Shown piece after piece: positions 1 to 41,222 of a DNA stretch of 41,222 nt. The stretch lies in the NCBI GenBank assembly GCA_017546165.1, contig JAFYXL010000030.1:1-41222 (forward strand). Reading direction: 5' to 3'. Source of the DNA: Clostridia bacterium. Its GTDB lineage: Bacteria; Bacillota; Clostridia; Monoglobales; Monoglobaceae. Position numbers and translations under genes: made by a program. Below the pieces are notes generated by a model, which was not told the origin of the DNA, ran no database searches, and was given only the letters and a program-made list of their open reading frames with translations. The number at the start of each line of letters is the position of its first letter. Within the stretch, counting starts at the first letter, position 1.

Positions 1-281
1 AGCATCAAGAGCGGTAATTTCACCTTCCTCAGCACCGTGGTCAACGCCGCCTACCTCATAGCCGGGTTCTGCATTATAAAACCCATAATCTTCAGCTATC
101 CCTTCGGGAACGACTAATTCCCGGGGCATAAAAATAAATTCTCCGCTCATATTGTCAAAAGCGGCAAATGTAATTGTTATTTCATCCGCTGTCGCAAATA
201 CACCAATAGGCAAAAACGACATAAGCATTGTCAAAACCAATAATATTGATATGACATTTTAAATATTTTTTTAATACTCAC
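1..281 (-). CDS. Partial secreted protein, possibly DUF4430/transcobalamin-like, with an apparent frameshift in the signal peptide
   Basis: The gene runs off the left edge. One open frame reads from about base 258 to base 1, giving a hydrophobic stretch ending PIGVFATADE and then an acidic, aromatic-rich mature part (EITITFAAFDNM, later GEITALDA). A GTG at 281 follows an AAAGGA ribosome binding site and starts MSIKKIFK, but in another frame. Adding one A to the AAAA run at 257-260 joins the two into an ideal signal peptide, so I infer a one-base deletion, sequencing error or phase-variable run. Without it, translation would have to start at the ATG at 228, which lacks a ribosome binding site. 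The mature start resembles clostridial secreted proteins with DUF4430, a relative of the C-terminal domain of transcobalamin and intrinsic factor; this is recalled similarity, not a search. The B12 riboswitch upstream fits that idea. Confidence 0.6.
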
Positions 282-361
282 TTTGATTCAATCCTTTCGT
301 CTAAAAACTCAGTTTTAAAGCAAACAACTCCAATTAAGTATTTTTTCACCTCCTACTTTTC

Positions 362-402
362 TTGCCGCAGGCAATAAAAAAACTGCGGCAATTTTTCTTT
401 TT
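362..402 (+). terminator. Overlapping plus-strand terminator-like hairpin
   Basis: TTGCCGCAG (362-370) pairs perfectly with CTGCGGCAA (383-391) and is followed by TTTTTCTTTTT on the + strand. It shares its right arm with the minus-strand terminator at 376-417. No convincing + strand gene precedes it, so it may instead be an alternative fold within the minus-strand leader. Confidence 0.35.
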
Positions 403-417
403 GAAAAATTACCACAG
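376..417 (-). terminator. Intrinsic terminator of the B12 riboswitch expression platform
   Basis: Read on the - strand, CTGTGGTAATTTTTC (417-403), loop AAAAA, and GAAAAATTGCCGCAG (397-383) form a 15-bp stem with two G-U wobbles, followed by seven Ts (382-376). The wobbles work only on the - strand, so the direction is clear. It sits between the aptamer at 529-704 and the secreted protein gene. ATCACAG (434-428) can pair with CTGTGGT of the left arm, which would open the terminator. The same ATCACAG is also part of a small hairpin TGTGA-TTCA-TCACA (442-429). These exclusive pairings are what a transcription-controlling riboswitch needs. Confidence 0.75.
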
Positions 418-528
418 CTGAGTTTTTCTGTGATGAATCACAATTCAGTTAAAAAGATTTGCCTCTGCAAACCCGGCCTTAACCGAAAACATTGCCTCTA
501 TGCTTTTGAAGCACTTACGAGATAACAT

Positions 529-704
529 CAAAGCAGGTCTTGTGACTCGCACCATATAGACAAATATGTCCACATTTTTATATCCCGCCTTCTCGGTTTC
601 CCAATGACTAGCTTTCGCTAACAGATACAAAAACTTCGATGCATACACCGACAGTTCTCCGTTGGGGATTCTCACCCCATTCCCTTTTCATTAACTATAC
701 CTTG
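529..704 (-). promoter_or_regulatory. Cobalamin (B12) riboswitch aptamer
   Basis: Read on the - strand the region carries the conserved cobalamin aptamer blocks in the right order. AAAAGGGAA is followed by GGGGTGAGAATCCCC, then GAACTGTCGG, then AGTCATTGGGAAACCGAGAA leading into GGCG, and finally the B12 box GAGTCACAAGACCTGC. CAAGGT (704-699) and ACC-TGC-TTTG near the end can close the outer helix. It is followed by an antiterminator/terminator pair and then the secreted protein gene. A 76-codon open frame through the aptamer is a chance reading. The identification rests on recalled consensus; the exact aptamer subclass was not determined. Confidence 0.9.
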
Positions 705-720
705 ACAAAATGCCTTTTGC

Positions 721-749
721 AGTATAATCAACTCTCTGTGTGAATATAT
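721..749 (-). promoter_or_regulatory. Possible promoter of the riboswitch transcript
   Basis: TATACT on the - strand (726-721) lies about ten bases before the expected RNA start just upstream of the aptamer. The -35 region is poor (ATATAT at 17 bp), so only the -10 box and its position support the call. Confidence 0.4.
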
Positions 750-915
750 TAAATTTTTACTATATCATTCTAACATATATCGACATAAAATTTAATAAAG
801 AAAACAAACATTTTTTTATCAAAAACAAATATTTGTGTAACATCTCCATCAATTTATATTCCCCTTGTTTATTACAGTACAATCACAGGCAGCAGAAGTC
901 CCGTTTTTTGGACAT

Positions 916-970
916 AAAAAAAGAAGTGACCCTTGACTGCTTTTAAAACCTGCAATCAAGGGTCACTTCT
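916..970 (-). terminator. Strong intrinsic terminator
   Basis: AGAAGTGACCCTTGA (922-936) and TCAAGGGTCACTTCT (956-970) form a perfect 15-bp stem. On the - strand it is followed by seven Ts (922-916); on the + strand no T-run follows. It closes a minus-strand transcript coming from the promoter at 1331-1359. Confidence 0.8.
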
Positions 971-1324
971 GTTCGCTCTTGATATCTAACATCATATGGT
1001 TAACCTCTCTTTCCTTAATTCCCTTTTGCTGCATCCCTACAATCCTTTAACACACTCATTACTTTTTTCTCTAGCGAGAACAACTTAATGTTTCAAATGT
1101 ATTTTGCTTGCAAAAGGTTTCACTCTGACTTTCTTTTGAAGGCTTTTTAACTTTGACCTAAGCTCAATCTCTTTATTTTTTCTTCTCTACCTTCCAATCT
1201 ATATTAAACGTTACACCGTCGTGTTTTCTTTCAATATGCTTAAATCAACTTTATTTTTTATAACCTTCATATTAAAGTCCGGGTTTTAGTTTCTCATTGG
1301 ATTGTACCTTCCTTTCTTTTCTTC
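922..1324 (-). other. Orphan transcription unit of about 400 nt: small RNA, small-protein gene or decayed gene
   Basis: A good promoter (1331-1359) and a strong terminator (916-970), both on the - strand, bound this stretch, but no long frame crosses it. It is purine-rich on the transcribed strand, like coding sequence. Short runs such as MKVIKNKVDLSILKENTTV, VTFNIDWKVEKKK, KEIELRSKLKSLQKK and KVMSVLKDCRDAAKGN lie in successive different frames, as in a gene broken by several frameshifts. A GAGAGG ribosome binding site precedes a ten-codon frame MMLDIKSEQK whose stop lies at the foot of the terminator. I recognise no known RNA family (not RNase P, tmRNA, SRP or 6S). Confidence 0.35.
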
Positions 1325-1330
1325 ACCTAT

Positions 1331-1359
1331 AGGATAGCATATTCTAAGCCCTTTTTCAA
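1331..1359 (-). promoter_or_regulatory. SigA-type promoter with extended -10
   Basis: TTGAAA (1359-1354), a 17-bp spacer and TATCCT (1336-1331) preceded by TGC form an extended -10 promoter on the - strand. It points into the orphan unit. Confidence 0.55.
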
Positions 1360-1469
1360 TTGATAATTTATCAAAATAATGAATCCTTTTTTTGTTTAAA
1401 AAGCAGAAATTATCGACCTTGTTCATATTGTTCTTTACAACCCATAATATTATATGATATAATAAATTT

Positions 1470-1498
1470 ATGGTTGTTTTCAAAAACAACCATTTTTT
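1470..1498 (+). terminator. Orphan plus-strand terminator-like hairpin
   Basis: ATGGTTGTTTT (1470-1480) and AAAACAACCAT (1483-1493) form a tight stem followed by six Ts. No + strand gene lies upstream, so what it would terminate is unknown. Confidence 0.4.
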
Positions 1499-1515
1499 GC
1501 TTAATAAAAACAATC

Positions 1516-1542
1516 AACCTGTCACTTTTTAAGTGACAGGTT
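1516..1542 (-). terminator. Terminator after the tyrosine phosphatase gene
   Basis: AACCTGTCACTT (1516-1527) and AAGTGACAGGTT (1531-1542) form a perfect 12-bp stem just beyond the stop codon of the phosphatase gene. The T-run on the - strand is interrupted (GATTGTTTTTATT); on the + strand it is TTTTTCT, so it may act both ways. Confidence 0.65.
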
Positions 1543-1552
1543 TTTCTATGTT

Positions 1553-2014
1553 CTAAAGTTTCGCCCCTTCAAGCCTTTCAAACAATCCCAGGCATCCCTC
1601 CAGTATGTCCTTCCAGGTTTCTTCAAAATCCCCTGTGTACCAAGGGTCCCTTACATCCCCGGGTCGATTTGTGTAATCCATTAGGAGTGATACCTTTTTG
1701 TCAGGGTCGTCTCCTGCAAACCGGGCCATATTTCTTAAATTATTTCTATCCATCGCTATAATGTAGTCATAGTCCTTGTAATCAGCTTTTGTCATCTGTC
1801 TTGCGATTTTTCCTGCGCAGGATATGTTGTGCTCAGCCAGTTTCTTTTTTGCGGGCGGGTAAACCGTTTCCCCAATTGCCTCCGTACTTGTTGCACATGA
1901 GGCTATCTCAAACTTGCTTGCCACTCTTTTTTTCTTCACTATGTCCTTCATAACAAATTCTGCCATCGGACTTCTGCATATATTTCCGTGGCAAACAAAA
2001 AGTATCTTAACCAT
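1553..2014 (-). CDS. Low-molecular-weight protein-tyrosine phosphatase
   Basis: This 153-residue cytoplasmic enzyme removes phosphate from phosphotyrosine in proteins; in Gram-positives the family often opposes tyrosine kinases that control exopolysaccharide assembly. The N-terminus VCHGNICRS contains the catalytic loop C-X5-R-S (Cys8, Arg14). The C-terminal DPWYTGDFEETW supplies the general-acid aspartate. Length is normal for the family. GGAGGAGG lies at the right distance before the ATG. It is the last of three co-directional genes, 34 bases after the flavoprotein gene and just before a terminator. The physiological substrate cannot be told from the context. Confidence 0.93.
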   Translation of the reverse strand: MVKILFVCHGNICRSPMAEFVMKDIVKKKRVASKFEIASCATSTEAIGETVYPPAKKKLAEHNISCAGKIARQMTKADYKDYDYIIAMDRNNLRNMARFAGDDPDKKVSLLMDYTNRPGDVRDPWYTGDFEETWKDILEGCLGLFERLEGAKL

Positions 2015-2048
2015 AACTTTTCCTCCTCCGCCCTTATCTTAAGATATG

Positions 2049-2666
2049 TTATCTGATAAAGTTGGTAGCACGTTTTTGCTCTTTCTCCGGCAATCCAAAC
2101 TGTTCCTTGCCAAGCGCTATGCTCTTCATCAAAAACACCATATTTCGCGCAAGTGTCCGCATAGTCTGCATACCCTCTTCGTCTTTTGTCGCCTCTCCCG
2201 GATCCCTGCCGTGAACAATGTTCCAATACTGACTTGATGCAACAGGCATCCCGCAAATAGCAAAATATTTGTTCATTCCGTCAAATGCAGCAGTGCAGCC
2301 GCCTCGCCTTGCAACTGCTATACTTGCGCCTACCTTCATTGTCTTGTCAAAGCCTGTGCTGTAAAACAAACGGTCAAGGAAGGAAACAAGTGTTCCATTT
2401 GGCGAAGCATAATAAACCGGACTTGCAACAACCAGTCCGTCACAAGCCTCAAACTTGGGTGAAACTTCGTTAACAATATCATCAAAAGCACATTTGCCGC
2501 TTTTGCTACAGGAATAACATCCAACGCAACCCCTGATATCTTTGTTGCCAACCTGTATAACCTCTGCTTCAACCCCTGCGTCTTCAAACACCTTTCCCAT
2601 TTCAGCAAGTGCTGTGGCTGTGTTGCCATTTGCGTGAGGACTTCCGTTAATCATCAAAACTTTCAT
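2049..2666 (-). CDS. Flavodoxin-like NAD(P)H-dependent FMN reductase / iron-sulfur flavoprotein
   Basis: A cytoplasmic redox protein of about 205 residues in the flavodoxin-fold family. The N-terminal VLMINGSPHANGNT is the FMN phosphate-binding loop. CVGCYSCSKSGKC is the compact cysteine cluster seen in iron-sulfur flavoproteins, and SPVYYASPNGTLVSFLDR is the second flavin-contacting segment. I place the start at the ATG at 2666 because GGGAGAT precedes it; the ATG 15 bases upstream has no ribosome binding site. The gene lies between the dihydrouridine synthase and phosphatase genes. The electron acceptor is unknown. Confidence 0.88.
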   Translation of the reverse strand: MKVLMINGSPHANGNTATALAEMGKVFEDAGVEAEVIQVGNKDIRGCVGCYSCSKSGKCAFDDIVNEVSPKFEACDGLVVASPVYYASPNGTLVSFLDRLFYSTGFDKTMKVGASIAVARRGGCTAAFDGMNKYFAICGMPVASSQYWNIVHGRDPGEATKDEEGMQTMRTLARNMVFLMKSIALGKEQFGLPEKEQKRATNFIR

Positions 2667-2756
2667 ATTTATATCTCCCATCTTTTATATTATTATTTTA
2701 TCAAAATTGCCCTTATGCAATTCGGCTGTTTTGAGCTGTTTTTATAAGGCTTTCCG

Positions 2757-3680
2757 TCAAAGTTCAGGCAGGCACTCAATCGCACATATGAGGTCCGCCA
2801 ATCGGTTTGACTTCTTTATGGCCTTTAAAAGTTTTTTCTCATCAGGATAATTCCACATATTGTATATCCATATCTCCTTGAGTTTGTGCAAGGTGTAGAT
2901 TTCTGACCCCAAAAGGTCCAGATATTTTTCTTTTAAAGCCTTTGTAAAATCAACAAGTTCCCTTGTTTTAAGTTTCTCCCCGCCTTTGATTTCACGGAAG
3001 ATTGCCGGGTTTGATATTGCTCCCCGCCCAATCATTACCGAATCCAGGCCCCCAAAACGTTCTCTTATCCCCTCAAAATCCTTAACAGAAAATATATTCC
3101 CGTTGTAACATACCGGCATTTTTGCACAACAAAGTGCCTCTTCAAATGCTGCCATATCAGGGATTCCGCTATAATAATCCTGACGGGTCCTTGGATGAAC
3201 GATAAGCCTCGAGATAGGATACTTGTTGTAAACCGCCATAATACCCTGCATCTCATCTGCCCCAAAAAATCCTATCCGAGTTTTCACCGAGATTTGCAGG
3301 CTGCTTTTTTCAAAAACGCCCTTCAAAAAATTGTCCAGCTTTTCAATATCAAGCAGTGCCCCTGCGCCCCTGTTTTTTTTTACAACGGTTGACGAGGGAC
3401 ATCCAAAATTTAAATTTACAGAGGTGTAGCCCAGCTCTTTTATTTTTTCTTCAAAATTCAAAAATGCCTCCGGCTGGTTTGCCATTACCTGTACCGCCGG
3501 TTGCAAATTTCTGTTATTTTCAGGCATTATATCCCTCAGACTTTTTATGCTCACCTTTTCATTTGCCGAGGGGGTTATAAATGGCGCAAAATACTCATCA
3601 CATCCGCCAAAAAACTCCTTATGTATATTTCTGTATGTATAGGTTGTTATACCCTCCAGGGGTGCAAAATATAATTTCAT
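2757..3680 (-). CDS. tRNA-dihydrouridine synthase
   Basis: An FMN enzyme that reduces uridines in tRNA to dihydrouridine. Visible are the FMN-barrel start MKLYFAPLEGIT, the active-site segment NFGCPSSTVVKKNRGAGALL with the catalytic cysteine, VKTRIGF, HPRTRQDYYSG, CYNGNIFS and the phosphate-binding MIGRGAISNP. I chose the ATG at 3680, which gives 307 residues, the usual family size, with a weak GGTGA site. The same frame stays open another 63 codons upstream, but that stretch is a hairpin repeat array, so the longer form is an artefact. It opens a three-gene minus-strand group. Dus subtype (A/B/C) is uncertain. Confidence 0.92.
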   Translation of the reverse strand: MKLYFAPLEGITTYTYRNIHKEFFGGCDEYFAPFITPSANEKVSIKSLRDIMPENNRNLQPAVQVMANQPEAFLNFEEKIKELGYTSVNLNFGCPSSTVVKKNRGAGALLDIEKLDNFLKGVFEKSSLQISVKTRIGFFGADEMQGIMAVYNKYPISRLIVHPRTRQDYYSGIPDMAAFEEALCCAKMPVCYNGNIFSVKDFEGIRERFGGLDSVMIGRGAISNPAIFREIKGGEKLKTRELVDFTKALKEKYLDLLGSEIYTLHKLKEIWIYNMWNYPDEKKLLKAIKKSNRLADLICAIECLPEL

Positions 3681-3743
3681 CAATTTCACCATTATCTGTT
3701 TTTCACTGTTCTTTGGTTTTGTCAAGTCAGGGACAAAAAATTG

Positions 3744-3923
3744 TCGATATGCAAACTTCATTTGCTCGATATTTTTACTATCGTAAAATCGATATGTTTT
3801 CCCTCTGGTCAAACTCGATATGATATGAATTCTCGCCCGTAAGGGCATATCGAGTTGCATCAGCAACATATCGAGAATTCTGCAAAGAATTCATATCGAC
3901 GATTTCAAGCTTTGCTTGAAATC
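3744..3923. repeat. Array of TCGATAT/ATATCGA heptamers alternating with short hairpins
   Basis: Four TCGATAT copies (3744, 3766, 3789, 3815) are followed by three in inverted orientation, ATATCGA (3847, 3868, 3893). Between them are small palindromes: GCAAA-CTTCA-TTTGC, TTTTAC-TATC-GTAAAA, GTTT...AAAC, GCCC-GTAA-GGGC, GTTGC-ATCA-GCAAC and GAATTC-TGCAAA-GAATTC. A 10-bp stem, GATTTCAAGC-TTT-GCTTGAAATC, ends it. The heptamer is conserved while hairpin sequences vary but keep pairing. The array turns inside out around 3822-3846. It lies between divergent dihydrouridine synthase and ABC transporter genes and overlaps a falsely open reading frame. Confidence 0.85.
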
Positions 3924-3969
3924 ATTATACCACATAATATTGATTTTTTCAATCCCGATAAACCCTTTA

Positions 3970-3998
3970 TTGACTAAACCCCGAGCTTATGATAAACT
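3970..3998 (+). promoter_or_regulatory. Promoter of the ABC transporter gene
   Basis: TTGACT (3970-3975), a 17-bp spacer and TAAACT (3993-3998), with TG one base before the -10 box, form a good SigA promoter 33 bases before the start codon. Confidence 0.75.
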
Positions 3999-4030
3999 AT
4001 ATCTATAAAAACTTACAGAGGTTTATTTTT

Positions 4031-5704
4031 ATGAAAGATAAGTTAACATTAAAATGGCTGTATGCCAACTCCAAAGGTCAGCTTTGGCGCATCGTCCTGC
4101 TATCTGTTATGCGATGCAGCCTTACCATTTTGGGTGTCACCTTTGCCCTTGTGTCAAGATATGTTATTGACGCAGCAGTTGCCCATAATATTAGCGGCCT
4201 CACTAAAAGTGCGCTTGTGCTCCTTTTATTGATTGCAAGCCAGATCGGCATCCGCCTTCTTGGTCAAAGTCTTGAGGTGGTAATCTGTGCCCGACTTAAT
4301 ATGAAAATCCGGGGCAAGTTGTTTGCATCAATCCTGAAGTGTGACTACTCTGCCCAGGCAAAGTACCACAGCGGCGACCTGCTTACCCGACTCAGCAATG
4401 ATACAAGCATCGTTGCAAGCGGCATAATATCTCTTATTCCAAGTGTTCTGGCACTCATTGTAGGTCTTACCTATGCCCTGATTGCATTGACCCGTCTTGA
4501 TAAAAACTTCGCAATCATTCTGCTTGCAGGCGGAATTCTTTTGCTTCTTGCAATCAGCGCCTTCCGCGGAATTATGAAAAAACTCCACAAGCGTGTTCAG
4601 GAAACCGAAGCCCGTGTCCGTTCCTTCTTTCAGGAATCCATGGGCAGCTTGCTTATGGTAAAGGTTTTCGGCATTGAGGACGCCATCTCACAAAAAGGTG
4701 ACCTTTTGCAAAATGAAAACTACAAAGCACAAATGAAACGCCGAAACCTGAGCATTTTTGCATCAAGCAGTCTGGCATTCCTGTTTAGCATCAGCTCGCT
4801 TTATGCACTGACATACAGCGCTTACCGGCTATACTTAGGTACCATCACCTTTGGTACTCTTACCGCAATACTGCAGCTTGTAAACCAGATCCAGTCACCC
4901 TTTGCCGGTCTTTCCGGCGTTATGCCCCAATACTATGCAATTTTGGCATCGGCTGAACGTATAATTGAAATCGAATCTCTCCCTGAGGAGGACAACAACC
5001 GTGAAAAATTAAACCCTGAAACATCCTACCAAAACTTAACGGAAATTAATTTTACCGATATTTCCTTTAGTTATGGCAGGGATATTGTTTTAGAAAACGC
5101 AAACCTCACCATAGAAAAAGGGGATTTTGCCGTTATCAGCGGTATTTCAGGCATCGGAAAGAGCACACTTATAAAGTTGCTATTGGGTGTGATTTCACCA
5201 AAAGAAGGCAGCATCACACTGAAAATAAACGGTCAGGATATGCCTTGCGGCAAATATTCAAGGCCACTCTTTTCATACGTGCCCCAGGGTAACCTCTTGC
5301 TCTCCGGAACAATTCGGGAAGCTGTGTCAATGGTGGCAGATAACGCTACCGATGAGGAAATAATGGCCGCCGCCGAAATCAGCTGTTGCGCTGACTTTAT
5401 ACAAAAACTACCGCAAGGGCTCGGCACCTACATAGGTGAAAAAGGCTTTGGCTTGTCAGAAGGCCAAATTCAGCGGCTTGCAGTCTGCCGTGCTATCCTT
5501 TCGGGGGCACCAATAATCTTGCTGGACGAAGCCACATCAGCACTGGATGAAGAAACCGAGGCAACGCTACTCCAAAATATCCGCAATATGAAGGGCAAAA
5601 CCTGTATCATAATTTCACACAAACGCGCCGCTTCCGAAATTTGCAACAAGCATATATTTATTGAAAACAAAAAAATAAAAACAACGAAAAACCATTCTTC
5701 TTAA
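4031..5704 (+). CDS. ABC transporter, fused permease and ATPase (type IV exporter fold)
   Basis: A half-transporter of 557 residues that would dimerise in the membrane and export a hydrophobic, peptide or other substrate. The first 310 residues or so hold about six membrane helices. The C-terminal ATPase has Walker A GISGIGKST, the signature LSEGQIQRLA (normally LSGGQ, here with Glu), Walker B IILLDEATSALD and the H-loop IISHKRA. I start it at 4031, where AGAGG lies nine bases upstream and the promoter at 3970-3998 fits; an ATG at 3989 overlaps the promoter. It is a single-gene unit with no partner or regulator next to it, so the substrate is unknown. Confidence 0.92.
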   Translation: MKDKLTLKWLYANSKGQLWRIVLLSVMRCSLTILGVTFALVSRYVIDAAVAHNISGLTKSALVLLLLIASQIGIRLLGQSLEVVICARLNMKIRGKLFASILKCDYSAQAKYHSGDLLTRLSNDTSIVASGIISLIPSVLALIVGLTYALIALTRLDKNFAIILLAGGILLLLAISAFRGIMKKLHKRVQETEARVRSFFQESMGSLLMVKVFGIEDAISQKGDLLQNENYKAQMKRRNLSIFASSSLAFLFSISSLYALTYSAYRLYLGTITFGTLTAILQLVNQIQSPFAGLSGVMPQYYAILASAERIIEIESLPEEDNNREKLNPETSYQNLTEINFTDISFSYGRDIVLENANLTIEKGDFAVISGISGIGKSTLIKLLLGVISPKEGSITLKINGQDMPCGKYSRPLFSYVPQGNLLLSGTIREAVSMVADNATDEEIMAAAEISCCADFIQKLPQGLGTYIGEKGFGLSEGQIQRLAVCRAILSGAPIILLDEATSALDEETEATLLQNIRNMKGKTCIIISHKRAASEICNKHIFIENKKIKTTKNHSS

Positions 5705-5720
5705 CAACAATTCTGGAACT

Positions 5721-5766
5721 AAAAAAAGACAGCAGAGATTTGAAATCCACTTCTCTGCCGTCTTTT
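5721..5766. terminator. Bidirectional terminator between the ABC gene and murC
   Basis: AAAAGACAGCAGAGA (5724-5738) pairs with TCTCTGCCGTCTTTT (5752-5766). The one non-Watson-Crick position is an A-C mismatch on the + strand but a G-U pair on the - strand, where seven Ts follow, so it fits murC best. It also lies just after the ABC stop codon. Confidence 0.85.
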
Positions 5767-5804
5767 ATTTTGTTTAATTTATCGACTTATCAAGGCTCAT
5801 AAAT

Positions 5805-7178
5805 CTATTTTACAAGCTCGTTTCCTATTTTAAAAACATCTCCTGCTCCCATGGTTATTACCATATCGCCGGGTTTTGTATTAGCCTTTACATATCTTAC
5901 AATAGCATCAAAATCGTTCATATAAACCACATTATCCATAAGCAGCGCGAGGTCGCAAGAGTGGATTGTTCCGTCATACTTTTCACGTGCAGGATAAACA
6001 TCAGCCAAAACCACCTTGTCAGCAATTGAAAGGGCCTCTCTAAAATCCTCTAAAAAAGCCTTTGTCCTTGAATAGGTATGAGGCTGGAATATGCACCACA
6101 CATCCTTGTCAGTCAAGGTCTTTGCAGTTTCCAGAGTGCTGCGTATCTCGGTAGGATGATGAGCATAGTCATCAATTACCTGAACCCCGCCAAATTCACC
6201 AAGCCTTTCAAAGCGACGCTTAGTTCCCCCAAAGGCCTCAAGACCTCTTTTTATGGCTTCTTTGTCAACACCCATTTCCCAGGCTGCAGCAAAAGCACCC
6301 AAAGCATTTCTTACATTATGTTCGCCGTGAACTGAAAGTTCAAGATCAATTGCATATTCACCATAGGCATACACCTTCATTTGGGTCTTGCCTGAGTCGT
6401 TCAAATGTATGTTTTCAGCAAAAAAATCGTTATTTCTACTAATTATTCCATATTTGACCACTCTGTTTTTGATATTTTGCACAACAGTTTGGGTGTTTTT
6501 ATCGTCAGAACACACAATAATGCATCCCAGAGGTGAATTTAGTCTTGCAAAACTCTCAAAAGCTGTTATAATATGAAATATATCGGTAAAATAATCTAAG
6601 TGGTCTTCTTCCACGTTAGTTATTATTGAAATAAACGGATTGAAGTGAAGAAAGCTTTCCACATATTCACAGGCTTCCAACACAAGATAGTCTCTTGCGC
6701 CGATTTTATAATTTCCGCCTATTTGTGAAAGCTCCCCGCCCACAAGGATGGTAGGGTCAAGCTCAGCTTCAAGCAGAACCAGCGACAACATTGATGTTGT
6801 TGTGGTTTTTCCGTGCGTTCCGGCAACTGCAATCGGGTATTTATACCGTTTCATAAGCTGTCCTAAAAGCTCAGCCCGTTCCATAACAGGTATGCCTAAA
6901 GATCTTGCTTTTACAAGTTCGGGATTGTCTTTAGGGATAGCTGCAGTATAACATACCAAGTCTGGATCTGCTACATTGTCGGCGCTGTGACCAATTTTTA
7001 CACAGATTGACGCCGCTACAAGCTTTTTGACAATCTCAGTTTCGCATCTGTCAGATCCACTAACCTGATACCCAAAAAACTTCAGCATATGCGCCAAAGC
7101 GCTCATGCTTATGCCACCTATACCTACCATATGTATATGTGCATTATCCGGAAGTTTAGAAAGGTTTATATCATTCAA
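5805..7178 (-). CDS. murC: UDP-N-acetylmuramate--L-alanine ligase
   Basis: MurC adds L-alanine to UDP-N-acetylmuramic acid, the first amino acid of the peptidoglycan stem peptide, using ATP in the cytoplasm. The 457 residues match the family length. The N-terminal domain begins HMVGIGGISMSALAHML and GYQVSGSD; the ATP loop is AGTHGKTTTTS; later come VEEDHLDYF, HGEHNVRNALGA and DDYAHHPTEI. It starts with TTG at 7178, eight bases after AAGGAGG; no in-frame ATG is better placed. It has its own promoter (7247-7275) and terminator, so it is a single-gene unit divergent from spoVG. Confidence 0.97.
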   Translation of the reverse strand: MNDINLSKLPDNAHIHMVGIGGISMSALAHMLKFFGYQVSGSDRCETEIVKKLVAASICVKIGHSADNVADPDLVCYTAAIPKDNPELVKARSLGIPVMERAELLGQLMKRYKYPIAVAGTHGKTTTTSMLSLVLLEAELDPTILVGGELSQIGGNYKIGARDYLVLEACEYVESFLHFNPFISIITNVEEDHLDYFTDIFHIITAFESFARLNSPLGCIIVCSDDKNTQTVVQNIKNRVVKYGIISRNNDFFAENIHLNDSGKTQMKVYAYGEYAIDLELSVHGEHNVRNALGAFAAAWEMGVDKEAIKRGLEAFGGTKRRFERLGEFGGVQVIDDYAHHPTEIRSTLETAKTLTDKDVWCIFQPHTYSRTKAFLEDFREALSIADKVVLADVYPAREKYDGTIHSCDLALLMDNVVYMNDFDAIVRYVKANTKPGDMVITMGAGDVFKIGNELVK

Positions 7179-7246
7179 CTTAAATTCCTCCTTGGGTTTA
7201 AGACATTTATTTCAAAACAAATACATCTCCTGATATCTGCACTTAC

Positions 7247-7275
7247 ATTATACTACATTTTACCAAATATATCAA
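7247..7275 (-). promoter_or_regulatory. Promoter of murC
   Basis: TTGATA (7275-7270), 17-bp spacer and a perfect TATAAT (7252-7247) on the - strand, with a leader of about 60 bases to the murC TTG start. Confidence 0.85.
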
Positions 7276-7386
7276 TATGCCTTTATTATATTATTTTAAA
7301 AATAATTTTATGCAAAAATTATCAATATGATATTCATCATATAAAAATTTGCCTGGCATTGTCCAGCGAAAAAGGTGGTGCGTTTT

Positions 7387-7662
7387 ATGCAAATTACTGA
7401 TATCAAAATCAGAAAAATCAATGCGGAAGGCAGAATGAAAGCCGTTGTTTCCGTTACTTTTGATGATTGCTTCGTTGTTCACGACATTAAAGTTATCGAA
7501 GGTCAGGAAAAACTCTTTATTGCAATGCCTAGCAGAAAAACTCCTGATGGCGAATTTAAGGATATTGCACATCCTATCAACGCCGAGATGAGAGAGCTGC
7601 TTCAGAACACTGTTCTCGCAAAATACGAAGAATCATTGTCTGAAATCGCAGTTGAAGACTAA
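7387..7662 (+). CDS. spoVG: SpoVG-family regulatory protein
   Basis: A 91-residue protein starting [11 protein letters not shown], the typical SpoVG opening, with [10 protein letters not shown] and [20 protein letters not shown]. SpoVG binds nucleic acid and affects septation, sporulation and virulence genes in Bacillota. I choose the ATG at 7387 with AAAGGTGG ten bases upstream; a GTG four codons earlier overlaps that site. It is monocistronic, divergent from murC, with a clear terminator. A SigH-like promoter, as known in Bacillus, is not evident; weak boxes around 7306-7345 could serve. Its presence fits a spore-forming lineage but does not prove sporulation. Confidence 0.95.
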
Positions 7663-7688
7663 TTCTAAAAACTATTATTTCTCATATT

Positions 7689-7720
7689 AAAAACACATAT
7701 CCCCTTGGATATGTGTTTTT
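7689..7720. terminator. Bidirectional terminator between spoVG and the glycosyltransferase-CsaB gene
   Basis: AAAAACACATATCC (7689-7702) and GGATATGTGTTTTT (7707-7720) form a perfect 14-bp stem with loop CCTT and A/T runs on both sides. It serves two converging genes. Confidence 0.9.
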
Positions 7721-7758
7721 AATTTTACTTTTTATCTTTTTTATGTTACCCACTACAA

Positions 7759-10044
7759 TTATTTCCGCAAAAGCTGTATCGCCATCTCGGTATTCTTTTT
7801 CGCAAGGGCACGGAAGTTTTCGCTCTTTTCCCTGATTACTTCACAAAGATCTTGCCGATTTTCTATTATTTCATCAACATATGAGCAAAGTTTTTCCACA
7901 TCAATCTTGTCAACTGTTTCAGAATACTGAAAATCTATTGCCTCCATAACGGCCGCAACCTTAGGGTCATAGTCAATAGCAATACCGGGGACGCCCATCT
8001 TGACCGCATAAATAAGGGTGTGAAGTCTCATACCAAGAACAAATTCTGCCCGCCCGATTATCCCCATCATAGTCTGGGGAGAATACCCGTCACGGCATAT
8101 ACCGTGAGGTACTGACAAATGTTCTTCAATATCATTTGAGATACTTCTGTCAAAAGTTCTTTGCATAGGTATAACAAAAGGCTTTATCTTATATTTTCTG
8201 TAAACCCAATCCCCAAACTGTGAAATTTTGTCCACAACATTAGGATCAAGCGTCCGCCAGCTTCTCATTGAGATTACAAAGAACTTTTCATCCGTCTCAA
8301 TGCCGCCTTTTTTTATTGCCTTGTCAACAATTTCCCCGTTTTCAACCCTGGCATTAAATACAGGGTCAGCCGTAACCTCGCAGTTATCACTCTTTGGCAT
8401 AACCTTCAAAAGTTCATCCATTGAAGAATCCTCCCGAAGGGTTATGTAATCCACTTTCTCAAGGGTCTTTTTAACGTGCTTAAGATTTCTCTGTTTTGTA
8501 AGAGGTCCAATCCCGTTTGCATAAAGCATAACTTTGGCACCTCTCAGCTTTGCCAGCTTAATTACCGAAAGATAATAAAACAAAGACTTTGAGCTTGTCA
8601 CATCTTGTATAAGGCTTCCGCCGCCGCTTATAAGCAGTTTGGTCCTTTTTAAAAGTCCCCAAAGTGTAAAAAAGTCAAATCTGTCAACGGAATTAACCTT
8701 ATATTCCCGTGCTGTTTCTACAGGCCTTTGGGAAAGGACTGTTATTGAAATATTGGGGCAAGCATCTCTCAGGTCGTCAATAATGGCTCTCAGGATTGAG
8801 TCATCACCGCTATTTCTGAACCCATAATACCCCGAAATCGCAACATCTACATTTCTCCTGCCGCTTCCGCAGGAAAGGTATTTCTCAATACCCTCAAGTT
8901 CCTGGTGTGAGACTTCGTTTATGGGTCTTTCTTTTACAATAGAAATATACATTTTTATGGCATCATTTGCCATAGTATCTACTGAATAGTATTTTTCCAC
9001 AGTAGAAAGTGCATACTCGCCAAGTTCCTTGCGCCATTGTTCTTTTCCGGGCGCCAAAAGCGCAAGCAAGTCGTCTTTGAGCCTTTCTGCAGTAGTTTCA
9101 CCACAGCCTCGACAACAAAAATTTGTATCGATGGCCACATCCAGCTTATCTTTATCAAAAATGCCTATATAACCCTCATTGCCTGCAATAATCGCCGGCT
9201 TTTTGCACGCCATTGCCTCAAGCGCAGCACGGCTTACTCCCACAAACACATCTCCGGACGCCGCAAACTTATTTATATCAATTCGTCCACCTGTGGTGAT
9301 TACAACTCTTTCACCAATCTCTTTATTTACTGACTCAGCCTCTTTTTTTATAGATTCAAAGTCATTGCCGCCACCCACAATCACAACTTCAAGATTTGGA
9401 ATATCCTTGTAAAGTGCGGGCACGGCCTCAATAAGTTTGTGAGCCGCAAGGCTTCTGTCAATATCCATTCGGCTTACATAAATAATCCTTGTTTTGTTTT
9501 CTCCAAAACAAAACTCCTCAGCAATATCAGAATAATCAATATTGTCTGAAAACTTTTCAGTATCAATGCCGTTTATGGTAACCCTGATATTTTCATCCTT
9601 GATTCCATAGTTGTCTATCAGGTACTGCTTTATATCATCACTGACCGCCAGAGACCTGTCTCCCCAGTTGGTAAGGAGGTTAAATGGGAATCGGGTTGAA
9701 AATACCCAATGGGCAGTTGTAACAAATCTAAACTTATATTTTTTTTGAAGCAAACCACAGATAAATCCTGGAATTCTTGCATGGGCGTGGACAATATCCA
9801 CCTTTTCTTCCATTATAATCCTTTCAAGAGCCTTGTAAGCCCTGCGTATCGAGAAGATGTTTTTACTGTTTAGTTCCACGTTGAAATGGCGTATGCCTGC
9901 CTCTTCAAGCTCGGCAACATATGCCCCGCCTTTAGACGCAACAATCACCTCTACACCCTTTCGTGTCAGTGCCTTTGAAAGCTCAACTATATGAGTTTCA
10001 GCGCCACCAATATCAAGTTGCATTGTTGCCATCAAGACTTTCAT
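7759..10044 (-). CDS. Fusion of a GT4 glycosyltransferase and a CsaB-type polysaccharide pyruvyl transferase
   Basis: The 761 residues hold two enzymes. Residues 1 to about 385 are a GT-B glycosyltransferase of family 4: MATMQLDIGGAETHIVELSK, HAHARIPG, INGIDTEKF and the donor-site end EAMACKKPAIIAG. From about residue 400 a CsaB domain follows: ISGYYGFRNSGDDSILRAI, ISGGGSLIQDVTS, YANGIGPLTK and VLGMRLHTLIYAVKMGVP. CsaB places ketal pyruvate on secondary wall polysaccharide, the anchor for S-layer SLH domains; it is usually a separate protein of about 360 residues. The fusion suggests both steps act on one polymer. The gene follows the LCP gene by 34 bases and shares its promoter. An ATG with AAGGTTGGG upstream starts it. 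Confidence 0.93.
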   Translation of the reverse strand: MKVLMATMQLDIGGAETHIVELSKALTRKGVEVIVASKGGAYVAELEEAGIRHFNVELNSKNIFSIRRAYKALERIIMEEKVDIVHAHARIPGFICGLLQKKYKFRFVTTAHWVFSTRFPFNLLTNWGDRSLAVSDDIKQYLIDNYGIKDENIRVTINGIDTEKFSDNIDYSDIAEEFCFGENKTRIIYVSRMDIDRSLAAHKLIEAVPALYKDIPNLEVVIVGGGNDFESIKKEAESVNKEIGERVVITTGGRIDINKFAASGDVFVGVSRAALEAMACKKPAIIAGNEGYIGIFDKDKLDVAIDTNFCCRGCGETTAERLKDDLLALLAPGKEQWRKELGEYALSTVEKYYSVDTMANDAIKMYISIVKERPINEVSHQELEGIEKYLSCGSGRRNVDVAISGYYGFRNSGDDSILRAIIDDLRDACPNISITVLSQRPVETAREYKVNSVDRFDFFTLWGLLKRTKLLISGGGSLIQDVTSSKSLFYYLSVIKLAKLRGAKVMLYANGIGPLTKQRNLKHVKKTLEKVDYITLREDSSMDELLKVMPKSDNCEVTADPVFNARVENGEIVDKAIKKGGIETDEKFFVISMRSWRTLDPNVVDKISQFGDWVYRKYKIKPFVIPMQRTFDRSISNDIEEHLSVPHGICRDGYSPQTMMGIIGRAEFVLGMRLHTLIYAVKMGVPGIAIDYDPKVAAVMEAIDFQYSETVDKIDVEKLCSYVDEIIENRQDLCEVIREKSENFRALAKKNTEMAIQLLRK

Positions 10045-10086
10045 TTATATACCCAACCTTCCCGAAAAGCACCTTCTGAGCTTGCT

Positions 10087-11052
10087 TTATTTTTTATTTT
10101 CAACATCCTTTGCTGATGGATTGAACACAGTTTCAACCAACTCCATAGTTGCAGCATCGTCACATATATAATAAGATGCACCGCCTATGGTCTGGGACGA
10201 ACCCGGAAGCTGATACATTGTCATTGTGTCGGAGCTTACTTTCCTTATAGAACCAAGATGCTTTATCAAATCCTTTGCAGTGTAATTGGTTCGCACATTT
10301 CTGCAAACAACATCAAAAATTTCATCGGCTTTCAAAATGTTTTTTGCATTCACCTTCTGCTCAATAAATGCTCTTATAAATGCCTGTTGTGCCTCAATTC
10401 TGCCAAGGTCCCCCATAGCATAACCGGGATAGCCCGGATTTCCTTTTCTGAATCTTACAAAATCGTGAGCCTTTTTTCCGTCAAGAACCTGAAGTCCCGG
10501 CTGAAGGTCAATGTGGAGATTTTGCACAGGATCGTCGTACTTCATACGGAACGGAACATCAAACTCAACACCGCCAAGAGCATCAATTATCTCCATAAAT
10601 CCATCAAAGTTCACACTCATAAAGTAATGTATGGGAAGTCCGGTAAGAAGTTTCACCTTTTGAACGCTAAGTTCCTCAGGCTCTTTCAGATTGCCCTTTC
10701 TTACCTCCTGTGCTCCTATACCTATTGCTGCGTTTATCTTTTGATAGCCTCGTCCAACCAACACCCTTGTATCACGTGGTATTGAAAGCACACTCAATTT
10801 GCCTGTGCGTCCGTTAAGGCTTGCAAGCATAATTGTATCACTTCGCATCCCACCCTCGTCAACACCAAGGAGCAGTATATTCACAATTCCCGCACTTGAT
10901 TGTTCATCAAGAGAGTCCAGGAAAATTTCCTCACCCAAATAAAGGTTTGAAAGCAACTTGGCAGAAATAACACCGCTGACACTTGCAAACACTATACATA
11001 GGGTACATATTAATGCTAATATTCCTTTACCTTTTTTACTGAAAGTTGCCAA
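10087..11052 (-). CDS. LytR-CpsA-Psr (LCP) family wall-polymer ligase
   Basis: LCP proteins transfer undecaprenyl-linked glycopolymers such as teichoic acids or capsule onto peptidoglycan outside the membrane. The 321 residues have a positively charged start (SKKGKG), one membrane helix (about residues 10-31), then the LCP core: NILLLGVDEGGMRSDTIML, SIPRDTRV, KINAAIGIG, HYFMSVNFDGF, FVRFRKGNPGY and DLGRIEAQQ. The expected catalytic aspartate and arginines are present. TTG at 11052 is the likely start; its ribosome binding site is weak. Its promoter is near-consensus, and the next gene is the CsaB fusion, so both probably act on the same secondary wall polymer. Confidence 0.93.
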   Translation of the reverse strand: MATFSKKGKGILALICTLCIVFASVSGVISAKLLSNLYLGEEIFLDSLDEQSSAGIVNILLLGVDEGGMRSDTIMLASLNGRTGKLSVLSIPRDTRVLVGRGYQKINAAIGIGAQEVRKGNLKEPEELSVQKVKLLTGLPIHYFMSVNFDGFMEIIDALGGVEFDVPFRMKYDDPVQNLHIDLQPGLQVLDGKKAHDFVRFRKGNPGYPGYAMGDLGRIEAQQAFIRAFIEQKVNAKNILKADEIFDVVCRNVRTNYTAKDLIKHLGSIRKVSSDTMTMYQLPGSSQTIGGASYYICDDAATMELVETVFNPSAKDVENKK

Positions 11053-11111
11053 TTTACATCATTTGCCTTTCATCAAACTTTTAAACAGATATACACCTGT
11101 CCACATTCTAC

Positions 11112-11140
11112 AATATACAAAAATCATAACCAAAAGTCAA
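11112..11140 (-). promoter_or_regulatory. Promoter of the LCP-CsaB operon
   Basis: TTGACT (11140-11135), exactly 17 bp, then TATATT (11117-11112) on the - strand, about 60 bases before the LCP start codon. Confidence 0.85.
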
Positions 11141-11179
11141 CACGCTTTGGCCTTTTGCAATGAAAATTTAATATTTTAT

Positions 11180-11461
11180 TTACATTTCGCAAAGATTCTT
11201 TTCGGTTCTGCGGTAAAGAACAAACTTGTTACCTATAACCTGCACCACCTGTGAATCAGTTTTTGCCGCAAGTTCCTCTGCTGCCTCACGGGCGGACATC
11301 ATTGAATTCTCCAAAACATTACCTTTGATAAGTTCCCGTGCGTTTAACGCATCATCAATCTGTTTTATCATATTGTCTGAAATTCCGTCCTTGCCAACCT
11401 GATAAAGCGAGGGAACCCTGTTTGCAAGTCCTCTAAGTTTTGCTCTCTCTTTGCTTGTCAT
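11180..11461 (-). CDS. yhbY: YhbY-family ribosome-assembly RNA-binding protein
   Basis: A 93-residue single CRM-domain protein associated with pre-50S ribosomes. MTSKERAKLRGLANRV is the family opening and YQVGKDGIS carries the GKxG RNA-binding loop; VVQVIGNKFVLYRR closes the domain. AAGGAG precedes the ATG. It follows rsmA by 21 bases, so two ribosome-maturation factors appear to be co-transcribed. No clear terminator separates it from the LCP promoter region downstream. Confidence 0.93.
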   Translation of the reverse strand: MTSKERAKLRGLANRVPSLYQVGKDGISDNMIKQIDDALNARELIKGNVLENSMMSAREAAEELAAKTDSQVVQVIGNKFVLYRRTEKNLCEM

Positions 11462-11482
11462 AATCTATTTCTCCTTTTATTC

Positions 11483-12346
11483 TTATCTCTTTTTCAAAAT
11501 AATATCCGAAAGCCGTGCAAATTCTTCCAGATTCAGTTTCTCGCCGCGGATTCCTTGGTCAATACCGGCCTCGCAAATAGCCTCTGCCACCATCTGTTTT
11601 TCAAGACTTATATATGGGCTCTTTGACAAAGCATTCAAAAGTGTTTTTCGCCTTTGCCCAAATGCCGACTTGATAACATCAAACATAAATCTCCTATTAG
11701 CCACCTCTACCCTTGGCGAATCAAGAACAGAAAGCTTAATCACCACCGATTCAACTTTTGGTTGAGGCATAAAACAATGAGGCTCTGCACGACAAATAAT
11801 ACTGGGATCTGTATAAAACTGTACCGCCGCCGACAAGGCTCCGTAATCTTTTCCTCCCGGGCTTGCCGCCATACGGTCAGCGACCTCCTTTTGAACCATT
11901 ACAGTCAAAGACTTTACAGAGATTTCATTCTCCAAAAAATTCATAATAATAGGTGTTGTTATATAATAAGGTAGGTTTGCAACCACCGCAACAGGCATAT
12001 CTCCAAATCGCTCGGCAATCAACGTCTTTAAATCCACCTTCATTACATCTTCACACACAACAGACGCATTGTCAAAATCCGAAAGAGTATCCTCAAGCAA
12101 CGGTATGAGACTTTTGTCAATCTCTACCGCAACAACGGCACCGGCCCTTGCAGCAAGCTCACGTGTAAGGGTCCCCGCACCGGGACCTATCTCCAAAACT
12201 CCCCAATTTTCATCTATCCCAGACGCTTCGACTATTTTATCCAGAACGTTTTGGTCAATCAAAAAATTCTGTCCCAGGGATTTTGAAAATGAAAAACCGT
12301 GTTTTTCAATTATACGCTTAAGTTCAGAGGGGTTTGAAAGTTTCAT
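11483..12346 (-). CDS. rsmA: 16S rRNA (adenine1518/1519-N6)-dimethyltransferase
   Basis: RsmA (KsgA) dimethylates two adjacent adenines in the terminal loop of 16S rRNA as a late step of 30S assembly. SKSLGQNFLID is the family N-terminus, LEIGPGAGTLT binds S-adenosylmethionine, VANLPYYITTPI is the catalytic NLPY motif and FGQRRKTLLNAL is the RNA-contacting C-terminal segment. The ATG at 12346 (287 residues) is preceded by AGGAAGG at nine bases; a TTG two codons earlier is too close to it. It heads an operon with yhbY, divergent from rpoBC. Confidence 0.97.
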   Translation of the reverse strand: MKLSNPSELKRIIEKHGFSFSKSLGQNFLIDQNVLDKIVEASGIDENWGVLEIGPGAGTLTRELAARAGAVVAVEIDKSLIPLLEDTLSDFDNASVVCEDVMKVDLKTLIAERFGDMPVAVVANLPYYITTPIIMNFLENEISVKSLTVMVQKEVADRMAASPGGKDYGALSAAVQFYTDPSIICRAEPHCFMPQPKVESVVIKLSVLDSPRVEVANRRFMFDVIKSAFGQRRKTLLNALSKSPYISLEKQMVAEAICEAGIDQGIRGEKLNLEEFARLSDIILKKR

Positions 12347-12372
12347 AAACAATTTCCTTCCTATATAATAAT

Positions 12373-12394
12373 AGCATCAGTCAATGCTGATGCT
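12373..12394 (-). other. Hairpin in the rsmA leader
   Basis: AGCATCAG and CTGATGCT form an 8-bp stem around a six-base loop, ending 14 bases before the rsmA ribosome binding site. There is no T-run after it, so it is not a terminator. It could be an mRNA-stability or protein-binding element. Confidence 0.4.
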
Positions 12395-12412
12395 CCATCC
12401 CTTGAAAATATT

Positions 12413-12441
12413 TTCATATTTTTCGCAAAACTCATTGACAA
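12413..12441 (-). promoter_or_regulatory. Probable rsmA promoter overlapping the rpoB -35 box
   Basis: TTGTCA (12441-12436), 17 bp and TATGAA (12418-12413) on the - strand. Its -35 box overlaps five bases of the TTGACA used by rpoB on the other strand, so the two polymerases would compete for the site. Confidence 0.5.
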
Positions 12442-12463
12442 AGCACTTTTCTTATGGTACAAT
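12435..12463 (+). promoter_or_regulatory. Main rpoBC promoter
   Basis: TTGACA (12435-12440), 17-bp spacer and TACAAT (12458-12463) with an extended -10 TGG. It leaves an AT-rich leader of about 240 bases before rpoB, which contains short hairpins (for example GTCT-TTCGGC-AGAC near 12667-12680) and no gene. Confidence 0.9.
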
Positions 12464-12630
12464 AGTTATCTATTATAGTGCGTCTTTTTGCGAATTTTTA
12501 AATTTCCCCTATATTTTTACTGTTATTTTTAACGTATTTTCAGTATAGCACAGCTTATTAGAAAATGCAATAGCTGTTTTAAAAATTTTTGTGAAATTTT
12601 TTCTAAATTCAACTAAAAACACACTATATA

Positions 12631-12658
12631 TTGTGCTGTTTTACTTAATTTATATACT
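12631..12658 (+). promoter_or_regulatory. Possible second rpoB promoter
   Basis: TTGTGC (12631-12636), 16 bp and TATACT (12653-12658), 55 bases before the rpoB start. It is weaker than the upstream promoter and could be chance in AT-rich DNA. Confidence 0.35.
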
Positions 12659-12712
12659 ATTTGGTCGTCTTTCGGCAGACACCACAAATATTACGAAGAG
12701 GTGATTTATTTT

Positions 12713-15700
12713 ATGGTACATCCGGTGAAACTTGGCAGAAACACTCGAATGAGCTATGGAAAGATAAGAGAGGTTATTGATATGCCTAACCTTATCGAAA
12801 TCCAGAAGAACTCATACGACTGGTTCTTGAGCGAAGGATTAAAAGAGGTCTTCCACGATGTGTCACCTATTACGGATTACGCAGGAAATCTCATTCTGGA
12901 ATTTATAGATTACAGAATAGATATGAATCCGAAATACGACATTGAAGAATGCAAGGAAAGAGACACAACATATGCCGCACCTTTAAGAGTTAAAGTAAGA
13001 CTCATCAATAAGGAAACCGGCGAAGTTAAGGAACAGGAAATCTTTATGGGAGATTTCCCTATTATGACTCCTTCAGGCACCTTTATCATCAACGGTGCAG
13101 AAAGAGTTATCGTCAGCCAGCTTGTCCGTGCACCTAGTGCATACTTTGCTGAGAAGTTTGACAAAATCGGCAAAAAGCTGTTTTCATCTCAGGTTATCCC
13201 CAACCGTGGTGCCTGGCTTGAATATGAAACCGACAGCAACGATTTATTTCACGTAAAAATTGACAAAATGAGAAAGACCCCGATAACGGTTCTTATCCGT
13301 GCTTTGGGCTTTGGTACAGATGCTGAAATCACCTCTCTCTTTGGTGAGGACGAGCGTATCCTCCGCACAATGGAAAAGGATACAACCAAATCCCATGAAG
13401 AAGGCCTTCTTGAAATATACAGAAAACTCCGTCCGGGCGAACCACCTACAATCGAAAGTGCGCGTTCACTCATCACAAACCTCTTCTTTGACCCGAAGAG
13501 ATATGACCTTGCACGTGTTGGTCGTTACAAGTTCAACAAAAAGCTTGACCTTGCCGGACGTATCGTAGGCAAAGTTTCAGCCGAGAACCTGGTTGACCCT
13601 GAAACAGGCGAGCTTATCGTATCCGAGGGTGAAACATTCACCGCTGATATGGCAAAAGCACTTGAAATCGCCAACATCAGCGCCGTTACACTTAAGGTTG
13701 ATGAAGAACATACAACCCGTGTTATTTCAAACGGTATGGTTGACCTTGCCGATTTGGTTGAATACACCCCTCGTGATTACGGAATTAACGAAAAAGTACG
13801 TTATTCTATCCTGAAAGAAATTATGGAAGAATACCCCGATATGAATTCTGACGAGTTCAAAGAAGCTTTGAAAGAACGCCGTGACGAGCTTATTCCACGT
13901 CACATTGTGGTTGATGATATAATCGCATCAATCTCATACATTGGCAACCTTGCTGCAGGCGTTGGCTCAGTTGACGATATTGACCACCTTGGCAACCGTC
14001 GTCTCCGCTCTGTTGGCGAGCTCCTTCAGAACCAGTTCAGAATTGGTCTTTCAAGAATGGAAAGAGTTGTTCGTGAGAGAATGTCCACTCAGGACCTTGA
14101 TTCAATCACACCACAGACTCTTATCAATATCAGACCTGTAACATCCGCTGTTAAGGAATTCTTTGGTTCATCACAGCTTTCACAGTTTATGGACCAGATC
14201 AATCCCCTTGGCGAACTTACACACAAGAGAAGACTCTCAGCACTTGGTCCTGGCGGTCTCTCAAGAGAACGCGCAGGCTTTGAAGTCCGCGACGTTCACC
14301 ATTCACACTATGGCCGTATGTGTCCTATCGAAACACCTGAAGGTCCTAACATCGGTCTTATCAACTCCCTTTCAGGCTTTGCAAAGGTTAACGAATATGG
14401 CTTTATCGAAGCGCCTTACCGCAAAGTTGACAAGGAGACAGGTTGCGTTACAGACATTGTTGAATATATGGCAGCCGACACAGAGGATGGATTCTATATT
14501 GCCCAGGCAAACGAAGAACTTGGCGAAAACAACAAGTTTATGTCCAATAAGGTCCTTGTAAGATACCACGACCAGTTCCTGGAAGTTTCAGCAGAGCCGG
14601 GCAAATGCCGTGTTGACTATATGGACGTATCACCTCGTCAGGTTACATCAATTGCTACAGCAATGATTCCGTTCCTTGAGAACGACGATGCTAACCGTGC
14701 CCTGATGGGTTCAAACATGCAACGTCAGGCAGTTCCGCTCCTTGTTCCTGAATCACCAATCATTGGTACAGGTATGGAATATAAGGCAGCAAAAGACTCC
14801 GGCGTTTGCGTTCTTGCAAAGAACAGCGGTACAGTATCAAAGGTATCAGCTCGTCAGATTGAAATCAAGACAGACGACGGTACAACAGATACTTACAAAC
14901 TTATAAAATTCACCCGTTCAAACCAGGGTATGTGTATCAACCAGCGTCCTATCGTTACAAGGGGCGAGAGAGTTGAAGCCGGCGACATCATCGCAGACGG
15001 ACCTTCAACCCGCGACGGTGAAATCGGTCTTGGCCGCAACATTCTCATTGGTTTTATGACCTGGGAAGGTTACAACTACGAGGATGCTATGCTTGTGAAC
15101 GAGAGATTGGTTAAAGAGGACGTCCTCACGTCAATCCACATCGAGGAATACGAAATCGAATCCCGTGACACCAAGCTTGGTCCGGAAGAAATCACCCGTG
15201 ATATCCCCAATGTTGGCGAAGAGGCCCTCAAAGACCTTGATGAACGTGGTATCATCCGCATCGGTGCAGAAGTAGAAAGTGGCGACATTCTGGTTGGTAA
15301 AGTTACACCAAAGGGTGAAACCGAGCTCTCAGCCGAAGAACGTCTCCTTCGTGCCATCTTTGGTGAAAAAGCCCGTGAGGTTCGTGATACATCACTCCGC
15401 GTACCGCACGGTGAATATGGTATTATAGTAGATGTTAAAGTATTTACCCGTGAAAACAGCGACGAGCTCCCTCCGGGTGTAAATCAGATAGTACGTTGTT
15501 ACATCGCTCAGAAGAGAAAAATCTCTGTAGGTGATAAAATGGCAGGTCGTCACGGTAACAAGGGTGTTATTTCACGAATTCTCCCTGAAGAGGATATGCC
15601 ATTCCTCCCTGACGGAACACCACTTCAGATTGTTCTTAACCCTCTGGGTGTACCTTCACGTATGAACATCGGTCAGGTTCTTGAAGTTCACCTTGGCTAT

Positions 15701-16465
15701 GCGGCAAAGGCTCTTGGCTGGAAGGTTGCAACTCCTGTATTTGACGGTGCTAACGAGGAAGATATAATGAATGCGTTGGAAGAGGCAGGCTACTCACGAG
15801 ATGGCAAAACCATCCTCTACGACGGCCGCACAGGTGAACCTTTTGACAATCGTGTAACTGTTGGTTATATGCATATGCTCAAACTCGCCCATCTTGTTGA
15901 TGACAAAATCCACGCACGTTCAACTGGTCCTTACTCACTGGTTACTCAGCAGCCACTTGGTGGTAAAGCTCAGTTCGGTGGTCAGAGATTCGGTGAAATG
16001 GAAGTTTGGGCTCTTGAAGCATATGGCGCAGCTTACACTCTCCAGGAAATCTTAACCGTTAAATCCGATGACGTTGTAGGACGTGTTAAAACTTACGAAT
16101 CAATTGTTAAAGGCGAAAATATCCCCAGTCCGGGCGTGCCTGAATCTTTCAAGGTTCTTATTAAGGAACTTCAGAGTTTGGCCCTGGATGTAAAGGTACT
16201 GGATGCAGATGGCAACGAAGTCATCCTTAAAGAAAGCATCGACGATGATGAACCTGAAGATTTGCAGGTAAGCATCGACAAGACAGAGGATGCCCCTGAC
16301 AATCATTATGAAGAGTCAGCAGACTCCGCTGATGACCTTATCGACAGTGAACTTTTCTATGACTTTGAAGACACTGTTATGGAAGATGCTGAGGATTCCT
16401 ACCTTGACCTCCCCGAAGACAGCGATGACTTTGAGGGCGATGAGGATTTTGACGAAGAAATCTAA
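12713..16465 (+). CDS. rpoB: DNA-directed RNA polymerase subunit beta
   Basis: The beta subunit forms, with beta-prime, the active-site cleft of RNA polymerase. The 1250 residues begin [18 protein letters not shown]. The rifampicin pocket ([12 protein letters not shown], then [18 protein letters not shown]) has the residues of a sensitive enzyme; PLGELT is a natural variant of PLSEIT. Lineage hallmarks [37 protein letters not shown] and [19 protein letters not shown] are intact. I use the ATG at 12713 because GAGGTG lies before it and overlaps an upstream GTG. The last 85 residues or so, after [15 protein letters not shown], are a very acidic tail rich in Asp and Glu, ending [10 protein letters not shown]. 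rpoC follows after a hairpin. Confidence 0.98.
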
Positions 16466-16485
16466 ACTACACAAGCCGTAATGTT

Positions 16486-16519
16486 TTCCCATTTCCGCCG
16501 CTCATAACGGAAATGGGAA
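16486..16519 (+). other. Hairpin in the rpoB-rpoC spacer
   Basis: TTCCCATTTCCG (16486-16497) and CGGAAATGGGAA (16508-16519) form a perfect 12-bp stem. No T-run follows, so transcription should continue into rpoC. It may be an RNase III site or stabilise the rpoB message. Confidence 0.6.
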
Positions 16520-16562
16520 GCTTGATTACTTTTGTGAGCAGAAAGTCGAGTGATAACCTAAT

Positions 16563-19500
16563 ATGAGTGAATATCAGAATTTTGATGCTATTCAAATTGG
16601 CCTTGCTTCACCTGAAAAGATTAGAGAATGGTCACACGGTGAAGTTAAAAAGCCTGAAACTATAAATTACAGAACTTTAAAACCTGAAAAAGACGGCTTG
16701 TTCTGCGAGAAAATTTTTGGTCCTCAGAAGGACTGGGAATGTCACTGCGGAAAGTATAAGAGAGTTCGTTATAAAGGTGTTGTCTGTGACCGTTGCGGTG
16801 TTGAAGTTACACGTTCAAAGGTACGCCGTGAGAGAATGGGTCACATTGAGCTGGCTGTTCCCGTATCACACATCTGGTACTTCAAGGGTATCCCCAGCCG
16901 TATGGGTCTCATCCTTGATATGTCACCACGTCTTTTGGAAAAAGTTTTGTACTTTGCTGCATATGTTGTAATTGACCCGGGCAAAACCGGTCTTATGAAA
17001 AACCAGATACTCAGCGAAAGAGAGTATCGTGAAGAATGTGAAAAGTACGGCAACGACGCATTCCGTGCAGGTATGGGTGCTGAAGCTGTTCTTGAAATGC
17101 TGAAAGCCATCGACCTTGAAGCCCTTTATGCTGAGCTCAAAGCAGACCTTGAAGGTGCTAAGGGTCAGAAGAAAATCCGCACAGTAAGAAGACTGGAAGT
17201 TGTAGATTCCTTCCGTCAGTCAGGCAACAAACCCGAATGGATGATTATGCCTGTTCTTCCTGTTATCCCACCTGAAATCAGACCTATGGTTCAGCTTGAC
17301 GGTGGCAGATTTGCAACATCAGATTTAAACGACCTTTACAGAAGAGTTATAAACAGAAACAACCGTCTGAAACGACTTCTTGACTTGGGCGCTCCTGAAA
17401 TCATCGTTAGAAACGAAAAAAGAATGCTCCAGGAAGCCGTTGATGCTCTTATTGACAACGGCAGACGCGGAAGACCTGTTACAGGTCCCGGCAACCGTCC
17501 TCTCAAATCACTTTCAGATATGCTGAAAGGTAAGCAGGGCCGTTTCCGTCAGAATCTTCTCGGTAAGCGTGTTGACTACTCAGGCCGTAGTGTTATCGTT
17601 GTAGGTCCTGAACTTAAGATTTACCAGTGTGGTCTTCCTAAGAAAATGGCTCTCGAACTGTTCAAGCCATTTGTTATGAAAAAATTAGTTAATGACGGTC
17701 TTGCCCACAACATCAAGTCCGCAAAAAGAATGGTAGAAAGAGTTCGTCCTGAAGTCTGGGATGTGCTTGAAAGTGTAATTTCAGAGCATCCTGTACTCCT
17801 TAACCGTGCTCCTACTCTTCATAGACTTGGTATTCAGGCATTTGAGCCGGTATTGGTTGAGGGTAAGGCGCTCAAGCTCCATCCTCTTGTATGTACAGCC
17901 TTCAACGCTGACTTTGATGGTGACCAGATGGCTGTCCACCTTCCATTATCAGCTGAAGCTCAGGCAGAAGCACGTTTCCTTATGCTCTCTGCAAACAACT
18001 TGCTCAAGCCTCAGGATGGTAACCCTGTTACCGTTCCTACACAGGATATGGTCCTTGGTAGTTACTACCTGACAATCCAGATTGACGATGAGCTTGGTGC
18101 AGGCAAAGTGTTCACCTCAGAAGACGAGGCTACTTTGGCTTACGCAAACGGTGCAGTTGGTCTTCACGCACCTATCAAGGTTCGTGTAACCCGTAATATT
18201 AACGGCGAAGACGTTACAGGCATAATTGATGCAACCGTTGGCCGTCTTATCTTCAACGAAAAAATCCCGCAGGATTTGGGCTTTGTTGACAGAAGCAACC
18301 CTGAAAACAAACTGGCTTTGGAAGTTGCCTTCCGTGTTGACAAAAAGAAACTCGGTCAGATTATTGACAGAAGTATCAAAATCCATGGTATTACAGAAAC
18401 CGCAACTCTCCTTGACGATGTAAAGGCTATGGGCTTTAAATATTCAACCCGTGGTGCTATAACCGTTGGTGTTGCAGATATTGAAATACCTGAAGAAAAG
18501 AAAATTCTCCTTGCTCAGGCTGAGGAAGAAATTGATAAGGTTACAAAGAAGTATCTCCGTGGTCTCCTTACAGACGAAGAACGTTACGAAAAGGTTATCG
18601 GCATCTGGTCTGAAACTTCAAACAAAGTTACAGACGCTCTTATGAAAAACCTTGACGAGCTTAACCCAATCTTTATGATGGCTAACTCAGGTGCCCGTGG
18701 TAGTGTTAACCAGATTCGTCAGCTTGGTGCTATGCGTGGTCTTATGGCAGATACATCAGGTCGTACAATTGAAATTCCTATCAAGGCTAACTTCCGTGAA
18801 GGCCTTACAGTTCTTGAGTACTTCATTTCAACTCACGGTGCACGTAAAGGTCTTACCGATACAGCGCTCCGTACAGCCGACTCAGGTTACCTTACCCGTC
18901 GTCTGGTTGACGTTTCACAGGATGTTATTATCCGTGAAGACGATTGCGGAACTGATGATGGTATCATCGCTGCAAGCATCAAGGACGGCAACGAAGTAAT
19001 TGAAAAGCTTAAAGACAGACTGGTTGGCAGAACAATTTGCGAAAATGTTACAAACCCTGAAACAGGCGAACTTATCGCAGAAACAGGTGAAACATTATCT
19101 GCTGACAAAGCAGACAAGATTGTTGCTGCAGGTATTGAAGCTGTTAAAATCCGCAGTGTCCTTAAGTGTCGTTCAAAGGTTGGTGTTTGTGCTAAGTGCT
19201 ACGGCCACAACCTTGCAAATGGCGAAATCGTCAACATCGGCGAAGCTGTTGGTATTATCGCTGCACAGTCAATCGGTGAACCTGGTACTCAGCTTACAAT
19301 GCGTACCTTCCACGCCGGCGGTGTCGCAGGTGACGATATTACACAGGGTCTCCCCCGTGTTGAAGAACTTTTTGAAGCAAGAAAGCCAAAGGGTCTTGCA
19401 ATCATCGCTGAAATCGGCGGCCGTGTTAAGATTTCTGAAAACAAGAAGAAGCGTGAAATCACCATTCTTGACGACGAAAACGGCAATACTGCAACATACC

Positions 19501-20087
19501 TCATCCCTTACGGTTCAAGAATTAAGGTCCGTGAAGATCAGGTTCTTGGTGCCGGTGATGAGCTTACAGAAGGTTCAGTTAACCCGCACGATATCCTTGC
19601 AATCAAGGGTTATACCGCAGTTCAGGACTACCTCATTCAGGAAGTTCAGAGAGTTTACCGTCTCCAGGGTGTTGATATCAACGATAAGCATATCGAAGTT
19701 ATCGTAAGACAGATGATGCACAAGGTTAAGGTTGAAGACGCAGGTGATACAGATTTCCTCACAGGCTCACTGGTTGAAAGATATGAGCTTGAAAGAGTAA
19801 ATATGCGTATGCGTGAAGAGGGCAAAGCAGAAGCTGTTCATTCAGAAGTGCTTATGGGTATTACCAAAGCTGCTCTTGCAACAGACTCATTCTTATCTGC
19901 TGCATCATTCCAGGAAACAACAAGAGTTCTTACAGACGCTGCAATCAAGGGCAAAATTGACCCGCTTGTTGGTCTTAAGGAAAATGTTATTATCGGTAAG
20001 CTTGTTCCTGCCGGAACAGGTATGCCTTCATACAGTGAAATTGACGTTGTTCCTACAGACTTCACAGATGATATAATTTTTAGCTAA
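16563..20087 (+). CDS. rpoC: DNA-directed RNA polymerase subunit beta-prime
   Basis: The 1174-residue subunit carries the catalytic magnesium site [14 protein letters not shown]. The N-terminal zinc site is [20 protein letters not shown], the rudder/clamp region has [20 protein letters not shown], and the second zinc site is [13 protein letters not shown]. The bridge helix and trigger loop region ([37 protein letters not shown]) is complete. No large lineage insertion is evident and the length is normal for Bacillota. The ribosome binding site is weak (GAGTGA), 97 bases after rpoB. A strong terminator ends the two-gene operon. Confidence 0.98.
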
Positions 20088-20144
20088 AACCATAGCCTTC
20101 TTTAAAAGGCGGTTTGTCTAAGATAAAAATCAATGCTAAACATA

Positions 20145-20177
20145 AAAGCCTTGCAACACTAAGTGTTGCAAGGCTTT
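20145..20177 (+). terminator. rpoC terminator
   Basis: AAAGCCTTGCAACAC (20145-20159) and GTGTTGCAAGGCTTT (20163-20177) form a perfect 15-bp stem followed by CTTCTTT. On the - strand the stem is followed by TTATG, so it may also stop the CPBP transcript. Its arm shares AAAGCCTTGCAAC with the terminator at 23240-23276. Confidence 0.85.
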
Positions 20178-20236
20178 CTTCTTTAAATGCGGAATGCTAA
20201 AATATAAAAATTCCCAAACAAATTACTAGCCGTCAC

Positions 20237-20902
20237 CTATACGGCAAATAATATAAACCCTATTGTGTTGGTGGCAAAATTAGCAAACATATGCACAAGC
20301 CAGGACAAGTGTATTGTCCCCCTCGCTTCATCCAGCCTGTTAAATATTATTCCTCCAACAAAAAGTCCAATCAGGGATATCAAAACCACAGGCAAACCAA
20401 ACCACCCTATCATCATACCTATGTGATAAAGGGCAAATGCAAAGCTGCTTAATAAATATGCGGTCTTGCGTGAAGCTACCTCCTTGAGTTTAAGAAAAGC
20501 AAATCCTCTAAAGAAAAATTCTTCCAAAAAGGAATTTATAAATGATATATAAACAGCAACCCATAGGAAGTTGGATTTATTTACTCCTGTTGTCTTTGTA
20601 AGGTTTGTTGTGAGGGCTGAAAAATCAAATATATCTTTAAATATAAGGTAGGCTCCCAAAACAACAATATAAACACCAATCCCCCACATAAACGCTACCA
20701 TCAAACCCTTTTTGTTGGGTTTTACAATGTTTTTTAAATCCAATCCGCCGATTGCCCTTGCATATAAAATAGGTGCTAAAAGAAACATCACAGCCTTTAC
20801 CAAGGACTTAATGATATACCCTGGCATTATAACCGCATCTATAATATTTAAAACCACACAGCTTATTATGACAATTATGCCTATTTGTATATTTCTTTTC
20901 AT
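20237..20902 (-). CDS. CPBP-family intramembrane glutamic endopeptidase (CAAX-protease-like)
   Basis: A 221-residue membrane protein with several helices. The family motifs are present: EEFFFRGFAF (EExxxR), FALYHIG and WLVHMFANF with the conserved histidines. Such proteins cleave within or next to membranes or give self-immunity to bacteriocins; nothing here decides between these. It is the last of three minus-strand genes after the beta-CASP and LOG genes, with only 19 bases between it and LOG. GGTGG precedes the ATG. Confidence 0.9.
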   Translation of the reverse strand: MKRNIQIGIIVIISCVVLNIIDAVIMPGYIIKSLVKAVMFLLAPILYARAIGGLDLKNIVKPNKKGLMVAFMWGIGVYIVVLGAYLIFKDIFDFSALTTNLTKTTGVNKSNFLWVAVYISFINSFLEEFFFRGFAFLKLKEVASRKTAYLLSSFAFALYHIGMMIGWFGLPVVLISLIGLFVGGIIFNRLDEARGTIHLSWLVHMFANFATNTIGFILFAV

Positions 20903-20921
20903 AGTTCCACCATTTTAAGCT

Positions 20922-21491
20922 TTACCTTAATCCAGCTTTTTTAATGTCCCTTAATATTTTAATCAGTTTTTCATCCTCTACAGAAGTTACCACGTCAAAC
21001 AAATCATAAAGGCTCTCTTTTGCTGCACCAAGACCTACAATATCGTCAATCAATTTAATCAATGAATCATAAAATCCATTTAAGTTAAGAACAACTATAG
21101 GTGCCGAAAGGCGCTCTAAGTATTTCAATGTCAGCACCTGAAAGAACTCATCCATTGTTCCTATTCCGCCGGGTGCAATGAAAAATACATCTGCGTGCTT
21201 TTCCATAAGGGTTTTTCTTTCACTCATAGTGTCAACCATAACAGTGTTATCGCAAGCAAATATTTCTTCAAAACTTCTGATAAAGTACGGAGATATCCCC
21301 ATTACATATCCGCCATTTTCACTGACACCTCTTGCAACAGCACCCATACAGCCTGTTGCTCCTGCTCCATATACTAAAGAGTATCTCTCGTCTGCAATTA
21401 TCTTTCCTAAATGCTTAACATCCTCTTTCAAAACATCATCAATATGTTCCGATGCGCCTCCATACACGCACGCATAAAATCTTTTTGACAT
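20922..21491 (-). CDS. LOG-family (TIGR00730) nucleoside 5'-monophosphate phosphoribohydrolase
   Basis: A 189-residue Rossmann-like cytoplasmic protein. The signature PGGIGTMDE is followed by FFQVLTLKYL, and the N-terminal YGAGATGCMGAVARGV is the nucleotide-binding loop. Members release free bases from nucleoside monophosphates; in plants and some bacteria this makes cytokinins, but in Bacillota the role is usually unknown housekeeping. It lies 12 bases after the beta-CASP gene and before the CPBP gene. Function beyond family is inferred. Confidence 0.92.
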   Translation of the reverse strand: MSKRFYACVYGGASEHIDDVLKEDVKHLGKIIADERYSLVYGAGATGCMGAVARGVSENGGYVMGISPYFIRSFEEIFACDNTVMVDTMSERKTLMEKHADVFFIAPGGIGTMDEFFQVLTLKYLERLSAPIVVLNLNGFYDSLIKLIDDIVGLGAAKESLYDLFDVVTSVEDEKLIKILRDIKKAGLR

Positions 21492-21503
21492 ACTACTTCC
21501 TCC

Positions 21504-23126
21504 CTATTTTTTGCCCGAATTAAATTTACGGGCATACTTGTCACACAAATCGTTTATCTGGTCCGTAAACTTTGCCAGTTCTTTATTAGTCAAACTTCTG
21601 CTCAATTCAATAACCGTCTTTAAGCGCTGATACGCCGCCATAAGCCTGTCATAGGCAAGATTGGCTCTTCTTCTGCCCTCGGATGTCTTTGTAAGTTTGA
21701 CAATTTTGCCCCTTGTTATACACTCTCCGCTTATTAAGTCAAATCCGTCACCGCTGAAAGGTGCAATTGTAGGAAATTTTAGTTTACTGTATATATTCTG
21801 AGCAAAATTTTCGCAAACTATATCCTCGCCATGATTAACAAAAACCTTTATAGGAATTTTTTCAAGAGAGCCCAGCCATTCAAGTATCATATCCCGATCT
21901 GCGTGACCGCTTATTCCAACAATAGATTCAAGCCTTGCCTTTACCTGAACTTCTTCCCCAAACAAGTTAACAGATTTTGTACCATTTACAAGTTTTCTGC
22001 CCAATGTCCCTTCCGACTGGTATCCTACAAATAAAATAGTATTATTTTCTCTCCACAAATTATGTTTTAGGTGATGTCTTATTCGCCCTGCCTCACACAT
22101 TCCTGAAGCAGAAATAATAACTTTGGGCGCAGTATCAAAGTTGATTGCCCTTGAATCTTCACTTGTAACGCTCAGCCTGAGTCCCGGGAAGGTGATCGGA
22201 TCTACCCCTTTCTCAAGCAAACTCAAAGTCTCCTCATCATAATATCCGGTCAGGTTATCCTGATAAATCTTTGTTGCCTCTACCGCCAAAGGTGAATCCA
22301 CATACACAATAAAGTTTTCGTGGCCCTTAATCAGGCGGTCTTCCTTGATTTTTCTGAATAAGTACAATAACTCCTGTGTTCTACCTATTGCAAAGGACGG
22401 CACAACAAGATTTCCACCCTTGTCAAAGGTCTCCTTCATAATCTTTGTAAGCTGGGCAACGTAGTCAGGCCTTTCGCCGTGAATTCTGTCGCCGTAAGTT
22501 GACTCGACAACAATGTAATCTGCATAGTGTGGTTTTTGCGGATCTCTTATCAAAGGTCGGTCAATATTTCCCAAATCCCCCGAAAAGAGTAGGGTTCTGG
22601 TTTCCCCGTTTTCACATATTGTAAAATGAATGCTGGAAGAACCCAAAAGATGCCCTGCATCAGAAAAGCTGATTGTTATCCCCTCAAAAATTTCAGCCGG
22701 ATTGCCGTAGTCAAAGCGTTCAAACAGATTAAGAGATTCTATTGCATCCGCTACTGTATATACAGGTACATATTCAGAAGTTCCGGCGCGCTCCGCTTTT
22801 CTATTTTTCCATTCTGCCTCCTGCTCCTGAATATGGGCGGAATCCTGCAACATAATATTGCAAAGTCTATAAGTTGCCTCTGTGGAATAAATTGGCCCGC
22901 TATAGCCTCTTGCCACCATAGCAGGAATCATACCGGAATGGTCAATGTGCGCATGAGTTAAACAAATAGCATCAATTTCGGCAGGCAGAACCGGTATCTC
23001 GCAATTTTCATAGGTGTCTCCGCCCTGTTCCATACCGCAGTCTATCAAAATATGTTTTCCGCAGGCCTCAAGCAAGGTGCACGAACCTGTTACTTCGTGT
23101 GCCGCACCAATAAATGTTAATTTCAT
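21504..23126 (-). CDS. Beta-CASP metallo-beta-lactamase-fold RNA hydrolase
   Basis: A 540-residue nuclease of the CPSF-73/RNase J superfamily, expected to cut or trim RNA with two zinc ions. The metal motifs are LTHAHIDHSG (HxHxDH), AGHLLGSS, FSGDLGN and VFVNHGED; the beta-CASP signature is ISASGMCEAGRIRHHL. An extra C-terminal part of about 80 residues is Lys/Arg-rich and helical, perhaps for RNA or partner binding. It is distinct from RNase J itself, which has another domain order. GGGAG precedes the ATG. It heads an operon with the LOG and CPBP genes, from the promoter at 23181-23209. Confidence 0.92.
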   Translation of the reverse strand: MKLTFIGAAHEVTGSCTLLEACGKHILIDCGMEQGGDTYENCEIPVLPAEIDAICLTHAHIDHSGMIPAMVARGYSGPIYSTEATYRLCNIMLQDSAHIQEQEAEWKNRKAERAGTSEYVPVYTVADAIESLNLFERFDYGNPAEIFEGITISFSDAGHLLGSSSIHFTICENGETRTLLFSGDLGNIDRPLIRDPQKPHYADYIVVESTYGDRIHGERPDYVAQLTKIMKETFDKGGNLVVPSFAIGRTQELLYLFRKIKEDRLIKGHENFIVYVDSPLAVEATKIYQDNLTGYYDEETLSLLEKGVDPITFPGLRLSVTSEDSRAINFDTAPKVIISASGMCEAGRIRHHLKHNLWRENNTILFVGYQSEGTLGRKLVNGTKSVNLFGEEVQVKARLESIVGISGHADRDMILEWLGSLEKIPIKVFVNHGEDIVCENFAQNIYSKLKFPTIAPFSGDGFDLISGECITRGKIVKLTKTSEGRRRANLAYDRLMAAYQRLKTVIELSRSLTNKELAKFTDQINDLCDKYARKFNSGKK

Positions 23127-23180
23127 ATTCTCCCACAGCCTTTCTTGATATAAATAGAACTCTCTCGCTCCTTTAGCATC

Positions 23181-23209
23181 AGTATATCATACATTATAGG
23201 TTTTTTCAA
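23181..23209 (-). promoter_or_regulatory. Promoter of the beta-CASP-LOG-CPBP operon
   Basis: TTGAAA (23209-23204), 17-bp spacer and TATACT (23186-23181) with an extended -10 TGA on the - strand, 55 bases before the start codon. Confidence 0.85.
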
Positions 23210-23239
23210 TAAATTCCTGGATTTACCCGTCTTAACCTC

Positions 23240-23276
23240 AAAAAAAGCCTTGCAACCCTAAAGGTTACAAGGCTTT
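23240..23276 (-). terminator. Terminator of the HAD gene, with the stop codon in its loop
   Basis: Read on the - strand, AAAGCCTTGTAACC (23276-23263) and GGTTGCAAGGCTTT (23257-23244) form a 14-bp stem with one U-G pair, followed by a T-run. The loop TTTAG contains the TAG stop codon of the HAD gene, so the last codons are part of the hairpin. Confidence 0.85.
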
Positions 23277-23932
23277 ACTTTTTTTTTTGCAATATCAACA
23301 ATTTTCATTGGGTCTGAAATTATCACATCTGCTTCTGCGCCTCGAAGCTCTGCTTCATCACGAAAGCCCCAAAGAACACCAATTGAATAAAGTTCCGCAT
23401 TCTTGGCGGTTTTTATGTCAGTTGCAGTGTCACCTATGTATAAACACTCTTCCTTCTTTGCCCCAAAATGCTCCATAATCTCAAATACTGCGTCAGGCTG
23501 AGGCTTTAGGGGAACGCCTGCTCTTGCGCCCATACAAAGGTCAATAAGTCCCTCTTCAAACAACTCTTCTGCAACCTTCTGAGCTGTGCTGTGATCCTTG
23601 TTTGAAAGAACCGCTACCTTTATACCCTCTGCCTTAATTTCTTTGAGCATCTCAACAATGCCCTCATAAGGCGCTGTCAGATACATAAAATCCTTATCAT
23701 AAATGTCAACATAATATGGATGCAATTCTTTGTAGTCCTCAATGTTCTTGCCTAATTTTTTTAACATTCTCTGTACCAAAACATCCGAGCCGTTTCCCAC
23801 CAACAGTTTATAATCATCTGTTGGGATTGAGTCAAGGCCAAACTTCTTTAATGCTGTGTTGGCAAAGTGGGCAATGGTATCAATAGTATTTACCAAAGTC
23901 CCGTCCATATCAAATATACATAACTTAATCAT
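23258..23932 (-). CDS. HAD-superfamily phosphatase, phosphoglycolate-phosphatase-like
   Basis: A 224-residue cytoplasmic phosphatase. The four HAD motifs are FDMDGTLVNT (nucleophile and acid Asp), LSNKD, KPQPD (lysine) and IGDTATD. The helical cap between motifs I and II matches the Gph/PpaX type, which act on small phosphorylated molecules. I start it at the ATG at 23932 before IKLCIFDMDG, with AGGGGA upstream; the frame remains open a further 46 codons into the spacer, but that lacks family similarity. It is a single gene after the rplQ terminator. Substrate unknown. Confidence 0.9.
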   Translation of the reverse strand: MIKLCIFDMDGTLVNTIDTIAHFANTALKKFGLDSIPTDDYKLLVGNGSDVLVQRMLKKLGKNIEDYKELHPYYVDIYDKDFMYLTAPYEGIVEMLKEIKAEGIKVAVLSNKDHSTAQKVAEELFEEGLIDLCMGARAGVPLKPQPDAVFEIMEHFGAKKEECLYIGDTATDIKTAKNAELYSIGVLWGFRDEAELRGAEADVIISDPMKIVDIAKKKVKPCNL

Positions 23933-24033
23933 AAACCTAAATCCCCTGTTTTTATTTGCAAAAGCTTCTCTCATCAAAGTAACATCCCGATAAACTATGT
24001 CCGGACATTTTGTGTTATCCCACCAGCCTTTGC

Positions 24034-24069
24034 ATAAACAAAATGGCGGCCCATTCACAAGAGCCGCCA
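24034..24069 (-). terminator. Terminator of the ribosomal protein cluster, after rplQ
   Basis: Read on the - strand, TGGCGGCTC (24069-24061) and GGGCCGCCA (24052-24044) form a 9-bp GC-rich stem, followed by TTTTGTTTAT. It ends the rpmJ-rplQ transcript. Confidence 0.8.
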
Positions 24070-24086
24070 AAATTTTTTAATTATAA

Positions 24087-24428
24087 TTATACAAGCTCAA
24101 GAATTGCCATCTCAGCCGCGTCGCCACGTCTGGGACCTGTCTTCATAATTCTTGTATAACCACCGTTACGCTCAGCATACTTAGGAGCGATCTCCCCAAA
24201 TACCTTTGTAACAACGTCCTCTTTTGTTATAAACGCAAGAGCCTGACGTCTTGTGTGAAGAGTATTCTTCTTGCCAAGTGTAATCATCTTTTCAGCCAAC
24301 TTCTGAACTTCCTTTGCGCGGGTAACTGTAGTTTCAATTCTGCCTGCTTCCAGGAAAGAAGTAGTCATACTTCTTAGCATTGCTATTCTCTGATCAGTTG
24401 GTCTGCCCAATTTTCTCTGGTGTGCCAT
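24087..24428 (-). CDS. rplQ: 50S ribosomal protein L17
   Basis: A 113-residue ribosomal protein near the exit tunnel. [20 protein letters not shown] is close to the family start, and [18 protein letters not shown] is the conserved C-terminus. This is the short bacterial form. It follows rpoA by 50 bases, a spacer containing a strong hairpin (CCGAGAGG-AAA-CCTCCTCGG, 24457-24476). It is the last gene of the cluster; the ECF transporter and truA genes usual after rplQ in Bacillota are missing here. Confidence 0.97.
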
Positions 24429-24478
24429 ACTATCACCTCTTTCAATAAAATTCCATCCGAGAGGAAACCTCCTCGGAA

Positions 24479-25429
24479 CTACTCCTCGTTTGAAGTAAGG
24501 CTAAGTCCCATACTATCAAGTTTCGCTACAACCTCTTCAAGTGATTTGCGACCAAGGTTTCTTACCTTCATCATATCATTTTCACTGCGGTTTGTAAGAT
24601 CCTGAACTGTATTAATTCCTGCACGTTTCAAACAGTTGTATGAACGTACTGAAAGGTCAAGTTCTTCGATAGTGGTCTCTAATACCTTTTCCTTCTTGCT
24701 TTCTTCTTTTTCTATCATAATCTCTGTGTTCTTTGCACTTTCTGAAAGGTCAATGAAGAGGTTTAAATGTTCATTCATAACCTTTGCTGCCAAGCTCACA
24801 GCATCGTGTGGGTCAATTGTGCCGTTTGTCCAAACTTCCAAAACAAGTTTGTCAAAGTCTGTAATCTGACCAACTCTGGTATTTTCAACAGTGTAGTTAA
24901 CCTTATTTACAGGTGTGTAAATTGAGTCAACCGGAATAACACCGATTATAGGTTGGAGAAGCTGCTTGTTTTTGTCAGCAGAAACATATCCACGACCCTT
25001 GTCGATAACAATTTCCATAAACAATTTTGCATCGTCATTAAGTGTAGCAATATGAAGATCGCCATTGATGATTTCAACACTTGAATCACACTTGATATCA
25101 CGAGCGCAAATCTCACCTGCACCTTCGTGATTGATGTAAATTGTTTTTGGGCCTTCTGAATGAAGCTTAACCGCAAGCTTTTTGATGTTAAGAATAATTT
25201 CTGTAACATCCTCAGTTACGCCCGGAATTGTTGAAAACTCATGTAAAACACCGTCAATTTTAACAGAATTTACAGCCACGCCCGGCAAAGAAGAAAGCAT
25301 AATTCTTCTGAGTGAATTACCCAAAGTCGTGCCATAACCTCTTTCGAGTGGCTCAACAACAAATTTGCCGTAGCTGTTGTCTTCTGCAATTTCAACACAC
25401 TCAACTCTTGGTTTTTCAATTTCTATCAT
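24479..25429 (-). CDS. rpoA: DNA-directed RNA polymerase subunit alpha
   Basis: The alpha subunit dimer nucleates polymerase assembly. The N-terminal domain shows [19 protein letters not shown] linker with [17 protein letters not shown] leads to the C-terminal domain that touches UP elements and activators ([29 protein letters not shown]). The ATG at 25429 (316 residues) has GGAGG six bases upstream; an in-frame ATG ten codons earlier lacks one. The 177-bp spacer from rpsD is long and structured. It sits between rpsD and rplQ as in most Bacillota. Confidence 0.98.
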
Positions 25430-25492
25430 ATTAGCCCTCCTACTCAAATTCTTTAACACAGGGACATCTCAAAACCAAAGACCTCCCGCAAA

Positions 25493-25587
25493 ACACCCGT
25501 TGTGTCTTGCTTCACTTTCTGAATACAACCGCTTGTATTCATCAGGGCTGTGTAATTAATGTAGAATTTATGCCATAAATAATGGCA
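25493..25587 (-). promoter_or_regulatory. Structured rpsD-rpoA spacer
   Basis: Three hairpins lie between rpsD and rpoA: TGCCAT-TATTT-ATGGCA (25587-25571), TGAATACAA-GCGG-TTGTATTCA (25541-25520) and ACAC-AACGG-GTGT (25505-25493). None is followed by a T-run. They may serve processing, stability or S4 feedback control. Confidence 0.5.
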
Positions 25588-25606
25588 AAAAGTTTGATAG
25601 AGTTTA

Positions 25607-26233
25607 TTATTTGCTGTAGTATTCGACGATCAAATGTTCCTCGATTGGGAGATCAATGTCTTCTCTGTCAGCAAAAGCAACAACTCTGCCTTCAAGAGTT
25701 TCTTTGTTCATATCGAGCCACTTTGGAACAATTCTTGACTCGGTTGAAGCGAGTACTGCATCAAACTTAGCGCCCTGACGGCTTGTCTCACAAACAGTGA
25801 TAACATCGCCAACCTTAACGAGGTATGAAGGAATATTAACCTTCTTGCCGTTTACAAGGAAGTGTGCGTGTGAAACCAGCTGTCTTGCTTCAGGTCTTGA
25901 AGCTGCAAGTCCAAGTCTGAATACAACGTTATCAAGTCTTCTCTCAATGAGAGTAAGAAGGTTTTCACCTGTAACACCCTTAGCTTTGTTTGCCATCTCG
26001 AAGTAATGAGCGAACTGACCTTCGAGAATTCCATAAGCACGTCTAACCTTCTGCTTTTCTCTGAGCTGAGAACCGTACTCAGAAAGTTTACGTCTGCTCT
26101 GACCGTGCTGACCGGGAGCGTATGCTCTTCTTGTAACAGCACATTTATCTGTATAACATCTGTCACCCTTTAAGAATAACTTCTGTCCTTCACGTCTGCA
26201 AATTCTGCAAACAGATTCTGTATATCTTGCCAT
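25607..26233 (-). CDS. rpsD: 30S ribosomal protein S4, zinc-binding form
   Basis: A primary 16S-binding protein of 208 residues that also autoregulates its operon in several bacteria. The N-terminus has four cysteines (9, 12, 26, 31) in the zinc-binding arrangement. The S4 RNA-binding domain follows ([37 protein letters not shown]). In Bacillus subtilis rpsD is elsewhere in the genome; here, as in many Clostridia, it is between rpsK and rpoA. GGAGG lies 13 bases before the ATG, rather far. Confidence 0.97.
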
Positions 26234-26256
26234 AATGCTTATTTCACCTCCTGCGA

Positions 26257-26649
26257 TTACACTCTTCTTCTCTTAGGTGGTCTGCAACCATTGTGAGGAA
26301 TTGGTGTAACATCCTTAATCATATTAACTTCAAGTCCTGCAACCTGAAGTGCACGGATAGCAGCCTCTCTGCCGCTACCGGGACCTTTTACGTAAACCTC
26401 AACATATTTGAGGCCGTGCTCCATAGCAGCCTTTGCTGCTGTTTCTGCAGCCATCTGAGCTGCAAAAGGAGTGCTCTTCTTTGAGCCTCTGAAGCCCAAA
26501 CCACCTGCTGATGCCCATGAAATAGCATTGCCTGCAACATCAGTGATGGTAACTATTGTATTGTTAAAGGTTGACTTGATATGAGCCGCACCTCTTTCAA
26601 TATTCTTCTTTTCTCTACGACGTCTGGTTTTCTTCACTGCCTTTGCCAT
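26257..26649 (-). CDS. rpsK: 30S ribosomal protein S11
   Basis: A 130-residue protein of the 30S platform. Family segments [30 protein letters not shown] and [14 protein letters not shown] plus the basic end [12 protein letters not shown] are present. I start at the ATG at 26649; a GTG 12 bases earlier overlaps AGGAGGTG and is probably not used. rpsM precedes it by 70 bases and rpsD follows by 23. Confidence 0.97.
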
Positions 26650-26719
26650 AGTAAATTTCACCTCCTGATTTTAGCGGAGTCTTAAGGTTTCCCGAAAAGA
26701 CACAGCTTCAATACATTCC

Positions 26720-27085
26720 TTATTTCTTTTTGTTAGCCATAGTCTTTCTAGGGCCTTTTCTGGTTCTTGCGTTTGTCTTTGAACGCTGTCCTCTTACAGG
26801 AAGGTTTTTCCTGTGGCGAAGACCTCTGTAACAGTTGATTTCAATAAGACGCTTGATATCGAGTGCAATATCACGACGAAGGTCACCTTCAACGTTGTAA
26901 TTGTCGATTTCAGCTCTGAGGGTAGAAACCTCCTCCTCTGTCAAATCACGAACTCTTGTGTCCGGATTGATACCGGTAGCAGCAAGGATCTTCTTTGATG
27001 TGGAAAGACCTATACCGAAAATATAGGTAAGTCCGATTTCAACTCTCTTCTCATTTGGTAAGTCAACACCTGCAATACGTGCCAT
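26720..27085 (-). CDS. rpsM: 30S ribosomal protein S13
   Basis: A 121-residue protein at the 30S head that contacts P-site tRNA and L5. [19 protein letters not shown], the helix-two-turn-helix segment around TYIFGIG and the basic tail [20 protein letters not shown] match the family. The start is the ATG at 27085, 11 bases after GGAGG; the upstream GTG overlaps the ribosome binding site. A 158-bp structured spacer lies before it. Confidence 0.97.
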
Positions 27086-27131
27086 ACTTTCATTCACCTC
27101 CGAATAATTTTTTTCTGAAAAGTGTTATGCG

Positions 27132-27219
27132 GAGCAGAATTTCACTTATCGCAACGAACCTTTATCGCCCGCCGCTTTCATCAGCTTAAACAATTTGGTG
27201 TAAAAGCCTGACTCTGCTC
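27132..27219 (-). promoter_or_regulatory. Structured rpmJ-rpsM spacer element
   Basis: GAGCAGA (27219-27213 read on the - strand) pairs with TCTGCTC (27138-27132), a 7-bp closing stem around 74 bases. Inside, GCTTTT and GAAAGC can pair. The enclosed region holds a repeated GCGATAA. The element ends about 30 bases before the rpsM ribosome binding site. Confidence 0.45.
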
Positions 27220-27243
27220 ACTCATAAAGACATTGATTTTCGA

Positions 27244-27357
27244 TTAACCCTGCTTCTGCTTATGGCGTGGGTTTTCACAAATAACCATTATCTTTCCTTT
27301 TCTCTTTATTACTTTACACTTTTCGCAAATAGGTTTAACTGAAGGTTGTACTTTCAT
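27244..27357 (-). CDS. rpmJ: 50S ribosomal protein L36, zinc form
   Basis: A 37-residue protein too short for ordinary gene finding. It begins [15 protein letters not shown] and ends [10 protein letters not shown]. The zinc ligands Cys11, Cys14, Cys27 and His32 are all present, so this is the C-plus form. GGGAGGTGAAGG precedes the ATG. It is the first gene after the consensus promoter at 27422-27450 and starts the rpmJ-rpsM-rpsK-rpsD-rpoA-rplQ transcript. Confidence 0.97.
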
Positions 27358-27421
27358 TATTCCTTCACCTCCCAAAAAAGTTACGTCAGCACAAAATTCC
27401 GCATTTTGAACTAACCATAAT

Positions 27422-27450
27422 ATTATAACACCAACATTTTATTATGTCAA
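27422..27450 (-). promoter_or_regulatory. Perfect-consensus SigA promoter before rpmJ
   Basis: TTGACA (27450-27445), exactly 17 bp and TATAAT (27427-27422) on the - strand. The leader to rpmJ is about 58 bases and carries a small hairpin CAAAAT-GCGGA-ATTTTG (27408-27392). It allows the alpha part of the cluster to be made independently. Confidence 0.95.
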
Positions 27451-27578
27451 GTGTTTTTCCTGAAGGGTTTTTCAGCTTTTTTCACAAAATATATATTTTT
27501 TATTATGTGATTTTTGCTTTATTCTTCAGTTTTGGCCAACCCCGCCTTAACAGCAAATTCTCACTTTGGTCCAAAAGT

Positions 27579-27797
27579 TTATTTTGCTCTCCAGGTAATT
27601 CTTCCTTTTGTCAGGTCGTAAGGCGAAATTTCCACCGTTACCTTGTCACCGGGCAAAATTCTGATATAGTGCATTCTGAGTTTACCTGAAATATGTGCGA
27701 GAATCTTGTGACCATTTTCAAGTTCCACCTGGAACATTGCATTTGGCAACGCCTCAAGGACTGTGCCTTCTATCTCCAAAACATCTTCCTTTGCCAT
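27579..27797 (-). CDS. infA: Translation initiation factor IF-1
   Basis: A 72-residue OB-fold protein that occupies the 30S A site during initiation. [20 protein letters not shown] and [20 protein letters not shown] are near-invariant. AAAGGAGAAAAAATT precedes the ATG. It lies between the KOW protein gene and rpmJ. The 220-bp stretch after it is AT-rich, has no clear terminator for this strand and contains the rpmJ promoter. Confidence 0.98.
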
Positions 27798-27863
27798 AAT
27801 TTTTTCTCCTTTCTTAATTATTAAATATTTACCGACGTAAAAACATATGTTTCTGCATCGTTA

Positions 27864-28151
27864 TTAAAAATCCTTCTCCGCAAATTCTTCTTTGAACGCT
27901 AATACAGCACAACGGAGTTCAGGATTTGTAACCATTGTTTTTCCCAGAAGTTTCTTCGCAATACTTTCGTTTGTACTTCCGGTATTTTTAAGGTGCTTTA
28001 TTTTCTTTTTCTTTGGTTTCTCAATTTTATGCAAGTCGCCATCGCAAATATATGTAAATATTCCCTCTGAAGACACCACTACAAAGTATCTGCCACTATC
28101 CCTACCGGCTTTTGATAATACAATGTCGCCTATGCTGAATTTTTCTTCCAT
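27864..28151 (-). CDS. KOW-domain RNA-binding protein (L14e-like)
   Basis: A 95-residue basic protein starting MEEKFSIGDIVLSKAGRDSG, a KOW-type motif, followed by YFVVVSSEGIFTYICDGD and a lysine block KPKKKKIKHLKNTG. The family sits between map and infA in many Clostridia and is likened to archaeal and eukaryotic L14e/L27e; its role in the ribosome is not settled. I chose the ATG at 28151 with AAAGGA nine bases upstream; the ATG six codons earlier has no ribosome binding site. Confidence 0.88.
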   Translation of the reverse strand: MEEKFSIGDIVLSKAGRDSGRYFVVVSSEGIFTYICDGDLHKIEKPKKKKIKHLKNTGSTNESIAKKLLGKTMVTNPELRCAVLAFKEEFAEKDF

Positions 28152-28259
28152 CTTGTCAAATCCTTTCATAGAGAATTAAAGGGCCTATCCTTCACAAATT
28201 CCATAACAGCATTTGCTGCGAAAAAGCCAAAGCACTTCACACCTCGCCGCCAGATTTAT

Positions 28260-29012
28260 TTAATCTACCAACGTAAGGCACTGGGGCTCACCGTTTGTAA
28301 CCAAAACAGTATTTTCATAATGCGCCGCCAGCTTGCCGTCCTGGGTGTAAACTGTCCAATCATTGTCGCCAACAAAAACTTCTTTAGCACCCATATTAAC
28401 CATAGGTTCAATGGCAAGGCACATACCCGGCCTGATACGAATACCTCTGCGCCCCGCTTCAAAGTAATTGGGGATTTCGGGATCCTCGTGAAGTTCTCTG
28501 CCGATACCGTGTCCGCAGTATTCACGGAGGACACTGTATCCTGCCTCCTCCGCAACTCGCTGAATCTCTGCCGAAATATCAGAAATTCGATATCCGTCTT
28601 TTGCAAACTTTATTCCTTCAAAAAAGCTTGCCTTTGTAACATCAATCAACCGCTGTGCCTCTTCTGAAATTTCACCAACGCCAAAAGTCCTTGCAGCATC
28701 GCCGTTGTAGCCTTTGTAGCAAGCCCCTACGTCAAAACTGACGATATCCCCTTCTTTTAAAACTCTCTTGTCGGGAATTCCGTGGATAACCTCATCGTTT
28801 AAACTGATGCACACGCTGCCGGGAAATCCGCCATATCCTTTAAAAGATGGTGTGCAGCCCTGGCTGCGAATAAACTTTTCCGCAGCCTTGTCAAGGTCAA
28901 GAGGAGTTATCCCGGGCTCAAGCATTGAGCCAAGAAGTTTCAGGGTCTCCCCTGTGACACGGCAGGCCTCACGCATATATTCAATTTCTGTTTTCGATTT
29001 GATTGTAACCAT
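28260..29012 (-). CDS. map: Methionine aminopeptidase, type I
   Basis: Removes the initiator methionine from new proteins; cytoplasmic, two divalent metals. The 250 residues show NDEVIHGIPDKRVLKEGDIV, the metal-binding FDVGACYKGYNGDAARTF, EYCGHGIGRELHEDP and MCLAIEPMV with the expected Asp, His and Glu ligands. AAAGGC precedes the ATG. It follows adk by 20 bases, giving the usual adk-map order. Confidence 0.97.
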   Translation of the reverse strand: MVTIKSKTEIEYMREACRVTGETLKLLGSMLEPGITPLDLDKAAEKFIRSQGCTPSFKGYGGFPGSVCISLNDEVIHGIPDKRVLKEGDIVSFDVGACYKGYNGDAARTFGVGEISEEAQRLIDVTKASFFEGIKFAKDGYRISDISAEIQRVAEEAGYSVLREYCGHGIGRELHEDPEIPNYFEAGRRGIRIRPGMCLAIEPMVNMGAKEVFVGDNDWTVYTQDGKLAAHYENTVLVTNGEPQCLTLVD

Positions 29013-29032
29013 AATCTATGCCTTTCAGTTCT

Positions 29033-29665
29033 TTATGCCTCCAAAACTTTCAATACTTCCTGTGTGGTGGCCTTAATTTCACTTTTGCCTACTGCAACTT
29101 TAAGCATACCCTTATTTTTGTAGTATTCCTTAAGAGGTTCTGTCTGCTCATAATATGTCTTAAGACGGTCACGTATAACTTCGGGTTTATCATCCTCGCG
29201 GACACGAAGCTCCCCTCCGCAGTTGTCGCAAATCCCATCTATCTCCGGCTTTCTGTGTTCCTTGTGGAAGCTTGAGCCGCATTTTTTGCACTCAAGACGT
29301 CCTGAAAGCCTTTCCACAATTTCATCATCTTTGACTTCAAGAGTCAAGACAGCATCTATATCAATACCGGATTTATCAAGAGCTTCAGCCTGAGCTAAAT
29401 TTCTGGGAAAGCCATCGAGGATAAATCCGTTCTTGCAGTCATCTTCATTTAAACGGTTTTTTACTATATCAATTATCAGTTCGTCGGGAACAAATTTCCC
29501 TTCGTTAATGTAGTTCTTGGCTACTGCGCCAAGTTCTGTCCCATCTTCCATATTCTTTCTCAATATGGCTCCTGTAGAGATTGTGGGTATTTCAAAATGT
29601 TTTGAAAGCATTTCTGCCTGAGTTCCTTTTCCTGCTCCCGGAGCAGCTAAAATAATCAATTTCAC
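29033..29665 (-). CDS. adk: Adenylate kinase, zinc-lid form
   Basis: Interconverts AMP, ADP and ATP. The P-loop is APGAGKGTQAEML (Ala replaces the common first Pro/Gly). ILDGFPRN marks the AMP site, and the lid carries CKKCG and CDNCG, a four-cysteine zinc site typical of Gram-positives. The 210 residues are normal. It begins with GTG at 29665, 12 bases after AGGAAGG. Unlike in a single spc operon, it has its own promoter and is separated from secY by a terminator-like hairpin. Confidence 0.97.
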   Translation of the reverse strand: MKLIILAAPGAGKGTQAEMLSKHFEIPTISTGAILRKNMEDGTELGAVAKNYINEGKFVPDELIIDIVKNRLNEDDCKNGFILDGFPRNLAQAEALDKSGIDIDAVLTLEVKDDEIVERLSGRLECKKCGSSFHKEHRKPEIDGICDNCGGELRVREDDKPEVIRDRLKTYYEQTEPLKEYYKNKGMLKVAVGKSEIKATTQEVLKVLEA

Positions 29666-29715
29666 TTAAAACACACGCCTTCCTGTCAATTTGAAAAATT
29701 TACTTTAATTGCTTG

Positions 29716-29744
29716 TGTATATCATTTCCCAATATTTTACACAA
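29716..29744 (-). promoter_or_regulatory. Promoter of adk-map-KOW-infA
   Basis: TTGTGT (29744-29739), 17 bp and TATACA (29721-29716) preceded by TGA on the - strand. It lies between the secY hairpin and adk. Confidence 0.65.
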
Positions 29745-29793
29745 AATACATAGGGAACATTCCTGGAATTTAATCAACTTCCATTAATTGCAT

Positions 29794-29851
29794 AAAAAAC
29801 TCCACAAGGGGTGTTTTAAAACGCAGCTTATGCGTCTAAAACAGCCCCTGT
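29794..29851 (-). terminator. Terminator or attenuator after secY
   Basis: A long hairpin read on the - strand: the arm from 29851 to 29831 pairs with 29825-29804 through GGGG/CCCC, TGTTTTA/TAAAACA and CGCA/TGCG with small bulges, around a five-base loop. TTTTTT follows four bases later. A smaller hairpin, GGACAA-GAT-TTGTCC (29874-29860), precedes it right after the secY stop. It should reduce read-through from spc into adk. Confidence 0.65.
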
Positions 29852-29878
29852 AAAGCCACGGACAAATCTTGTCCTTAA

Positions 29879-31162
29879 TTATTCTAAGAAACCTTTGTAG
29901 TGTCTCATAAGCATCTGAGATTCAAGCTGAGTAACTGTCTCAAGTGCAACACCAACAACGATCAGGAGTGATGTTCCGCCGATTGAGAAGTTCTGGATAT
30001 TGAGTCCCATATTCATAAAGATCGGAACAACTGCGATGAAGCCCAGGAATATAGCGCCTGCAAGAGTAATCTTATTGAGAACTCTGCTTATATATTCTGA
30101 AGTTGGGCGACCCGGACGGATACCCGGGATAAATCCTCCGTTATTCTTCATATTGTTAGCCATTTCAATTGGATTGAACTGGATAGCACTGTAGAAGTAT
30201 GTGAAGAATATGATAAGAAGGAAGTAAAGCACCGCATAGAGCCACGATGTAGGTGAGAATACCTTAAGGAATCCTCCCCAGAATCCCGGGCTGCCTGCCT
30301 GCACTCCGAAGAATGAAGCAATTGTGCCGGGGAATGACATAATAGACATTGCAAAGATGATCGGGATAACACCAACAGCCGCAACCTTAATCGGGATGTG
30401 AGTGCTCTGTCCACCATACATTTTTCTTCCTACAACACGCTTTGCATACTGAACAGGAAGACGACGCTCGGCCTCGTTCATCATAACAACAAGTGCTACG
30501 ACAACAAGTGCAACAATAATAAGTGCAACAGCGCCAATAACGCCCATTGTACCATTCATCATATACTGGTAAAGTGAAACCGCACCTGATGGAATGCTTG
30601 ATACGATACCTGCAAAGATTATAAGAGAGATACCGTTACCTACACCCTTTTCTGTAATCTGTTCACCCAACCACATAAGGAACGCTGTACCTGCTGAGAA
30701 TGTAACAACGATAATTACAGCAGGCCAAAAACCTGTCATTGTAACTGCGTTATAATTTTTGAGCAGGAAGTAGAGACCAATTGCCTGGATAAGAGCAAGA
30801 ACAACGGTTCCATATCTCTGAATCTGAGCAATCTTTTTGCGGCCTTCTTCGCCTTCCTTCTGCAATCTCTCAAGTGCAGGGATAGCTACACAAAGAAGCT
30901 GCATAATGATTGATGCGTTAATGTATGGGGTAATACCCATTGCGAATATTGTTGCATTCTGAAATGCACCACCTGATACCAAATCAATGAAACCAAACAA
31001 TGAGTTGTTTGTACCTTCAAACATAGCCTTAAGCTGATTTGGGTCAAGCAGCGGAACAGGGATGCATGAACCAAGACGGAAAATTATAAGCATTCCTAAT
31101 GTGTAGAGAAGCTTCATTCTCAGGTCTTTAACCTTCCATGCATTTCTGATTGTTTCCAACAT
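29879..31162 (-). CDS. secY: Protein translocase subunit SecY
   Basis: The central channel of the Sec translocon, 427 residues with about ten membrane helices. MLETIRNAWKVKDLRMKLLYT is close to the family start; ALGI-type helices, YAKRVVGRKMYGGQSTHIPIK and FNPIEMANNMKNNGGFIPGI are conserved loops that contact ribosome and SecA. The rplO stop codon TAA abuts the ATG, with GAGGTGG inside the end of rplO, so the two genes are translationally linked. Confidence 0.98.
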   Translation of the reverse strand: MLETIRNAWKVKDLRMKLLYTLGMLIIFRLGSCIPVPLLDPNQLKAMFEGTNNSLFGFIDLVSGGAFQNATIFAMGITPYINASIIMQLLCVAIPALERLQKEGEEGRKKIAQIQRYGTVVLALIQAIGLYFLLKNYNAVTMTGFWPAVIIVVTFSAGTAFLMWLGEQITEKGVGNGISLIIFAGIVSSIPSGAVSLYQYMMNGTMGVIGAVALIIVALVVVALVVMMNEAERRLPVQYAKRVVGRKMYGGQSTHIPIKVAAVGVIPIIFAMSIMSFPGTIASFFGVQAGSPGFWGGFLKVFSPTSWLYAVLYFLLIIFFTYFYSAIQFNPIEMANNMKNNGGFIPGIRPGRPTSEYISRVLNKITLAGAIFLGFIAVVPIFMNMGLNIQNFSIGGTSLLIVVGVALETVTQLESQMLMRHYKGFLE

Positions 31163-31600
31163 TTATACCACCTCAACCTTTCCACCGGCAGCAACAATCT
31201 TTTCTTCAGCAGTCTTGCTGAAACGCTTTGCTTTTACGGTGAACGCTTTATTAACTTCGCCACGGCCGAGAATAACAACACCGTCACAAATCTTTGAGAT
31301 AATGCCGTTCTCCTTGAGTACCTCAGCGGTTACTTCGTTGCAGTCAAGCTTGTTCAAAGCTTCTACATTAACAGAAACATATTCTTTTGCGAAAATGTTT
31401 GTGAAACCACGTTTGGGAAGTCTTCTGTAAATAGGCATCTGACCACCTTCGAAGCCTGGACGAACACCGCCGCCACTGCGGGCATTCTGACCCTTGTGAC
31501 CCTTACCGCTTGTTTTGCCGTTACCACTACCGTGACCTCTACCTACTCTGAATCTATCTTTCTTTGAGCCTTCGCTCGGAGATAATTCGTGAAGTTTCAT
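31163..31600 (-). CDS. rplO: 50S ribosomal protein L15
   Basis: A 145-residue protein. [20 protein letters not shown] and the glycine/basic stretch [20 protein letters not shown] are typical. Start at the ATG at 31600, eight bases after GGAGG; the GTG three codons earlier overlaps that site. It directly abuts secY. Confidence 0.97.
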
Positions 31601-31654
31601 TGAGTACACCTCCTCTTTATTTTTTATGAAATAAATTTAACCGAAACGTAAAAT

Positions 31655-31837
31655 TTACGCCTCTTCAACTGCAACCAGGTGAGAAACTTTGAATATCATA
31701 CCTCTGATCTGAGGATTGTCAGGTTTCTCTACGCACTGATGAAGCTTTCTAAGACCTAAAGCTTCAACTGTTGCGATCTGGTCTTTCTTACATCCGATTG
31801 TACTTTTTACAAGTGTAACCTTCAATTTGTTAGCCAA
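31655..31837 (-). CDS. rpmD: 50S ribosomal protein L30
   Basis: A 60-residue protein beginning [20 protein letters not shown] with [20 protein letters not shown], all typical of bacterial L30. It lies between rpsE and rplO in the conserved spc order. AGGAGG precedes the start. Confidence 0.96.
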
Positions 31838-31873
31838 GGAAAAAACCTCCTATCTCTCTTGGTTGTAAATTGC

Positions 31874-32404
31874 TTAACCTAAAATATCTTCAGGCTTTTT
31901 ACCTCTTAATTTGGCAACCTCTTCAACACTCTTAAGTGCTGAAAGAGCCTGAACAGTTGCTGCTACAACGTTCTTTGGATTGTTGCTTCTGAGACACTTT
32001 GTTCTGATATCTCTGATACCTGCAAGTTCCAAAACTGCACGGGCAGCACCGCCAGCGATAACACCGGTACCTTCAGCAGCAGGTTTAAGAAGTACTCTTC
32101 CTGCACCAAATTCACCAATAATATCGTGAGGGATTGTTGTTTCAACTATAGGTACTGTAATCATGCTCTTCTTAGCTTCGTCAATACCTTTGCGGATAGC
32201 GTCCGGAATTTCAGCCGCCTTACCCATACCGTAACCAACGTGGCCGTTTTCGTCGCCAACAACAACAAGGGCACTGAATCTGCTTGTTCTACCACCCTTT
32301 ACTGTCTTTGAAACACGGTTAAGAGCAACAACCTTTTCCTTTATATCAAGAGTATCTGCATTGATACGTTCCTGCTTTTTGGTAATTTCTACTCTTTCTG
32401 CCAT
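31874..32404 (-). CDS. rpsE: 30S ribosomal protein S5
   Basis: A 176-residue protein at the mRNA entry site that affects decoding accuracy. [20 protein letters not shown] and [18 protein letters not shown] form the S5 double-stranded RNA-binding part, and [16 protein letters not shown] is in the C-terminal domain. The spectinomycin loop is of normal form. AGAGGTG precedes the ATG. Confidence 0.97.
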
Positions 32405-32471
32405 TGTCTAATTTCACCTCTTTCAATATAAATGACTTTCAATTATCTTAAAATACACCTATTTTAAAGTA

Positions 32472-32834
32472 TTAGAATTCCAGTCCGCCCTCACGAGCAC
32501 CTGCTGCAACTTCTGCTACTCTGCCGTGGTAAACATAACCACCTCTGTCGAAAACAACAGCCTTGATGTTTGCATCGAGAGCTTTCTTTGCAATAGCGAG
32601 ACCAACTGCCTTAGCAGCCTCTTTGTTTCCGCCGTAATTTGCCTTAAGCTCAGCGTCAAGTGTTGATGCTGAAACTAAAGTCTTGCCGGTTGTATCATCG
32701 ATAATCTGCGCATATATATTCTTAAGACTTCTGTAAACGCAAAGTCTTGGGAACTCAGCTGTTCCTGAAACCTTTTTACGAACTCTGGCGTGTCTTGCAC
32801 GTCTTGCTTCTTCGCTGTTCTTTCTTTTTATCAT
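32472..32834 (-). CDS. rplR: 50S ribosomal protein L18
   Basis: A 120-residue 5S rRNA-binding protein. [21 protein letters not shown] is nearly the family start; [16 protein letters not shown] and [20 protein letters not shown] are conserved. The ATG at 32834 follows AAGGAGG by 11 bases. The frame is open 19 codons further, past the ribosome binding site, which is not expected to be translated. Confidence 0.97.
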
Positions 32835-32928
32835 TCTAACTCGCACCTCCTTGCGGTTTAGTGTAAAATACTCTGAAAATGAATCTATCAAACTTCAGGC
32901 AGCCAGCCGGATACCTAAGAAGAAAATA

Positions 32929-33477
32929 TTATTTCTTCTTACCGCCTGCTTTACCTTCTTTTCTTCTGATGTATTCATCAACATATTTGATACCCTTGCC
33001 CTTGTAAGGTTCCGGTGGTCTCTTTTCTCTAACCTGAGCCGCGAACTGACCAACCTTCTGCTTATCAAAGCCTGAAATTATAATCTGGTTTGGCTGAGGA
33101 ACATCGATTTTGATGCCATCAGGTTCTTCCATTTCAACCTGATGTGAGTAACCCAGGTTCATAACCAGCTTATTGCCCTGCTTTGCAGCTCTGTAACCAA
33201 CACCGTTGATTTCGAGCTGTTTTGTATAGCCTTCAGATACGCCAACAACCATATTAGCGATAAGAGTACGTGTAAGACCGTGAAGTGCTCTGTGATCCTT
33301 GTTGTCTGAAGGACGTGTAACAGTGATGGTATCGCCATCCTTGTTGATTGTCATTTCAGCTGACATAGTTTCACACAAAGTACCCTTTGGGCCCTTAACT
33401 GTAACTTCATTGTTTGCACCTATTGTAACGTCAACACCCTGAGGTATTGTAATAGGCTGTTTTCCTATACGTGACAT
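32929..33477 (-). CDS. rplF: 50S ribosomal protein L6
   Basis: A 182-residue protein near the factor-binding centre. [23 protein letters not shown] and the C-terminal [20 protein letters not shown] are conserved. Start at 33477, eight bases after GGAGG; the upstream frame to 33501 overlaps the end of rpsH. Basic tail [10 protein letters not shown] is normal. Confidence 0.97.
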
Positions 33478-33494
33478 TTCGTTTTCCTCCTTCC

Positions 33495-33893
33495 TTACCA
33501 AATAAATGCCAGAACTTCACCGCCAACATTCTGACGACGAGCCTCTTTGTCTGTCATAATTCCTTTTGATGTAGAAATAATAGCTATACCCAAGCCTTTA
33601 AGTACCTGAGGAAGCTCTTCTTTAGAAGCATAAATTCTAAGACCCGGCTTTGACACTCTCTTAAGACCTGTCAATACCTTCTGCTTGTTTTCAGCGTACT
33701 TGAGTGTAACTCTGATAACGCCCTGAGTGTTGTCGTCAATGTATTCTACATTCTTAACATAACCCTCATCAAGCAAAATCTTAGCGATAGCCTTTTTCAT
33801 ATTTGAAGCAGGAATGTCAACAGTTGCGTGTCTCTGATTGTTCGCATTTCTGATTCTTGTCAACATATCTGCTATCGGATCTGTGATGTGCAT
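33495..33893 (-). CDS. rpsH: 30S ribosomal protein S8
   Basis: A 132-residue primary binder of 16S rRNA helix 21 and, in Escherichia coli, the feedback repressor of the spc operon. [20 protein letters not shown] and the C-terminal [20 protein letters not shown] are family signatures. Directly upstream lies a hairpin with the same internal loop as helix 21 (33923-33967), so autoregulation at this gene is likely. Confidence 0.97.
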
Positions 33894-33922
33894 ATTTTAT
33901 CCTCCTTTTTACCGGATTTTGT

Positions 33923-33967
33923 GAGCCAGTTTGGTTATCCGCATCTTTTCAATTAACCACTTGGCTC
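33923..33967 (-). promoter_or_regulatory. Probable S8 autoregulatory site mimicking 16S helix 21
   Basis: Read on the - strand: GAGCCA, AG, TGGTTA, a 16-base loop, TAACCA, AAC, TGGCTC. The two 6-bp helices flank an asymmetric internal loop AG/AAC. In E. coli 16S rRNA the S8 site is GUUA-AG-UCAG opposite CUGA-UAC-UGGC, the same layout, with UGGC identical. It ends about 30 bases before the rpsH start. Confidence 0.75.
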
Positions 33968-34016
33968 TCCTTTTTTAAATAATATTAAAGTTCTTGCAAA
34001 AGAACAGTCTGGTGAT

Positions 34017-34202
34017 TTACCAAGAAGCCTTCTTCACTCCTGGAATCTGACCCTTGTAAGCAAGTTCACGGAAGCAAATTCTGCAGATACCAAACTTGCG
34101 CAAGTATGCGTGAGGTCTGCCGCAGATCTTACATCTGTTGTATTCACGGGTCTTGAACTTCTGTTCTTTCTGCTGTTTTAAAACCATAGCCTTTTTTGCC
34201 AT
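34017..34202 (-). CDS. rpsN: 30S ribosomal protein S14, zinc-binding type Z
   Basis: A 61-residue short S14. Cysteines 24, 27, 40 and 43 (CKIC and CRIC) bind zinc, and [12 protein letters not shown] is the conserved end. The short zinc form is usual in Bacillota. GGAGG precedes the ATG. It sits between rplE and rpsH, with a 123-bp structured spacer after it. Confidence 0.97.
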
Positions 34203-34262
34203 ATGCTTTAATCTCCTCCATTTCTAAAAGATTAAATGGGTAAATCTCTGTTTAAAAACCGA

Positions 34263-34799
34263 TTATCTTGTAAAAGGTGCACCCATCAATGTGAGAAGCT
34301 CACGTGCTTCCTCATCTGTTGGAGCAGTTGTAACAAAGATGATATCCATACCACGAATTTTATCAATCTTATCGTAATCTATTTCAGGGAAAATAAGCTG
34401 TTCCTTAATACCCAATGAATAGTTACCTCTGCCATCGAAGGAATTTGGGTTGATACCTCTGAAGTCACGAACACGTGGGAGTGCTGCGTTGAAAAGTCTG
34501 TCAACGAACTCGTACATCTTTGCGCCTCTCAAGGTAACTTTGCAACCAATGTTCATACCCTCTCTGACTTTAAATGAAGCCACAGATTTCTTAGCCTTTG
34601 TAACAACCGGCTTCTGACCTGTAATCAAAGCGAGGTCGTTCATAGCTGAATCAATAGCCTTTGAATTTTCTTTTGCTTCGCCCAAACCAATGTTGATAAC
34701 AACCTTGTCAAGTTTAGGAATCTGCATAACACTCTTGTATTCGAATTTCTTCATAAGAGCGTCCTTAATTTCTTTTGTATAGCGTTCTTCAAGTCTCAT
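34263..34799 (-). CDS. rplE: 50S ribosomal protein L5
   Basis: A 178-residue 5S rRNA-binding protein. [29 protein letters not shown] and [14 protein letters not shown] are conserved, as is [31 protein letters not shown] precedes the ATG. Order rplX-rplE-rpsN is conserved. Confidence 0.97.
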
Positions 34800-34828
34800 T
34801 AAAGCTTACCTCCTTTCACAATGAGTAA

Positions 34829-35152
34829 TTATTCACCAAATGTTTCTCCGCATTTCTTGCAGTAACGAACGTGAGTTCCGTCCTCCAGAACCTTTCTGCC
34901 AACACGTGTAGCAGCGCCACACTTGCCGCAAACGTTCATAACCTTGCTTGCGTAAATTGGAGTTTCCTGGCTGATAATACCACCAGCTTCACCCATACGG
35001 CGAGGCTTTTTGTGCTTTGTTGCCACAGAAACGCCTTCAACAATAACTGTGCGTTTAACTGGGTTTACTGACAAAACCTTGCCCTTTTTACCCTTATCTT
35101 TACCGGAAAGTACCACTACCTGGTCACCGGTCTTAACATGCATCTTCAGCAT
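34829..35152 (-). CDS. rplX: 50S ribosomal protein L24 with a zinc-ribbon tail
   Basis: A 107-residue assembly initiator of the large subunit. HVKTGDQVVVLSGKDKGKKG is the KOW motif; VSVATKHKKPRRMGEAGG follows. The C-terminus has CGKCG and CKKCG, two cysteine pairs likely binding zinc. GGAGG is seven bases before the first ATG, so I keep the start MLKMHVK. A 124-bp structured spacer lies between rplN and this gene. Confidence 0.97.
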   Translation of the reverse strand: MLKMHVKTGDQVVVLSGKDKGKKGKVLSVNPVKRTVIVEGVSVATKHKKPRRMGEAGGIISQETPIYASKVMNVCGKCGAATRVGRKVLEDGTHVRYCKKCGETFGE

Positions 35153-35199
35153 TTCTTTTCCTCCTTTCGCATCTACTCGGAATAAATCTTACATCAAAA

Positions 35200-35256
35200 C
35201 AGGATTCTTTACACTATGCCGGGTGTTTCCCTTTTAAAAAATGCAAATTAATCCTG
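35200..35256 (-). promoter_or_regulatory. Structured rplN-rplX spacer with a motif shared with the rpsJ leader
   Basis: CAGGATT (35256-35250) pairs with AATCCTG (35206-35200) on the - strand, enclosing 43 bases. Inside, 35229-35209 reads GAAACACCCGGCATAGTGTA plus A, matching 19 of 21 bases of a sequence in the rpsJ leader. ACAC and GTGT in it can pair. No terminator follows. Confidence 0.5.
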
Positions 35257-35276
35257 CCTTTTCTAACTTGTAATTC

Positions 35277-35645
35277 TTACAGAACTTCCGGAGCAAGTGA
35301 CAAAATCTTCATATATTCTTTATCACGAAGCTCTCTGGCGATTGGGCCAAAAATACGTGTACCTCTTGGTGTCTTGTCATCCTTGATGATAACTGCTGCG
35401 TTTTCATCAAATCTGATTTTTGAACCATCAGCTCTCTTTACACCCTGAACTGTACGTACGATAACCGCCTTAACAACATCGCCTTTTTTAACAGCGCCGC
35501 CAGGTGCTGCCTTCTTTACAGAAGCCACGATAACATCACCGATATTTCCGTAACGTCTGTATGAGCCGCCGAGAACACGGATACACATAAGTTCTTTTGC
35601 ACCGCTGTTGTCTGCAACCTTTAACAAACTCTGCTGCTGTATCAT
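35277..35645 (-). CDS. rplN: 50S ribosomal protein L14
   Basis: A 122-residue protein at the subunit interface. [20 protein letters not shown] and [20 protein letters not shown] are near-invariant, as is [22 protein letters not shown] precedes the ATG. rpsQ lies upstream. Confidence 0.98.
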
Positions 35646-35706
35646 AAATGGATTCCTCCTAACTTATCAATTTAACGCAAAATTTAGCGTTTCTAAAAAG
35701 TCCGGC

Positions 35707-35967
35707 TTATTTTGCCTTTTCAATAATCTCAACCAATCTCCATCTCTTGTCCTTTGAAAGAGGTCTGGTTTCCATTACTTTAACCTTATCACCTACACGG
35801 CACTCATTGTTCTCATCGTGAGCCTTGAGCTTGTAGGTGTTTTTCATAACCTTCTTATAAACCGGGTGCTTTACGCTGTCTTTAATAGCAACAACGATAG
35901 TTTTGTCCATCTTGTCGCTTACAACTTCGCCAACACGGGTCTTACGATAGTTGCGCATCTCTTCCAT
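35707..35967 (-). CDS. rpsQ: 30S ribosomal protein S17
   Basis: An 86-residue OB-fold 16S-binding protein. [32 protein letters not shown] and the C-terminal [18 protein letters not shown] are typical. GGAGG precedes the first ATG, so MEEMRNY is the start. It follows rpmC closely. Confidence 0.97.
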
Positions 35968-35982
35968 ACGTTACACCTCCTA

Positions 35983-36192
35983 TTAATTTGCATTGGCGTT
36001 CAAGCCAAGCTCTTGTTCTTTCAATACTGTCTTAAGCTTCGCAATATCCTTCTTAACTGCGGCAATTCTCATAGGATTGTCCAGCTGGTTCATTGCGTTC
36101 TGAAAACGAAGATTGAAAAGTTCCTCTTTTAAATCCTGAATCTTATCTACTATTTCCTGACTTGAAAGGTCTCTGATCTCATTAATTTTCAT
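35983..36192 (-). CDS. rpmC: 50S ribosomal protein L29
   Basis: A 69-residue two-helix protein at the tunnel exit, a docking site for trigger factor and [23 protein letters not shown] and [20 protein letters not shown] are conserved. Its ATG overlaps the rplP stop in TAATG, so translation is probably coupled. Confidence 0.97.
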
Positions 36193-36623
36193 TACATTTC
36201 ACCTTCCATTTCCTGATCGGCTTTTCTCACGAACTTGCACTTAAGTGGAAGCTTGTGCATAGCAAGACGCATAGCCTCACGAGCTACTTCCTCGCTTACT
36301 CCGCCGATTTCAAATAATATTCTACCGGGCTTAACAACTGCTACCCAGTATTCTGGTGAACCCTTACCACTACCCATACGAGTTTCAGCAGGTTTCTCAG
36401 TTACAGGCTTGTCAGGGAATATCTTAATCCAAACCTGACCGCCTCTCTTTGTGTATCTTGTCATAGCAATACGGGCAGCCTCAATCTGGTTGCTTGTAAT
36501 CCAAGCAGGTGACTGAGCCTGAAGACCAAACTCGCCGTAGCAAACCTTGTTGCCGCGTGAAGCCTTACCCTTCATTCTACCACGCATAACACGTCTAAAC
36601 TTAACTCTTTTTGGTGATAACAT
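36192..36623 (-). CDS. rplP: 50S ribosomal protein L16
   Basis: A 143-residue protein near the peptidyl-transferase and A site. [39 protein letters not shown] and [11 protein letters not shown] are family hallmarks. Its ATG overlaps the rpsC stop in TAATG and its own stop overlaps the rpmC start the same way. Confidence 0.98.
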
Positions 36624-37309
36624 TATTTGTTTCCTCCTTCCGCTTTCTTGGTAGGAGCCGATACACCCTTTTTCTTGCTTTCTGCAAGAACTTCACCCTT
36701 ATAGATCCAAACCTTAACGCCAAGCTTGCCGTAAGTTGTATCAGCTTCAGCAAAACCGTAGTCAATGTCAGCTCTAAGGGTCTGAAGCGGGATAGTACCC
36801 TCGTGGTACTGCTCTGTACGAGCGATTTCAGCGCCGCCTACACGACCTGAAACTGCAGCCTTGATACCCTTTGCACCAAGCTTCATTGTTCTTGTCATAC
36901 ACTGCTTCATAGCCTTTCTGAAAGAAATTCTTCTTTCGAGCTGTGATGCGATGTTTTCAGCAACGAGCTGTGCATCCATATCAGGTGCTTTTACCTCAAT
37001 TACATTAAGGATAACAGACTTACCTGTCAATGCTTCGACTTCCTTCTTAAGCTTGTCAATTTCGCTTCCGCCTTTACCGATAACGATACCTGGTTTTGCG
37101 GCGTGGATAGAAAGACGAATCTTATTTGCAAATTTTTCAATTTCTATTTTAGCAACTCCGGCAAGGAAAAGCTTTTTCTTAAGAAAAACTCTGAGCTTGT
37201 AGTCTTCTACAAGGTTCTCGCCGTAGCTCTTTTTGTCAGCATACCAACGTGAATCCCAGTCCTTGATGATGCCAACTCGGATACCGTGTGGATTAACTTT
37301 CTGACCCAT
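36623..37309 (-). CDS. rpsC: 30S ribosomal protein S3
   Basis: A 228-residue protein at the mRNA entry with a KH domain. [20 protein letters not shown] is typical; the KH loop is [18 protein letters not shown]. The C-terminal domain has [16 protein letters not shown] and a basic tail [16 protein letters not shown]. rplV lies upstream with 23 bases between. Confidence 0.98.
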
Positions 37310-37332
37310 GCTATATACCTCCTTTTACAAGA

Positions 37333-37668
37333 TTATTCCTTTTCCTTTAATTTCAAAGTAATGTGACTTGTCTTCTTGTTAATTCTGAATGCACGTCCCT
37401 GCGCTCTGGCCTGAACTCTCTTAAGAGTAGGACCCTGATCCGCAAATACTTCTGAAATGTAAAGATCTTCAACGTTCATATTGTAGTTATTCTCAGCGTT
37501 AGCAATTGCTGACTTGAGTAACTTTTCAACAACCGGGCTTGCTGCTTTTGGTGTATTCTTGAGGATACCAAGCGCTGTGCCAACCGGCTTGTTTCTGATT
37601 AAATCTATAACTATACGCACCTTTCTTGGAGCGATGCGTACGTGAGTAACCTTTGCTACTGCTTCCAT
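37333..37668 (-). CDS. rplV: 50S ribosomal protein L22
   Basis: A 111-residue protein whose extended loop lines the exit tunnel. [37 protein letters not shown] and the loop [18 protein letters not shown] are conserved. No insertion in the macrolide-resistance region of the loop is seen. Confidence 0.98.
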
Positions 37669-37722
37669 TGCTCTTTAGCTCCTTTCCTATTTAATATCTG
37701 CAATCAAACTGATTGACAGGAA

Positions 37723-37995
37723 TTATTTAGAAGTTTTAGCACCTGCGTGACCTCTGTATGTTCTGGTGGGAGCGAACTCACCCAGCTTATGACCAACCAT
37801 ATCCTCGGTAACATATACCGGAACGTGCTTTCTGCCATCATAAACTGCAATTGTATGACCAACCATTTCAGGGAATATAGTAGATGCTCTTGACCATGTT
37901 TTAATAACGACTTTTTCGTTTTTCTCGTTCATTGCTACGATTTTTGCAATGAGCTTCGCTTCAACGAAAGGTCCTTTTTTAATACTACGACCCAT
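37723..37995 (-). CDS. rpsS: 30S ribosomal protein S19
   Basis: A 90-residue protein of the 30S head. [39 protein letters not shown] and [18 protein letters not shown] are nearly invariant. AAGGAGG precedes the ATG. rplB is upstream. Confidence 0.98.
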
Positions 37996-38034
37996 GAAGT
38001 GACCTCCTTAATCATTTTTTTCAATATATCACTT

Positions 38035-38868
38035 TTATCTAGCGTTACGTCTCTTTACGATGAACTTGTCAGTCTTGTTCTTCTTGTTTCTGGTCTTGTA
38101 ACCAAGAGCAGGTTTACCCCAAGGAGTAACAGGTGACGGTCTTCCGATAGGTGACTTACCTTCACCACCACCGTGAGGATGGTCGTTCGGGTTCATAACA
38201 ACGCCTCGAACTGTAGGTCTGAAGCCCATGTGACGTTTTCTACCGGCCTTACCAAGATTGATGTTCTCGTGGTCTGTGTTGCCAACCTGACCAATGCAAG
38301 CACGGCAATCAAGACGAACAAGTCTTACTTCACCGGATGGGAGTCTTACCTGACCGTAGCCGTTTTCCTTAGCCATAAGCTGTGCAAAAACACCTGCGCT
38401 ACGAACGAGCTGACCGCCCTTGCCTGGATAAAGCTCGACGTTATAAATCAAAGTACCAACAGGGATATCTTCAATAAGAAGAGCGTTACCTGGCTTAATG
38501 TCTGCACCCTTACCTGATACTACTACGTCACCCTTCTTGAGTGATACAGGAGCAACAATGTAAGTCTTTACACCGTCTTCATACTGGAGAAGAGCGATGT
38601 TTGCGCTTCTGTTTGGATCGTATTCGATTGAGAGAACTGTTGCCGGAATGTTATCCTTGTTTCTCTTGAAATCGATTACTCTGTATTTTCTCTTTGTGCC
38701 GCCTCCGCGGTGTCTAACTGTTATTCTGCCGTATGAGTTACGACCTGCTTTGCTCTTGAGTGGGCGAAGCAGTGACTTCTCAGGAGCCACCTTGTCGATT
38801 TCCGCAAAATCTGAAACAGTCATCTGACGAAGCGAAGGTGTTGTAGGATTATATTTTCTAATTCCCAT
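38035..38868 (-). CDS. rplB: 50S ribosomal protein L2
   Basis: A 277-residue core protein needed for subunit joining and peptidyl transfer. [37 protein letters not shown] and the catalytic-region [20 protein letters not shown] with the conserved histidine are present. Full-length, no anomalies. Confidence 0.98.
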
Positions 38869-38906
38869 TTTTACATCTCCTTATTTCTTTTCAAATTACG
38901 GTAAAA

Positions 38907-39197
38907 TTAGTTTTCGAAAAGCTCGATTGTCTTGCTGTCTGCTGTAAGTTTAACAACAGCCTTTTTCCAGTCAGCTCTGCGACCTGCGTGAACGCCCATT
39001 CTCTTTGGCTTGCCCATGTAGTTAATGGTTGTAACGCTCTGAACCTTTACCTTGAAAATTTCTTCAACAGCTTTCTTGATCTGGATTTTGTTTGCAGACT
39101 TTGCAACTTCAAAAGTGTACTTTTTGTCTGCTACCTGATCCATACTCTGTTCTGTAATGATAGGTCTCTTAATAATATCATGAGATGTCATATTCAT
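38907..39197 (-). CDS. rplW: 50S ribosomal protein L23
   Basis: A 96-residue protein at the tunnel exit, docking site for trigger factor. [36 protein letters not shown] and [20 protein letters not shown] are typical. The ATG at 39197 shares its A with the rplD stop (TAATG), ten bases after GGAGG. The longer open frame upstream lies inside rplD and is not used. Confidence 0.97.
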
Positions 39198-39820
39198 TAT
39201 GCGTACACCTCCTCGAGTTTTGAAACAGCATCCTTTGTAATGATGCACTTTGTAGACTTCAGCACCTCGTATGTGTTGATTGCTCCCACGAATGTTGTAT
39301 CTACACCCTTAATGTTTCTAGCTGAAAGAACAACATTTTTGTCGTTTTCGGGAAGTACGATAAGTGCCTTTTCTGTAATACCAAGGTTAGCGAGAATTTC
39401 TGCCATCTTGCTTGTCTTGATTTCGTCAAATGAAAGGCTTTCAAGAACGATAAGTTCATTCTCCTGAACCTTTGAAGAAAGTGCTGAACGAAGAGCAAGT
39501 CTTCTAACCTTCTTGTTAACAGCATATCTGTAATCTCTTGGCTTTGGACCGAGAGCTACGCCGCCGCCAACCCACTGTGGAGCACGGATACTACCCTGTC
39601 TTGCACGGCCTGTACCCTTCTGTCTCCAGGGCTTAATGCCGCCACCGCTGACTTCTGTACGAGTCTTGGTGCTCTGTGTGCCCTGTCTCTGGTTTGCGAG
39701 GTAGTTAACAACTACTTCGTGCATAATGTCAGTTCTGACTTCTGCGCCAAACACATTTTCATTTAATTCTATATCACCGACCTGTTTGCCGTCTGTGTTA
39801 TATAATGCTACTTTTGGCAT
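39197..39820 (-). CDS. rplD: 50S ribosomal protein L4
   Basis: A 207-residue protein with a tunnel-lining loop; in gamma-proteobacteria it represses the S10 operon. [20 protein letters not shown] and [20 protein letters not shown] are the conserved loop. No loop mutation typical of macrolide resistance is seen. Its stop overlaps the rplW start. Confidence 0.97.
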
Positions 39821-39844
39821 ATCTTATATCCTCCTCTCCTGCAC

Positions 39845-40480
39845 TTAGGCGTTAGCCTTAACTGCATTCTTAACTACTAACAATCCGCCCTTAGGACCAG
39901 GAACACTGCCCTTAACCAAAAGGAGATTGCGCTCTGTATCTATTTTCACAACGCTGAGGTTCTGAATTGTAACCTTGTCCACACCGTAGTGACCAGGGAG
40001 TCTCTTACCCTTGAACACTCTTGATGGTGAAGAACAAGCACCCAATGAACCTGGGCCTCTGTGGTAGTGGCTACCGTGAGTCATAGGACCTCTGTGTGTG
40101 CCCCATCTCTTGATTGTGCCAGCGTAACCGTGACCCTTGCTTGTGCCTGTTACGTCAATAACTTCGCCTGCTTCGAATACGTCAACTTTGATTTCGTCAC
40201 CGACGTTCATCTCACCAGCATTTTCAAGTTTGAATTCTCTGAGATAGCGTTTCGGTGTAACATTTGCTTTTGCAAAGTGACCCTTCATTGGCTTGTTAAC
40301 TGATTTTTCCTTTTTGTCCTCAAAGCCAACCTGAACTGCAACGTAACCGTCAACTTCGGCTGTCTTTTTCTGAACTACACTGCATGGACCTGCCTGAATA
40401 ACTGTTACAGGAACCAGTGTACCGTCTTCTGCAAAAATCTGTGTCATACCAAGCTTTTTGCCTAAGATTGCTTTTTTCAT
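39845..40480 (-). CDS. rplC: 50S ribosomal protein L3
   Basis: A 211-residue early assembly protein close to the peptidyl-transferase centre. [35 protein letters not shown] and [20 protein letters not shown] are hallmarks. AGGAGG precedes the ATG. It is separated from rpsJ by a 122-bp structured spacer, longer than usual in this operon. Confidence 0.98.
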
Positions 40481-40500
40481 TTACTTTTCCTCCTAAATTT

Positions 40501-40559
40501 CACACGCCTCGGTTCAATTCATTTGAACATACGTGCGGGTCAGCGGTTGGAAATCCAAC
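40501..40559 (-). promoter_or_regulatory. Structured rpsJ-rplC spacer
   Basis: On the - strand one hairpin combines GTTGG-ATTT-CCAAC (40559-40546) with an outer TCAG/CTGA pair. A second joins CGCACG/CGTGTG (40537-40532 with 40506-40501) and inner GTTCAA-ATGAA-TTGAAC (40528-40512). An extended -10 TGATATAAT (40592-40600) just after rpsJ could be a weak internal promoter. Confidence 0.45.
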
Positions 40560-40602
40560 ATAACCTGAATTTTTTCTTACCGATTTAATTAATTATATCA
40601 AA

Positions 40603-40911
40603 CTATATCTTGAGTTCGATATCAACACCTGCCGGCAAGTCAAGGTGCTTAAGTGCGTCGATTGTCTTAGCGTTTGGTGCTAATACATCAATCAATCTTT
40701 TGTGAGTTCTCAGTTCGAACTGCTCACGGCTGTCCTTGTACTTATGAACCGCTCTGAGAATAGTAACAACTTCCTTCTTAGTAGGAAGCGGAATAGGTCC
40801 TGAAACCTTAGCTCCTGTTCTCTTAGCTGTTTCAACAATCTTCTCGGCGCTCTGGTCGATAAGGTTGTGATCATAAGCCTTAAGTCTGATTCTGATCTTC
40901 TCTGTTGCCAT
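40603..40911 (-). CDS. rpsJ: 30S ribosomal protein S10
   Basis: A 102-residue protein of the 30S head that also pairs with NusB in antitermination. [29 protein letters not shown]-type segment (here [18 protein letters not shown]) and [12 protein letters not shown] are conserved. GGAGGG precedes the ATG. It appears to be the first gene of the cluster: a -10 box lies at the window edge about 300 bases upstream with only a structured leader between. Confidence 0.98.
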
Positions 40912-40944
40912 GCTGTACCCTCCTTCAAAATTTGCTTTTGATTG

Positions 40945-40965
40945 TTACACTGTGCCGGGCGTTTC
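40945..40965 (-). repeat. 21-nt motif shared by the rpsJ leader and the rplN-rplX spacer
   Basis: On the - strand it reads GAAACGCCCGGCACAGTGTA plus A. It differs from 35229-35209 by two transitions only. One is in a possible helix ACRC/GTGT, where A-U becomes G-U, the other in the loop. Here it also allows ACTGTGC/GCACAGT pairing (40973-40948). Confidence 0.6.
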
Positions 40966-40974
40966 GCACAGTCA

Positions 40975-41021
40975 TATAATAAAACCCGAACCTTTTTCTG
41001 CTTTCAAAAATCGGTTTCGGG
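40975..41021 (-). terminator. Putative attenuator in the rpsJ leader
   Basis: CCCGAAACC (41021-41013) and GGTTCGGG (40992-40985), with a one-base bulge and an inner TTTTT/AAAAA pairing, form a hairpin followed by TTTTATTATA on the - strand. It lies about 75 bases before rpsJ, after roughly 200 bases of leader, where premature termination could control the whole cluster. Confidence 0.55.
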
Positions 41022-41213
41022 GACAACAGCGCAAGGTGATTCCCGATGTGACAGCATACCACACCGACAAATTTTTTGCTCTGTATTAAAATAGAAGTGT
41101 GACCTTCCGCCCGCTTTTGAAAACCGGACAATCTCCTCCGAAATTTCCAAAACCCCAGTGAGACAAGGGTTTGCTACCTCCGGAATCATCGTATGTCTTT
41201 GTCACGCCTAAGT

Positions 41214-41219
41214 ATTATA
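41214..41219 (-). promoter_or_regulatory. -10 box of the S10 cluster promoter at the window edge
   Basis: A perfect TATAAT on the - strand, with room for its -35 box only beyond base 41222. The 300-base leader that follows (40912-41210) holds no recognisable gene, only hairpins such as AAACCC/GGGTTT near 41150-41172 and the attenuator. Confidence 0.6.
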
Positions 41220-41222
41220 CTA

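Follow-up and report, generated by a model that had tools for sequence, protein, structure and literature searches.

The array at positions 3744-3923 of the window, the whole stretch of 41,222 nucleotides analysed here, is a solo, gene-less element upstream of dus. It belongs with its relatives to a family of small mobile DNA elements that seems not to have been described before and is found in Clostridia of the gut and rumen. No earlier description of such arrays was found in the literature searched, although that search was thin on subscription journals and an earlier report is possible. The window copy is probably a solo member of a mobile DNA family that inserts into promoter -10 boxes with a 4-bp direct repeat, and that would rebuild promoters at its target, be recognized by S23/IVP proteins and be moved in trans.

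Architecture of the window copy and distribution of the family

The word TCGATAT occurs exactly on the plus strand at 3744, 3766, 3789 and 3815 and on the minus strand at 3847, 3868 and 3893, so that the seven words and the flip of orientation at the middle described in the initial annotation are both present. In the entire window the word was counted 13 times, seven of them inside the array, compared with a mean of 3.3 and a maximum of 9 in 100 shuffled sequences. Every spacer is a hairpin, and the minus strand of 3744-3922 (179 nt) folds far above shuffled sequences both as DNA (z = -7.8) and as RNA (z = -5.1). The array does lie between divergent genes, as had been noted: dus, encoding a tRNA-dihydrouridine synthase (PF01207; 2757-3680, minus strand), is downstream of the element in its reading direction, and an ABC transporter gene (3989-5704, plus strand) forms the other flank.

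The copy exceeds 3744-3899: past the words lie one more hairpin (3901-3923) and a pair of -10 and -35 boxes (3924-3929 and 3947-3952). In minus-strand order, TTGAAA, a 17-nt spacing and TATAAT precede the leading hairpin (H0); three words and their hairpins follow, then the centre (hairpin plus tail) and four inverted words with their hairpins. The -35 hexamer TTGAAA (3947-3952, minus strand) belongs to a promoter reading into the element and, by analogy with the empty sites described below, would derive from the host target. Based on the junctions defined in two other copies, the insertion point is placed within the -10 box TATAAT (3924-3929, minus strand) after TATA (3926-3929), and the element would begin with ATG (3925-3923). 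The minus strand then carries H0 (3901-3923; GATTTCAAGC AAA GCTTGAAATC), word 1 (3893-3899), hairpin H1 (3875-3892; GAATTC...GAATTC), which covaries across copies, word 2 (3868-3874), hairpin H2 (3854-3867; GTTGC...GCAAC), word 3 (3847-3853) and the central hairpin H4 (3835-3846; GCCC...GGGC). The centre tail GAGAATTCATATC (3822-3834, minus strand) shows complementarity to word 1 together with the 5' arm of H1, and across copies it covaries with H1. The inverted words follow on the plus strand at 3815-3821, 3789-3795, 3766-3772 and 3744-3750, the last being the final one in the reading direction. Between them the minus strand forms H5 (3796-3814; GTTT-GA-CC-AGA-GG-GA-AAAC), with its conserved tandem G.A mismatch, H6 (3773-3788; TTTTAC...GTAAAA) and H7 (3751-3765; GCAAA...TTTGC). 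The 3' tail, CAATTTTTTGTCCCTGACTTGACA... (3697-3743, minus strand, with an approximate 3' end), is of a type common to loci L061, L066 and L089 and contains a -35-like hexamer, TTGACA, at 3720-3725. The copy ends about 60 nt ahead of the dus start.

The canonical layout of the family is four words, a centre and four inverted words, compared with 3+4 words in the window copy, in which one word-hairpin unit is absent from the arm that ends in word 3. From 5' to 3' an element comprises H0, four words with hairpins, the central hairpin with a strand complementary to word 1 and H1, four inverted words with hairpins, and finally either an IVP/S23 gene with an optional cargo ORF or a short tail. The words are near-constant, and the hairpins at each of the seven positions comprise 23-34 distinct sequences in 39 elements. 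Outer-stem pairing was 0.90-0.99, compared with 0.43-0.71 when 3' arms were shuffled among elements. Furthermore, the centre tail pairs with word 1 and the H1 5' arm at 11.1 of 14 positions (9.2 on shuffling), and where word 1 is TCGAGAT the centre tail is altered to match. The spacer palindromes had been described as unrelated but retaining base pairing. This holds among the spacers of the window copy, yet position by position they are homologous to the spacers of other copies. One hairpin retains its tandem G.A mismatch in the TCGATAT, GCGATAT and GCTAAAT families. In H5 of the window and of most other copies the tandem G.A is conserved while the flanking pairs covary, and it may represent a kink or sheared-pair recognition motif.

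The genome containing the window (G000) holds five arrays of the TCGATAT family and relatives hold such arrays too, which refutes chance degeneration of a single occurrence, the outcome against which the initial annotation had proposed a copy search. The TCGATAT three-word pattern was present in 28 of 391 genomes sampled from the class, 25 of which were judged to contain true arrays; the matched sequences in G329, G383 and G408 were judged spurious. The GCTAAAT version was found in 34 of the 391 genomes, and the reversed pattern, used as a control, gave almost no matches in the same set. The same architecture is found in relatives of G000 and in many Clostridia and Oscillospiraceae, the samples originating mostly from rumen and other herbivore gut. 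The heaviest load seen was that of G183 (L352), with 131 TCGATAT and 53 GCTAAAT pattern hits in a 2.2-Mb genome. Among contigs of the viral collection, TCGATAT elements were found in only two, L164 and L182, which are near-identical and possibly represent host DNA or prophage. Departures from the common layout were also observed: TCGATAT and then GCGATAT elements are in tandem at L319, L333 and L342, the second behind the tail of the first; L330 (G042:C97) contains a half array, an IVP gene and a half array in a row, a mosaic of two elements; and L373 (G239:C2 and C49) contains GCTAAAT-hairpin runs of at least five units in one direction, unlike the 4+4 arrangement.

Insertion sites, target repeats and promoters

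Mobility of the elements is well supported by sequence comparison of occupied and empty loci. Joined together, the flanks of L022 align without a break to the sister species G017 at 94%, where the empty site (L392) reads ...GTATGTTATATTAAATTG, and the occupied site reads ...ATATGTTATA / ATGATTTCATC...ACACTGATTC / TATATTAAATTG (slashes denote junctions), with the 4-bp direct repeat TATA. For L357 (G205) the empty counterparts (L407/L410) read ...ATATGGTACAATGAA in G265 and ATATGATACAATAAA in G109, and the occupied site reads ...ATATGGTACA / ATGATTTC...CACTAATTT / TACAATGAA, with the 4-bp direct repeat TACA. Since the two repeats differ, the repeat derives from the target. Both insertions lie in a promoter -10 box with the -35 still 17 nt upstream, and the -35/-10 arrangement of the window copy is that of the occupied and empty sites of L022/L392. 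Comparison with orthologous loci lacking the array, as the initial annotation had proposed, thus gave clean empty counterparts in sister species at two insertion sites only, the window copy not being among them, and the 4-bp repeat is exact in some copies only.

Additional evidence was obtained from nested and shared copies. At L333 a GCGATAT element lies inside the tail of a TCGATAT element, and this tail is uninterrupted in L321 and L033. L022 (G009) and L026 (G005) come from different genera and have unrelated flanks, yet a stretch of about 990 bp, made up of array, IVP, cargo ORF (117 aa) and tail, is 91% identical between them; a second shared unit, with another cargo ORF, links L024 and L203. 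Of nine congeners, only G000 and G001 carry the element at the dus locus and seven lack it, synteny there being too disrupted to define an exact empty site. The two empty-site comparisons, the nested insertion, the multicopy dispersal and the presence or absence between congeners bear out the earlier suggestion of a mobile repeat. At L060 the array is followed by fused remnants of both ends of the IVP gene, as in a deletion derivative, which is the way a solo copy would arise.

A target duplication of 30-40 nt was considered and rejected in favour of 4 bp on the basis of the L022 and L357 empty sites. Likewise, GCATCTAAA was considered as a separate repeat or a long target duplication and proved to be the 3' tail of elements, which also stands alone; the comparison of L333 with L033 and L321, together with the empty sites, explains most cases. 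This motif with about 30 nt around it was observed alone and in tandem without arrays (L025 at 2543 and 2977, L074, L211, and L314 at 1362-1441), and such solitary motifs may mark where elements have been lost or may form a class of promoters.

Of 106 distinct arrays, 46 have a -10-like box immediately before H0. Since the first bases of the element (ATG) complete TATAAT, transcription from the old promoter should run into the element. Many tails end in GGCATCTAAA-N-(A)TT, about 17-18 nt ahead of the duplicated -10 box, and this tail end may serve as a replacement -35 region, with promoter activity predicted from the motif and its spacing. Insertion that rebuilds two promoters would be a neat route to tolerance of the element, and in Clostridia of the gut and rumen it could rewire how genes are expressed. 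Counting against this account of -10-box insertion, about 10 copies lie behind an intrinsic terminator, often that of a tRNA gene, in place of a -10 box.

The linked S23/IVP gene and the mode of movement

In L022, L024, L026, L094, L157 and L203 an ORF begins no more than about 20 nt after the last word; it encodes a protein of 115-120 aa whose sole Pfam match is PF05635 (23S rRNA intervening-sequence protein; E = 3.5e-21) and which matches 2RLD in the PDB (E = 1e-23). Full copies hold this IVP gene and at most one cargo ORF, with no second conserved gene; no transposase was found in the elements, and no element protein has a known catalytic fold. The cargo ORFs behind the IVP gene encode 117 aa (L026, 2059-2412) and 121 aa (L203), are of membrane type or have a hydrophobic N-terminus, and gave no Pfam match. 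A homologue of the first was observed upstream of the L211 element.

Linkage was also evident when PF05635 genes were chosen irrespective of arrays. With a strict detector, an inverted word array was found within 500 nt upstream of 38 of 120 such genes, compared with 1 of 2400 shuffled sequences and 0 of 92 control flanks; by the same detector, the upstream regions of classical IVPs of other Clostridia were without an array. PF05635 was present in 22 of the 25 genomes with true TCGATAT arrays versus 89 of 366 others (p = 2e-10). The words differ by IVP lineage with a constant layout, and include TCGATAT, GCGATAT, GCTAAAT, AGCTAAAT, TGAAATA, ATGAATT, ATGAAG and GTGATATT, among others. On a tree of 83 IVPs the words required 17 label changes compared with 46.8 when shuffled, and none of 200 shuffles was as low. 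TCGATAT and GCGATAT, two words one letter apart, belong to IVPs that form sister clades with good support, and the GCTAAAT IVPs group together across many host families. Within the genus of the window, G008 encodes a GCGATAT-type IVP and holds about seven GCGATAT arrays, versus none in G000. The word co-segregates with the linked IVP's clade, which makes the protein-binding array raised in the initial annotation plausible, and IVP may bind the words and drive or assist movement. The same co-segregation could be plain linkage without binding.

The possibility that the IVP is a passenger, or a regulator that binds leader RNA or DNA for its own expression, with an unrelated host recombinase or transposase moving the elements, is given perhaps one chance in a handful and is a real if lesser contender. 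No catalytic domain was found in the IVP beyond PF05635, solo copies persist in G000 (88% complete) and G001, in neither of which PF05635 was detected, and the array forms the 5' leader of the IVP gene, a natural place for autoregulation. A passenger would not be expected from the co-occurrence of arrays and PF05635 reported above, from word abundance that tracks the matching IVP within a genus, or from an arrangement that is constant across many lineages with different words, in full copies lacking a second conserved gene.

The hairpins bear on whether DNA or RNA is the working form. Loops are TTC, TGAC or TTAC in the first arm and GAA, GGA or GCAA in the second, the two sets being mutual reverse complements. 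Scored on one strand, the ratio of G.T to A.C stem mismatches was 5:14 in the left arm and 13:2 in the right (Fisher p = 6e-4), a small count (34 cells) from hairpins that are related by descent and not phylogenetically independent. Were the structure a single RNA, G.U would be expected to prevail in both arms; the switch suggests DNA hairpins, one strand per arm, similar to the two inverted ends of a transposon. The structured RNA envisaged in the initial annotation is thus possible, yet disfavoured. Movement through RNA, in which IVP binds a structured transcript in the manner of Avd and a host reverse transcriptase copies the transcript into promoters, is accordingly improbable. It would accommodate the strong RNA fold (z = -5.1), the promoter reading into the array and the action of Avd with a reverse transcriptase and structured RNA (PMC12875486). 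However, the strand favoured by the mismatches differs between the arms. In addition, the element begins within the -10 box, and any transcript of the interrupted promoter would start downstream of that boundary, so the element's own transcript would lack its first bases.

Still less credible is a non-mobile cis-regulatory RNA or DNA of host genes, such as a riboswitch-like leader or a regulator-binding array. Copies do lie in the 5' leaders of dus, rnhB-like, yebC and other genes, but the downstream genes are mutually unrelated, other copies follow terminators, and the precise empty sites in sister species contradict it as the sole explanation. Moreover, an Rfam covariance-model search of five loci and the window returned only tRNAs and one chance miRNA hit. 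Co-option of copies as regulators at single loci is possible.

Under the favoured account, a mobile DNA element with IVP as its partner, the two inverted arms would act as transposon-like ends, each presenting hairpins and words on one strand, with opposite strands presented by the two arms. Pentamers of the element's own IVP would bind the words between the extruded hairpins and draw both arms together. The element would then enter a -10 box through cuts staggered by 4 bp, strand cutting and joining being performed by an undetected activity of the IVP or by a host enzyme that it recruits. After insertion the old promoter would read into the element, since its first bases rebuild TATAAT, and the 3' end would supply a new -35-like stretch before the target's own -10, allowing the downstream gene to keep a promoter. 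Solo copies would have arisen by internal deletion, and IVP elements sharing their word would mobilize them in trans.

Relation to intervening sequences and other known elements

To our knowledge, S23/IVP proteins are widespread and have solved pentameric structures, and their function has not been known for decades. The S23 protein of Xanthomonas is a homopentamer of four-helix bundles, and rRNA intervening sequences (IVSs) have long been suspected to be mobile selfish elements with an ORF serving mobility, so that the past mobility of IVP-encoding IVSs is a question of decades' standing (PMC4990558). Like the 23S rRNA IVSs of Coxiella and Leptospira (PMC4990558), the Clostridia elements are small, bounded by self-complementary sequence and associated with a PF05635 protein, which is encoded by full copies; the window copy is without the gene. 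IVSs lie within helices of the 23S rRNA, from which RNase III excises them. The Clostridia elements occupy promoter sites and have word-hairpin arrays, solo copies and a 4-bp repeat; all loci examined were intergenic, at promoters or behind terminators, and none was in a 23S rRNA helix. The odds appear about even that S23/IVP pentamers define an element class as its mobility protein, reading a 7-8-nt word between hairpins and inserting at -10 boxes with both promoters kept, with rRNA IVSs as relatives that landed in rRNA genes. The S23/IVP family can now be linked to an element whose ends and empty sites are known and whose candidate recognition word is specific to its family, which makes IVP binding to the word-hairpin array and movement of the element by IVP testable.

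Other known systems, like rRNA IVSs, each differ from the elements in at least one defining feature tested here. CRISPR was correctly excluded by the initial annotation: the array has no direct repeats of CRISPR length (about 25-40 nt) separated by unique, unrelated spacers, the words being 7 nt and inverted at the centre and the spacers being homologous hairpins between copies. A simple REP was excluded with equal reason, as only the 7-8-nt words are conserved and the palindromes vary with covariation; there is no single conserved palindrome of 20-40 nt with a conserved tetranucleotide. REP/REPIN-type palindromes moved by a Y1 HUH transposase (RAYT, an IS200/IS605-type TnpA_REP) are the least credible explanation, despite being extragenic, multicopy palindromes in inverted pairs, with non-coding copies moved in trans and hairpins that may act on one strand per arm, since the arrays have a different architecture of eight short words with covarying stems instead of one conserved palindrome pair, the word differs per partner clade, insertion yields a 4-bp direct repeat, and the gene adjoining full copies is PF05635 and not the linked REP-type transposase that the initial annotation had proposed to look for. 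MITEs similarly have short non-coding derivatives, coding relatives and a short target repeat (here 4 bp, TATA or TACA), but the usual terminal inverted repeats are absent, the ends ATGATTTCA... and ...CACTGATTC not being inverted repeats by eye and the inversion being internal, and so is a parent transposase.

Avd binds nucleic acid and forms homopentamers of four-helix bundles, a fold that it has in common with S23/IVP. Avd of a diversity-generating retroelement acts with a reverse transcriptase and structured RNA (PMC12875486), but the elements have no reverse transcriptase, template or variable repeat. Some copies are directly behind intrinsic terminators, as in group IIC introns, but the elements have no intron RNA core and no reverse transcriptase. 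Group IIC introns favour sites behind intrinsic terminators. The terminator-side arrays are those of L004, L010, L013, L281, L288, L299, L318, L355, L356 and L390, and the stems of their terminators are alike across word families.

Follow-up and report, generated by a model that had tools for sequence, protein, structure and literature searches.

A conserved hairpin resembling the 16S rRNA S8-binding site precedes rpsH in Monoglobaceae and is most likely an S8 autoregulatory element

In this study, we report an RNA hairpin that carries the S8-binding core of 16S rRNA and lies directly before rpsH, the gene of ribosomal protein S8, in the gut-dwelling clostridial family Monoglobaceae. The hairpin is conserved across the sampled family, its helices covary, and it is restricted to this family and one sister family. 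Judged from its sequence, the leader is most likely a site of S8 autoregulation that acts on rpsH translation. Rfam has no entry for it, and a search of the site against Rfam gave no relevant match at the gathering threshold or at E values up to 5. Regulation of the spc operon in Bacillus subtilis and other species was stated to be unknown in a 2024 review (PMC10931766), and no S8 leader outside the gammaproteobacteria is reported in the literature examined. S8 is not among the new ligands shown from Table 1 (20 new leaders) of Eckert and Weinberg 2020 (PMC7247131), and searches of the main text of two further surveys (PMC8040213, PMC11109978) gave no S8 leader; an unnamed candidate motif may exist elsewhere.

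Location and anatomy of the hairpin

The window, meaning the whole stretch of 41,222 nt that was analysed (contig JAFYXL010000030.1), carries its spc cluster on the minus strand in the order rplN, rplX, rplE, rpsN, a 123-nt spacer, rpsH, rplF, rplR, rpsE, rplO and secY. The hairpin RNA is therefore that of the minus strand, at exactly 33923-33967, and belongs to the mRNA of the operon encoding S8. The sequence-only reading of this region had described two perfect helices in a 123-nt spacer directly before rpsH, all of which was confirmed. A cobalamin riboswitch (50.8 bits) was also detected in the window, at 515-719 of the minus strand. The features of the locus, all on the minus strand, are given below with their basis.

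34017..34202, minus: rpsN, type Z ribosomal protein S14, upstream gene (NF005974)
33894..34016, minus: rpsN-rpsH intergenic spacer, 123 nt (gene coordinates)
33923..33967, minus: S8-binding-site-like hairpin, comprising P1, S8 core, P2 and terminal loop (fold, covariation, descriptor)
33963..33967, minus: P1 5' strand GAGCC, equivalent to 16S 590-594 (partner strand 33923-33927; each P1 pair shows double changes within the family)
33959..33962, minus: core 5' strand A595 A596 G597 U598 (36/36 sequences have A595, G597 and U598; position 596 varies between A and G, with 644 matching in every case)
33954..33958, minus: P2 5' strand GGUUA (599-601 paired in 36/36; both sides changed at 600 and 601)
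33938..33941, minus: CGGA, 3' side of the loop, 5 nt before A640 (same register in 35/35 family sequences)
33933..33937, minus: P2 3' strand UAACC (covariation)
33928..33932, minus: core 3' strand A640 A641 A642 C643 U644 (no change at A640, A642 or C643; A at 641, with U in one genus)
33923..33927, minus: P1 3' strand GGCUC (covariation)
33913..33916, minus: UCCG, complementary to CGGA, its UCC complementary to the Shine-Dalgarno GGA (exact in 32/35)
33901..33905, minus: Shine-Dalgarno GGAGG of rpsH (present in all family spacers)
33495..33893, minus: rpsH, ribosomal protein S8, 132 aa (NCBIfam NF001109, 194.7 bits; PDB matches)

Read from 33967 to 33923, the RNA consists of GAGCC, AAGU and GGUUA, a 16-nt terminal loop with CGGA at its end, and UAACC, AAACU and GGCUC, P1 and P2 both being perfect. 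Downstream of the hairpin follow ACAAAA, UCCG, GUAAAAA, GGAGG, AUAAAAU and the AUG. In the folded spacer the hairpin appeared in both the minimum-energy and the centroid structure, and the spacer folds better than its shuffles (z -2.24).

Match to 16S helix 21 and conservation of the site

The comparison with helix 21 was made against the 16S rRNA of relatives, because a search of the window's own assembly found no 16S gene. In two same-family genomes with a readable 16S, helix 21 and the leader core, CAAGU / AAACUG, are identical in sequence and strand order, whereas P1, P2, the loop and CGGA of the leader are unrelated in sequence to 16S. The internal loop, AG/AAC, had earlier been likened to AG/UAC of helix 21. 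The core match stands, but it is exact to the 16S of the family rather than approximate, the earlier UAC having been given because E. coli has U at 641. The UGGC that had been counted as part of the likeness is incidental; it belongs to P1, and its letters differ among relatives.

Binding by S8 needs an invariant A642, the only conserved base-specific contact, which is stacked on an S-T-S tripeptide, and also the 597-643-641 and 595-(596-644) triples (PMC4176348). The tripeptide is present in the window's S8. A595, G597-C643, U598-A640, an unpaired A642 and a paired 596-644 were found in 36/36 leader sequences. Among these, A642, G597, C643 and A595 are fixed, whereas 641 varies between A and U, and 596-644 between A-U and G-C.

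The site was also evaluated with an S8-core descriptor (P1 of 5 bp with at most one mismatch, A-N-G-U / A-W-A-C-N, Watson-Crick 596-644, P2 of 4 bp), which is matched by chance 0.7 times per 41 kb of shuffled sequence and in 19 of 20,000 spacer shuffles. The match in the spacer is perfect, with 0 mismatches and 0 wobbles, and every other match in the window has a mismatch. A covariance model built from family sequences, the window's own included, scored the site at 82.2 bits, with 14.6 bits for the runner-up elsewhere in the genome, and there is one strong site per genome.

The family sample comprised 38 genomes, including those of Ructibacterium gallinarum, a Monoglobus sp. and Candidatus Roslinia caecavium. 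All 35 with a readable rpsH, from 9 genera, carry the hairpin in the rpsN-rpsH spacer. Lack of a conserved loop among relatives had been named in advance as an outcome that would overturn the proposal; the loop is kept in 35/35 family genomes. Covariation in the same spacer of relatives, also foreseen, is strong. Among 24 distinct sequences, 92.6% of cells pair and both-side changes occur in 11/14 hairpin pairs; the covariation score, which spans the hairpin and four candidate pseudoknot pairs, reaches 0.400, compared with 0.198 +/- 0.016 for shuffles and at most 0.097 with slid partners. Parsimony on the protein tree of 36 genomes counted about 32 double events, in which both sides of a pair changed, and three independent flips of 596-644 between A-U and G-C; 597-643 and 598-640 changed nowhere on this tree. 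The E. coli letter U641 occurs in one genus (L030/L031). The two flanking helices are thus conserved as structure and not as sequence. Mismatches at 594-645 or 593-646, adjoining the core, occur in several sequences and count against the explanation favoured below.

Outside the family, one sister-family genome (L040) carries a simpler version, GAGGC AAGU GGCU...AGUC AAACU GCCUU, without CGGA. In the protein tree, in which one long-branched row (f3) is unplaced, this genome adjoins the window's family, outside the branch uniting the other sampled families. The site was not found in the other families of the order or in the sampled rest of the class Clostridia, either with the covariance model, which favours family-type sites so that a differently built S8 site could escape it, or in the independent check by a descriptor scan of 1.5-2.6 kb upstream of rpsH. 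The rpsN-rpsH spacer is long in the family and mostly 12-90 nt in other Clostridia. Weak covariance-model matches in other Clostridia were rejected as chance: those in L148-L175 fall in coding sequence or at ribosome-binding sites belonging to other ribosomal-protein genes, and the surroundings of the L244 and L246 matches yielded no spc-cluster gene.

In four species of another Clostridia family (f49, L247-L250), a nearly invariant block, ACAAGGTTTTAGGTAAGTCGTATCACC..GGCGTGATAAACAATACCTTAAAAAAGGAGG, was observed about 10-70 nt before rpsH, the remainder of the spacer diverging among the four. The block has AAGU and AAAC in a hairpin context, but 596-644 would be A-A, so that it may be a distorted S8 site or an element of another kind. 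An alternative partner for its CCUU is the Shine-Dalgarno AAGG.

The CGGA/UCCG element

A second conserved element, absent from the sequence-only reading, accompanies the hairpin. CGGA lies exactly 5 nt before A640 in 35/35 sequences despite a loop length of 15-86 nt, and UCCG lies 7 nt before the Shine-Dalgarno, the departures being UCCU in L009/L010 and UCCCG in L019. The distance from P1 to UCCG is 4-7 nt, and 49 nt in L032, where UCCG lies past an insertion. Large, partly self-complementary insertions were seen in several genomes (an 86-nt loop in L030/L031, a 51-nt loop in L035 and an insert after P1 in L032), and these leave the CGGA-A640 distance unchanged. In L016, L017, L018 and L021, GTCCGATAAAAAGGA is tandemly repeated before rpsH, the second copy being GTCCGATAATAAGGAGG, which yields two UCCG copies and a second Shine-Dalgarno-like run.

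The conservation of CGGA and UCCG suggests a pseudoknot or a switch. The pair is almost invariant, with 0 double changes and 3 uncompensated departures, which leaves covariation without bearing on the pairing, and a linker of 4-7 nt leaves little room for a pseudoknot across about 13 bp; both the lack of covariation and the short linker count against the explanation favoured below. RNAalifold offers an alternative in which UCC pairs with the Shine-Dalgarno GGA, and with UCCG blocked the predicted accessibility of the Shine-Dalgarno rises from a mean of 0.23 to 0.42. We consider CGGA/UCCG to be a conserved functional element with a candidate pairing, most simply a switch between the core and the ribosome site. 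A third helix, P3, above CGGA was rejected as a general part of the leader (mean 3.1 bp against 2.8 shuffled), although some genera (L012/L013, L022/L023) show it clearly. Among known leaders, those of S15 have a pseudoknot close to the ribosome-binding site (PMC10931766), as is proposed here, with a different protein and a different core; the pseudoknot proposed for the S8 leader is conserved without covariation support.

Proposed regulation and relation to the E. coli operator

Based on these features, we propose, with a probability of about 0.8, that the hairpin is a helix 21 mimic that binds S8, and that surplus S8 would repress initiation of rpsH translation. By coupling, the downstream genes rplF, rplR, rpsE, rplO and secY would probably follow. 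UCCG may pair with the loop CGGA in a pseudoknot or, through UCC, with the Shine-Dalgarno, and S8 binding would shift the access of the ribosome. A more specific and tentative version is an independently evolved three-way switch, in which pairing of UCCG with CGGA would leave the ribosome site open, pairing with the Shine-Dalgarno would close it, and docking of S8 would decide between the two. Against repression counts the 17-nt gap between the base of the hairpin and the Shine-Dalgarno, at which simple occlusion of the ribosome is not obvious.

S8 might bind and yet act on mRNA stability or processing, by protection or by marking a cleavage point that separates the rpsN half of the spc transcript from the rpsH half. 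The position of the site inside the operon, in a 123-nt spacer, is compatible with such a role, and in E. coli the effect of S8 extends backward to upstream genes as well, by destabilising the mRNA (PMC10931766); the conserved block of UCCG and Shine-Dalgarno, however, points to the ribosome-binding site and is needless for stability alone, and we regard this outcome as improbable. That S8 is not involved, the spacer serving to uncouple rpsH translation from rpsN and the helix 21 likeness being convergence on a stable hairpin, appears very unlikely. The length of the family spacers and their better-than-shuffled folding would suit such an insulator, but it gives no reason to keep A595, G597, U598, A640, A642 and C643 in 36/36 sequences while the helix letters vary, and the internal loop destabilises the hairpin.

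The sign of the control could also be opposite, with S8 binding opening the Shine-Dalgarno, since UCC can pair with its GGA and an S8-stabilised pseudoknot occupying UCCG would, by the predicted gain in accessibility, activate translation. The predicted differences are small, however, positive feedback would be an unstable arrangement for a ribosomal protein, and the known ribosomal-protein leaders are described as repressing in the parts of the literature consulted (PMC7247131, PMC10931766), so that activation is given very little credence. Hardly any weight attaches to a transcription attenuator or promoter element in the spacer: terminators are common among hairpins before genes, but scanning 33800-34300 detected neither a promoter-like nor a terminator-like match within the spacer, the hairpin is followed by an A-rich stretch and not a U run, and the conserved block ends at the Shine-Dalgarno.

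Repression by S8, as preferred here, would give the family leader the same proposed outcome, S8 feedback, as the operator in the E. coli spc operon (structure 1S03), with which it shares the core letters AAGU / AAACU and the operon. The two differ in construction. The E. coli operator lies in the start of rplE, with AAAC before AAGU and a long closing loop on the P1 side, whereas the family leader lies before rpsH, keeps the rRNA order with AAGU first, is closed on the P2 side and has CGGA/UCCG in addition. The strict descriptor misses the E. coli operator owing to a C-C mismatch in P2, and it was therefore relaxed; as a positive control, the relaxed form recovered the operator at +6 of rplE. 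With it, no E. coli-type site at rplE was found above background in the family, and such a site was rejected for Clostridia: only 1/33 family loci had a match within 150 nt of the rplE start, and this one sits in the rplX coding sequence, in line with background. The earlier placement of the site at rpsH instead of rplE is thereby borne out. To call it moved from the E. coli position implies a shared origin, and that part was not upheld, since the reversed strand order makes independent origin likelier. The family leader probably works like the E. coli operator without descending from it, as an independent invention, and the point at which surplus S8 would probably switch off its own synthesis differs from that in E. 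coli. Published ribosomal-protein leaders, as far as the surveys were covered (PMC7247131, PMC8040213, PMC11109978), are likewise cis-acting structured RNAs before a ribosomal-protein gene, and several mimic rRNA.

How the longest ribosomal-protein operon is balanced outside the E. coli group was stated to be unknown (PMC10931766). The leader described here is a lineage-wide candidate for balancing spc outside that group. Both its protein and its RNA are defined, and the natural variants include the one U641 genus and the independent changes of 596-644 between A-U and G-C. If S8 binds, one and the same protein-RNA contact would have been taken up on at least two occasions, with opposite strand orders and before different genes, and the leader would offer a clean case for how regulatory rRNA mimics arise.
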